Shown here: piece by piece, positions 1-64,000 of the stretch
How the letters are laid out: every line of letters starts with the position of its first letter
Position numbering within the stretch: the first letter of the stretch is position 1
NCBI RefSeq assembly: GCF_000003815.2
Contig: NC_049997.1
Coordinates: 11,958,459-12,022,458 of the forward strand
From: Branchiostoma floridae
Taxonomy: Eukaryota; Chordata; Leptocardii; Amphioxiformes; Branchiostomatidae
Length of the DNA stretch: 64,000 nt
Reading direction: 5' to 3'
The notes under the pieces: model-generated
Seen by the model: only the letters and a program-made list of their open reading frames with translations
The model's database searches: none
Told to the model about the DNA's origin: nothing
Made by a program: the position numbers and the translations under genes

Positions 1-1196
1 CGTGCATGTGTGACTGCAATCACCAAATGCTCATACAAAGCATCACCAAACAATCGATGGAGGGACTCAAATGCCTGACATTCCCTTTCCACGTTAGTGT
101 CAGTATGCTCATAGGACCAGGTCAGAACAATTGCATCAATTCCGACTTTCCCCGGGGACCGTGCCAAATTCGTAGAACAGACAACATCAGACGACAACAT
201 CTTGACACCTTTCACTATCTCTGTGAATTCTGATTTTGTCATCTCTTGAGAAATACCAGGGGTATCAACAACATTCACATCCCAAAGAATATCCTCACAC
301 TGCCCCTGGAAAGACGCTGCCCCAAAGCTGGCTTTACTTGTGCCCCCTCTACGTTTTGACATGAAGCATGTCTTATCAAGAATGCTGTTCCCAGTACTAC
401 TCTTTCCATTCCCCTTGCAACCCACAAGTAACATATTAACAGGGTTTATCTGTGGGGTACGGGTATCTGAACAAGGACTGCTAGCATTACAGCCAATGTT
501 TAGGTCATTCATACTGTCGGCTATCTGCTTAACCGTTGTTTTACCGAGAACATTATCTTCTGAAAGATCAGACGTTATGTTACATGTTACACTGCTACCT
601 GCTACACTTGCAGATCCTTGCTGGGTACATCTGTCGCCTTTTAAAGACTCTGATGAGGCGTACATATCCTCTGATGTAAATGAGAATTCTCTGCGACCAT
701 TAGCATTGTTTGCTCTTGCTGAATAGTGTTCGCTATAGCTTTGAGCACTTGTGTTAGATCGTTCCCAATATGCCGTTAAGTCCCTGACTGTACATGACTT
801 TGGCCTTTCTGAAGGTAGATTGCTAGGTGTTGGTGCTGGACAGGAAGCCCTTAGCCGGCGTTTTCTCTTTTCTGCTACTTTTTCTTTCTTTCTTTTCTCT
901 TCCTCTGCTTCTATTTCCTGAAGAAGACTGTCACACTTTGTTTCCTTTAGTCCTTTCTTAAATGACAGATATGCTTTGTTGCCTGATGAAGACACATGAT
1001 CCACAAGCTCTCTTGCACGGTCCTGTGGTACTTTTTCTGCTTTGATTATACTACGATCTTGCGTAGATATAGCATCGTCTTCATACAGATAGTCTAGAAA
1101 TTCAGCAATATTTCTATTTATTGTTTTTATAATCTTAGATGTGAAGGGTTTTAAAATTTGTTCCACATCCTCTGGTGACAGATTGTCAGATGCCAT
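1..1196 (-). CDS. CARD-AIG1 (GIMAP-like) GTPase, 5' part, cut by window edge
   Basis: I translated the minus strand by hand from the ATG at 1196: the frame is open without a stop to base 1 (398 codons), so the 3' end lies outside. Residues about 8-95 read as a death-fold CARD, with the helix pattern around NRNIAEFLDYLYEDDAIS, then KVPQDRARELVDHVSSSG and AYLSFKKGLKET. A Lys/Glu-rich stretch (about 96-117) and a Ser/Thr-rich linker follow. From about 252 an AIG1-type GTPase begins: G1 loop GCKGNGKSST (G259, G262, G264, K265, S266) and G3 DTPG (311-314). The frame ends at IAVTHA, just where the G4 motif is expected. AIG1/GIMAP GTPases act in immunity and lymphocyte survival; CARDs pair with CARDs in inflammasome and apoptosis adaptors. 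The fusion suggests a nucleotide-gated death or immune adaptor (inference). No intron is seen in this part. The GTPase call is firm, the CARD strong. Confidence 0.87.
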   Translation of the reverse strand, partial: MASDNLSPEDVEQILKPFTSKIIKTINRNIAEFLDYLYEDDAISTQDRSIIKAEKVPQDRARELVDHVSSSGNKAYLSFKKGLKETKCDSLLQEIEAEEEKRKKEKVAEKRKRRLRASCPAPTPSNLPSERPKSCTVRDLTAYWERSNTSAQSYSEHYSARANNANGRREFSFTSEDMYASSESLKGDRCTQQGSASVAGSSVTCNITSDLSEDNVLGKTTVKQIADSMNDLNIGCNASSPCSDTRTPQINPVNMLLVGCKGNGKSSTGNSILDKTCFMSKRRGGTSKASFGAASFQGQCEDILWDVNVVDTPGISQEMTKSEFTEIVKGVKMLSSDVVCSTNLARSPGKVGIDAIVLTWSYEHTDTNVERECQAFESLHRLFGDALYEHLVIAVTHA

Positions 1197-1274
1197 TGCG
1201 TGTAAAGTGTGCCAAACAATAGCCTACTGCAATAGATATCCTATGCTACCCTACCGATGGTTTATGTTCGTAAA

Positions 1275-1380
1275 TTGCTCTAAACAGTTCTTGCTGAATC
1301 GCGACTTTATAAGGGCTTGCTCTTCATGGCGTCTTCACGTCAATCCATTTTTTGTCCTGAAACCAATGGAAACCAATTAA
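1275..1380 (-). promoter_or_regulatory. Core promoter of the CARD-AIG1 gene (TATA and CCAAT boxes)
   Basis: On the minus strand a TTATAAA lies at 1306-1312, about 110 bases before the ATG, which predicts transcription starting near 1275-1285. Two inverted CCAAT boxes lie further upstream at 1363-1367 and 1373-1377. Between them and the TATA box is a CRE-like TGACGTGA (1335-1342). The order and spacing are typical of a TATA promoter; activity is inferred. Confidence 0.5.
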
Positions 1381-1384
1381 AATT

Positions 1385-3475
1385 TCGCCTTGATATTGAG
1401 GGTGTTGTTTACATATAATTCAAAAGATACTTAGGATGTTGGCAGTGGGGTATAGGTTGAGAGATTTCAAAGTTTGTTCTCGTTATCTTTCACTTGTACA
1501 TGTTTTAGAGATCTCCCAACACATTCTATGGGTTTCAAAGTGTATGCAACATGACGGATAAATGTTAATGTGAGTTATACCTGCAGTGTGTTGGTGTTCA
1601 CAGAAACGGAGCTACAGGATATCGATGCTCAGAATCCAAGTGACACAGGCAAGTTGTCGTGGTGGGTCGAAGCGGCAGGCACTGCACGGATGTTGTTTCT
1701 GGAATTCATCATCATCGTAGAATTGTCAAACAAGAGCTATAGTTTTATAACAGTAAGCTTCAAATTCATTTTGCGAATACTATGTACTTGCCACCTTTTT
1801 TTCTGTGCAATGAATGTCGGCCACAAACGCTGGATGAATCATACCCGAAACATAGACGGAAATTCCTGGTGAAAAAATATTGCCACATATCCCGAACGTT
1901 CAGGTAAACTAGTAAAGCATTCATACAATTCTAAATTGTTAACTGTTAGTACAATTTGGATTACAATACAATCGGGTTTTTCTTAACTCTCTCAAAATGT
2001 ATGGGTCAACTGGTGCAGGGGTAATCAATGTGTCAGTCATTATTTAGAACATGTCCTTTTACCAATAGGCAGAAGAATCCATTTAGTTTTGTTCAATATG
2101 AGGCATAACTGTGTGGGGGGAGGGCGACTGGCCTTGCCAGTTTGAAGGTCAAAATCTAGTATGCAGACAGACGTGTCAGCTGGATAAAAAAAGAGGGCCG
2201 AACAGTTCCGCGGGCCGCGTTCCGAGGGCCGCGGGCCGAACAGTTCACTCCAAGGCCAAATAACTCCTACAAGGCTTTTATTCCAAACATGGCCAAATTC
2301 CCCTATTGCTATACAGCCCGATGCGAGTCAAAATCAGAAGTGCACACATTTCATATCTAGCGGTGTCTGTATATTCCTAATCCAACGAAGGAGGATAGTA
2401 GCTAGGATACATCACAGATTTAGGCATATTAGTCACAACCTCTCCAAACTGACCCCAATGACCTTTGTTTTGCCTCAACAAGCGTTATTTGTTAAACCCT
2501 GTGGCAAACCTACAGACGTAAAATTTCTAATTTTAACTATATATCTTTATTTTTCTTTCTTCGTCGAAAGCGTGGTGGTAGAATGTATAAGCTACAAAAT
2601 GTTATTCAAATCTTAACTGTTGAAAACTCCTTCTATTCGGGTGTTTACCCAATCATTGAACCCCGTGAACTAGATAGATATAGCTTTCGAACTCGAACTT
2701 CGAACACTTGTTATGCATTTCCATTGTACATACGCCCCTCAGTTCAGCTGCACCTGCTAGACCCCTACAAAAATCGTGAAATCGGCTCAAGACGAAGGGA
2801 TACGAGCTTCCCCAAGTCAAGCCCAGTCCCTATCGACCTAGTTTCACACTAATAGCCTCATAAATATATGTAGTAATAGTCTCACAAAAACATGCGTTGG
2901 CCTAATAATCCAGTTAAGTCAACAAACATGTCTACACCAACCTTGACTACAACAGCACCTTGGCGTCCTTTGAACAGCCCATTTTCTTTTGGTAATGACT
3001 GTAGACTGTGAATCAAATCACGCTACTGACATCCTAAACGAATGGAACCAAGGGGTCTTTCAAAACCTCAGGCCTACTTCCAAAGTGGCGCAGTCACGAT
3101 TGAGTTCACAAAAAAGCTGATACAGTGCAACAGAAAAATGTGTCAACGTGACGCCAACTGTGCCCGCCTTGTCGACGTCACTTATTGACTCTCTAGATGG
3201 TATAAGGTCATCGGTAAAGCCAAGTTACCTGAACGTGCCATTACATGTTTTGCGATATATCTGAAGTAGTAGTAAAAGTATCTGAGCGTTTAGGAAGGTT
3301 ATGGAAACAATTAACCACACAGAACACTGTATGATAAACGCTACATTCAGTTTAATTGTTCAAGTTGTCCTGTTTTAGGAGACTGTATGATAAAAATTCG
3401 GCCCATCGAGTGAGTCTCCCTAGCGTCCAATGCTATATTGCATCATTAAGTCCACATAACAGTATTGCGAAAAAA
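1385..3475. other. Intergenic stretch without a recognised gene
   Basis: AT-rich sequence with short open frames only and no domain or convincing splice pair. A small GC-rich patch at about 2195-2250 repeats the phrase GGGCCGAACAGTTC. Confidence 0.5.
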
Positions 3476-3479
3476 ATTT

Positions 3480-4125
3480 GATGGACTAATAGATAAACAT
3501 ACATGTACAAAACATCGTTGCATTTGTTCAAAGTTTTTTTGTTTTAGAAAGAAGCGTCAAATTGGATATGAAAGCCCTTCGGGAAGTGATAATTAACGAG
3601 AAATGTGTCGTCCACTAGTTCTATTGGTAAAATGCGAAGAAAGCACATGATTTATTAACTGATACCATTGTTTGGTTTCTAACATGTCTTGAATATTACA
3701 ATTCTTGATTCTAAATTGATCCATTTTCAAAACCAGGGCCAAACAAGCCTCAAAGTTTTTGACCCCTTTGCGAGCCTTGCGAGGTTTTCCCATTCCCGAA
3801 AAGATTAAAATTTGGCAATTTGACGGTCGTTGTAACACTTTTCTTGGCGCGGCTGGGAGCGGTACTGCAGATTGGGCTCTCTTGGGGTATGTAATCCCGA
3901 CTGGTAAAAATTCAAAAATATACAGAATGTTAGGTCTAAAGCCTGTTAAAACTTTCCTAAACATGTCCAGGCGTTTTGCCATACATCGAAAATGACTTTT
4001 AAGAAGTTTTTAGAATACTACGTCGCATAACAAGGCTAGAATTTAGGGGGCCGGTAGAAGCCCATATTATGATCGCCCGTAGAAGCGCCGCCTGTATTCC
4101 TGTACACATCACTTCTTGTAAATAC
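3480..4125 (+). repeat. Dispersed repeat family R1, copy 1
   Basis: Shares long similar blocks with copies at about 4740-5275 (inverted) and 12820-13450 (direct): GCATTTGTTCAA near the start, AATTTGGCAATTTGACGGTC and GGGAGCGGTACTGCAGATT in the middle, and CCCGTMGAAGCGCC near the end. No terminal inverted repeat or tRNA head is evident, and open frames inside are not conserved between copies. It looks like a non-autonomous mobile element of about 0.6 kb; boundaries are approximate. Confidence 0.7.
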
Positions 4126-4285
4126 ACGATGAATAGGTTATATGTAAGGGTATGTGTAGACATTATTCACTTTCCCTTGACAACTTTGGTCTTTTCCTTA
4201 ACCGTTCATTCGCGTTTATGACAGCATCAACGCTATCAGTTATCTTCCATTCAACAAGCATTATGAAGTGATGAATGCCAATTCT

Positions 4286-4410
4286 ACTCTCCAAGCAGAG
4301 GTTCAGCTCCGGCTGTGTTTTTGACGTGTTTTAGGCGTTTGTATCAGGCTGTTTATTTTTTGCTGTTTTCTTTATGCAGGAAGACATACGCAACCTCTGC
4401 TTGGAGGGTA
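4286..4410. mobile_element. Miniature inverted-repeat element, subfamily A
   Basis: Begins ACTCTCCAAGCAGAGGTT and ends AACCTCTGCTTGGAGGGT, i.e. inverted termini. The left arm continues CAGCTCCGGCTG, as in the fuller copy at 62153-62319. No coding capacity. Confidence 0.7.
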
Positions 4411-4577
4411 TACCAATTGAGATATCATTCTACATGACACAAAAAAGCTAAGGGACGCCATTGCATCATATATGATATTTCATCAACCTCAGACGCTGTG
4501 TCTTAATAATTTTCAACATGAGTTTTACAAATTTAGAAGTTAGTTTTAGTACCCCGCCTTCTGAGACAAGACAACCT

Positions 4578-4606
4578 ACCTAATCTCCAAGCAGATGTTA
4601 GGGTGA
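4578..4606 (+). repeat. Solo end of a miniature element
   Basis: TAATCTCCAAGCAGATGTTA matches the left terminus of the inverted-repeat family; no matching right arm is seen nearby. Confidence 0.45.
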
Positions 4607-4739
4607 GAGATCGTTGTCTTTTCTGGGTGACAACCGGGCCACTTTGACAATCCCTATAAAAGGATAAACGGTTGAGTAGAAGGTCAAAACTGTTGTGGTT
4701 AAACGCATGACGCCAAAATACATCGTTAACCTACTTATT

Positions 4740-5275
4740 ACGTACAAGATATGATGTACACATGAATATAGGAGGCGCTTCGACGGGCGGACATAGTGTT
4801 ACAGGGGCTCCTCGCGCGGCGCCTACAAATCGATCTTTGTACGCCAACTTGTGTCTTAAAGGTCATTCTAAATGTAGATAAAGATGTCTGGACCTATTTG
4901 GAAAAGTTTTCACTTGCTTGAGAATATTCTTTTTGGTATATATTCGCAATTTACAAGTCGGGTTAATATACCCTATCATAGCCTAATCTGCAGTACCGCT
5001 CCCGGCCGCGTCCACAAAAGTGGCTGAAACGACCGTCAAATTGCCAAATTCCTGTCTTTTCGGGAATGGGGAAATCATGAAAGGCTCACAAAGGGGTTTG
5101 ATTTATTAGACTTAGTTTACCTTCTTTTCGTGAAATTAGACCATTTAGAGTGAAGAATGACAATGTATAAGATAGATCACGAACAAAACCATGGGATATT
5201 AGGTCATAAATGACAAATTTACTTTACGATTTACCAATGTAAGTGGTTGACTGTAAATTATCACCTTCTGAAGGA
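4740..5275 (-). repeat. Dispersed repeat family R1, copy 2 (inverted)
   Basis: Reverse complement of the R1 pattern. It starts with GGAGGCGCTTCGACGGGCGG and GGGGCTCCTCGCGCGGCG, passes AATCTGCAGTACCGCTCCC and GACCGTCAAATTGCCAAATT, and ends near GGGATATTAGGTCATAAATG. It is closest to copy 3, whose GCGCGAGGAGCCC and TTATGACCTAATATCCC mirror it. Confidence 0.75.
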
Positions 5276-5279
5276 CTAC

Positions 5280-6300
5280 TTATATTTGAAACAAAAATGC
5301 AGCAGTGTTTTTGTCTGTGTGTTTATCAATAGCACCATTTTTATCCCCACACGGTGTAAGGTGTGACTGTGTGGATAACTATTGGATGTAATATGACCTT
5401 GAGCGCCGGGAGCCGTCTGATGTGACTGTTGGTAGAAGACGTAACGTTATAGTGTAGGAACTATATAGTTTGTTATCCTGCGTTCTGAAACAATACAACC
5501 TATAATACACTGTACGTAACCTCCTGATGAGTGAAAATTATAACATATACTTCATGTTAGGTTTTACCAAAATATGTGCACAGAATGGAGGTGTTAATTC
5601 CTGCAAAAAGTTTATAATACGATAGGAGAGTGCCTAGATGTTTATTATTTTCATGTTTAACAGGTTTTGAATGTAGCTAATTGCAATAAACGCAGTTCGA
5701 TCGATAAAGATAATGTTACGTTATGTGACATCAACTTGTAACTGAATCTAATCAAAAGAGAGCTCACTGTCATTATCCTAATTTATCGCGTGAATTTGAT
5801 GTTCTCCTTATAGACGATATCGTTTATCAAATCACGTTACATGCATTTCATGTAAGACACATGAATGTATGTTATTATGTATTTGTGTAATTATTGGAGA
5901 TTGGTACTGAAATGTCAAAGTGTGTTGTTTATTCTGTGTAATAAACCACAAGTAAAAGCTTCTCTGTCTGACTCCATATAAAGGTAACGCGCTTGGAGTA
6001 GTACTTGTATCAGAAGGTTGTACTTCACTTGATAATTCCGCCAAACTGACTCCGCCAAAATTATTTATGAAATTACGTTTTGTTTGCTCAAAATAAAAAT
6101 GGACTATGTCTGTTTGATGTCTTGGAGATGACTCGTTTCTTAAGTTAGTATCGATAATCTGGGGACATAATGAATCACATAATAGAAAGTACCCTTATCT
6201 TTCTGGGAAGAAAAACTTTCGTTGCACATTATACATATATTTCCGTTGTTTACATTGAGTTTCAAGTACTAATGAAAATGTTCATGTATCAACGCAATAT
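5280..6300. other. Intergenic stretch without a recognised gene
   Basis: AT-rich, with only short random open frames. I see no domain, RNA gene or clear repeat before the retrotransposon tail begins at about 6303. Confidence 0.5.
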
Positions 6301-6302
6301 TA

Positions 6303-6472
6303 CCCGTTTTTAATGGGGGTATAACAAAATCAAAAAAAGAAAGAAAACTAGACAAGAGAGACAAGACGTTTTTTCACTGTTTTCATGACCCCGTTTTTAA
6401 TGGGGGTATAACAAAATCAAAAAAGAAAGAAAACTAGACAAGAGAGACAAGACGTTTTTTCACTGTTTTCAT
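6303..6472 (-). repeat. Tandem duplication forming the retrotransposon 3' tail
   Basis: Two nearly identical copies, period about 86 bases (from 6303 and from 6390). Each contains CGTTTTTAATGGGGGTATAA, an A-rich block and AGACAAGAGAGACAAGACG. They differ mainly by one A in a homopolymer. They lie directly after the 3' UTR of the element. Confidence 0.85.
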
Positions 6473-6679
6473 TTTTTTTTACATCATTTCAAAGAACATA
6501 CAAGAGAAGAAGGAACGAAAAAGGGATGTGTCAAGCTACCCACAACAGGTTACTTGTCCGCCGAGCTCCCACCAACCCACTCCTGCCAACTTGACACATC
6601 CAAATAAAAAAGACATACGAAACGTACAAGACAGACAGTTCATACCAGACTGATACGACTACAGGGGGGAAGCAGGGGA

Positions 6680-9600
6680 TTAAAAGCGTAGTCGCAGTTT
6701 TCCCCCGTCGACCCTCGCCCACTGCACTGAGCACCACAGAGACATAAACGTTGTTTCGTTCAGACGTACAAAGTCAAGCTTTATTCTTGAGCGGAGGCAC
6801 TCCTTGATGTATGGGACCATCTCGACATGAGTCGAAAAGGTCTTGTCAAAGAGTGCTTCACAACGTGAGGACCATATGCGTTTCCTCGCGACGGCCAGGG
6901 TGTAGGTGATAGCATCTATCTTGCTTTTTTTCCATGAGGGTGGCAGGATGCCATAGATAACCATCTGTTTATTTATTCGGAAGTCTGACATGACCCATCT
7001 CCTGAGAAAACCCTCCACCCAAGTCCATGTTAGCAGCACTTCGCTGCAGTACCACATGGCGTGCTCTACAGTTTCGTGGCCTTTACAATTCTGCCTTGGA
7101 CAAGTTCCCGAGCGAATGTAACCCCAGTTCGAGCAGAGCAGGGCATTCGTTTTGAGGGCGTGGTGTGCAACCAGCCATGCAGTGTCCTTCAGTCTGTTCT
7201 CCAGGAGTGGGTGTTGAACAGATTGGAAGGTTAATGGCCAGGGAACAGAACGCTTGTTAAGACAGACGCTTGGAATGTGAGCATCCTTCTTTAGAAGGCT
7301 GTCGTATAGAGACCGCGTAGTGCACCCGGGGTCCCACTTTTTAGAGGGGGATGCCTCTACGAGTTCAGATACCAGGGACTGTAGAGCTTTGTAGTGGGGA
7401 GGGGCATTCGGGGAGTGGGGCATGTTATTGGACCATGTTGACGGGTCGAAACGTCTAATGAAAATACCGAGCCAGTACCTGGCGAGCTGCACCCAAGGTA
7501 AGTCTTCCTGGGACATGATGTCCGAGAAAGGCCGACTGTACAGACATTTTGCCTTCTTTGCTATGTCGATTAGGCCCCAGCCGCCCTTCTCAGGAGGAAG
7601 GTAGATGGTATTTCGGCTGATCATCTCACGCTTTTTGTCCCAGAAAAAGGCGAACAGTGCGGTATTGATTTCCTTCATGACCGAATCAGGAGGGGTGAAC
7701 ACCGACGCCAGGTACCACAGTTTGGCGGTGGCTAGAGAGTTTGCCACTGTCACTTTGCCTGTAAAGGAGAGGGATCTGGCTCCCCATCCTTGTAAGGTTT
7801 CAACAAATTTGCGTTTACCTTCCTTCCAGTTGGTTAGGGGCATGTCAATGTTGCCAAAGACCCCACCAAGCAGACGGATGGACCCAGATGTCCATTTTAT
7901 TTGTACAGGGGTGTCTGGTCTATTTCTCCATTTCCCCAGCCATAACCCCTCACACTTGTCTAGGTTCAACATTGAGCCTGAGCCTCTGTTGTACAGCCCG
8001 ACAAGGTCAAACAGCCTGACGATAGAGTCGTCTGATGTCAGGAAGGCAGAGTTATCATCTGCATACAGAGACATTTTGGCTTCGTAGCCGCCTGGGAGTT
8101 TTACTCCATGCACCTCAGAGTCTTTGCGAACTGTCGCCGCAAACGGCTCAAGAGAGATTGCATACAACAGTGGCGAAAGTGGGCATCCCTGCCGCACTCC
8201 CCTTGTTAGGGCGAAGGGAGACGACAGGGAGCCATTCGCCAAAACGGAACTGGAGATGTCGTTGTAAAGTATTGAAACCCACTTCCGAAAGGAAGGTCCA
8301 AATCCCATTCGTGCGAGAGTCTGTTGTAGAAAGGAGATGTTGACACGGTCAAAGGCTTTTGCTTGATCAAGGGAGACAATAGCACATTCGATGTTATTGT
8401 TATTTGCGTAAACAACTATGTCTCGTGTGAGTCGGAGGTTGCACTGGATCGACCTTCCTGGTACACCACAGGTTTGGTCCGGGTGCAACACCGACGCTAT
8501 TACAGACTGAAGGCGGTTATTAAGAACTTTAGTCAAAATTTTGTAGTCGGTGTTTAGGAGGGAGATTGGTCTCCTGTTCTTGGGGTCCAATTCGTCTCCC
8601 TTCTTTGGCAACAGTGTCAAAACCCCAAACTTCTGGCTGGAGGAAAGTTCTCCAGCATCAAGAGCTTCTTGAAACACCTTCAGGAGGTCGTCGGCAATCA
8701 GATGCCAGAAGGTCGTGTAGAACTCTTTGGGTAGACCATCACTGCCCGGGCATTTGTTATTTTGCATGCTGCGGACTGAGTTTAACATTTCGTCGGTTGA
8801 GAGAGGGGCCTCCAATGCTTGGGCCTCCTCTGGGGTCAATGTGTTTTCAAGGTTGTCACAAAGCTGGTCAGAGGCAACCGGGTCCACTGGTTCCTCAGCA
8901 AACAGCTCTGCGTAGAATTCGTAGAAAACATTTGCGATTTCGTCATCCTCATGGACAACTTGTCCCATTGAGTCTCGTATGGCACAGATCCTTTTCTTCT
9001 TGCCGTTGGAAGCGGCCTGCTTTAGAAAGAAGGACGTGCACTTTTCCCCCTCCTCAAATTGTTTGATTCGGGATCTGACGATGGCGCCCTGAGCTTCAGA
9101 GGTTGCCAACTCTGACAGTGCGTCTTTCGTGGCCTTATATTGTCTCAGGACATCAGGTGAGACCGCACCAGCATTAAGCTGGTTGGTCAGATCCCCTAAA
9201 GTGTTGTTCAGTTGGTAACGAGCTTCTCTTTTGTCTTTGGCTATCTTACATGAGTGCTTAATAAACAAGGAGCGGGTTCGGTCTTTGACGTCATCCCACC
9301 AAGATCTCAGGGAAGGGTAACCCAACTTCAAAGTCTGCCAGTCCTTGTAGGACGCAGTGAAGTCCGACTGGACTTCTTTGTTCTTTAGGATGGAAACATT
9401 GCACTTCCACATGGAAGACTTCTTTTTAGCTGTTGGAAGCACATCAATTCCCACACAATCGTGGTCTGTGAAGTATGCAGGCCGGAAAAAATGGCCAGAG
9501 ACGGGCAGATTGTTGGATGAGTAAAGTCTATCCAGTCGACATGCTACAGCGTTATCAGGTTGACGCCACGTATATACGCGCCCATCCGGATTCAGCTGCC

Positions 9601-10186
9601 TCCATGAGTCATGTAGGTTGTGACTAGCACAGAGGTTCTTTAGAATTTTCGAACCTCCAGAACTACGACTTGGATTTCCCCCTCTTTTATCTAGGCTGGG
9701 AGACTCAATGCAGTTGAAATCCCCACAAAGGACCGTGGACTCAGAGTTGGATAAGAAATTGCCTAGACCACGGAAAAATGTGGATCGTTCAGTTGCATCA
9801 TTCGGTGCGTATACGTTGCACACTCGAAGAGAGCGCGTGCCGTCAGCCAGGACTGCGGAAACTACGCGACCCTCATCATCGCAGAATTTCTTAGTTATTT
9901 TCAAGTCAAGGGATGGGGCCCCCGAGCTCCTATTACCTCTAGAATTGGGCGTACCAAGGCTCCATAGGGCCCGCCCTCCCCATTCCTTTTCCCACTTAGT
10001 AGTTTCATCCACATGTGTAATGTGACTCTCTTGCAGGCAAACAATATCAAATTTGTGTTGTCTGCAAAAGTCGTATACCTGTTTGCGTTTGTTGGGATTG
10101 CGCATCCCACAAACGTTTAAGGTTGCTATAACCACCATCGTTAACATAAAGAAGGCATTGAGCCTATGCATATTTTGGGACATCAT
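6680..10186 (-). CDS. Non-LTR retrotransposon ORF2: endonuclease-reverse transcriptase
   Basis: 1168 aa, uninterrupted. Residues about 17-250 form an APE-type endonuclease that nicks target DNA: N24 (LNVCG), E53 (LQESH), Y126 (NVYAP), D156 and N158 (GDFNC), D219 (RLDRLY) and D241-H242 (TDHDC). Residues about 470-760 form the reverse transcriptase: KCPGSDGLPKEF (478-489), motif A SLDQAKAFD with D607, motif B RQGCPLSP (665-672) and motif C YADD (708-711). A C-terminal zinc finger C1029-x4-C1034-x7-H1042-x4-C1047 is typical of L1/Tx1 proteins. The product reverse transcribes element RNA at the nicked target. Its ATG overlaps the ORF1 stop (TAATG), so translation may depend on reinitiation. Many frames on the opposite strand here are shadows of this gene. 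Confidence 0.95.
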   Translation of the reverse strand: MMSQNMHRLNAFFMLTMVVIATLNVCGMRNPNKRKQVYDFCRQHKFDIVCLQESHITHVDETTKWEKEWGGRALWSLGTPNSRGNRSSGAPSLDLKITKKFCDDEGRVVSAVLADGTRSLRVCNVYAPNDATERSTFFRGLGNFLSNSESTVLCGDFNCIESPSLDKRGGNPSRSSGGSKILKNLCASHNLHDSWRQLNPDGRVYTWRQPDNAVACRLDRLYSSNNLPVSGHFFRPAYFTDHDCVGIDVLPTAKKKSSMWKCNVSILKNKEVQSDFTASYKDWQTLKLGYPSLRSWWDDVKDRTRSLFIKHSCKIAKDKREARYQLNNTLGDLTNQLNAGAVSPDVLRQYKATKDALSELATSEAQGAIVRSRIKQFEEGEKCTSFFLKQAASNGKKKRICAIRDSMGQVVHEDDEIANVFYEFYAELFAEEPVDPVASDQLCDNLENTLTPEEAQALEAPLSTDEMLNSVRSMQNNKCPGSDGLPKEFYTTFWHLIADDLLKVFQEALDAGELSSSQKFGVLTLLPKKGDELDPKNRRPISLLNTDYKILTKVLNNRLQSVIASVLHPDQTCGVPGRSIQCNLRLTRDIVVYANNNNIECAIVSLDQAKAFDRVNISFLQQTLARMGFGPSFRKWVSILYNDISSSVLANGSLSSPFALTRGVRQGCPLSPLLYAISLEPFAATVRKDSEVHGVKLPGGYEAKMSLYADDNSAFLTSDDSIVRLFDLVGLYNRGSGSMLNLDKCEGLWLGKWRNRPDTPVQIKWTSGSIRLLGGVFGNIDMPLTNWKEGKRKFVETLQGWGARSLSFTGKVTVANSLATAKLWYLASVFTPPDSVMKEINTALFAFFWDKKREMISRNTIYLPPEKGGWGLIDIAKKAKCLYSRPFSDIMSQEDLPWVQLARYWLGIFIRRFDPSTWSNNMPHSPNAPPHYKALQSLVSELVEASPSKKWDPGCTTRSLYDSLLKKDAHIPSVCLNKRSVPWPLTFQSVQHPLLENRLKDTAWLVAHHALKTNALLCSNWGYIRSGTCPRQNCKGHETVEHAMWYCSEVLLTWTWVEGFLRRWVMSDFRINKQMVIYGILPPSWKKSKIDAITYTLAVARKRIWSSRCEALFDKTFSTHVEMVPYIKECLRSRIKLDFVRLNETTFMSLWCSVQWARVDGGKLRLRF

Positions 10187-10188
10187 TA
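10184..10188 (-). promoter_or_regulatory. TAATG stop-start overlap between ORF1 and ORF2
   Basis: On the minus strand the last base of the ORF1 TAA (10188-10186) is the first base of the ORF2 ATG (10186-10184). The same arrangement is known to couple termination and reinitiation in the SART1 non-LTR retrotransposon, so it may set the ORF2 to ORF1 ratio here. A second ATG follows immediately in frame. Confidence 0.7.
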
Positions 10189-11540
10189 TAGAGATTCTCC
10201 AGATGACGTGAACTCGTCGATGGCTAGCTCTCCTGATAAGGGAAGGTCGTAACCGGGACTATGAGGGCCCTTCGTTACTGTCGACGGCTCACTCTTTCTT
10301 TTGGGGCTGACTTCTTCGTCGGAAGGCGCAGGCCTTTTAGAGGTCTGCTGGTCGACTTCCATCGCGTCAGATGACGGGTCTCCAGTATGTGGGGCCTTCT
10401 TCTTGGCCACCACATTTTTGACTGGTGTCTGAGGCTCAACCAATTTTTTTGGACCTGGGGTTGTTTCTGACTCCTTGGTAAAGACTCTTCGACCTCGTTG
10501 TTCTGTTTGCGGCCATTTTTGGCCTTGCCCTTGCGCTTCTTGCGTTTCTTGTTGCGAGGATGGGTTGTTTCTTGCTCCCCGTTTGGTTCAATGCGCTCCG
10601 CAGAGCTCGGAGATGGTTGGGTTGCTTCAAGAAGCAGCTCCCTTTCTAGCTCCCTTTCTTTCTCCGTCAGTTCGTCAGAGGAAGCAAATTCCTCGGCGGA
10701 ATCATCTTCCCCGCTCTCCTCCGACCCGGAGTCGCTGGAGTCAGTCTCGTTTGTTTGCTCACTCTGACTCTTACCACTGGAGACAGTCTCGTTTACTTGA
10801 GACTGCTCACTCTGACCAGGGGTCTTAGCACTGGCCACGGTTGCCTCAGCAGCCGGACCGCTGGTCCACTTATTGTCAGGCAGCAGTTTGTTGGCATATG
10901 AAGTAGGGCACCGACGTGCGGTGTGTCCCTCCTTGCCGCACTGATTACAGACTACTTGATTGCTGCATTCCGCAGAGGTATGCCCGATCAGTTGGCATTT
11001 GTTACAGAAGATGACAGTACATTGTGCTGCCTCGTGCCCTTCCTGGTAACATTTCAGACATGTTCTTTGTTGTCCGACATACCGGAAAAAGGCTAACCGA
11101 CCGTCTGCTAACCTCCAAGAGGACGGGATGTTTGCCCCTGGTTTGAGTATAACCTTGTACTGCCTGTTCCCATTACGGACAGTAGGTCTGTCCCTGTAGG
11201 TGGTCATACGGGAAGCCAGGACCTGTCCATAACGGGATAGCCAGTACCGTACGTGATTGTCATCAAACTCGTCCGGTATACGGGTTGCTGTGACGACTGT
11301 CTCAGCACTTCCGTACACACGGACATCTAAGTACTGTAGTGCCGAGAGTTTACCCCCATACAACTTTCTATCGTGAAGCGTACGGAAGGTCAAATCGAAA
11401 GACGTAGCGTTCAGCGCTTGCACTGTCTGGAGACTGGATGTAGGTATCCCCACAGAGTCCAGGAGTGCCCAGGTCTCCTGCTCAGATAACTTGTCTTTCT
11501 GAGCGGTATACGTAACGCAAATTGAGTTGTCTCTCCTCAT
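10186..11540 (-). CDS. Retrotransposon ORF1: CCHC zinc-knuckle RNA-binding protein, one frame slip
   Basis: From the ATG at 11540 the frame runs 421 aa to a stop at 10275. Residues about 80-155 resemble an RRM-like fold. Three CCHC knuckles follow: C161-C164-H169-C174, C179-C182-H187-C192 and C198-C201-H206-C211. After them comes a Ser/Glu-rich acidic stretch and a Lys/Arg-rich segment. Near residue 366, at an A7 run (10443-10452), the better-looking tail lies in the -1 frame: VEPQTPVKNVVAKKK to FTSSGESL, 85 codons, stopping at 10186. The zero-frame tail (WLSLRHQSKMWW onward) looks non-native. Restoring one base, or a -1 slip, would give about 451 aa ending at TAATG. ORF1 proteins bind element RNA to form the transposition particle. 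A deletion or sequencing error is likelier than programmed slippage. Confidence 0.85.
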
Positions 11541-12190
11541 TTTGCCTAGTCCGAAATCAGTCTATTTCTCTGTGGAGTATATGGAAGGTTCCTTCCAGGG
11601 TCTCCAGAAACCCCTTTTAGAGCCCCGGAATGCCACCTATTCTAAAAATAGCGATTGACCCAGAAAAACAGTGGCACCAGGCGGTGTGCTTGGACTGTAT
11701 CAACCCCTTCACCCACTATGGCCGGGGGGCGAGGGTACAGAAACAGCTCAAAACACCACAAATTCGATTCGAAGCGAAACAAGACTATGTAGGAATGTTG
11801 GCACAAACCTGCTTTCCTTTCCTACAAAGTAGGAAGAGTATCCCTTCACGGGCAAGGGAAATATCTACCGGCAAAGATTGCACGTGTCCACCTACCCTCG
11901 TCTAGCGGCACGAGGACGTAGGGGGGACCCGTACGCTCGACGTGGAGGGTGTCGGTGGCACGAAAAAACACCGTAACTCCTCCAAAAATCAACTTACAGA
12001 AGATCGAAAACCATCGAAATGATCCTGGTAAAACCAGCTAACCGACTGACTAAACCTCCGGCCTAGACTCTCACTCCAACCATACAAAAATGGCTGAAAA
12101 AGAGCTCTAGACCTGCAGCACGCGGCAAAAGCGTCTACACGACGCCACGCATGCGCCGTAATCTCCAAGACGTAACATGCAACCAAGTTA
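11541..12190 (-). other. Probable 5' UTR and promoter region of the retrotransposon
   Basis: GC-richer than the flanks and without a long frame on the sense strand. It directly precedes ORF1. Internal RNA polymerase II promoters are usual in this position for L1/Tx1 elements, but I see no specific motif that proves it. Confidence 0.5.
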
Positions 12191-12819
12191 GATCCACGAC
12201 TTCGTCATAATGGTAGACTCGGACAGTTTTACTTGTGGTTTATTACACAAAAAAAGAAATATCAAAGTCACAACAGCAAAAGCCTATTAATTACACAAAA
12301 CTACACAAATACATCACTACATGCATTAATGTGCCCCACATGAAATACATCTAACGTTGTCTGTTAACACTATCATCTGTAGGCAGAACGCCAAATTCAA
12401 ATTGATAAATTATGATAATGACACACTGTATTCCATCTTATCAGACTCTGTTACCAGTTTAATTTCTGTCACATGACATATCATTTTGCTTCAAAAACAC
12501 TTTTTGTTGCAATTAGCTACAGTCAACGCTTGTTTTAGATGTGAAAAGAATGTAGATGCTGTCATATCATGTCAACTTTTTTCGCTACCGTCACTCTGTG
12601 CTCCTGTTTTGTCAAGATCTGTCATGAAGTATTTTCACATCTTTAAGTACACCTTCATTACAAGAATGCCATTCTGACTCTAGTTAATCGATGACATAAT
12701 CTGCTACCTCCTGCCTGCAAAACAAAACACTAAATCGTTTCATTTTAGTGGCCCATCAAAACGGCTCCCTGTGCCCAAACTTTTCACCCACATTGTAATT
12801 TACTGTCTTACAACATTAT

Positions 12820-13450
12820 CTAGTCATAAACAAACAACAGACAGATGCACCATTGCATTTGTTCAACGTCTTGTTTTAGAAATATGAAGGAAATTATCAC
12901 GTGATAGCGTAAAGCCCATGAGATATTGTCAATTTACAGTGCTTTGGACCACTTCTATCTGTCTACTGGCCAATTGTAAAGAAAACGTGTCATTTATGAC
13001 CTAATATCCCCGGTTTTTGTTTTGGAAGTTGCTTTTCTTTGATTTGGATGGTCATTTTGTCGAAAAATAGGCAAATAAGCCTAAAAGAATCAAAACCCTT
13101 TGCGAGCCTTTCTCGATTTCCCCATTCACGAAAACACGGAAATTTGGCAATTTGACGGTCGTTTAAGCCACTTTTCAGGGCGCGGCCGGGAGCGGTACTG
13201 CAGATTAGGCTATGATAGGGTATATGGTTCCGAATTGTAAAATGTGATATATACATGGAATTAGGCTTTAGGCCAATGAAAGCTCTCCTAAATAGGTCCA
13301 GACATCTTTACATACAATTAGAATGACCTTCAAGATGCTAGTTGATATAAAACTTGTATTTTTAGGTGTCGCGCGAGGAGCCCATGTAACACCTTGTCCG
13401 CCCGTCGAAGCGCCCCCTACATTCATATATATATCATATCTTGTACGTTA
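12820..13450 (+). repeat. Dispersed repeat family R1, copy 3
   Basis: Direct orientation relative to copy 1. It shares GCATTTGTTCAACGT near the start, TTTGCGAGCCTT, AATTTGGCAATTTGACGGTC, GGGAGCGGTACTGCAGATT, GCGCGAGGAGCCC and CGCCCGTCGAAGCGCC with the other copies. It ends around ATATATCATATCTTGTACG. No protein is conserved between copies. Confidence 0.75.
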
Positions 13451-13689
13451 TCTGTAGGTTAAGGATAGTTGTGGGCATCAGATGTTTTCCATTTGGTAAA
13501 CTTGACATTTTGTAGATCAAAATTCACTGTCTGTGCAATGTTAATTCATAATTATGCCCCCTTTTCTTCCTACGCTATAAGCTAAGTATACATACTCCTA
13601 CATATCCTATCTGTAAGCTAGTCTGTCAACAGTCGTTTATCACTTATGCAGAAGTTAACACACAAAAAGGACATAAACAGTCATTGGTG

Positions 13690-14304
13690 ACAAACTTTAT
13701 TCCCTGTCATCCTGTCTTAGTCTTCATGATGTACGATGATGATGACTGTAAGGAGTGAGTTACTCTTATTCAGCTCTCAGTGACATTCATCATCGTAAAT
13801 GTACTTCTAGTAACGTTATACATTATTATATTATTGTACATTATATCTTTTTATATAATAGCATTCAGTATGTAGGGACCATCCATCCGAAAGTTATATA
13901 ACCATCCATTTAGCGGGAAACAGATAACTGGCTAGAATGTTTCACCTTAACGCTGGTGGTGGTCCTTAGATGTCGATGGAATGCTAGCTCTAGATCATGT
14001 TTTCATACGGGAAAAAACTGGATAGGAACACATGCAATGAACAGTTGGTCAAAGACTCTATTTTCTACTGAAACTTTAGTAACATTTAAAAACGGGAGGA
14101 CGCTTCCCTTCCTCACGTTCACCATCTCGTAGGGATCAGCAGTACAGGAGCAGCCGGAGTCCAGTCTGCGGTGAGTTCGGGAACTTCGGGTGGCCCTTCC
14201 TCCTCGGACCGCTGAGCCTGACTTCTGCACCAGTCCCTCAACAAGATGAAGATGTCCGCTCTGGTCCGGGAGTATAGCTGACATGCTCAGTGGTGATAAT
14301 CACT
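13690..14304 (-). other. Possible terminal exon with 3' UTR (weak)
   Basis: On the minus strand a good acceptor (pyrimidine-rich, GTGTTTGCAG) ends near 14305. It is followed by a GC-richer block down to about 14070 and by an AATAAA at about 13696-13702. The only frame open after that acceptor is short (about 20 codons, stop near 14240). A longer frame at 14003-14284 starts inside the block and matches nothing I know. Upstream exons were not found. Confidence 0.2.
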
Positions 14305-14870
14305 GCAAACACAGACACAGAGTAATATTTGTTTATCAATTCAATAAGTTAGAAGAAAACCAGAAACCCTACATAAACATTGCCGCTACCGTTGCAAAGC
14401 ATCATACCTGTCCTTTCTTGTTTTCGATCGAAGCAAAGCAACTGAATAAAACATGCACTATCTGTGTAACGTAGCTGATCATGACAGATTCATGACTCAC
14501 CTGGCCTTGAATGTCAACAACAAAAGCATTGTAACACTCAAGGAGCGTAGAAACACTTCATTCAGTCAAGAACTCTGTACCACAATTTTCACACCCTATA
14601 GAAACATAATATCGCAGTATGACAATTACTTAAATAATCTGCAACTGTCAGTGGGGACTCCTAGCGATCCATGCTATTTTTGCCCCTGCTGTATTCGGTT
14701 TACCTGCATTTATAATTTTAGCCGTTTGATGGCGCTTCTCTTAACATTGCGAAAGGATGCACTTTCTATCTTGATTCTGTTTGGTACACATTGTAATGAC
14801 AAAAGGCTCGGCCAACTAAGGAATATATGCATATTTTCTGATATATTAACAAATTGAATAGTTCTAATTT

Positions 14871-14935
14871 TTTATTTTGAATTGAAAATCACAATTGCAG
14901 TTGTAATTTTGAATTGAAAATCACAATTGCAGAAA
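14871..14935. repeat. Short tandem repeat, about 33-base unit, two copies
   Basis: The unit ATTTTGAATTGAAAATCACA plus ATTGCAG occurs twice in a row. Confidence 0.8.
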
Positions 14936-15366
14936 ATGAATTTAGAAGAAAGACAGGAGGAATGTGTACCGTCGTGTGGCGGTTCCAAACGCCGAGACTT
15001 TCATTAAAGAAAGCTCCCCGGATGGGACACGTTTTCAGACACACTACCTCCGACCTTCCTTATGGCTTTATACATCTTATAACAGCAAGACTGAAGTTGA
15101 CAGTCAGTCTAGCAGCCTATTTTATCACATTGGTCTTATATAATAATAATTTTTACGTTTTTTTTTTTGTATTCGTCATGGAGTCTTATTATTCTCTTCT
15201 ATAGCGGCATAATGTCATTTCATGTAGATTCGCGTCTGGACATATAAACACAAACACATACCAAACATACACATACACATATACACAGATAAATTTAGTC
15301 ACTCAAAAACGTACAGAGAGATGTCGTGATTATTCACACAGAAAGACAAACCCGCATAGAGAGAGA

Positions 15367-15368
<2 letters not shown>

Positions 15369-15451
<83 letters not shown>
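15369..15451. repeat. (AC)n microsatellite
   Basis: About 40 uninterrupted CA dinucleotides. Open frames across it on both strands (His-Thr or Val-Cys runs) are artefacts. Confidence 0.98.
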
Positions 15452-15452
<1 letters not shown>

Positions 15453-15575
15453 GAGACTGTTGTTTGAAAAGTGGGTACAGTTTCTATCAAAACCGCAAGA
15501 GGCCCTTGTGAGTACACTGTTCCTCCAGCAGGTGTCCTTTGGTACATTGCCCCCACACCCCACCACCCGATCTCT

Positions 15576-15768
15576 TAATCCCCAAGCAGATCCTACGGTA
15601 GCATAAGACAGTATCAAAAGCTGGTAGAGGATTGAAGCCGGTCTAGGCACACGTGTGTATAGACTGGAGGCCGTTGCCCATCTGACTCCCTTTGGCCGGC
15701 TATACTAGTACTCCTTGGCCAGTCGATGACACTATCTAATGCCACCTTAGGATCTGCTTGTAAATTAG
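15576..15768. mobile_element. Miniature inverted-repeat element, subfamily B
   Basis: The left end TAATCCCCAAGCAGATCCTA mirrors the right end TTAGGATCTGCTTGTAAATTA. Internal phrases (ACAGTATCAAAAGCTGG, TTTGGCCGGCTATACTAGTA) recur in the copies at 25597, 43269 and 50310. Confidence 0.75.
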
Positions 15769-16994
15769 TGTATCTCTCGCTCTCTCCGTCTTGAATTGTT
15801 GTTGTCCGGGAATGCAGCGTACGTGCAGAGTCCAAAGTTACCAAAATCACCGGTCGGAATTTTCTTTTCCTCCTGGAAGTTTTTTTCCTCAGAGATCCAC
15901 GCTTGTTCACATGACGACAAAAACGACACGTCCCAACAAAGCGATGGGCTTAAATTGCAATTTAATGAACAATACACGCACAGAAGAGCCTAGTGTTATG
16001 CCAAACTAATCAATAGGGTTTTAGAGATTGTTAGTTCAGGGACCAGGCAGTGTGCGAAACGTGTTGAGGATTCAGCGACAAAAATTGAGTCTGCATACCT
16101 GAAATTCCAACATAATCCATGCAAAATAGATCGTAAGAAAAGCATGAATAATAAGTCATGTTTTATACAACATAAATAAATAAGCATTCCTGGTTGCTGT
16201 GTTACTCCTGTGCCATTTGACTCCTCTGGTAATTTGGTAAAGTTCTACTTTCTTTTTCTCCGACCCAAGGAGCCTGGTAGAGACTAAAAAGTCAGGTACA
16301 AATCATTACTAGATTGCTGAAAATTTCACAATGATTAAAAGGTGCCGGATATCTATGAAAGTTTATGTTGTTTATTCAGATACCCCACCTGCTACCACAA
16401 ACACTGAGATGTACTAAAAGGTCATAAAAAGTCGCTTCATAAAAAGTCGCTTCACTGTGTCTGTCTGGTAGGAATGGCAGCTGTAGTAGTGTACGTATCA
16501 AGTCATTGGTGTGGGAAAAACAATGTGTTAATGCTCTTTGAAGATCTCCAAACTACATGCATGTTAGTTTAACACATTTTCGCTTCTGTGTCATCTCATT
16601 TCTAATTGTGTGCATGTCCAGTGTAACAGCCCAGACGACAGTATCCTTAGCTACACTCCCCAATACGAAAAGATGAGGGGTACAAGTTGCGATGTTACAC
16701 CGGGATAACTAGTGCAGTATTAACCTCTCATTCTCAATGGACTGAAAAATTGCATGAATTGGCCAAAGTACGGGGAATTTTTCAGCAGAGGACTTGGGCA
16801 GTCACTGATCATTTGTCCATCGGAGTTATCTGGAAATGGATATATTCTGGGCAACACCCGTCAAGCGCTTCTGCAAATGTGTACTCTCCATTATCGCCTA
16901 GCTCCCTGAAAAAAGACCCCCTTATTTGATTTTGACCATTTTTTAGCATATCTAAGTCCTCGGTGAGATCTGGTACCGCAGAGTACACTGGCTA

Positions 16995-17175
16995 TCATAG
17001 GGAGAATAATTTGCCGGGGGAGCTTTGCTACCAGAGGAGTTGGTCGGCCGAGCAGCCAACATTATTGTCATTAACCTAAGCGTGGACTGACTCCCCAATT
17101 TCCCGATTTTTTTTTGCGGAATTCTACAATCCCTGTACCGTCGTAGGAAAGCCTGTTGGAGGCTAGGTAGAGACT
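16995..17175 (+). repeat. Dispersed repeat family R2, copy 1
   Basis: Shares AATTTGCCGGGGGAG, TTTGCTACCA, CCAATTTCCCGATTTTTTT and GTAGGAAAGCCTG with the reverse complement of 34270-34440. No coding capacity. Confidence 0.65.
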
Positions 17176-18313
17176 ACTGAAGACCACTTCCTCAACAGCA
17201 ACGACCAGTCCCTCCCGCTCCAATCCCTCTCGCCCTCCTCCGGTGTAAGGTTTATTTTTACAGCTCTGTCCACCTGTCAAACAAGATCTTGGCGGATTTT
17301 ACTCCGCAAGATTAATGTTGTCGGCTGACCCTTTGAAGTAGTAATCGCAGATTAATAGCTAATACACATGCTGCAAATAAACGGGGGAAATCCTGGTTCA
17401 AGTTATGGTTCCACGGGTCGTTTTACTCACCAGGGAAAACTAAAACGGAGGCTTGGCATTTGGAGAGCTATAAAAATGTCGAACCGAAGCCATGCTGGGG
17501 AAAGTATTTTTTTTTTATCATATGTAGATTGAGGTTTCATTGTGGGAAAATTGCAGTTATGAAATTGAGAAAAGATAAAGGACGAATCCCTCCTTGCATC
17601 TGCTTGAAAAGAAGATGTTTTAGATATGTGTAAAGGTAGACTCAAAATGTCGTAAAATTAACAACTGGTGGAAATGGGAAATGGAAGACCCCATAGGTAC
17701 ATACAACAGGTGTTTGATACGGAGAGCAATTGTTTCAAAAATTAAGTAACGTTGCAATTCAACTTTATGTTAGATATTAGCAGATATTAAAAACAATTGA
17801 CTTTTTCTGATTTCTATTTCATGGCCTTTGAAATACGGACATGATTTCAACAGATTGAAGTAATGAGTTTTGAAGCTCCTAGAGTATACATAGTATCCTC
17901 CTCCAAAAAAACGAGAAGCCCGGAAGTAAAAAAAACTTTAGCGCCGTCCACCTCACATCTGCTTGGATATTACTTCACCGTTGTGTCTGCAGACTACTAG
18001 TATACCCGCAGGTGTAGAGCGGAAAGTTGAAACGTGCTATACAAATAACTAGTTTGAAAATTAAAGTTTTGACATATCTAGGACACGTTGCCATCACAAA
18101 CAGAACCTTTGAAAGTGCCCGACAGACTGAATGGATTATATACACCTTATTTATTACATCGCATGGGAGGGGGGCAGTATTGACATTGCAGCCCCTTTTA
18201 TATAAGTACTCATGAATTTGTTATAGACGTTACGATTGTACATTTCATGTTCCAACTCTTGCATAGTCCACCAAAATTAAAAATAGACAAGAAGAATGTG
18301 GTCTCCAAGACGA

Positions 18314-18356
18314 CTAAAAATAGCTTGCTGTCGTCACATCGTGTTGCTACGCAACC
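18314..18356. promoter_or_regulatory. Candidate regulatory cluster: MEF2 and RFX sites
   Basis: CTAAAAATAG (18314-18323) fits the MEF2 consensus exactly. About 20 bases later, GTTGCTACGCAAC (18343-18355) is a near-palindromic X-box of the RFX type. Chance occurrence is possible in 64 kb, and no target gene is evident nearby. Confidence 0.3.
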
Positions 18357-19827
18357 GCTGACGCCACCTGCCAGGGTGTTGTTTGGTTAGCTTCTCGAAA
18401 CATCAACGCTTCAACCCAATCTGTGAGATAACATTGTCTGTCCGTGTCAAATCGAGAAGGGCCGGACTTCCGTCTCTATGGAGTGGACAAAAGAATCGGT
18501 TTTTCAGATGACGTGGGTTAGAAAAAACTTAGTGGTGAAATTTCTCACGTGCGTGTCTGAAATGTAGTGCCATGTAGGTTGTCGTGATAGCTTGTGTTGC
18601 GCAACTTGAAAAGTGTTGGGGGTGGGGGCGGTGGTGGGGGGTACAGGTACTGTCGACCATTTGGTTCAGGTCAAGGTCAGAGGTCTTAAGGTCATACACG
18701 TGTTCTTGTCGCCCGGTGGTCAAAACGTTCAAAAAAAATAGAAACATACACCTTTTTTAGATTGATGCAACCAAACACTACCGGTCGTTCAATGATCCAG
18801 TGAAACTTCCAACAGAAATGCATGTCACATTCAGCCTATTGACATCATAATGAAAGGAAAGCTCACCAAAAACATTGATTTAAAAGCATCTTCAAGTCCA
18901 ATCACACTAAAGAAGCCCTAATAAAATCAACGAATATTACAATCAACACACCACGAAATTAATGTCACCATATACCACAAAATAGGACAACCAGTAAAGC
19001 ATACGAAAGAGTATTTCCAATATAAAGAGGGGATTATTCGAGAAGCTCGACCGCCAGAAACAGATTTTTCACCCTAGCATCTGCTTGTAGATTGCGTGGG
19101 GTCCATTTTTGTAGGCTACTTGTATCTATCTATCTCAATAAAAGAAGCTAAATCACTAGGGTCGAAATGTCCTGTATAAAAAGTTCTAACATGAACACAA
19201 TTTTCACCACAGAACTAAATCTGCACCTAAGGCTAAACAATGCACGGCCGCAAGTTGAGTGGTGCTAGACTGGGAGAACAAAATGTTGTTTTCAATGGTC
19301 CAAAACGCAAACATTCAATCCGAAACGCTTCTTAGTCTTATCTTCTCGCTTTAGGCCGGCTTGTTTGGTCAAAGTATCAGAGAAATCTTTTCAGAAAATT
19401 GTTGCGGTGGCTTTGTCCATACTCAGCGGAACATGGGAGTTGCTATTTGCTCTTATATTTAGAAGTGAGAAAATGTGCAAATGTTTTTTTTTTTATATAC
19501 GTCAACAACTTGTGGCACAGTAGACCCCATAGAATTCCAGCTGCGCTTATTACAAATTTTCTGTTTTTCGGTTCACTACTATGCGATAACTTTGTCATAA
19601 CCTATGATATGACATACTGCATGCATGTCGTTTTCTAAAGCAAGACATGATTGTATGTAATCTGAATATCTGAATAAAGAAGCAAAAAACTCGTGATGAT
19701 TTTCTCGTGAAAGGAGTTCGGGATTTTCCGTCCACCTTTTCCTTTGTACAGAGTAATCTCAGTGATTACAGATTTTCTTCTTGAGTTAGATACATTTTCT
19801 TTGTATAGATTTCCTTTGCGTAAAGAA

Positions 19828-19980
19828 CCTACTCTCCAAGCAGAGGTCGCTGGGAACCTTTCTACCTTCTTGATCCTTCTTTTCATATGTCATATGCTCC
19901 GCTTTCTCTCTGTTGGTGGGGCCGGTAGAAAGGAAACGAGGAATATGATGAAAGGGTCACACTATCAGCCTTTGCTTGGA
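19828..19980. mobile_element. Degenerate miniature inverted-repeat element
   Basis: The left end ACTCTCCAAGCAGAGGT matches subfamily A; the right end CCTTTGCTTGGAAAGT is a diverged mirror. The interior lacks the CCGGCTG arm. Confidence 0.5.
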
Positions 19981-22335
19981 AAGTATATTAAAAACGACCC
20001 ACAAAATCGATTCAGATGCTGCACAGAGTTTTGTCTGTTTGTATCAATGTTGGAAGAATTCTAGTAATAAACCTGCCCCTCCCTCCCCATTCGCAACACC
20101 GTTCCAAAGGTACTTCACTAGCTGCAGAGGTATTTCACGGGGCTTTGCCGGCAGACTTCCGCTAATCGTGTTATAATTGTTTGTGTGAGGCTTTGCCGTT
20201 CGAAAGCGTTCCCTGGCCCGGGACGGCGCGCGTACAGCACATCAAAGCCACCGGCGTACCTGCGAACGATAACAAGCTGAATTGAGAGAGAAGTAGCCAG
20301 CAGCTCGCTTTGTTCCCGGCCCGGCCTGTAAGCGCTAACTGCTAACACTAATTGGTAGCCAATTCATTTCTCTCCGAGACTCTCAGGCCTCTTTCTTCGC
20401 GAAGATTGTTGGCCCAGGAGGGGTTTATCATATGCTTTCGTCTCCGGTCCTACCGTGGGACTGGTTTGCAAAGAACTTGCCAAACTAACAAAGCCTTGGC
20501 GAGACAGCAAAGAAAAAGACATAACGATCGAACAACACGGCAATAAGGGCGTAGATATGACATTAAAATACTTTGAAGCCAAGCATAAGAGTGCAAGTCT
20601 CTCATTCCAATGCAATGAGGTTGAACTCTTATATCTCATGCTAAATATTGAAGACGGTCTTAACACTACTATCCTCGTGTTATTTAAGTACTTCTGATAA
20701 AGAATTGAAAGTTTCTTCAGGAGTTTTTAAAAAGAAACACTTCAAACGACATTGTCAAAGTGAAGCACCGAGTCCAAAATGTGGATGTGGTCTCCAGTGC
20801 GCATGCGTGATTATCCCCCACTAAGTAGCGTCGTCCGGAACAAACACTTGAGAAAAAACAAGGCCGGGCAATAAAGAGATGCCTCAATTATCCTTCCGGT
20901 GGGTTAAGGTTAAGGGTTATAAAACAATTGAAGCTATCAAAGTCATCCAAGACATCGCTAGGTTACTGTACATGTTCGCTGATGACTGAGTGAGTAAACA
21001 GATGAAACGAATGAATGAATTTAGGTAGATAGACTTAAAAGTTTACGTTGAATATATTGAAAAAAAAAGAAGAGATTAAACCAGAAACAAAATTGGCATG
21101 AAAAGGGGGACTCAACAGGTGCTCGGCATATGGTAATATTCAGTTATGGAAGTAAAACAAATTTATGACTAAGTCAGTCAAACCTCAACAGATTTTAACT
21201 GATTTCTGCGTATGTGTCTACGAATAAGGTTTCCACTGATTTCTGCACGTACTGTAATAATAAAAGGCAAGTCGTAAGTACGTGTTGCGCTATTGTCTAT
21301 GTTTCTGTCAGCAAGAAACTTGTGAACAACAAAATTGTGGCCGTCAAAACAAGGTCGACCTTGTGGCTATCTGATCGCCTTGAACTGTGAAAAGAAAAGT
21401 TTTATAGTCCAAACAACCATCAATCTTTCCGTCTGGACAGGTCTGGCCCAGAATAAGGACACATTCACGCGTTGTGAACAACCGTCTGTGAGCCAATCTC
21501 CAATGTTATGTTGTGGGGATTGTTACGTTTTTAGAGCTACCCTTCTTAAAAGCAGTTTTAGAATTCAAATTGCAGCTCAGGTAGCTTTTGGTAAATGTCA
21601 CTATTCAGTTTCCCCAACATCTGCTTGGAGACCACCTGTAACCTTTTTGTATTGTGCAATTGGGGGGGGGGGGATTTGGGCAAAAACAGTGTAGCTTTCG
21701 AAGCGCTTTTTAAATTCAGTTTTGTTGAAATGATCTACGATTTGCTGCAAAACGTCGTCGAATACTAGTACAAAGTTTTACAACCTGATTTTATGGTCAC
21801 TCAGTACTAGAACGTGTTATATTACTTTCAGCTGATTATTCAAAGCGCGTTAAATACGTGAGGTTTCATATCATTATGCTTCATATCATTATGGTTAGGA
21901 TGAAGATTATGATGAAACACAGTTGAAAGAATGTGCGACTGATAAATGTAAACATAAGTCAGTTCAGTCGCTGAACGCTTTAGGTTGTTTTTGTGACATA
22001 ATTATTCTGTTATCTCTCACCGGAAATCAACAACCACTGAAGGCTAGGAAGGACTATCATAAGGGTTATCGAGGGTCATGAATTCAAGGGCGGACAGTCA
22101 CCGTACACGACCCCGAGATCTCAACAAAACGCCGGGTTAAAGAAAGTTCTGGCGTCAAACTCGGGATCAGGCGCTCTTGTCTGGGAAATGGGCAAATTGG
22201 GAAACCATGATCGACTGGACCTTAGAAAAAGAAGACAAAAGTAGAGGGCAGGTCGACGTCGACGTCGAAGATTTTGTGTCGTGGACGTGGTAATGCTTTT
22301 CTTTCACAAAAACTGCTCAATTCCCGCGAAAATTA

Positions 22336-22417
22336 CACACCTTGACACACCACACACATACATAAATACACTACACATTAACACGCTCACGCACACTCAT
22401 CACACACACACACACAG

Positions 22418-22454
<37 letters not shown>

Positions 22455-22785
22455 TACACACACACACACTAACCGGCACACACACACACACACGCATACA
22501 CACTTATACACAAACATACATTCACACACGCACACATACAGGCTCACCACACGCATACTACACACATAGATACACACACTCACGCACGCACGCACACACA
22601 CACGCGCGCGCGCACACATATACACACACTCACACACACGCGCGCGCGTACTCATATACACACACACACACACTCATCACACATATACACACACGCACAC
22701 GCACTGACATATACACACACACACACACTCATACACACACACACATGCTTACCACACACTCACACACACACACAGGTGTGTGCAC
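22336..22785. repeat. Long degenerate (CA)n tract with CG-alternating blocks
   Basis: About 450 bases of CA repeats broken by ATA, CTC and CGCGCG insertions (CGCG blocks near 22600-22650). Long Val-Cys frames on the minus strand are artefacts of the repeat. Confidence 0.95.
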
Positions 22786-22789
22786 TCTT

Positions 22790-25590
22790 ATTTGACCACA
22801 CATGACGAGGGTTGTCCGACTAACAGCCTTGACCCACTAATGCCAGTGATGGAGGACACTCCCTCCATTCTGTATATGTAACACTATACTCTGGTATCAT
22901 ACTAAGGCGTATCATTATTCGTTTTGACACCCTTAAGGTCTTTCATCGGCCATGTCAGATTTGCCCCAGGTTCTCCATGACAAGTTGATTGACGTAATAA
23001 GGCCGGCAAATGGCGAAAAACGTACGCAACGTAAGAGTGGATATCAGAACACTGTAAATGCATGTATCCGTCTCTTCACCGACAAGGTTATGTTTTTGAT
23101 TGATTTGTATGTATGTGTCTGGTTACTGGTACGTATATGGTTGCACAGCTTAAAGAAGCTATGGATTGATTGCCAGAAGTTTTGTCCTATCAAAGAAATG
23201 ATTGAAATTTGGGCCCACTGGCGACTTGCTTTGGTACAGCAGCGAAAGTTCCGATTTTGATATCTCGTCTTCTGGAAATGGTTCATGGGTGGTAAATAGC
23301 TTTTATTTAGCAATGCATTCCTTCCTTCCTTCCTTCTTTCCTTCATTCCTTCATTCTTTCCTTCATTCATTCATTCAATTTATTTATTTATTCATTCATT
23401 CATTCATTCATTCATTCAATCTGCAACATTTATCCCGAATCCCCAGTCTGTAACAGAGCCCGTTTCACCCCTGGTTGTGTCTGATTATCGGTTACATTTT
23501 TCCTTGTCCGGAAACAAACAGAACGGACAAGAAAACGTTCATGATCTTCTCTTTGCGCCTCCCTCTGACTATTTACCCTCGTTACACCTTTGTGAACACC
23601 TTGTCTGACCGAATAATCCGCGACGCCGGTGGCCTGTGAGTGTACCCGATCCGATACTCGAACCCATTTCACTGCCCGATACCATTACTGCGCGGAGTGA
23701 TCGCCAAAAGTAGTTCCGGGTAGTGAACGTCGTCGGCATACAGCAAACAGGTGGTCGGCAGAGAAGAAGCAATGTAAAACCATAAAAAGGCGCAAGAAAA
23801 TATCAGATAGCTGAAAGAACATCGTATTACTTCTTTTGATAAGTCAGTAACATAACAGTTGAGGATTTTGTGCCACCGGATAAAGAAAGCAAAAAGCTTA
23901 AATTAAGCTCAGGCACGTGCCGTCATGGTCTGGCGTTTGCGGTAAAATACCTCGCATTTTAGTTTTCTTTGAAAATTTGAACCCCAACACGAAAAAGTAA
24001 AACTAACCCGGATCGAGGGGAGACTCCGATGCTAATATATCTCCCCTTCTATAGAAAGAGTTATCGTAAAGGACAAAAAAGTCATACGCCTTGTGTCAGT
24101 TTCCCCCTCCTATTGTAACATCAACTCGTGGAAGACACCATGTCATGTGGAACGTGGGGACTTGTTGTCACAACTCATTGCTGCAATCTCCTGAAGAAGA
24201 TAAGTGAAATACTAGAACGTTGACGACAAGATTGGGTTATGTCAACAAAACTTCTTCTCATTCCCGATCTTTGTTTGTCCAAGGATTGAACCTCTCACAG
24301 ATTGTGCAAAGGGATCCCCGTAACTAAAGGTGCAGTCGCATGGTTACATCGTACGATTTTTTTCTGTCGCACGATTTTCATTGAAGCCATGACAGAACCG
24401 ATTGTCAACAAGGATTCGCGACAACCTTTTTAGTCACAAGACAGGTGCACGACACGCGCACGACAGTCACAAGAATCTCCTTAACTTCTGTTGAAATTCG
24501 ACTACAGTACGACTTTTGGGGCACTTTTTTTTTTCAGAAAACTTATATATGGGACTTCTTAGTGCCTAATACAATCTTCAGCTTTGTCCTTAAACCTACT
24601 TTCAACAAATTTTGACCTCTTTTGAAGAAAGGCGCAAGATAAGACTGTCTTTTTTCTTAGCCTAAAGCCCGCCACCTGATAAACCGTTGACAGAACACGC
24701 AGAGATACAATCTTGAACTCGGAAGATTTCTTGAAGATCTGTGGCGCCGCATCTCTGGACCGTGGCGCGCCCGTGCCTCGCTCGGGAAATAGCGATCCTC
24801 CCCCCGAAGGTCACTCGGTGATCCTCCGATGAAGATATCCGTGCCCGCGGGCTAGGACACTGATCAGTCAGTGGAGTGGCCTTGGTACGGGCGGCTTAGG
24901 TTTCGTCAAGACGCAGCTGGTATGGGAGGGGGGCAATGGACCGAAAAAATACCCAATATATGTAATCTTTTAATCCTGTTGTTTGTATGTGGGACGGAAA
25001 TTTTTAACAAGGATTATCCTTCAGATATGTCATACAGGAACAATGGGGGACTAACAGACCCCCCTAAGCGGGGGTACCCCCTTACCCCTGTTGCTGTGCA
25101 TTGGAAAATGCATTTCTGAATCAGGTCACTGGAGCAATTCAAGGTCTTTTGCAAAGTCCAGATTTCTGGTGTTATGATATTGGTACGAGAAAATTGGATC
25201 ACATTCAACACATGGATGATTTTCGTTTGAAAGATTTTTTCTTTAGATAGCAACCGTCAAGTTGGTTCAGTATTCAAAACTTCCTTCTCAGAAGTCACTA
25301 CTACTAGTATCACAGCCAAACATGTCGAAAAGACCACTCAGTGGACTGATAACTTGAACAGGTGGTCACTAGAGTATGTACAGGATTCTTCCTGTTTGCG
25401 TCAATGGAAAATTATCCCATTGACGCCAAAAAAAGTGGCTAAAGATGGCACTTTTGAGCTGCAGGTGATCACTTGCGCGGGGTTGACTCCAATTTTGAGT
25501 CAATACTCAGGCGAAACAGTCATATATCTCACAATATATTCAAATAGAAGTAGTCTGGCTGCAAGGGCGAAGAGCTGGAAATGCGTAATA
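22790..25590. other. Intergenic stretch without a recognised gene
   Basis: Apart from the TTCC/ATTC microsatellite at about 23318-23420 I see no domain, RNA gene or convincing exon. GC rises around 24740-24870. Confidence 0.45.
23318..23420. repeat. TTCC / ATTC tetranucleotide microsatellite
   Basis: Runs of CTTC pass into runs of ATTC, with a TTTA interruption. Confidence 0.95.
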
Positions 25591-25596
25591 CATGTA

Positions 25597-25751
25597 CTAA
25601 TCTCCAAGCAGATCCTACGGTAGCATGAGATAGTATCAGAAGCTGGCTTAGGAGTGTTTTTCGCTACATGGCAAGTGGACACCTCTTGGCTGACTACACT
25701 CCTTGGCTAGTTTGGTACTATCTTATGCCATTGTAGGATCTTGGAGATTAG
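25597..25751. mobile_element. Miniature inverted-repeat element, subfamily B
   Basis: Ends CTAATCTCCAAGCAGATCCT and GTAGGATCTTGGAGATTAG; the right arm lacks the three bases TGC found in sister copies. It shares the internal AGTATCAGAAGCTGG and ACTCCTTGGCTAG. Confidence 0.8.
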
Positions 25752-25759
25752 GAAATAAG

Positions 25760-28700
25760 GACAATAATTAGAAAGACGTATACCTTCTCCAGACCATGGT
25801 ATACGTTGTGACACCCAAGTAAGCTCATCTGTCATAATAGGGCTCGTCGAGGCTGCTGAATATAAATCTTGAAAAAAAATCAAAGTCCGGAAATTTCATA
25901 TTCTGCTTGGATGCGATCGATCGGGAGTGAACTGAAGCCAGAATAAGATACTAGTAGACTCCAGGCTACTCCCGACCAAGCGCCGACTTTGGTTGTGGAG
26001 TTGTCGAGAGCACAGTCACGGGAAAGTCTAAATGTATGATGAAACACGCATATATCCCTATGTCTGCTTGGAGTTTATTACTCCAGTTCAGGGATTCTGT
26101 GAGAACGGCCGAATCGCCGCCTGCTACGCACAATTGGCGGTCATAAAGACCACAACGGTCGATATGGCAAGAACACAGCCTCGCCATGAATAAAAACATG
26201 CCAACAAAACAATGGTTGTATATGCCCATTGTCGCGGGCAGTAGCATTAGCCGGCGTGTCCTGGAGTTAGATGTAATGCCACTGTTCGATCATCCGCTTT
26301 CTGGTGTCGCGGATTACGTTTTTTCCCACCGTCAGAAACTGTGCGTAGCGACCGGACGTTATTATCATTGCAGTAATGGAGTTTCCGGAATGACCTCAAG
26401 CGTCAAACCACTGTACGTAACACAACTTACAGATACCCAACACACTTCTAGAGAGGAGTCAAGGAGCAATCTCTGCTGGACTCTATAGAACAAATGGGAA
26501 AATAGACAACTGCCAGAGGCGTTTTTTTTTAAATAGCAAACTTGCAGCTTGCGACTGAGCTGGAACTTTCTACTACAGCATTTTTCAGTGACCTAAGGAG
26601 TTTAGATCTGGTAGAGGCTAAAGAGTAGTGAAGATCTGACGGACCTAGATGAGGAAGCAGTCCGTAGCTAAGCCGCATCGCACTTATACCAGCTACGCAT
26701 ATACTGCTTTGGCGGCTTTACCTTACTGATATCATCTTGAATTGTTACATTATAAAGCGATAATGTAAGTGTTCATATTATGTATCCAATGATTTCAATG
26801 CTGCTCTATGTAATGTTTTATAGGTATGGTACAGCATCGTAGTTTTGGCACGGTACTAATATGCTACTAGAATTCTCACCACAAAACACACCACAACAAA
26901 ATGATAACAAAGGATTGTTTCTAAATCCAAAACATCACCAAAGCTTAAGTATACAGACTTTTACGAGAATCAAAGACCACTTTATTTGCCTTTTCGGTAA
27001 TCAACGCGTTAAATTTCTCTTGCAATTTACTTCTCTTTGTCGCTTTGAAGCGTTTGTAATATAGGCTTTATTTGTATCAAAATACTTAATCTATTGAAGT
27101 GATTCAGAAACAATAGAAGAGTACAAAACGTACTTAATATATAAAAGCTGCTTTGAGCGTCAAAAAGTAGCACCCATTAGAGAATAAAGGAACTTTTTCG
27201 GGCTTCCCAGACCATTAAACGACACTATGGTCAAATCTTTACAACGTGGAAATGCCGTATCAATGGGGATGTAATAGTTAATGGTGGGGCACTTGGAAGT
27301 CAGTGTAACTGATTTTTAAGTCAAGTATCTCTTTAGCTGCAAAACTTGAGACAGTGTAATACTTATATCTTTTGCATAAGGGGCACGAGGCCGAAAAAAA
27401 TAGAATACTGTAGACTGGCGCTCTACTACATTATTTGTGTTGTACCCTACCTTTACATTTAACATTCAAGCGCATGGTATGTCTTATGAAATATTCGTAC
27501 ATTGGCAGAACAAACTTGCTAAATTAGTAGAATGTACATTTATGAAAAAAAAAATCCGATATGAATATGATGAAATTATCTGTAGATACAGATATACGTT
27601 ACTCATATGCAATCGTACTACATAGTAATTGTAATACAATGACATGGAATGAAAACTCAATTTTTTTTTTGCTTAATACTTTTATTCTTGAACCGAAAGG
27701 ACAATTTGGAAAAAACGTTTCGTTACGTCGTTTGACTAGCATATAGCCAAATACGGTTGAAAAAAATGTGTGCATGAAATGCATATCTCGGTTGAAGACT
27801 TTTAACTTTCAGGAGAGAAAAGGGCAATGCAAGAAGACGGTAAGGAAAACTAAATTCTAGTTGCAATGCAAAGATGCCCGTGAAGTTGGCTGGCTATAGC
27901 ATTGCACAGTCGCTAGTCTCTGCCAGATTGCATAGAAAAAGTTGTGAAAATTTAACCAAATAGAGTTTATGATAAGCCAAAGGAGTGCGCTTTCTTTATT
28001 TTGTAATCTATAGTAGTTTTTATTTTCCAGCAACCTATGAAGTTTAGTGGAGTCTCTTACAAAACATTCCCCTAATTGGCCACTTTCTACTTTTTAAGTC
28101 GGCATAGGGATCCAGCATTAACAGCTACAAGTCATTTAAATGATTTAACGAATCTGCTTTTCTCATTGTTCTTTTTTTTTTCTCTTCAGAAGATGAAACG
28201 TGTTAATGCAAAGACGGCCGTGGGAACGGGCTCATCCCATGCGCCTCATCGTCTGGCGGACACAATAGCGACCGATCCGGAGAATCAGGCGCTCCCGCTG
28301 TGAACATCGCGACATTATCATCTCAATCGCCGCCCGAAAAACTCCCAACATTCCCGCAATATGGCCACAACAACGGCACGACAAGAGATAAAAGACTTAA
28401 GTATTGTTTGATGGCTGTAATGCTTTCAAGGGCCATTCGATTAAAAAGCGTTGAGCCGATTTTATATCTGTCCGAGCCATTGGTTTTAAAAAAGAGCTTT
28501 TAGAGATTCGGGTCTTCTCTTGACTGGGGTGGTGTTTTTTCCTAGACGAAAAAAGCCTCCCTGCTACGTAGTGAATTACCTTGTCGTTGTACTTCGTTTT
28601 CTATTCATAAGGAAGCCATTTAGCGCTAGTGGGAAATTTAATTCCCGGCGGTTTGATGACATGGGAATTTACTTTTGGCGACATTCTGACGAACGGCACA

Positions 28701-31700
28701 TAGCACGGGGCAGACAGAGAACATATTGTGCGGTTAGGGCCTTCCTTTCAGGCGGACCATGGTTGGAATTAGTCACGGTGAAGAAAGAGCTTAAAAGGGG
28801 CAAACAAAAGTCCTTATAGGCGCTACATTTCCGAGTGTTTTGTTGAAAACAAAACCCGAAGGTCTGCCCTGTGGGGACAGACCAGACAGGTTGACCATCC
28901 GGGTATTGTTTGGTGATGACCCCTGACCTATAGAAAATGGCCACCCGAGTGGCGCGCTGGGAACGAGAGGGAAGGCGTGTTCTCGGCATTCTTCGGACTT
29001 TATTTCGTGTCGCCTGCTCGCTAATCATCGGGAATGCCGGTAGACGTGTTCTTCTGGTCATCATCACAAAGGAAAGACGGGTCCGTGGTTGATTTGTATG
29101 CTTTTCATTCAGAAATACATGCAGAAATACATTCATGCGAAAATGAGTGCCAAGCTTTGGTTACTGCGCTGTCACCATTCATCATAGACCGTCATACGAT
29201 TTTGATGCATTGTTGTTCTCAACCAAGCAAACCACTGACAACACCATGTCGTAACGGCAATTGCACGGCTATCTCACGAATGTCCGCAGCTAGATATGCC
29301 TTATGCGACGATCATGGCTTGACCGGAATGTGTCCACTTTTAATACCCAACCCGGAGCTCGTCCTTTCGGTACGCGGGTGGGCAGTCAACAAGTTCAAGT
29401 AGAAAATATGGGATCTTTTTAAACCTCTAAGCGAATAATTGCAGAAAGTGAGTTTACAGCCATTTGGGATGAAAATGGAAACGACCGACTAAGTTCGTCG
29501 CACTAAACACAACATGGCGCTAGTTCACAGGTGGTCGACAAAGTACGTCCATACGAGTAGAGTTCATCCCAACAAGTTAGATACTAGAAATACCCGCAAT
29601 ATCTACTAGAGCGCAACAAATAATACGTTTATCGAGTATCTAGTGGGTTCTAGCCTAGAAGAGGTGTTACGATTCCATTCAGTAACAAGGATGGGCCGTT
29701 TTCGACAAGTGGTCGACATAGTGCGTCCATGAAGCCCATCCATTTAGACGACCGTTTTATTTTAACTTCTTACCTTTGTCTCAAGCTGTGGTCACATTGG
29801 TCATGTAACCTTTTTCCCATAGGTTTTTCGAGAGGCAATGGCCCGGACCTACGACACCTTCTTCCGGCACAAGACTGGATTTTGCACGATACATCTACTA
29901 TCACAGTAACGTTCCTACATTTGCTGTCGCAAATTTACGTCGTGGGGCGAATGCGCATGCGACGGACCCTTGCCAAACTGATAGTTGAAAATCTTAAAAG
30001 TCATATTTCCTATGTGTAGTGGACTAGTATGCGACGAAAAACAGCAATATCAAATCGCTTGGGTACAAAGTAGCGTACAGTTAACCTTTAGGCATGAAAC
30101 TTCTGCACATAAAAGAAACCAACTTGGAACACTTATCGATCGAGAAGGCCCAAATGTCATTGGCTCTAAAAAGCGAGCCGTAGCGAAGCCGCATTTAACT
30201 ATCAGCCACCGAAAAAAAACAACTTACGCTTCTTCTCATCTCAAGTACTACGATTGGGGTTCAACCGAAAAAGAGAAGAGATAGATGGCCTTGCTCGGAC
30301 ACAAATGAATGGCACACGGGTTAGACAACACCTCTCCGACTTGTGTACCACATCTGGCAACCCTCATCTCTGACCGTAGGTTCGGAAGGCCACCTATCCA
30401 TATTCCCTGGTGGTTTTTCTTTCAGACACTCTCACACAATGCCAGACCTTGACCCGGGGGATCACGCACGTGTCAACAAAGGATCGAGGGTCGGGGTGTC
30501 GTTGAGCCAAGTTAACACCGGGGGTTGGGCGTGCCCCGTTCATAAATAGATCTCTTTTGCTCGGTGCTCCGTTCCCTGACCCGAACCGTAGTGTCAGTCT
30601 GCCTATCTGTCTGCTCCATGAAAAGGATGGAGAGTGTCGTATATCATATATGATAGCTTCACAAAAAACGTCCGAAATTCTATCGCCCTTTTTTTAAAGG
30701 GCAGACAAAATGTGCGAAATGCTCTCAGCACGTGTACAGCTCTTTTGTATCAAAGAGAACCGATGGGTATCTTTGTGATTTTGTAAAAGCGGGTCTACGA
30801 GTGGTTTTGCCAGATTTAGTAGAAGAATTTGAGAAGGGTTTTCAGTTATGATAAGTTCCTGACTAAGTCGTCCATGTTAGAAGTGCTGCAAAAAATTCTT
30901 TTTACTGGTTATTTTTGGGAGAGTTGAAGCTATGAATGGAGTATACGTACGCTTGTTATGGATAAACTAAACTTTACCTAACCTACACCAAAAATTGATT
31001 GGGACTTAACGTTACCACCAACTGAGTACGCTTGTTGTTCTGATACCGTTGAAGCTGTGAGGCAAGCGATACCGAGCATTTGCTTAAAACAATGTGATTC
31101 CATTGGCTGACGATTTCTAATTAGATTTGACAATCTCTCATTCACAAGGAAAATACATTGTGATAAAAAAAGGGGAAACATAACTACTTTTTACTTCATT
31201 TGGAAATTAAGACCTCATTCAAGGAGAGACAATGCATAGTTTTGCCTATTGCAAGCCGGCTCGCTTAATTTCTTTTCAGCATATCGAGCCCTTTTCTAGT
31301 CGGAGCCAATCGGCATGACTGCTATGTGACATGTACATGACGAATCGCTACATTCCGTCCCACTCAACGCCAACATGTGTTTACAAACACAACTCGATAT
31401 CATCACAACCACTTCTTCTACTACTACTCGGATCTTTGCAGTCTGAAAATAGGCAATACGTAAGAGAATGTTTAGATCTTAGAAACTGTAGTAAAAGCGA
31501 TAGCTGAAACTCATATTGAATTGATATTTAGTTACGCTGTACCCATAGATGCAAAATTGACGAAATTCACTGTACTTTTGTAGGAGACAAAAACCACTAG
31601 ACTACGCCAGCGTCATGTACTAGAATTGCACTGTTATAGTCATGTAAAAGAGAAAATGGTTATCCGCTTTTATATCATTTAACTATGAAACAACAGTTGT

Positions 31701-34260
31701 GGTGTTTTTTTTTAGGAAAAGCAGTTCACTCCAAACTATCAGATTACGGTGCAAATACAATTTGGTTATACCACATATATGGACTTCTTGTCGTTTCTCA
31801 TTCGTATTGATAAAGCAGGGGCATCTGTTACACTATATCATATATTGCAAAATAATCTCAATATGTGCAGCGTTTATACTAGCACAAAAGCAATTTTCAA
31901 TTCAGAATAGGTCTTTGTATTGGAATAATGCGGCGACGAAACCTCAAGCGAACTTGACCGAATCACCCCACAGAAAAGTCCAAAGCGCGAAACTTCTCAT
32001 TCATTGCCGTGAAGAGGAATTCCTCTCTGTGATCTCCGGGATTGGACCCGACTAGCTCCGAGAGTTCCACGAATTCTTACGGAATTAGGCGAGCAGGATA
32101 TAATTAAGAACTCTGCCCTTCGCGACGAATCCCGGCTTAAGAGCAACACCCGGTGGTCTAATAGTTCTTAAGCGTTGGTAAAACGGAGCTTAAGAGAGAG
32201 ACGTCCTTGCCTGATTGAGTTTCTGGTACATTCCGCAAAGTCGACATACACCACGTCATGAGAGGAATTCTTTTAGCCTTAGCGAGCAGAACCCACGAAA
32301 GGATCTCAGTAAATTATATTAATAGAAACTCTTCGCTTGACGTTTTTTAAAAGAAATGTCGTTGTTCTTTGTAGATGTATGGTAGGGAATGTGTCAGTGG
32401 GGGCAGTGTCGGGCTGCGACCCGGGGGTAGGGGTCACCCCCGGGGGTACGGGTCAGGGTCTGACGGTCTGGGGATCAAACAATGTCACAGCACATGTTTC
32501 ACATAGTTTCTGTCTTTGTTGGTATCTTTGTTCGTCCTCTTCTTTGTGTGTATTTCATAGCGACTTACGTAAACCAAAGAAATATCCTGTATTCATTTTG
32601 AATAGAAATATCATACGACGAGTTTATGAATGCCATTGCATCATATCTGAATATTACGATATAAGGAATTTAAGGAATTTACACAATTGAAATTGTAGAA
32701 AGTGCATTATCTGATCCATATAGCACCAGGTATCTCAGAATCGGATCGATGTTTCAGTTTTCTTGTTTATTTTTCAGTTGCCGAGTGTCAACGCTTGACG
32801 CTACATACCTGTCCCGAAAGGGACACCAAGTCAAGCCGCTAGCCACAGCTCGGTAGTACATGGCCAGTGGGCTTCGAACCCGCAACCTTGTGTCTACAGT
32901 ACTGTGCATCTAACCTCTAAACAGATATTCTAAGGATCTTGCTTCTATGAGGAGTCGAATGACTCCGAATGGTTTGAAAAAAATGCGCACTAAAATGTCG
33001 CAAAAAAGCGTAAAATACTAAGAAGTGACTTAGAAGGATGTCTGTACTACTAAGGGTTTGTAAACCCGAGCTGTAATTCCCCAGTTCATACTCTTTAACA
33101 AAATGTCCAATAAACGAATAAAACTTATGAAATGTTATGTTAATATGATAAATATGCTGTAAAAAGTCAAATAAAGCTGTACTGCCTATACAACTGCATG
33201 AAATACGGAGATTACATACGGCGATTACGAGTTACTGAATTTGGCATATTCAGCCGCTTTTCCAGTCACATTTCATATGCTGTTATTGACTTGTTTTACC
33301 ATAGCCAGTTAATTCTAATGATATTACAGAGGAGAGATAGATGACACTTATGATTCGGACATCCGGAAGCAAACTCCGTATCTTATCCGGCTGTAGAGAT
33401 TATTGTGTCTTCTCAGAACCTTTAGTTTCCAACTCTTCTCTCTCAAGCGCTACCTTATCCTGATAGGAGGTTCTTGAAAGAGTCAGTTCTTAAAAGCAGG
33501 CACCAATCAGAAGAAAGTAACAACTTCCTTCGAGTCAGCCACTGCTTAGGTAGAGTAGCCAACCAAAACCCCTCGCATTACATTGATCAGTGTATCCACG
33601 CCACGTGCTCGCGAGGTGTACGCCTGGTCCGAACAACATTACTAGTCTCCAAGACACTGTAAGATTGTAGAAATTGGGCGAAATGATTATTGACATAACA
33701 GGTGAATAATTAACGTTCAAGATGTCAACCCGGAGACCAGACTGTAATTAAGGTTTGATCCACCCACACCGGAAAGGACCTTAGTCTTTTTGACAAGTGT
33801 GGTGGGTTCTTTAACGTGCCCGATATTTGGGTCTACTCCGTCTTAGCGTCCCATCCGAGAGGACGTCCCTTTAATACCGAAACTTCATAATTATTTTCAC
33901 CCGAGTAGAGTGAAGAAACTGGATGACTTTTATTCAATGACACAGCATTGGGGCCTGCTTGTCAAATACAGTGACCTTTTTTTCCCAATGACTTCTATTC
34001 TATATGCACTCATATTGCAGGCTCATGTGGCAACATGTTTCTATTGTAGATACTTTCTATAATTTTTCAATATACCGAGAGGTTTCCAACCTTCCCACGG
34101 TTCGACTGACACTTCGTCCTTCGCTCCTTCCGTTCGCCCGCGTCTCAAGACGGTAAAGTCTTCACGCCTCAAGAAACTCAAGTGTCGGGACGACCTTGTG
34201 GCGGGAACTTGTAAGGGCGGCGGGGGAACAGCTGTGATACGGCCTGCGGTTTGCTACACG
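25760..34260. other. Large gene-poor stretch
   Basis: No gene supported. Present are an element end at 26059-26077 (TGTCTGCTTGGAG) and a local repeat of GTGGTCGACA at about 29530 and 29710. There is a good acceptor at about 28189 with only 37 codons after it, and a tRNA-like B box at 32869-32881. At about 33740-33880 lies a block (GTGGTGGGTTCTTTAACGTG) that looks like a dispersed repeat. Confidence 0.4.
32869..32930 (-). repeat. tRNA-like SINE fragment (B box)
   Basis: On the minus strand GGGTTCGAAGCCC (32869-32881) matches a polymerase III B box and is preceded by a tRNA-like arm. The A box is weak, so this is probably a decayed tRNA-derived SINE, not a tRNA gene. Confidence 0.4.
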
Positions 34261-34269
34261 TGTCCAAGC

Positions 34270-34440
34270 AGATGTGAGGTAGCCTCCACCAGGCCTTCCT
34301 ACGGGGGTACGGAGATCGTAGAATTCGGCAAAAAAATCGGGAAATTGGCCAGGGGGGTCGGTTCGTGCTAAGGCCGGCCAACTCCTTTGGTAGCAAAACT
34401 CCCCCGGCAAATTACTACTAGTAATATTCTCCCTAAAATA
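34270..34440 (-). repeat. Dispersed repeat family R2, copy 2
   Basis: Inverted relative to 16995-17175; shares AATTTGCCGGGGGAG and CCAATTTCCCGATTTTTTT on the minus strand. A GTCCAAGCAGATGTGAGG element end abuts it at about 34261. Confidence 0.65.
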
Positions 34441-34620
34441 GCCAGCGTAGTCAGTCTGGTAGAGACTTTATGTTAGACATGGAGTTCAGCATTGCCGGTA
34501 GCTTCGGTCCGATTTCAATGGCTGTTGTGTTGGCGGATTATCATCGACCGTTTGGAGCAGACCAAAGCTAAACAAGGCTGGACTACAGGCTAACCCAAAG
34601 CAGATCTTTCAAAGTTTCAA

Positions 34621-34642
34621 CAACATCTGCTTGGAGAGTAGC
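34621..34642 (-). repeat. Solo end of a miniature element
   Basis: AACATCTGCTTGGAGAGTAG is the right-terminus sequence of the family; a clear left arm is missing. Confidence 0.4.
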
Positions 34643-35500
34643 TTCCACCTGCATATCAGCAACCGTTAGTAGTCTCGCACACAGTTCTTTAGAGGTTACC
34701 GTTAGCCTCAAAAACAGTCACTTAGGAGTCAGGTTCTGATCCACTTTCTAAGGACTTTTTCTTGCTCTACATATGTTTTGAGTTTTAATCTTTTGAAGCC
34801 TTTATGAAGAAAGAAAGAAGAACTAAAAAGGAAAAAAAAATTGAAGAAATGGAAAGAGCTTACCTAGAGAGCCCAGAAAAATTGTATAATGCCTAGACCC
34901 TATCGGCAAACATCCGGAAATTAATCAAAATATTAATCATATTAGAATATTAATCAAAATCAAACAACGGGATTAAATTGTTGACAAAATAGAATATACG
35001 ATGTTAAAATGAAACGCCTAACTATAAATACAAAGCAATATTTACATTGAACAACACCAAGTACATGCATTTTGCAATACGCAAAATAAGTAACAGATGC
35101 AGAGAAAAGACTACCCCACCCTTGAGAATCTCCGGCCTTCTACTGATCACTCAACCTTGAATCTTAAGTCCTCTGTTTGTTTAGTGGAGCTGAACTATGT
35201 CAGACAAGTCCGACACGTGTAGACATGTCAGAAAAACACCCGATTAGTATTTCTGGGAAATATTAATATCCGGGAAAATGCCTCTCAAACCTTGGCCTGT
35301 ATTTCCCTAAACGCGGAGTAAAAGATGACACAGGCACGGGTGAAAGATATGTGAGGTCCCGTCATTGTTACAGCTACAATTTTCATGGTCTAACATGCTT
35401 TGAAGATTTGTAAGGGATATCACAGCAATCAAGGCCATTCTACAGGGGCTTGTCTTGGCCGTATGCTTGGCTGTGAATCGCGTATGTGTACGTATGCCAG

Positions 35501-35536
<36 letters not shown>

Positions 35537-35590
35537 CACACACACACACACACTCACTCACTCACTCACTCACTCACTCACTCACACACA

Positions 35591-35625
<35 letters not shown>

Positions 35626-35722
35626 TCACTCACTCACTCGCTCACACACACACACACAGACACGCGCGCGAACGCATGCACACACACTCTAACACACGTG
35701 CGAACGCATGCACACACATTTA
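35501..35722. repeat. Compound microsatellite (GACA)n (CA)n (ACTC)n
   Basis: Successive GACA, CA, ACTC, CA, ACTC and CA blocks with a CGCGCG patch. Thr/His/Ser-rich frames across it are not genes. Confidence 0.97.
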
Positions 35723-36135
35723 CAACCCCTCTCTCTGACCACGACCCCTTCCCAGCCTGGTATCATCCTCTGCCGTAGCTGGCTGTGGTTACTGTGGAGG
35801 ATACTGTAGTACCTAGGCTACCCCCCTTAGACGGCGATTCGGGTTTTGTTGAAGCACGTACACCTGTCGCTTAAGCCATGTTATCAAGAGTATTACAGTA
35901 CCTTTTCTTGCCCCTTACATGTGCACTCAGGTGGACAACTACACGTGTGTTGCTGACGTCACGGCTATTTTGGCGCGAAAAGTGACGTACCGTTTCCATA
36001 TCGTCTGATTTCATCGGACGATTCCATCTCATGATTTCGACTCCCCTTTTTACCAACCTTGTTGCTTTTCTCCTATACCTGGTTTTTTTTTCCAGGGGTA
36101 CCCCTTTTTTAAAAAAACCCCCTCTTTGTAAACCC

Positions 36136-36152
36136 CCCCCCCCCCCCCCCCA
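36136..36152. repeat. Poly(C) run
   Basis: A C homopolymer of about 16 bases flanked by other homopolymers; local assembly may be unreliable. Confidence 0.85.
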
Positions 36153-36467
36153 GCAACCTTCACCCAACCCCCTAATCCCACTTTCATGTCTTTCATGACA
36201 TGACACCTACATGATCCTACATTGTTTGTGGATACTGACAGAAAAACCAGGCCGGGTCACCAAAGACAAAAGAAAAAGCCGTACGACGTGACAGTCGATA
36301 CATCGGATTGTTAGTCTAACAGTTTACTGAGGGATCAAGGGGCTAAATATAGAGTGATATTTGGAGAACTGAGGGAGGGGCACACATTGTATCAAAGGTT
36401 GTACGTATACATGGGATGATATGACAAGTGGGTCACTGGCGTCAAAATGGGGAAGAAGTAGACCGTG

Positions 36468-36560
36468 TCATTCATTCATTCGCTCGTTCGTTCATTCATT
36501 CATTCGCTCATTCCATCTTGAATTCATTCATTATCATGTCCATTCATTCTTGAATGCATT
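36468..36560. repeat. (ATTC)n microsatellite
   Basis: Imperfect repeats of ATTC and GTTC units. Confidence 0.85.
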
Positions 36561-39390
36561 TCTCATTTATTCAGCCCCTCGATAATCTTATTTCTACATT
36601 AGTCAATAATTTTCGCGTTCCTTGAAATCTTGCATTTTTGACACTAGAAAGTAGAAACTCAGGTAACATTCATGACTTTATTCATGAAATGCAAGGTTGT
36701 GCCCGTTATAAATATACTGAATATTACTGATGATGTCATTTCATTTGCTGTAACAAATGCTTCTCGTTACGAGTGTAACAGTATTATAGTTAACGTTATA
36801 TATGGCAACACATCGTTGTTTTTTTTAAATCATTAAAACATTAGACCCAGTACATTTACTAGTGAGAAGATAAGGGGTAACCTATTAGGGTTGACCCTGT
36901 GCGTTTGGCCAAATTTCGGACATAACAGGCTCGTGCCACCTCTCCCCTGGTCACTCCCGGCGGGCACTCGCTGACCAATCAGTGGTCATCCGTAGCGATT
37001 GCAAAGCAAAGGGTGATGATGATGGGAGGGGGAGGGGGGCGGCGTGATAATTAAAGTTGTCTGAAGACGTCTGATGGCCAATGGACCACACGTGTGCTGG
37101 CCGTGGTGTAGCCATGGCTTGCGCCAAGTAGCGCCAACTATTCCACTGAATCCGCCGATTGACCTGCCGATATTACCCTACTATCTGCCAGTCTCTCACC
37201 CGCCATTGTTTAGGCTGGATGGTTGGATGAAACGCCCCCCCCCCTCTCCTGTGAATACGGCGAAAATATCCAAACGAAAGACATTTTTTTCTTCTTCTTT
37301 CTTCTCTCCAAGCGTAGGTTGAAGATAGATATTGTTAGTTATGTGTACATTTTTCTGATTAGTTCTTGCTTTCTGACGGTTTCTTCCTCCGTCAGAAAAA
37401 GGATACCTTTTACTTTGAAAAGTAACGTTCTATTTCATCTTCCAACTTCTGAATGTATAAAATCTTCTCTAACAAACAACGTTAACCTCCACAATAACAA
37501 CAGGGCTGCATTTTTACATGTCAGAAACCGATTAAATTGTTGAAATTCTAGAGAGCGGGACTGTCAGAACATGACAAATAGCTAAGGTAAACAAGCGGTG
37601 GTCAGTCTTGGCATTCCAAGTCGCCGCGAATGCTCCTCCTGATGTCGCTCAAGTATGGTTGATCAAAGACTTAAGATGCCATAAATAATCCTGTCTAATG
37701 CCCGGGGATGTGAAGAATTCATCTTATCAAGTTATCTTGAGTTTAGGAGGCCTTTTAGGAATCGTTCTGCACAGAAGTCCAGAGGAATGGGTAGAAGGGA
37801 AGGTCACTTTGTAAGAAAGACACCTTCTAGTTCTACTTCTATACAATACTAAACAAAAAAAGTGGTGCATGGAGCAAAAAAAAAAAAAAAAAAACCAACA
37901 TCGTGATACTTTTGCCACACTGGGTATAGGCTCCTGCCACTACAGCTGGTGGTAGCCATAGTACTTGGCTACCCCAGCTTTGAAGCTATCTGTGGTCTTA
38001 ACTTGAGCCAAAACCGCTCTTGTACCTGGTAGAATAAGGTTTTTACTCAACTCTGCTCTACTCTAACAGTTGGTTGGATAGTTATGGTGATTTTGCCTGT
38101 CTCTAGGGGTGTGGTTCCCCCCTCCCCCTTTATTGACTGGCCATCACTTGGCCTCACACATGTCTGTACTTCTAGTCAAATCCTGGAGCTCCGAGACGAA
38201 TCGCCCTCGTGTTCTTCCGTGCTCCAGCTGGGCAGAGTGTGCAGGAGCAAAAAAGGGTCTTTCACGGACGGAATTCTTCCGACGTTTTGATGTTGCAGTA
38301 AAAAGAGAAAAAAAGTTAATTAAGTGCAGATACGGCGGACATCAACATTCATATTGTTACAGGTCACTTTTATGTTTATTCAGATACCCTTTGTAGCCTC
38401 CATGGTGCTATGAATTCTTCTCGATGTTCATAACACACAGATAACAAATAATTAAAACATATTCTATGATATGTAGTCAAATGACCCCCCCCCCCAAAAA
38501 AAAAAAGGAACGGAAGAGAGGAATCTAAAATTCCTGCATCTACTGTATCGTAAGTAGCTGAAATCTGATGTACAAAACTAACGGTACAGAAAGCTAGACA
38601 AAACCATGCCAAAAGTCTGCGACCAATTCTCCTTGTCTACTTCGGAGTTCCTCTGATCCTAAGAACGTCGGAGGTGTCCTCAAGACGACTTGAAGAAGAT
38701 TTCTTGCTCCCCACCTTCCCCCTTGCCTCTCGGCACCTGTTCTAAGCACTGTCACGGCGAATTAGGGCCTTTCCGGCCTTTTTCCTCTCACAGACCTGAC
38801 CCATATGGATCCTTAGGGGCAAACCACTTTACATCTTTTACATCCTTGCTACAGAAGCTCACATCTCTAATTTTGACCTTGTAGACAGTTTAAACGTCTT
38901 TTCAGAGAAAATCTGACGACTACGTAACGATATAAGACAGCTATATAAGGTTGAAGGCGAGTTAATTGTCAGGAGGATATGCCAGCGGTTTTACGGAAAC
39001 AGTTAGTGGATGTTCCCTCCAGTATTCCTGTTGGCAGGGGCGGCTACGGTGGCTTTGCAGTGCCGCCCTTATCTGTGCCGCATCTATCGGGACCATGTGA
39101 GCCCCGACACCCGAGCTGCGCCCTAGGCCGTCCCCACCGCAGTCAGAGTTACTTTCGGTTCACTTTGGTGGCAGGTCAGTCGTGGAGAGACCTGAAGTGG
39201 GGGCGGAGTGACAGACACACGTCTTGTAAATCTCTCACCGAACGCACCCCACCCCTCCCATACCCCACCCCCTCAAATGGTCCGTTTAGGCAAAGGTTCT
39301 CTGATCGGGCGACGAAGATTTCAGTCATTATGAATGACGACATTCCTTGATAAATTACGATGTGGTATCAGTACCAGTGGTGTATAATGA
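36560..39390. other. Intergenic stretch without a supported gene
   Basis: Contains a CCAAT-bearing GC-richer patch near 36960-37040. There is also a 123-codon frame at 38979-39350 preceded by TATATAAGG (about 38942); I cannot link it to any known protein. Confidence 0.35.
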
Positions 39391-39395
39391 TCTAT

Positions 39396-39480
39396 AATGA
39401 ATGAATGAAGACCTTTATTGTACATACATACCCACTGGGTTCAGTACAGGTCGCAACAAGGTATACATGGAATATGTACA
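39396..39480 (-). repeat. Possible 3' end of a non-LTR retroelement
   Basis: On the minus strand ATGTACAATAAAGGTCTTCA is followed by (TTCA)n. An AATAAA plus a short tandem tail is the usual look of CR1-like or SINE 3' ends. Only the tail region is recognisable. Confidence 0.35.
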
Positions 39481-39882
39481 ATGAATCTACAATACTCAAG
39501 AATCGTATTCTATTACGTGAATTCGACTTCTTCTCGTTTCTTTGTGTATAATGAAAGGCCCACAGTGAACGAACCACTGAGACCAGAGATGCCTATAAAA
39601 AAAGCACAGCTTGTACCTGTGTATATATACCTGGCCGAATTCGAACCCTAAAAAGAGTCAAGACTTTCCTTTCCTGTACCCTGTTCTATTCTTCTATATA
39701 AAATTCCAATATATCTTCTGCGATAAGTGAAATACCTGATAAAACAGCCTTGATGAGGCTGAAAAAAGAGGAAACGACTTTTATTCTTATTTTTTTTAAA
39801 GCGTATACGACAGAATTTTCGAAGAAACCGCCATATCTTCCTCTTTCAAAATGGCACCAAGGATCTCCTTGGCGGAACAAGT

Positions 39883-40007
39883 CATCTCCAAGTAGATGTT
39901 TAGTGAAAAATAATAACATTTCCTAACTCACAGTCACAGTCACAGTTACATATCCCAATGTAAAAAATGTCAAAATTCTCCACCCAAACATCTGCTTGGA
40001 GATTAGT
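39883..40007. mobile_element. Miniature inverted-repeat element
   Basis: Left CATCTCCAAGTAGATGTTTA and right AAACATCTGCTTGGAGATTA are inverted. AGTCAT occurs directly before CTCC and again after GATT, so it may include a target duplication. Confidence 0.7.
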
Positions 40008-41059
40008 CATGACTGCATTCCCGTGGTGGGGGCTTCCCCCGTTTTCCATGCAGGATTGGAACCGCATGGGCGTTTCTGGAATTCCTCTCCAGACAATGGG
40101 AAACAGAAGCTGGGCCATTACAAGAAACTAATTTCGTCACTTTCTGTGATAAGATGATGTTTTAGTTAGTTTCAGGTCAGTGAGTCATTGTTCTCGTGCT
40201 GTTCACGTGATTTTGTGGGATGGGCGAGAATTTCCATCCACTGATCCAGTTGGCATTTTGATTTTCACCGCAATGTTTCTGTCTTGTCCGGTTTCTTGGT
40301 TGGGCTTTTCAGGAAACACCTATGATCAGATGCAATCTCAAAGTAGATGCAAAGATACTTCAAACTTTTCACCGGCGGTCCCAATTTAGAGTTTAAAAGC
40401 CGAAAAAGACGTACTGAATGTTGCAAAAGGCATGTGTAAAACATTGAAACTCAGCCGAATACTTTATCGTATGATCTGCTTGGAGATATGCTACAGAAAT
40501 TCTTCCGAGTCTTTTCCGCATAGCAACAACCTTATATACGGGTCGTACCACAGACTGTTCAGGGGCTATTCAACTTTCTCTTGTGATTTGCTATGTTTTC
40601 TTATACCACAGGGCAGATTTCTTTATCAAGAACAGAAACCCCGAAACGAGATCCAATAACCTCAGAATGCAGAGTCGTTACAGATAGAAATCTACCGGGA
40701 TACCTGACAGGTCAAGTTGAAAATAAGCAGGCTCAAAAATGGATCCAACCGAAACTTGGCAGTGTCTTTACTAGCTGGAGGGAAACAAGGGTTTCCTGCT
40801 ACAAGCTGGGGAAAATTACTGTTGGGAACAGACTGGGGATTTTAGGAGTGGCTTTATTTTTAGTTTTACTACCACGGCCGGAATTTGGGGCTGAGTTTAA
40901 TTTTCTTTCTTTATGACCCACAGACATGTACATTTGGCACTTTGCTAAAATGTACCGTCAAATACAAGGCCATATCACTAATCTAAATATAGTGAAAACT
41001 GGTAGAGTGAAAAGATACATGTAAATGTATATATTAGCAATATATCTGTTCTCTCTTTC

Positions 41060-41116
41060 TCTCACACACACACATACACGCACGCACACACGCACACACA
41101 TACACACGCGCGGGCG

Positions 41117-41152
<36 letters not shown>

Positions 41153-41222
41153 TCATATACACAGGTACACACACACACTAATACACACACACACGTGCGT
41201 GCGCGCGCATACACATACACAT
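41060..41222. repeat. (CA)n/(CG)n alternating purine-pyrimidine tract
   Basis: CA repeats with long CGCGCG-type blocks at 41107-41126 and near 41200. Confidence 0.95.
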
Positions 41223-41553
41223 TCCCTTTTTGGCCAATCTTAACCAAAAAAGTCTGGTAGGGACTATTAAAAATACGTATGCAGGGAGAAACAGTAAAAG
41301 CGTGGCCGCGGGCGTGTCAGGAAGGAAGGGGTGGGACCGGTGAGGTTAATCCAGCTTACATGAATGTGGTTGGGGGAAGGGGGTGGGGAGGGGGGGGGGG
41401 GTTGCTTTCTCTACCAGGCTCTGAACAGATTTGCCATAGGAGTTCACCGACCAAGGATAACGAAAGAGCTCACACATTTATTTAACGTTATAGCAACGCA
41501 AACTTCTACTATCTTTCCAGAGCCAAAAGTCTCAGGGATAGACTAATACTAGT

Positions 41554-41932
41554 NNNNNNNNNNNNNNNNNNNNNNNNNNNNNNNNNNNNNNNNNNNNNNN
41601 NNNNNNNNNNNNNNNNNNNNNNNNNNNNNNNNNNNNNNNNNNNNNNNNNNNNNNNNNNNNNNNNNNNNNNNNNNNNNNNNNNNNNNNNNNNNNNNNNNNN
41701 NNNNNNNNNNNNNNNNNNNNNNNNNNNNNNNNNNNNNNNNNNNNNNNNNNNNNNNNNNNNNNNNNNNNNNNNNNNNNNNNNNNNNNNNNNNNNNNNNNNN
41801 NNNNNNNNNNNNNNNNNNNNNNNNNNNNNNNNNNNNNNNNNNNNNNNNNNNNNNNNNNNNNNNNNNNNNNNNNNNNNNNNNNNNNNNNNNNNNNNNNNNN
41901 NNNNNNNNNNNNNNNNNNNNNNNNNNNNNNNN
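41554..41932. other. Assembly gap (379 N)
   Basis: Run of N. A G homopolymer lies upstream, and half of an inverted-repeat element starts directly after it, which may explain the failed assembly. Confidence 1.
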
Positions 41933-41973
41933 GTTAAAAAACAGCCGGAGCCTAACCTCTGCTTGGAGAGTAG
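41933..41973 (-). mobile_element. Right arm of a subfamily A element, truncated by the gap
   Basis: ACAGCCGGAGCCTAACCTC followed by TGCTTGGAGAGTAG matches the right half of the element at 62153-62319. The left half must lie in the N run or be absent. Confidence 0.7.
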
Positions 41974-42030
41974 TGCCTTACGACCATTTCACGAAAACGC
42001 AATACAACAGAGGCACATAAAAGTTTGCAA

Positions 42031-42175
42031 CAAGTGGATAAGAACTATTCTCCAAGCAGATGTTATTGGGTCGCGGAGGTATACTATACAGTGTTCGGGA
42101 TTTTTACTGTCTCGCTTCACTCACTACTATCTCCCCAACCCAACATCTGCTTGGAGAATAGTTCTTATCCACTTG
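42031..42175. mobile_element. Inverted-repeat element, subfamily C, with extended arms
   Basis: The left arm (42031-42072) and right arm (42138-42175) are inverted copies. They read CAAGTGGATAAGAACTATTC, then TCCAAGCAGATGTT and GGGT; the left arm has an extra ATT. The outer TGGATAAGAAC part lies beyond the usual element end. Confidence 0.85.
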
Positions 42176-42178
42176 TTT

Positions 42179-42335
42179 TCAAGGAGGTTATATAGGGGTA
42201 TACAACCCCCTTGCTACAATATAACGTCCTCGCTTGTACACAAGATGACACCAAGGCTTGGGACTTGAACCAGTAACCTGTAGTCCTATAAACACACAGT
42301 AAACTATCCGCTCAGTCACGAGTGTTGCCTCCCCC
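42179..42335 (-). repeat. tRNA-derived SINE
   Basis: On the minus strand an A-box-like TGACTGAGCGGA (42307-42318) and a B box GGTTCAAGTCC (42261-42271) have normal tRNA spacing. The downstream part ends GGGGGTTGTATACCCC and TATATAACCTCC. A related tail phrase recurs at 44508-44545. No intact cloverleaf acceptor stem is seen, so it is not called a tRNA gene. Confidence 0.6.
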
Positions 42336-42725
42336 CCAGGATTACATGCCACTCAGGAGGTCGAATACGACCCAACCCAAATTCCTCCAAGACGATACAT
42401 TCGGGCCACCTTGATTTGAAACAGTGGTGTGATTTTTCTCTCCATAACTCCGGGCACCGATAAGCGACTGCTATGTGGCTTACACGTGTCGGGATGGACA
42501 TTTCGTAGTAACCTTACCTGGGAGTTGATTAACCCCACCATGACCTGTGCTAAATTCTAGAGCAATGGGTCACTTGACGATAAACATGTATACAATAACT
42601 GTATTCACCCCTTTCCCCTATAGATTAGAATAAATTTAATGCAGCGGAAATGTTTGATAAATTACCCCCCCCTCCTCGTTTACTCAGTCTCATTGTACAC
42701 TGTAAACGTTTAGCCCACTCTCCCT

Positions 42726-42755
42726 ACCATAATAAATTACCCCCCCCCCCCCCAA
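42726..42755. repeat. Poly(C)-poly(A) run
   Basis: About 16 C followed by A bases; likely polymorphic. Confidence 0.9.
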
Positions 42756-42959
42756 AAAAAAAACATTACGATGAAGTCCTTCCGAAGTTTAGGGGATGCC
42801 GAAGTTAGGTGGCCCGCCGTTACATAATGTTCACAATGAATAACACGACGTTGAATCCACGATAGAACCAGTTGGTTGTTATTCTACCCAAAGAGCAAAA
42901 GTGCTAGCCCTTCCGGTCGCTTTAAACACTTTAAATTGGTCTTTTGCTTCTCAAGCTAA

Positions 42960-43040
42960 CAATCGCTGACCCCATTTGAGCCGGGGCTCGAACCCACGAC
43001 CCCTGGGTCACTCGTCGGAGACTGGCTCCCGAACACACCA
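42960..43040 (-). repeat. tRNA-like SINE fragment
   Basis: GGGTTCGAGCCCC (42983-42995, minus) is a strong B box; the upstream A box is degenerate. Confidence 0.45.
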
Positions 43041-43268
43041 CCTTCAGTCATTCATCACTTCATTTTCAAACGGTGGGAATCGCACGTCGGTCCATCATTC
43101 TCGTACCATCTGGTCAGAGAAACGTCTGTGGCATTTAGGTACAGCATTTTCTGTGAGAATTTAAGTTGGAGAGGCAAAGGGCCAATGGTTGCAGCAGCGA
43201 ACAGAACATCCCTTTGTTTTTGATGGCGGTGTATGTATACGTTTAGAGCAGCCTCCGGTGGCATCAAA

Positions 43269-43525
43269 TAATCTCCAAGTAGATCCTACGGTGCCACAAG
43301 AGAGTATCAAAGCTAGCAAAGGAGTATAGCCGGCCAAAGGGAGCCAGACGTTCCCTCCTTTTCTTTTTCCCTCCCCTTCATTCTTTCTTCCTTCCTTCCT
43401 ACTTTCTTTCTATTTTTCCTTCTTTCGTTCTTTTCGTCCCCAACTTACGTACTCTGGTGCCCCTTTGACCGGCTATACTCCTTTGATACTGTTTTATGGT
43501 ATCGTTGGATCTGCTTGGAGATTAG
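43269..43525. mobile_element. Miniature inverted-repeat element, subfamily B, with pyrimidine insert
   Basis: Ends TAATCTCCAAGTAGATCCTA and TTGGATCTGCTTGGAGATTA. Flanks GCATCAAA (left) and GTATCAAA (right) form an 8-base target duplication with one mismatch. The centre (about 43348-43440) is a CT-rich tract that splits the internal inverted phrase TATAGCCGGCCAAAGG / CCTTTGACCGGCTATA. Confidence 0.85.
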
Positions 43526-43659
43526 TATCAAACCACTACATGTACACCTGAAAGCACTCAGCAAACATATACATGTACTATATACTTTAGACTGTTCAGA
43601 CCCAGCGTGCTTGGCAAATCGGGAGACATGACAACTCCTGAACATGCCCACTCTCATTA

Positions 43660-43775
43660 TTCTTCAAGCAGATGTTGGGTTGTAGTGGCCGGATTTCTAC
43701 CTCGCGAGCTGGTAAAAATCCCGGCCACTACTATTTGTACGAATCGCCAGGCCCAACCTCTGCTTGGAGAATACG
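43660..43775. mobile_element. Inverted-repeat element, subfamily C
   Basis: TATTCTTCAAGCAGATGTTG and CAACCTCTGCTTGGAGAATA are inverted ends. GTAGTGGCCGG and CCGGCCACTAC form an inner pair. A further solo end, ACACCTGCTTGGAAAATA, follows at about 43831. Confidence 0.75.
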
Positions 43776-44004
43776 CTCTTATCACTTCATGACTGATAAT
43801 GATGTTCTCAAGAACGACCTTCTAACCCCAACACCTGCTTGGAAAATATGTTCGTTTACTACCTATAGACCTATGTGACTTTGTAAGAGTCAGATCCCTT
43901 CTTTCACCCATATGCCTATTAGAGTAACACCAGATACACTGTATAACTATGAGCTAGCATTGACAAAATGAGATGCATTATAAAAGAATACAAATCACAG
44001 GAAA

Positions 44005-46048
44005 TTTCATTCAAAAGACATCTTTATTTCTTGTTTCTCGTCAAGCTATATACAGTAAGTGTCTTCTCTTCTATCAGTCGCATCTTCATCGACCAAATTC
44101 CTCCTCCTGGCCTTTCCAACATCTCCATCTCATATAATGTACAAAAATCTACAATACATTGGGCCTTCCGAGGAACTACTATACCCATATTTCTCCATCA
44201 TTCCTTGCACTTTTCTCTTTACACACGCACACCTTCCTCATACAATCCTTTTTTTTTTTACTAACACTGCATGTACTCATTCACACTCTTTTCTTTTCTT
44301 CACTCAATCCTTCACAATAGCACTCATACCATCTGGGAAGACATAGCTAATATAGGTTCTCAACCTGAATAAAGATTGCATTGTAATTCTCACGTGTGAC
44401 GTATATATAATGCTTTCTTTCCATATCGGCCTTCACGTTTACTTTTAAGGCAGCTTTCGGCAATTTGTTTACAAATACATTTTCTACATGTACATGGCAC
44501 TCTCGGTTTCACCTGGGAGGTTATATGAGATATAACCCCCTTGGTTTCACCACAACAGGGCTAGCATACCCCTTAAAAAGTCTGTCTTCTTCAAACTCAA
44601 AAGAACTCAAAATGCCACTCAAAAACAAAAAAAAAGGCAAAACATATGATGTTTTTCAAGGCACAGCACACTTGGAATGGATAGATTCAACCCTCACACA
44701 GTGACCCTATCACCCCTATTTGGTACAATTGGTACAGTCCTACTTGAGGTAGCAAGCTCTTGCACTCATATTTTTGGGGGTTGTTTTTTTCACACTCTTT
44801 TTCATTTGAGAGGTAAAGGCAAAGGCACATTCTGTAGAAATTGATTATTTATGATCTGCTAGTTATTCCGGCTCAAGTAGCTCATTATATATAAATCTAT
44901 ATGTTCACCAGTAGAATTTCGTATGTTAATATCTTGGCAACATTTTTTTTGTTCATTTTGTCATCTTCCAAAATATAATTTCTTCTACCTCTCACCTACA
45001 GTGGACATAACAACTAAGCTCGAAACATTGGAATTTGCTGCTGTATCGGAGGGTTGAATTCAATAGTGCAATTTAAGCCCACTTGTTAAGTCTAAGAGTA
45101 AATCACGTTGTGCTGAAAAAAAGGAACTTTCTTAGCCAAACTGTGAAAACCATTCAATTTAGTGCCTCCGGTGTGTGCAAACCAACCAGTTTACCCCTAT
45201 CAAATAATGGTGTAATCCAGATTTGCCCATCTTTATAGTGCAAAATTTACCCGCATTTGGAACTCAGCATTCTAGAAGATGGGGTGCAGGGATGGTTTTC
45301 ACACAACCAAATTTGGAGGCTCTTTTCTTTTCAGTATTCAAAAACCCTACCTAACTAGTTAACATTGCTTGCTAATTCATCAGTAGTGCCTTGGGCACCA
45401 CATTTGATAACAGAGTTCAAGTTTATAATGTGCTACAAACCACCACACACGGTAATATGTTGGGAAACAGCACACAAACACCATGGCAGACAAACGCTTT
45501 CGGGAAGAGAATCCGCTGACCCAAGTGCGATCCTTCCAAAAATGGAAGACATTGTAACGTTTCCACTACACGGAAAACATCCAGTCCAACTCAAGTCCAC
45601 AAGTCAGTTTGTATGGAATGTAGATTGCTGAAAGTCCACTGGAATGCTGCATGGAATGTCTTGAAGGGAATGGAGTGGCACCAAGTTCGCGGAATGTTCT
45701 TTCTTGCGGAATGTACTGATACAGCCAGTCGCGAATCTGAGGATCCCGAGAATTCCAACATGGAAGACTGCCCGAGTTCTTGACCAGCCATTTCATCACA
45801 ACTTCAGGTTCTCTGCTTTTGAAAAATCTGTGCTGATATCTTTGTACAACCAAAAAAAAGCAAGTTCACTTTGTGTTTGGTTGACTCTAACATACTATAT
45901 TCACTACTATATTGGCTTACACGTCCAACTTTCAAACAAACTTTTTTTTTTGGTTTACGACAAAAACTGTTAGAGTCAACCAATGGTAAAGCAGGTCTGC
46001 ACATTTCAGCATACATCTTTTTCCTTCGCAGAGAACCCAAGACGCGGT
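44005..46048 (-). other. CCND: Cyclin D 3' UTR with polyadenylation signal
   Basis: Sequence between the cyclin D stop codon (46049-46051) and the first good AATAAA on the minus strand (44023-44028), about 2 kb. A GT-rich stretch follows the signal, as expected for cleavage near 44005. Vertebrate cyclin D mRNAs also have long 3' UTRs. A SINE-tail phrase at 44508-44545 lies inside. The end point is predicted, not proven. Confidence 0.6.
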
Positions 46049-46201
46049 TTAGAAGTCAATGTCACGGATGTCTGTCGGGGTTGTGGATTGGTCCTTCTGT
46101 TCCTGATGCTTCGTTGCCAAAGGGTCAGGGTGAGACATGGGGTTGCAGAGGCTGGTAGCTAGGAGTTGTTCTATCTGCTCTTGACACGCCCGCAAGCAGT
46201 C
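46049..46201 (-). CDS. CCND: Cyclin D exon 5
   Basis: Acceptor TTTTTTTAG before GAC at 46201; 50 codons from [10 protein letters not shown] to IRDIDF, stop TAA at 46051-46049. Encodes the end of the second cyclin fold and the T280 degradation motif. Confidence 0.95.
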   Translation of the reverse strand, partial: DCLRACQEQIEQLLATSLCNPMSHPDPLATKHQEQKDQSTTPTDIRDIDF

Positions 46202-49200
46202 CTAAAAAAAGACAAAGAAGAATAACATGATTAGCAAACAGGTGTGTACTCACTATCTACATGAATGCATACAAAATGGCTCTCCATTGGGTACTTTCCA
46301 ACATGTGATCCTATCGTTCGAAGGACCTGATTGGTTTAATCAAGCCATGTGCTGAGTGCTGATTGGTCCACTTCGAACAATGTGCTAAAATTGGTAAAAA
46401 ACACTTTTTTGAGCTCTTCTCTAAATCACTCACTAAGACTTAAAACCCTGTAGAATTACTGCATTTAGACTTGAGTAATTTCTCCGTTAAAAAAGGGACA
46501 TGTTCATCCACAGACCTTCAGTAAGTGTATCTATTCAACTATTCGAAAACAGGCAACAAAAGCTGTCACACTATCTGGCTGTTTTTCCTAATTTAATAGA
46601 AGCGAATTTGAAATATGAATGAATGACGGTTGGTAAGAGGAGTTGGCTGTGGTTGGAGGGGTGGGGAGGCAGGCTTTGATCCTTTGTGTGGTACCACTGA
46701 CCCAGCACTGAGGTCTTCCCTCTGGTCACTCCTTATAAGAAACCGGAGACGGGGCTAAGGAACAGTCTTTTCACCTTCAGACTGAGCCTGAGATTAGATA
46801 TCCCTGGGACAGCCCACCTGACTAGCTTAATCCACTTCTGAAGATTAAACTAACCAAGATTAAACAAAACTTGTGCACACCTTCAATCTTACACCACCGT
46901 GGGAGGTACAACTGACCATAGAAATAGTTTTTTTCCTGGTTGATCTCAAGACATTTTGCAAAGCATTTCTGTCGTCTTCAAAACTTTAAGAACTTTTCTA
47001 AGGAGCCATAACTTTGTCTTCACACGGGTAAGTTTTCTTTAAGTGCTGCAGGTTTCCTTAAAGTGTTTTACTCCATGTCTGGGACATGTCCTTCTGTGTT
47101 TGTTCAGTCTCTTCAACAGTTTGCTTTTCCCATCTCCGAAAGGAAGAACTTATCAGCTCACACTAATGACAAGGCCAATCACTGTAACCCTAGCCCCACA
47201 TTCAGAAACAGTATCCAAAACTGAATCTCTAGTTGTACTCTGTGTTTTGAGTCTTTAGCTGGGTCTCAGTTTGTTGTGGGAGCTTTAGGACTAACTCCTG
47301 AGTTGTGGTATTTTCTTTGAGACATGTTGACAAGGAAGGTGCAGAACTTGAGGACCCTAAGTCCCGTCCCGATCTAGACTGTACACTCTCTGACATTCCT
47401 TCGCACAATTAGCCGCCGCTCGGCCGGGATCATGTTCTGTTAAGAAAACATTGTACTTAAAGGGTACGACAACACTTCAGGAAAAAAGCAAAGCTTTGGT
47501 CAATGGAGGAGGGTGAAATCCTATGCACAAGTACTCGCTGTTTTTGCATCAGGTTTTGGAGAGAACAAAAAACAGCTGGAGAGAAGAAAAGGCCGGGAGA
47601 AGGAGAAACGGGCCATTGGGGAAAGCTGAGAAAATAAGGGGGCAGGGAAACTGTGCCTGATACAAAGTATCGAATACGGCTGCTGGAGAGTCGTAAGCAG
47701 CTATGAATGGGGGAAATATGCTGGGAAAGAATGAAGTGGCATAAGGTGAAGCTAGAGGACCAGAGACTGGGCAAAGGTCTACAAAAACATGCCGCAATCA
47801 CCATAGCATTCTATAATATACCAGATGCACAATAAGTGATAATTTCAAGGGGTGTAAGTGCAGAGATGGGGTGTACAGATATAAGGATTTGGAGGTGGGT
47901 GTGCGGCGGTACCACACCCACCGAAAAACGGCCATTCAGGGTTGCCGTGGAAACCGAGTTAGAAAGAAGGGCGGCTTTTGTCTGCGAGGAATTTCTGAGG
48001 TCAGCTGGGTACTGAAAAGGGGTTAGACAGTGTGAGCAAAGGGGCATGCACGTGGGCAGACAGGAGGAGATGTAGGGATGGTGTGGGGAACCATGCAAGT
48101 ATGAGTCATGCTTTAAAGGGACACCTTTCACTTTTGCAAGCACCCTTTCCCTAGGATTATTATCCAACAACAGATTCGACAACTCATAAGACTGATTTCT
48201 ACTACAAACTAGCCTGCCTAAATCTCACTTATAGCAGCCCGCCCAACATCCGCTGGCCTCCTAGAGGAGCACAAACTCTGCTGGAAGGGGCCAGTTACAG
48301 CCTTGGACAGGAGAGTTTGTGTTACACACAACTTAGACAGACTAGACTTCTACTATTTACTCAGCAACCCAAGCAGTCTGTAAGAGACTACGCCTCATTA
48401 TCACAGACATTTGTGATGCCTAACCCATCCTGTTGATACTAGGAACCCCCCAAGGTCAGCTCCAAACAGATCCCTGCCCAGAAAGTATTTTAAATGGTTC
48501 CCCTGATGCTATCCAGGGTGGTCTGTGAGATGGCAGCTTCAGTAAGAACACATAAACCTCCCTCAGCTTTGCACTTGTCTCCAATTAAAAGCCAATAACA
48601 CTGGCAGCAGGTGAAAGAATCCCAGTTTGAAAACCTTGGTTTGTCTGTGGGCGCTGCCTGGATTTAAACCTTGGACTCAACTGAAACCATGTGTCCGGTT
48701 TACTGCTGCGATTGGCTTAAAGCTTCCGACAAAAATCGTCAAGACACCATTTGGGTGTGAGCCGTGTTATACTGCCACTGAAACTAGGCACAATTTGTTT
48801 CAAGTCTTTTAATCGTCTCCTGACTTCGCACAGTGTTACACTGGAAGGGTAGGACAGGTTGTGCTTGACCTTGATTGCCTTCCAAAGGACTGCCTTCTTT
48901 AAAGTCATGTCCAGCACTTGACCCTGACAATTTGTCCGCAATTTGTCACAGTCATGTTTCCTTCATTTGGTATGCTACTTGCTTATGATACAAAACTAGG
49001 GATTGGTCAGGACAAAATGTTCAGTGACCTCTTTGCAAACACTTCTGGACGACCCTATCCAATTTGTTCGCTAACTTCCTGCTCAGAAGGGTTCTTTCAT
49101 AGTGAGCTTTCATCCTGTCTGGTAGCTGCTACCAGCAGTGGGGTTACTGTAGACTAATTTACGTTTGCAACTCTTGAATGTCTAGCATGGCCAAAATCAA

Positions 49201-52200
49201 GATTCCACAGTACATTTGAGTTTGGAGATAACACAACTGCAGCAACACAATGAAAACGGCAGATATGTTTGCAGTGTGAATTTGTGGTGATGCCAAGACT
49301 GAATAAAAATGCCACAGAAATATCAGAATCTACGGTGCTGGGTCAAGCTCTGAGCTGTAGGGTAGATATTGGGTCAAATCTAGGCTGGCCATGTGCACTA
49401 CTGCTGAGCTGATCTGAGCTCCACAAGGTGGCAAATTGCTACCATCTGTGACTCATCAGATCTTCAATTAGAACCTATAAAGTTGGTGCAGAGATAAGAC
49501 CGGCTGGGGACTTGGGTGCTGTGTGGCCACCCGCACTGCTCCTCAAGAATCTCTCAAGTCTCAAGACACAAAACAGAGCATGGCTGAGGGTCAAGGTTTG
49601 GTCCTTCCTCCTGACACCTCCTTATCACACAAGGACAGTGGGTTTAGGCTCTGAGACCCTCCAGGTCTTAAAAACATGGAGAAATCATCAACAGGAAGAC
49701 ACAGGGCTTGCTCCAATTTTCCGAAAGGGAAGAAAATCCTGGCCAAGTCTTGAGGAATTTGCTTAGTTGAAAGTGCGTGGGTGTATGGCCAACCGGTTGC
49801 ATTTTACATTATCTTCTTACCCAATTGTCTGCAAATACAAAATCACCCCCACACATGTAATAGCGCCCAACCCTACTGCTCTCTCAAGATTGTTTTTGAC
49901 ATATCCTTTTGGGAGTGAAACAATGGGGACAAACAAACAGCGGATATTTGTTTAACACATGGCTTTCCCTGTCTTTCTCTCCTCCACACTTGACACACCA
50001 TCACAGAGCGCTAGTCAACCCTTGCAACAGCGTACAAGTTAGACAGGCACTGTAAATATTTAAGGTAGAGGTGTGGCCCTATTGTACGGTTGTTTTTCTC
50101 ATCTTGCCCTGTCCTTAAATCGTGACATAGAACATGCGAGGCTCTTGCGTCATGTCATCGAGAAAGAGGTGTGACTGTGGCACCTGCAACGTGAACTGAT
50201 CTGACCTTCGCATTTCTACCGTTCCTCACCCAACCACAAACCTCTAAAATATTTGGGAGTGTTCTATGTTTTGATATGCGTAGCATGTTTCACCAACATG
50301 CTTCACAACTAATCTCCAAGCAGATCCACGGTGGCGTAATATAGTAACAAACCCACCGTTTGACTCCCCTTGGCCGGCTATACTCTTTGGCCAGCTTTGA
50401 TACTATAATATGGCATCGTAGGATCTGCTTGGAGATTACTTCACAAAAACCAGAGAAGACCTCAAAAAAATAAGTGGACTGTTTTGTTTCAGCTTTCAGT
50501 TTCCCCACTTGTTCAACAACCTTCAGAAATGTGACATCTTTGGGAGTGGCCAGGACCTTTAATGTCAAGAATAAAGACGACAACAGAAGGCTCTTACCAT
50601 GTCTATGTTGGTGATTTTCTGCATCTGTTCGAGCAGTTCGTTCGGTGACGCCCAAATCCCCCCCAGTCCGACCAGACCGTTGACTGCAGCACCGACACTT
50701 CCCGCCGCGATCATCGACGGTGGGTAAATTGCAAACTTGAACTCTGAAAAACACAGATAAAGACAGTTTTGTTAAAGACACAACATCAACAACATTTGTG
50801 TTGCCTTATCACTGAGATATTCCTTGATAACTTAACATTTTCATGATTGTTTGTCTCTAGAAACTTGAAGGGGGACACCCGTTAACAGTAGTTAATGATC
50901 TGTCCCTACAAGGGGGACAAGAGGGCACCTGTCTGATCACAGGAAGGCATCTAGGTGGGAGGGGGAGACATTCCCAAACATGCCCTCTTGCCACCTTCCC
51001 TGTCCCACATACAGGCAGGGCGTGCTCTAGCCTGGAAAACAGACTGTTGTTGGGGCTTCCACAGGCCACTCTCCATGTCACCATGTAGGCCTACCCTTCG
51101 CCTGGAATCCAAACAATTGCAAGGGCTATCTTTATGCACAATGTGCCCCCAAAGAAGACTTCATCTTCAGTGTTCTGGTGGATGACAAACTGAAAAAAAA
51201 AAGCCCATGATGAAGCCTGCTGTGGAGGCTAGTCCCCCATAAAAGCCAGCGCTGGAACGCAGACCAGTTGACAGACCTGTTGTGTCAACCCGCCTGCTCC
51301 CCCACATTCTGAACATAGTGGCTGCCACCTCTGACAAATGGAGGACAACTTAGACCCCGTTCACATGGGAAAAAAGCAAGTGAGTTAAACGAGGAATCCG
51401 ATTAAAATGACCAATCCAAAGCCATGTGAACAGAACTAATCCGATTGGATTGCCCATTTTGGATTGGATTGACTTGGATTGCAATCCACCTCGCGAGGTG
51501 GATTCAGCGCGCGCAATCCGATTGCCGCGCAATCCGATTGACCACAATCGGCCATGTGAACACATTTGGATTGGATTCGGGCTTCTTTCATGGTTTTGAC
51601 GTCATACATACGGGTACAGTGGACATAAGACATACAACCATACCTACAACATGGCAAAAAAAGGATGATACACGGATTAGTAAAGAAGTTTATGGGAAAG
51701 TTTGCTTGCAAAATCATCTTACCGCTATGGTTAACAACCGGACGCCGCAAGGTTCGCCGGAACATGTGCACCGGTTCTTTCCAAAAATCGGCAGTGTGGC
51801 AGAAGACCAACTGGTTAATTTTGGCAATATTGCCCATGAAAATAACATGTATGGTTTCGTTTCTCTCCTGTTGCTGGAGTCAATGTCCCAAAACCACTAA
51901 AAAAGCAAATATTCTACGAGAAAAACAGTCGGAAGCGTGTCTAAACAGAAATTTCGAGCTTGGGTCACTTCACTGCATGCAAGCATGGGCGAGCAGTTTT
52001 TTTAAACGAAACACAGACTTTTATTTCAGATAAATACGTGATGAAATCAAATTTTTTTGTAGAAGTTTGCCTTATTCATGCAACTTCTGCAACAGATACA
52101 TTTTATATAGTTAAATGTGAAGTATAATCACACCGCGCGTATCATTTCCACCCCCAGTCTAATAGACTATCCCAATGACCCCGTATGACCTAGAAGCCGC

Positions 52201-55200
52201 CACTTTCGTCAGTGTGTGTTGCGGACCATCGACGCGTCAAAATCTGACCAAAGCCGGCCGATTTCTCAACAGTTATAATCAATATCGATGTCGCTACATC
52301 CTTCAAAATTATGAGGTAGTCTGGCAACATTTTGGAAAAACTACGCGTGCCCGCGGTGGTCGTTGGAAACACGACGCGTGCCGTGGTAAAGAGTTTAATC
52401 CGATTGTGTGGTCGCGGTCGCAAGTTTGAGTTTAATCCGATTGTATAAAACTCATGTGAACACATTTTTTTTAATCCGATAGAAAATTTCAATCGGATTC
52501 CTTGTTTAACTCACTTGCAATTTTTTCATGTGAACAGGGTCTTAGTGCCCGCTTCCCACGGCACTGCTCCACTTGGACGGCTGCCCGCTGCGGAAACACA
52601 TCCTGCCTGATATTCCCGGCACACCGGCAGCAGAGGTTGGGCCCTCTGCCCAACATGTCTGTCCAAGTTTAGGTTCAACACTGCCGGAAGGAAACCAGAA
52701 ACGGCCTGACCTTTTAGCTTAATCAGATTGAGAATCGGTCCATGAAATGCAACCTTGGGTCCGAATGGGACAAATCCTCTTGACTGACTGCTTCCAGACA
52801 GACCAGTGTCCTAAATTTGCTTCAAGGTTCTGTTTTGGAAAACAGGAAAATCCTCTTAAATACCAATCTACTGTTACTTTCCCATTTGTAACAACATTGT
52901 TTCCTTGGTTATCATTAACACCTGGTCGGCATGGAGACTAGTCAACTGCTATTCAGAATCACAATATGTGACTTCAAGGTGATTTCTTGGTGGCTCATTA
53001 AGTCAAGCAGAGTAATCACTCCAGCTTTGTAGGAGATATTCCTAGGACAAAATGCTGGTCAGAGGTCGGACAAATTAACCTAAGCTCGTTAGCTCAAGAA
53101 ACGGGTCAAGGAGAACGCCAGTAGGATAAAGTATGGGACATTCCAATTCAAAACTTTTTGGGGAAATAAGTGACGTGATTCTAATGCCCCTCTCCCACCT
53201 TCGACTTTCATTACCATCTGATATATTATGACTAAGCACTTTGAAACATTTGTGGAATTTCTTGCACTAGTAGCCCTTTTTTTGGGTCTGAAACGGGCGG
53301 TTAATGATCAACCTAATGGTCCAGGCAAAGTTTGTAGGCATACAATGTGGTCTGATGGATTATCGACAGGCAGGGACCATTCAGGCGAGGTACAAGGGAT
53401 GGATGCTAATTATAGCGACCGACGGAAGCCCTCACACAAGTGCAGCCGAGTGAGGAAGGCAGGGAGAACACTGGCTGAAAGAAGGCGTGTGCCTGTCAAA
53501 GACGGGGACGGACAATGGAGTAAGAACGGATCACGTGGGCCCATTTCAGGGTCAAGTAAGGTGCTTTGTGGCCTGTGAGTGGAGGGGATGTTATCTTTAA
53601 TGATGTAGAGGTGAACATTTATTTTCTTTTCCTCGGAAGAACCCTTTTAGAGAGACCATATGACGTGGGGAGGGTGGGGAAGTCGTTCTGTGTTTTTCTA
53701 GTCACAGACGTATTCCCCCAAACTCCTTACTGCAGGGAAAAACGCCTGCCTTTGTTCTTTTAGAACCTGCTTGGGTTAAACAAAGGTCATGAAACAATAG
53801 GACAGTGTGTCATCAACTCAAAATTAGTTTTTGCAGTTGAAGTGGAATTTCCTTCATAAAACTGGTTCAATATCCCTCCCTTTGCGGAGAGAATGAACAA
53901 AAGAAAGAAATGGCCATTGGAGAAAAAAATCTGTTTCAAGTTACACATCAGCTATTAAGTCCAAACAGAACAAAGACCTTTCAACACTTAAATCGTCACC
54001 TTTTCATTGTCCAACTCAGGTGAATAGCAGGCAAGCTTTCAGCCCAATTTTAAAGGAATGAGGCCCTAATGCCTAAAGTTGTGAAAGCGTTTTCATTCAA
54101 ACACACATTTAACACATTATGCGCCTTTAGGAAACACATTTTAACTGCACCGAGCAGTTACCGGGAAACTGCTATACCATAATTAACTCTATTTGTGGAA
54201 TGCTTGGGGAACTAAAAGGCAACTTTATTGGCTTCGAATAGCACATACTCGTTTGGGCAATTTCTGTCACTAGTAAATCGTACTAAAAGCTGCGAGCACA
54301 GATGCCTTTTATAGGGTGCAATGGTACATAACACATCAGAGGTTACCGCAGCGGTGGTCATCAAACTTGTTTTGAGCGAGTCACCACTCAAGAAATAGGT
54401 CAAAGAAGACATGATTTAGATTCTTCATGTTTATGGACCACCAAAAAAGTGGTCATATTGACCACCACTGTGGCTACTTTGCAGATTCAGACACAAGTAC
54501 AAGTTTGACTGTACGCAAACTATGTCTTGACCATTAACTTCAGGGTATAATTGTCGCAGTAACTGGATTCTGGAAGTGAACATGCAAAATTTTGCTCACC
54601 TGTACAACATAAAGCGATGAACGTCTGTGCGTGCTTTGCGATCATATCGCTCCTTTCCCTCTCAATGGGCAATCTACTAAGGATGTGTTCTAGAAAGTCA
54701 CAGGGTGTTATTGCCGACAAGTCCCATTTCAGTCTCATCAGCACCAAGAGTTCCCAGTCCTGAAAAACACGTCAGAAAAGTTGGTAAGTTAACAGCTAGT
54801 TAATGAGTCACTGGTTGATGAGTTAGTAACAGAATGTTCAACAAGCTGTGTGGTCAAATTGTGTGAAAAAATGTGGAAAAACAGGAAAAAGCATGCTCTC
54901 GTGAGGAAATGGTTTACAACATTTCAGGGATGTGTAAATTCCATACCAAGGCTTCGTGAAAGGAAGTGAAAATGTCCCACTTTTAGCCAGGAAATGTAAC
55001 TGTTATGTGTGGATTTCCCGCCGACACGAACCAAACAAAACAAGGTTGTTTGTTTGGTATGTTTGTTTCGAGGGTGGTCCCCTCCTAGCTACACTCCTTA
55101 TCTAAATATTAGCTAACAAAATCTTGAAATGTTTGTACACAAATAATCAAAATTCAGGAACCCTACAATAACTTTTACATTTCACACAAGGATGTGAAAA

Positions 55201-57659
55201 TACTGTGAGGTCTCCGTATGGACTCCTACAAGTCTAACAAGCAGCAGAAAGAATATCTGTACAAAAATGCTGTAAAAATACAAGAGATTTCAATCTTGTG
55301 AACTTTTCAACTGTTAGCTCATTTTGGAAAGAGGAAAAGCAGAGGGAGACAATTTTTCCTTCCTGTCTCCATTTAAAAATAGAACAGTGACAGAATCTCA
55401 AAAAATAATTGACTAAAAAATACTGACTCTTGTTTAGTCTTGAATACTTGAAACGATCAGCATTTTAGCACTTTCAGTTTCAGTTTTAACAATCTCTAAA
55501 AATCTTGAAGGATTCTTTCACTTTTGAAAAGTCGTCAAGAGAACAGCTAAACTGCGCCCCCTATCCATTTCTGTCGGCGACCGGCAATGCAACATCTCCC
55601 CTACGGCAACAAAAAATACGCGAAAAAATCTAGAAAATTCTTTAGAAATCATGTACATTTACTTAGGCGTAAGAATCGTCACAAATAAATGTGGTGGAGT
55701 TTTCGGTAGGGACATTTTATGGGCGTGACTGAAAAGGAAAAGCAGCGTTTCCGTCTAAACCAAGGTCGGACTGGGATAGTTGCTACATATCCTATCAAGT
55801 CGCAAAGTTCGCAACATTTCTTTCACAAACATCGCTACATTTACATACACCGTCTGGCTTTAAATTCTGCTATTTTTCTTCACACACAAACGTGTTAATA
55901 TTTCATATTTTCAGTGAAAATTTAGGTCTAACTAATTTAAAATAATCAAACTTTCATTCGATGCTTCGTTGAAACTTTCTTTCACTTCTAAAAGATAAAT
56001 ACTTCTGGAAGGTTCAAACAATGCGAAGAAACAAACACCCCAGAGAGAGCAAACTGCTCTGCCCCACATAAAAATATATCGGCCACAAAAATGAAGAAAG
56101 GCACTCGGGTCGTATCTAGAGGGGTGGCCCGGGACGAGCTCAGTGGGAATACCGGAATTCGGGGTTAAAATTGCCGTGACGACTGATCTTATGAATCGGA
56201 AGTACACCGGTGGAATGTGGTAGAGTGAATGAGAGAGAAAGCCTCACGGCGCTCGACAACACAACACCCCCGCACACATACAACAAAAAAAGCTGTAATA
56301 ATCCGAGGAATTTTCACGACTTGCTACAACTTTTTCAATACTATTCCAGCTTTCAAAACTTCCCTACGACATCAGAGCTATCGTATAAAGTACGAAGAGA
56401 GTTAAGAGGAAAAACAGCGGAAGGAAAATTTCCATAAAAAACAAACAATATTTACCATGAGTTCTTGACACCTTATAGAGTTGTCTGTGTAGATGACTAG
56501 CTTCTCCGCCGTTAGTGGGATGGTTTCTTTCAACTTGGACGCGATGAACATACAAACTGCGCCCAAGAGTTGGAGATGGTTTTTCCTTATCGGTACTTGA
56601 GATAGAAATCTGTCCAAATAGTTCATAGCTAGGGGAAATACTTCGTCTTCGCATCTTTGTTCTTCGCAGACCTGTGAAGAAAGGGAAAAGGAATTGCAAT
56701 TTCTGTAGACAATCGAGGATGAGAAGAGAAATTCCGGCAGTGCGTCGGTTTGAAACTGATTCCCTTGAAAAAAAGCACACATTCACACAATGCTTAGTCA
56801 TTAATATGCATAAGGCCTCCCCCGCTTGAGGCGATGTCGAAAGTTTCGAAAATTCGCCAAAATTCCAAATTACGACGGATTTTAAAAATTCAAACGCCAA
56901 ACGGTACCTAGAAGTCCTGGTCAAATTTCCAAACAAAGTCCGACACCAATTTCAGAAGGGAAAGGGGTAAAATCTGATTAGAATGTTTCCCTCCAAAATA
57001 TTTGGGGGCGTTTGCGGGGTTGCTAAGGCAATATCAAAAATTATAAATATTCTTAAAAATACAAGCATCAATATATTTAAAAACTTTTACGATGGACGGA
57101 TAGTACATACCCTTGGCTATCTTCATGCAAAGTTTCAGTGAAATATCGCGAAGTTTAGAGAGTTAAAAGAACTTGAGAAACTTTGGGGTTTGGGCCGCGC
57201 CATTTTCGCTAGACAAGTGCCCCATCCAGTTGGATAGGTGCCAGTTTCATAATAAAGACGAAAAAAATAATTAAAAATAGAAAATTGGACAAAAACTCAA
57301 ATATACTCGGACAAAAACAACATACACTTGGGGTAGAAATCCTCAAGAAACATAAGAATGACTCTAACCGCTTGAAGTAAAGCGAAGAAGGTAGGGGTTT
57401 GGGAAGGATCAGGTAAAGAAGTCGCAGGTATGTGAGGCAAGCTGTCGTGGCGGTGAGAACTCACCTCGTACATCCAAGTCGCGACCATTTGTCTCATGTG
57501 CGGCTTGACTTCGTCTTGTACCGCCTTGAAGTAGGTAGTGGAGGGAAGATACTTGTCTTCTGTTATAAGGAGATTGTTCAAGACTCTGTTGTCGCCGAGC
57601 AAGGCGGGGTCCCGGTAGCCCCGTCTGATCAAGTCTCCTTCACAACACAGTAGGTCCAT
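46049..57659 (-). CDS. CCND: Cyclin D, complete five-exon gene (289 aa)
   Basis: Exons join(57659-57465, 56671-56456, 54759-54600, 50743-50598, 46201-46049), all with GT-AG introns and matching phases (0, 0, 1, 0). D-type cyclins activate CDK4/6, which phosphorylate Rb and open G1-S. Residues 3-7 LLCCE are the Rb-binding LxCxE motif. The first cyclin fold holds MRQMVATWM (55-63) and [20 protein letters not shown] (67-86), and the CDK-contact segment SKLKET lies at 110-115. The second fold contains [11 protein letters not shown] and [15 protein letters not shown]. Near the end comes [14 protein letters not shown] (240-253). The tail [10 protein letters not shown] (280-289) carries the Thr-Pro (T280) that GSK3-type kinases phosphorylate to trigger export and degradation. 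Length equals vertebrate cyclin D2. It is probably the pre-duplication orthologue of CCND1/2/3. The start context GCCATGG is a strong Kozak site. Confidence 0.96.
46202..50597 (-). other. CCND: Cyclin D intron 4
   Basis: 4.4 kb, GTAAGAG donor and TTTTAG acceptor, phase 0. Contains the subfamily B element at 50310-50437; otherwise no gene recognised on either strand. Confidence 0.9.
50310..50437. mobile_element. Miniature inverted-repeat element, subfamily B, in cyclin D intron 4
   Basis: Ends TAATCTCCAAGCAGATCC and GGATCTGCTTGGAGATTA. CTTCACAA lies one base before the left end and directly after the right end, an 8-base target duplication. Internal TTGGCCGGCTATACT as in sister copies. Confidence 0.85.
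50598..50743 (-). CDS. CCND: Cyclin D exon 4
   Basis: Acceptor TTTTTCAG before AG at 50743; phase 1 joins exon 3 to give the Glu of [15 protein letters not shown]. Ends KITNIDM before GTAAGAG. The real frame differs from the longest open frame over this interval. Confidence 0.94.
50744..54599 (-). other. CCND: Cyclin D intron 3
   Basis: 3.9 kb; GTGAGC donor. Holds the transposon at 51353-52541; a moderately GC-rich block at 53290-53590 has a 116-codon frame without recognisable domain. Confidence 0.9.
51353..52541. mobile_element. Non-autonomous DNA transposon, PIF/Harbinger-like, in cyclin D intron 3
   Basis: Terminal inverted repeats of about 51 bases start GACCCCGTTCACATG (left) and, reversed, GACCCTGTTCACATG (right). 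Both then share GCAAGTGAGTTAAAC and GGAATCCGATT. Flanking TTA at 51350-51352 and 52542-52544 is a 3-base target duplication, the PIF/Harbinger signature. Inside each end lie many copies of AATCCGATT or GGATTGGATT (subterminal repeats, probable transposase sites). Frames of 151 and 84 codons inside show no DDE, HTH or Myb motif I can recognise, so it seems unable to move itself. The superfamily is inferred from TSD and ends only. Confidence 0.8.
54600..54759 (-). CDS. CCND: Cyclin D exon 3
   Basis: Acceptor [27 protein letters not shown] to [12 protein letters not shown] plus one base, donor GTGAGC. It spans the hinge between the two cyclin folds. Confidence 0.96.
54760..56455 (-). other. CCND: Cyclin D intron 2
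   Basis: 1.7 kb, GTAAAT donor, phase 0. AT-rich; nothing else recognised. Confidence 0.9.
56456..56671 (-). CDS. CCND: Cyclin D exon 2
   Basis: Acceptor [30 protein letters not shown] to NSIRCQELM, 72 codons, donor GTAAAT. Core of the first cyclin box. The longer open frames across it run into both introns. Confidence 0.96.
56672..57464 (-). other. CCND: Cyclin D intron 1
   Basis: 0.8 kb, GTGAGT donor. Contains GCGAAAATGGCGCGGCCC at about 57193-57210, which resembles overlapping E2F and YY1 sites. Confidence 0.85.
57465..57659 (-). CDS. CCND: Cyclin D exon 1 (coding part)
   Basis: MDLLCCEGD to TWMYE, 65 codons, starting in GCCATGG. Carries the Rb-binding motif and the first helix of the cyclin fold. 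Donor GTGAGT. Confidence 0.96.
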
Positions 57660-58480
57660 GGCGGTTGGTGGGGAACGAATTCAGCAGGCGAAGTCTTCCT
57701 GATCCAGTCAAGTTTGCGGGCCAAATCCTGGGATCAGAACAAAATAAGGCCTGGTGACTACTTGAGAAGGGTCTAAAGTATCTTAAAGGTGTTACAGTGG
57801 GGTCTTAGACAGTATGGTGTGGCCGGCAGCGCTGAATGACGGGGACCGGGTAACACCGCGTCGTTCGCTCTAATGCTGCTGGCCGGCCAACAGTGGACTC
57901 TCGCGCGTTGAGGCCCGACACAGGGTTCTTCTACGTAACCACGCCTACTCGAGATGATTGACAGCTCCCCTTTTCTCAACCTCATTTGTAATGCATTCAC
58001 ACTTCACGGGACCCCTCGGTTGGGAGAATCGAAGGGTCCATCGCAATGTCCCACGTGGGGCTGTGACGGAATTGCATAATAATCAAGGTGTGTGAGTGCG
58101 TGTGCGTGACGACAACATTCAACACTAATCGTCACATACCAAACATTAGTGTGGATGCAAAGGTTATGTGTGGGTAGAAACACGGGGCTGGGGAGGTACG
58201 GTTGCCCGACCCTTCTCCGTCGGACACCCCTACGCTGTACCGCCGGGTTGTGTGGTCCGGTGGCCCGCGCGGGGACGCCCCTTGCGAGCCAGACAGGCCG
58301 TAGACGGCCGGGGTTGGCCCGGGCCACAGGGTCCCCCGAACTGCGCCCTCCGGATTGGCCAGGCTTGCCCCCTCAGAGACAACGGCAGTGGAGTAAAGTT
58401 TCCATTCATAAATTGATCCTTCCCTTATTCATTCCACTGCAAGCAGGCGGCGTTGATCGTGTGCGATAGAGAGCCGACTC
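57660..58480 (-). promoter_or_regulatory. CCND: Proximal upstream region of cyclin D
   Basis: CpG-richer than the surroundings, especially 58190-58380. No clear TATA box. An E2F-like GCGCGAGA lies on the minus strand near 57899-57906. Taken as 5' UTR and promoter because it directly precedes exon 1; the transcription start cannot be placed. Confidence 0.4.
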
Positions 58481-61400
58481 TACCGTTCTCACGTGCTGGG
58501 TTGCTATGGGGAATTCTTCGTGGAACACACTGCGCGTGCATGCACACTAACTACAAAGATGTCGAAAATATGAAGTAGCCTTTTTATTGGCGACATTTGT
58601 TTCTGTGACATATTCATACACCACACAGTGGAGAAGTGTTACAAAAATAATATCCCAGTCAATTTTCGTAGGCTCTGGTTTTATCAAAATTTTCAGTGCA
58701 GATGTTAGCAAATTTTGTATATTTCATCGAATTTGTAAAATAAACTTTTTTTCGACAAAATGTGGCGTTTTTTTATGTTTCTGAGGGAAACAACATCATT
58801 TTTCAGTCACGATAGAAAAACAAAGTTTGACGATTCAACAACATTGCACAAGAGTCAAGAAAATGTGGACCAATTACACAGTCAAGAACTTGGAAAGTGA
58901 CTGGGGAAAAAAGTTGTCCCTTAAAAAAATATGAATTAAAAGATTGACCCCATCGACCAAAAATGACCTTACAAATGTAGAACAAGGTCATGTGGCGATA
59001 TATCATTATTTTTGAGACTGTCGGATGTTCCACTCGTCTGACCAAAAGATGTGACAAATTGATTCGGAGGGCATCAATCTGAAGAAATTTACCGTAGACT
59101 TTCAAAACATTTGCCAACAGCCAGGTATTCATTTTCCGTTCGGTACAATTCGTAGTAACCACATCCTCTGAAACAGAACGAAAACAAATTTTTGTGGTCT
59201 CTAAGTAAATGACTTTAACAACAGTCACTGAAAAGTCTTTTATTTCTTAGTTCCGACCACAGGAATTTGCAAAAGAAAGTTAAACTACGGTATACACTTG
59301 TTGCTAGCACCACGGCAGTGGTGTTACCGGGCAGACTTTCTATTTTTGCTGGCAGATAGGATGTTATTAAGGTTTTGACCAATCAGCAGCCGGCGGTATC
59401 CCTTAGATCTTCCCCGCAGACCGTGGGTGATGATGATTGACGCAGCAGAGGGCTTGGGGAAATACTCGTGGTGGGAGAGACAAGAGAGTCCCTCTTCAAA
59501 AGTTAAGAAAACAAGGCTAACCAACCGCTCCTTAGTTTGGATAGCGGTCTCCCTTCGTCTTAGATCCTACTCTGGTGAGGATTTTAGCTGTGTCTGGTAG
59601 AAATTTCGGGTTTTACCCACCCCCGTTGCCGGTAAAAGTCTGGGGTGGACCCTCCCCCATTGCCGAGCAGCACAAGGGTTTCCCCTTGGTGGGCGGGGCG
59701 GAGCATGCCAGGCATACCTGGCCAGTCATGTCCCATACAATCGGCCGGCTACCCTAATTGTGGTAATTAGCCGTGGCGATCGGATTTCAAAAGGGCCGCC
59801 GCTAAGTGGAGCGACGTAACAAGAGACGAGGGCCTAGTATAAGAACCGCGGATCTCCTGCCATAGCCCTGTACCCGTATATGCTTGCTAGACACAACCGA
59901 GAAGAAACGCACTGGAAAACTACGGGATAAACTTATAACTTTTTAAATGCGAAGGAATTTTGTAAAATTGCTCGTGTTGAATTGTCCGGAAATGCTGGTG
60001 GCCCCGTTTGTTTGGGCTGTCACGTGGTTAATTTGATGATTGTCAACATGGCCCACCCCTGTACCGGCAATAGTCAATACAGTGTGATAGGAGGGGGAGG
60101 ATGTTAGCCAATCACAGCAACGTGCGGACAGACGACATCTTTCTGTTGTTTTGCTTTGTTTTGTTTACACAATCAATGCGCGTGAAATCCGAGGTGACAA
60201 CGACATGATGTCAAAGACTGTTGCAAAATCCCTTGAGCTTAGGAAAATATGAATATTAAAGCTTCAATTATTCCACTACTGACAACTTACGCTAGCCCTG
60301 AATTTTGCTTTCAGTGAAAAATTTAAATAAAGTTGGCAAAAGTTTCATTTATGACATTTCAAAATCAAGGAGGTTACATTGACTATGATTGAGATGTAAT
60401 TGTGATTTTTGGTCAACTTTCCGTTTCAATGACTGCTGTTACTTAACTAAAATCTAGTCCCGAAATTAAATATGAAAATAAACACCACGAAAAAAAGAAG
60501 TTGTTTTTCGTTTGGATTCTCCAAAAATACCTAAAGTATTCATCGTCAGTGTCATTGTCTGTTTCTCATTGCTTTTTAGAGCTCTCGATCAACTAGTATT
60601 CCTCGATCTTCTATTAGAAAATGGGCAAAGTTCTGTATTAGCCGATAGAGGATCATTTAATACTGACCAGCGACTCGTGGTATTTGTCACGAAATTTCAG
60701 CTTTTTTTTGAGCGACCGACCAAAGGATTCCAGCGTAAAATTGCTGCAACATTTCGCGCCTGTTGTAACCTGTAATGCTAAAGTGTAGATGACGGGGCCA
60801 CTATTTCAGACGTCTGGCTCGTCCTGAAATTCACAATACACATTCTCGGTGGGCGTTGCTATGTCTTAGAAGACAACCCCCGGTGACTTTGCATAAGAAG
60901 GGCGGGTGTCTTAGAAGACATTAGAGCGTCAACGTGCTAGCGCCGCCAAGGCGGACACTTCTCTTGAGGTCAAACCAATAGTAGGGCTCGCACACAAATC
61001 TTTATGTCTTATTACTTTCTTGAAGATCTTGGCAAGAGCAGGTACCGTTACTTTGCGACCTAACCATTATAATCACGTATATTATGTTTTCTGGATAACA
61101 AAAATCGCTCAAAACGCACTACGCAGCTTACCAGACGGAAAAAAAGTTACAATTTTTGTGATAATAAAGATTTCGTTTATGAAGAGTTCCTGATATTTTC
61201 TGTGATCCCTGAAAACCAATTGGTTTCGGTGTTTGGGAGTTTCCTCTCTCTTCAATGAAGGCCCGACCCTTAGGGAGGATCAACATTTTTAAGGTCAAGA
61301 AAAAGAATTTTGGGGCGATACTTGAGCGAATGGCAGAAAATTGTTCCTTATGTCCACTGAGGGAATTGGCGACTAAAAAAAGAAGTGGCGTGAAAGAAAA

Positions 61401-62150
61401 CAAATCAACCAAGAAAGATGGCAATCTTACAACAAAAACTTGAAAAGACAAGCTCTAGTAAATTATCGATTTGGCTCATTCTCTCGAATATTGTCATAGC
61501 TAACATTTTCTTTAGTCGTGACTTCGTTCTGACATGTATTTTTGTAGCATATCTGTATCAAGTCTTGTGACCTGATTTCTCCAGGAATTCATGTTCCCAT
61601 GAATACCAAAGGATGTAGTAAAATATGGTATTCCCTATGAGACTACAACACAAGGCGCGACCCCGACATTCCGGCGGTTTGGAAGTTTGTCAACTCGGCT
61701 TGGAGAAATTCTGTCAAACGCCTTTTGTACACTCTCGCGATGGACTCCGATACCCAGAAAATGACTGACACACGAAGATTCCAGGAAGAAACAAAAGAAT
61801 GTGAGAAATGTGAGCGAAAGCTCGTTCCTTGTCCCTCTTTCTGTCAGGCGCAGACGACCACCGTGTGGATCTTTTCCCGCCCCCCGCGGAGCGTTCCCGC
61901 CCAAACTGCCCGCCCTCTTCCGCTATCCAACAGGCCCACATTCGACACAGCAGCCTGCAAGCCAGTGGCCACGAAATTGCACATATTTCTTCAGATTAAA
62001 CACCATTCCAGTTCCATTTTGTTGTGTCTATCTGTCTATAACGGTGGTTAGTTTCAGCAAAATGACTTCCACGTACATGCACTTGAAGCTAACACCTCGG
62101 CTCTACTAATATTTATCTGTTGCTAATTTCCACAACACTTGGTGATGATT
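58480..62150. other. Far upstream flank of cyclin D, no supported gene
   Basis: GC-richer patches at 59340-59880 (with GACCAATCAG and GGGCGGGGC) and 60820-60990, plus the E2F-like pair at 61872-61901. A 141-codon minus frame at 58803-59228 is AT-rich and matches nothing known. Confidence 0.4.
61872..61901 (+). promoter_or_regulatory. Pair of E2F-like sites
   Basis: TTTTCCCGCC (61872-61881) and TTCCCGCC (61894-61901) fit the E2F consensus within a CpG-rich block. They might belong to an unseen promoter or a distal cyclin D element. Confidence 0.3.
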
Positions 62151-62152
62151 AG

Positions 62153-62319
62153 TACTCTCCAAGCAGAGGTTCGGCTCCGGCTGTTTTTGCATGTTATTAG
62201 ACGATTTTGTCAGGCTTTCTATTTTGTATAGCTTTCTTCATGTCCAATAGAAAGCCCGACAAAAACGCATAAAAAGACGTCAAAAAACAGCCGAAGCCGA
62301 ACCTCTACCTCGAGAGTAG
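62153..62319. mobile_element. Hairpin element, subfamily A (most complete copy)
   Basis: Almost the whole unit is an inverted repeat: CTCTCCAAGCAGAGGTTCGG then CTCCGGCTGTTTTT on the left, and AAAACAGCCGAAGCCGAACC then TCTACCTCGAGAG on the right. The inner arms TTGTCAGGCTTTCT and AGAAAGCCCGACAA also pair. Foldback structure, no coding capacity. Confidence 0.85.
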
Positions 62320-62879
62320 ATGATAATTCGCTCATCAAATGTATTATGTAACGTTACTTCTAGGATGTTATAATCTTTACACGAGGTTGAAGACTTCCTT
62401 AGATAGACCAAGTTAAAATATAAACAGAAAAATAAAAGAAAACATTGCAGAGAATCTTAGGGAAATGACTTTGGAAAAGTTGACCTTTACGAGCCAAACT
62501 TGTCTGAGGCAACCACACCTTAGGGCTGAACCATTTTTCTTCTGGGGGAAGAATTACGCCCATACCATTATCATTTGAAGGTCCTCGCTTTCATAAACCA
62601 TAAGTAGTAGTTCAATGATATACATAATGTTAACTTGATAACAATAAAGGTTTTAATTGTTTCATGCATGGTATATATAGATATAGTTTTTGCTATCTTC
62701 CCTATTTGAAGCGTGGAGCATTCAAAACTACAGCACTTCCTGCAAGAATCTTCATGACAGGAATCTACAAGAGTGAGTGATGCATTTACATTTCTCTGCA
62801 CACTCAGATTGAATTCATTTTGATTTTCTTCAACTCTACATGTGTTTGTGGCTGCGATTGTCATGCAAAGGTTGGCCTT

Positions 62880-63141
62880 CAAAGCCACAGAAAAACGTTG
62901 TCAATCGCCATAATGCCTTGCAGAGCGCTACCATCATCTGTGAAGATTGAAGGAATCTGGATGCCTACATCTGCTTGAAGTTGACCATGAATAACCCATC
63001 TGTTGTAGTCAGCAGGACCTTGACACATATTTGGCAAGGTTCCCGTCTGGCGCCCACAGGGAAGGAAGCTAGCACCTCCAGGAAGGTGGTATCTCCTCAC
63101 ATCTCTGGTGGGCCAATAACTCTACCCTGTGACCCTCTGAT
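62880..63141 (-). pseudogene. Possible exon fragment, MAM-like tail (weak)
   Basis: A minus-strand frame after a TAG near 63140 reads SYWPTRDVRRYHLPGGASF, then CGRQTGTLPNMCQGPADYN and ends IMAIDNVFLWL. The last segment (GSALQGIMAIDNV) resembles the strand near the end of MAM domains (GDIAIDDI-like). No clear splice sites and no neighbouring exons, so it may be a relic or chance. Confidence 0.25.
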
Positions 63142-63266
63142 ATCCTAATACTGATACATGACCTTCAGGCTTCCAGACTGGTCCATGTCTTAGGGAGGAG
63201 GGGGTGGGAGGGACATTGAAAACTTTTCCATAAAATAATTTTTAATAATTTTTTTCTTTACTCTAC

Positions 63267-63378
63267 CAAGGAGCTTTTATCAGTAAACAATAAAGCGCTG
63301 CGGGATTTAACGGGGCGAAACAAAGGCGCACAGCTGGCGGGTAACTCGGTACTCTCTCCTACTGATAAAAGCTCCTTG
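63267..63378. mobile_element. 112-bp miniature transposon with perfect 19-bp inverted repeats
   Basis: CAAGGAGCTTTTATCAGTA (63267-63285) and its exact complement (63360-63378) bound a short GC-rich centre. The direct repeat ACTCTAC flanks both sides (63260-63266, 63379-63385), a 7-base target duplication. No coding capacity. Confidence 0.9.
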
Positions 63379-63389
63379 ACTCTACTAAT

Positions 63390-64000
63390 AGCATAGTTGC
63401 CATATTCGATGATGGGTTCAAGAATTCATGAATTCGTCTTTCAGAAGGGACGTAAAATGGGGGTTCCGTTTTCGAGGTGCCTTGACCACGTAAAACGGTA
63501 AATCAGCCTCATTACTTAAAAAATTTGGGTACCTACTTTTTGCAAATAATACACCAGATTCATTGTAATAACTATCTAAAGTTTAGAATAAAGAAGAAAA
63601 TTGCAGAGGGTGTGTATGCATTGGCCTATGCTATTGTATTTGGACATTACAGCATATGAAGAACTTTGATTGTGCCCCACCCTGTCTAGATCTAGGATCA
63701 TGGAATAAAGCTTTAAAAAGAAGTGATTATGTTTCCCCCCGAGAGGTGTCCTATTGTGTCCTGCCCAGGTGATCTGATTAGCGTTTCATTTCCTGTTTGT
63801 CCTGTATCTCTTCTCCTCAACCAAGCAGGTTAAAGAGGCTTGCTTTTACCAATCAAAATGCTCCTAGCAACATTGTCATGTACACCAAAGGATAGCATTT
63901 TTTGCATTTTTTTCAGCTCCTTAGTTCCCCAAGAAGGCTTCAAACCTCCTTGGTAAACCTGAAACTTCTTGTTGTACTTGTCAGGTACCATAGATTGTCT
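63390..64000. other. Right flank, no supported gene
   Basis: AT-rich. A pyrimidine tract and CAG at about 63916 precede a hairpin-like AAGGCTTCAAACCTCCTTGG, the latter resembling repeat phrases elsewhere in the window. No domain seen. Confidence 0.4.

Follow-up and report, generated by a model that had tools for sequence, protein, structure and literature searches.

A CARD and two unequal AIG1 domains in one open reading frame of the lancelet Branchiostoma floridae

The gene at the left edge of the window

An uninterrupted minus-strand open reading frame (ORF) was found at the left edge of the window, a stretch of 64,000 nucleotides from B. floridae (G000:C19:11958459-12022458). It starts with an ATG at position 1196 and encodes 398 residues up to the window edge (positions 3-1196). 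The first-pass annotation had pointed out that this frame leaves the window on the left, and extension with stretch L009 (G000:C19:11950500-11960400) finished the gene as a single ORF of 897 codons plus stop with zero internal stops (G000:C19:11956961-11959654, minus strand), of which 1,498 bases, ending at G000:C19:11956961, lie left of the window. An acceptor-like site just upstream of the ATG would place a possible 5' untranslated exon farther upstream. Judged by its sequence, the gene is complete, probably functional, and a member of a kind already published. A LINE with both frames open lies in the same window (Table 1).

Table 1. Coordinates of features in the window and in stretches fetched from the same genome
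Feature	Location	Strand	Basis or remark
N-terminal 398 codons of CARD-AIG1-AIG1 gene	window 1..1196	-	ORF reading
Putative 3' splice acceptor (ATTGCAG) immediately before ATG	window 1227..1240	-	by eye only
Predicted CARD fold, residues 8-100	window 897..1175	-	Pfam and single-sequence model
CARD Pfam core, residues 20-89	window 930-1139	-	Pfam
Serine-rich linker, residues 101-248	window 453..896	-	length and sequence vary among three paralogues
N-terminal portion of first AIG1 domain, residues 254-398	window 3..437	-	continues left of window
P-loop (G1) GCKGNGKS, residues 259-266	window 399..422	-	first AIG1 domain
G3 motif DTPG, residues 311-314	window 255..266	-	first AIG1 domain
In-frame extra ~15 residues from residue 336	window 147..191	-	missing from two CARD paralogues
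LINE, both frames open	window 6680-11561	-	ORF1 428 aa with zinc knuckle; ORF2 1,192 aa with endonuclease and reverse transcriptase
Neighbouring CARD gene, 1.9 kb farther left, same strand	L009:2703-4607	-	635 codons, CARD 32.1 bits
C9 CARD paralogue	L011:1900-4950		CARD 30.1 bits
N-terminal repeats of C9 CARD paralogue	L011:1903-2334	+	eight 18-residue units (GQSSMEKES[GR]EQREPRQE) and partial ninth, then CARD
CARD exon	L024:1258-1590 (G000:C236)	+	58.8 bits
TIR exon	L024:1694-2194	+	35.9 bits
AIG1 pieces	L024:2960-4770	+	one match 40.5 bits, rest by eye
AIG1 beside Hint module	L014:2767-4677	-	Hint 83.1 bits; both in single ORF
AIG1 beside Hint module	L013:1301-2275	-	Hint 82.1 bits
AIG1 beside Hint module	L023:5254-6138	+	Hint 108.7 bits; AIG1 end piece 19.5 bits, below cut-off
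GT4-conflict domain	L013:8057-8788	-	33 bits (cut-off 26); upstream of AIG1/Hint locus on C18
Three AIG1 stretches in one protein	L012:2152-4191	-	by eye, ORF opens inside first stretch

Domain content and motif states

The CARD was recognized by Pfam both in the full 897-residue protein (43.6 bits) and in the window piece alone (46.2 bits, residues 20-89), against a cut-off of 23.9. AIG1 was matched with 235.1 bits in two stretches of the full protein and with 63 bits at residues 254-397 of the window piece (cut-off, 27). The proposal that a CARD, a linker, and AIG1 share one frame is borne out by these domains and by the linker between them, which is rich in serine and poor in hydrophobic residues (0.16 for residues 96-248), and the CARD match lies above its cut-off and inside residues 8-95, the interval that the first-pass annotation had set as the test.

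A single-sequence structure model of residues 1-106 is similar to solved CARDs. Apaf-1 CARDs were the top fold matches, and Apaf-1 and NLRC4 resemble the lancelet protein in having a CARD next to a nucleotide switch. In Apaf-1 and NLRC4, however, that switch is of the NB-ARC/NACHT type and not AIG1; NB-ARC and NACHT were absent, as was the GBP family, from the six Pfam families matched by the full protein at E values up to 0.1. In comparisons of the CARD region with the PDB, the best single-sequence match was ICEBERG, listed as a protease inhibitor and known as a CARD-only inhibitor of caspase-1. The best profile match was the CARD of cIAP1, and Apaf-1, NLRC4, and NOD1 also matched. A relation to bacterial defence systems was considered and rejected: PADLOC returned only LeoA (19.9 bits, residues 473-614), and each of nine NCBIfam families scored below its own cut-off.

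The two AIG1 domains differ in their motifs, as defined for the conserved box (RF/YT) and G4 (T/S-x-x-D) in the snail GIMAP study (PMC7053062). In the first domain, the P-loop and DTPG reported as intact in the first-pass annotation are both present (starting at residues 259 and 311), G4 reads THAR and lacks the Asp, and the conserved box has Thr in the Arg column and no RF/YT pattern. Without the G4 Asp and the RF/YT box, this GTPase domain is not fully canonical. The second domain has G1 GKTGVGKS, G3 DSPG, box QRFTQ, G4 TGKD, and G5 FFNN. By these motifs, the second AIG1 domain is canonical and the first degenerate; of the two, only the degenerate one was visible to the first-pass annotation. 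The best PDB matches were GIMAP7 (E value, 1.1e-23) and GIMAP4 (E value, 2.5e-23) for the second domain and GIMAP1, 2, and 7 (E values, 2.8e-9 to 3.9e-8) for the first. A very short intron was rejected as the source of the extra residues in the first domain, since inspection by eye gave a single GT...AG span, whose 40 bases are too few for an intron and cannot be divided by three.

The C-terminus has a basic character and is weakly amphipathic. The last 60 residues contain LTKLWRTIRRKLRKRRKR, with 11 basic and zero acidic residues; the helical moment of this tail (0.60) was matched by 12 of 500 shuffles of it, and its mean hydrophobicity is -0.08. With a limit of at most 20 of 500 shuffles, 7 of the 15 proteins examined passed the same test, including 6 of 11 tandem proteins, and the C9 CARD paralogue failed it (111/500). 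A membrane role of the basic C-terminus may be considered, although the low hydrophobicity counts against membrane insertion.

Relatives in the genome and in published work

An AIG1 profile search of the genome (513 Mb, 431 contigs) gave 30 matches at 17 loci, all over the cut-off and all covered by the stretches fetched from the genome. As a control, the search was positive in 12 of 14 prokaryote genomes and over the cut-off in 7, which indicates that the profile also picks up other P-loop GTPases, and caution is needed with the three lowest-scoring matches in this genome (30.7, 40.5, and 46.8 bits). ORFs with at least two AIG1 domains were found at 11 of the 17 loci. At three loci the ORF also includes a CARD, and at least three genes therefore have the layout of CARD, variable linker, and two AIG1 domains. 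The domain content, the likeness of the N-terminus to CARDs, the motif states, and the paralogues were all observed here.

Amino acid identity among the three CARD genes is 26 to 27% for the CARDs, 14 to 25% for the linkers, 37 to 43% for the first AIG1 domains, and 44 to 46% for the second. In all three pairs, dN of the CARD (0.74 to 0.87) is below dS (1.9 to 2.5); because dS is close to saturation here, and could not be computed in four of six AIG1 comparisons among these genes, the values point only weakly to constraint on the CARD. A profile of the three CARDs, scanned against the window and the fetched stretches L001 to L024, recovered the three genes and one additional, Pfam-confirmed CARD in L024; weak matches at L013 (same place in L005) and L011 gave no confirmation by Pfam. 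The number of CARDs counted should be taken as a minimum.

In a tree of 26 AIG1 domains, 11 first and 11 second domains are split by a branch with 100/99 support, and the tandem therefore predates these paralogues. Among the second domains, the three CARD genes are grouped with L010 and L012 (97/97), whereas the first domains of the same five show no resolved grouping. A single gain of the CARD, followed by loss or missed exons in the relatives, would fit these sequence relationships. The G4 Asp is present in all 11 second domains, which have Arg (nine) or Lys (two) in the conserved box. Among the first domains, only that of the neighbouring CARD gene (L009) has the G4 Asp, and none of the 11 has the RF/YT pattern; Arg occupies the conserved-box column in seven, the gene in the window not being among them. 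Since the G4 Asp is gone from the first domain in 10 of 11 tandem paralogues, its loss is old.

Other AIG1 loci have different arrangements. In L024, CARD, TIR, and AIG1 lie on one strand within 3.5 kb. GT-AG sites allow an in-phase junction of the CARD and TIR exons, and in the AIG1 part one change of frame has no GT-AG joint; the locus may be a gene of CARD-TIR-AIG1 type or the decayed copy of one. At three loci AIG1 lies beside a Hint module of the hedgehog/intein type, and HINT is also mentioned in PMC12373286. A GT4-conflict domain lies upstream of one of these loci. The L012 ORF opens inside its first AIG1 stretch, which indicates that its upstream exons are either absent or hidden by a gap in the assembly.

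The fusion of CARD and AIG1 is already known from lancelets and predicted in a snail. An N-terminal CARD with AIG1 domains is described as recurrent in lancelets and unique among animals in PMC12373286 (PLoS Genet 2025), the AIG1 domains being two or three in number and the C-terminal copies falling into one cluster, with B. floridae as one of the two species. The gene analyzed here shares the N-terminal CARD, the two AIG1 domains, and the clustering of the second domains; it probably belongs to that family and is perhaps identical to a gene in that paper. In the account given there of lancelet CARD and AIG1 proteins, a degenerate first domain and a basic C-terminus are not described. From the snail Biomphalaria glabrata, a predicted splice form of Bg8770 with DD-CARD, AIG1, and coiled-coil has been reported (PMC7053062, BMC Genomics 2020), a coiled-coil beside AIG1 being the criterion for snail GIMAPs. 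Bg8770 is thus also a predicted invertebrate CARD and AIG1 protein. It has one AIG1 domain and a coiled-coil in its listed form, and one of its three splice variants lacks the CARD; in the lancelet gene, by contrast, the CARD and both GTPases are in one uninterrupted ORF. The novelty implied for the fusion in the first-pass annotation does not survive these two reports, and the snail protein makes the lancelet claim of uniqueness seem too strong: contrary to an amphioxus-only statement, the fusion is either old or of more than one origin. In an earlier paper on domain shuffling in amphioxus (PMC2575513), a term search found neither AIG1 nor GTPase in the main text.

Vertebrate GIMAPs share the AIG1 domains, three GTPase domains being present in GIMAP8, and differ in that a CARD is unmentioned in the passages of the GIMAP review (PMC8201404), which fits the statement in the first-pass annotation that they lack one. 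Zebrafish Gbp4 (PMC4932187) resembles the lancelet protein in joining an immune GTPase and a CARD in one chain and is comparable only in how it works, since it belongs to the guanylate-binding proteins and carries its CARD C-terminally.

Possible functions of the CARD and the GTPase pair

The reading that we tentatively prefer, as a serious possibility somewhat short of probable, is that of a host immune gene whose product would be a CARD scaffold gated by GTP, perhaps located at a membrane and similar in function to zebrafish Gbp4; a nucleotide-gated scaffold was also the suggestion of the first-pass annotation. The second AIG1 domain would bind GTP and form dimers or oligomers in the manner of other GIMAPs, and the first, not itself a full GTPase, would be its fixed partner or its regulator. 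The linker would be flexible, and membrane attachment may be provided by the basic C-terminus. Oligomer formation would cluster the CARDs into a seed for CARD assembly, which would recruit a CARD-bearing caspase, adaptor, or kinase, and hydrolysis by the second domain would reset it. Membrane contact, GTP-driven assembly, and CARD signalling are what we infer in this scheme. According to the GIMAP review passages (PMC8201404), GTP makes GIMAP2 dimerize, GTP hydrolysis by GIMAP7 and by GIMAP2 is stimulated by GIMAP7, and scaffold formation has been proposed for the GIMAPs bound to membranes; the GIMAP2 dimer is described as parallel, as in dynamin-type GTPases (PMC4774019). For Gbp4, GTPase activity is reported as indispensable and loss of the CARD as lowering caspase-1 activation, via Asc; GTPase-deficient Gbp4 still complexed with Asc in HEK293T cells (PMC4932187), which counts against GTP gating. 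A more specific version, rather unlikely in our estimate, is a self-contained GTP-gated CARD nucleator in which the degenerate AIG1 domain of an old tandem would be the built-in partner of the active one, and GTP loading within or between chains would set the number of CARDs gathered.

The scaffold reading competes with several others. With ICEBERG as top PDB match, the cIAP1 CARD as top profile match, and GIMAP5 described with pro-survival functions (PMC8201404), the CARD could be inhibitory: as a decoy or a survival factor, the protein would keep CARD partners sequestered and release them under control of the GTP state. CARD similarity cannot tell activating from inhibitory CARDs, however, and Apaf-1, NLRC4, and NOD1 match too; we consider this reading unlikely. 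It is doubtful that the protein is a membrane-trafficking GTPase whose CARD is only a dimerizing or targeting module without death-fold signalling, to which the basic C-terminus would be suited, as would the reported locations of GIMAP2 (lipid droplets) and GIMAP6 (autophagosomes) (PMC8201404), given that Pfam still recognizes the CARD in three paralogues at only 26 to 27% CARD identity.

Of the 12 GIMAP genes annotated in B. floridae, six are present in some animals and absent from others and are described as dispensable (PMC12373286). That variability, the motifs lost from the first AIG1 domain, and the ~15 extra residues there would also suit a gene that is dispensable or in decay, belongs to a fast-turnover family, and has little present function. 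Against this stand 897 stop-free codons, a canonical second AIG1 domain, and a loss of the first-domain G4 Asp common to 10 of 11 tandem paralogues and hence old, and we regard decay as quite improbable. That CARD and AIG1 come from different genes, and their union is an artefact, found no evidence in its favour and is very unlikely indeed in view of one uninterrupted frame, the same layout at three loci, and the published architecture.

Two points of interest remain beyond the known fusion, the unequal GTPase pair behind the CARD and the CARD/TIR/AIG1 locus. With a CARD built into the same chain, the function of invertebrate GIMAPs becomes testable. If the nucleator version were true, the gene would represent an inflammasome-like platform built on a GIMAP, in a subfamily of lancelet proteins with the CARD fixed in the ORF rather than spliced on. 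If CARD clustering is under the control of the GTP state, AIG1 GTPases would join GBPs and STAND NTPases as switches of death-fold signalling.
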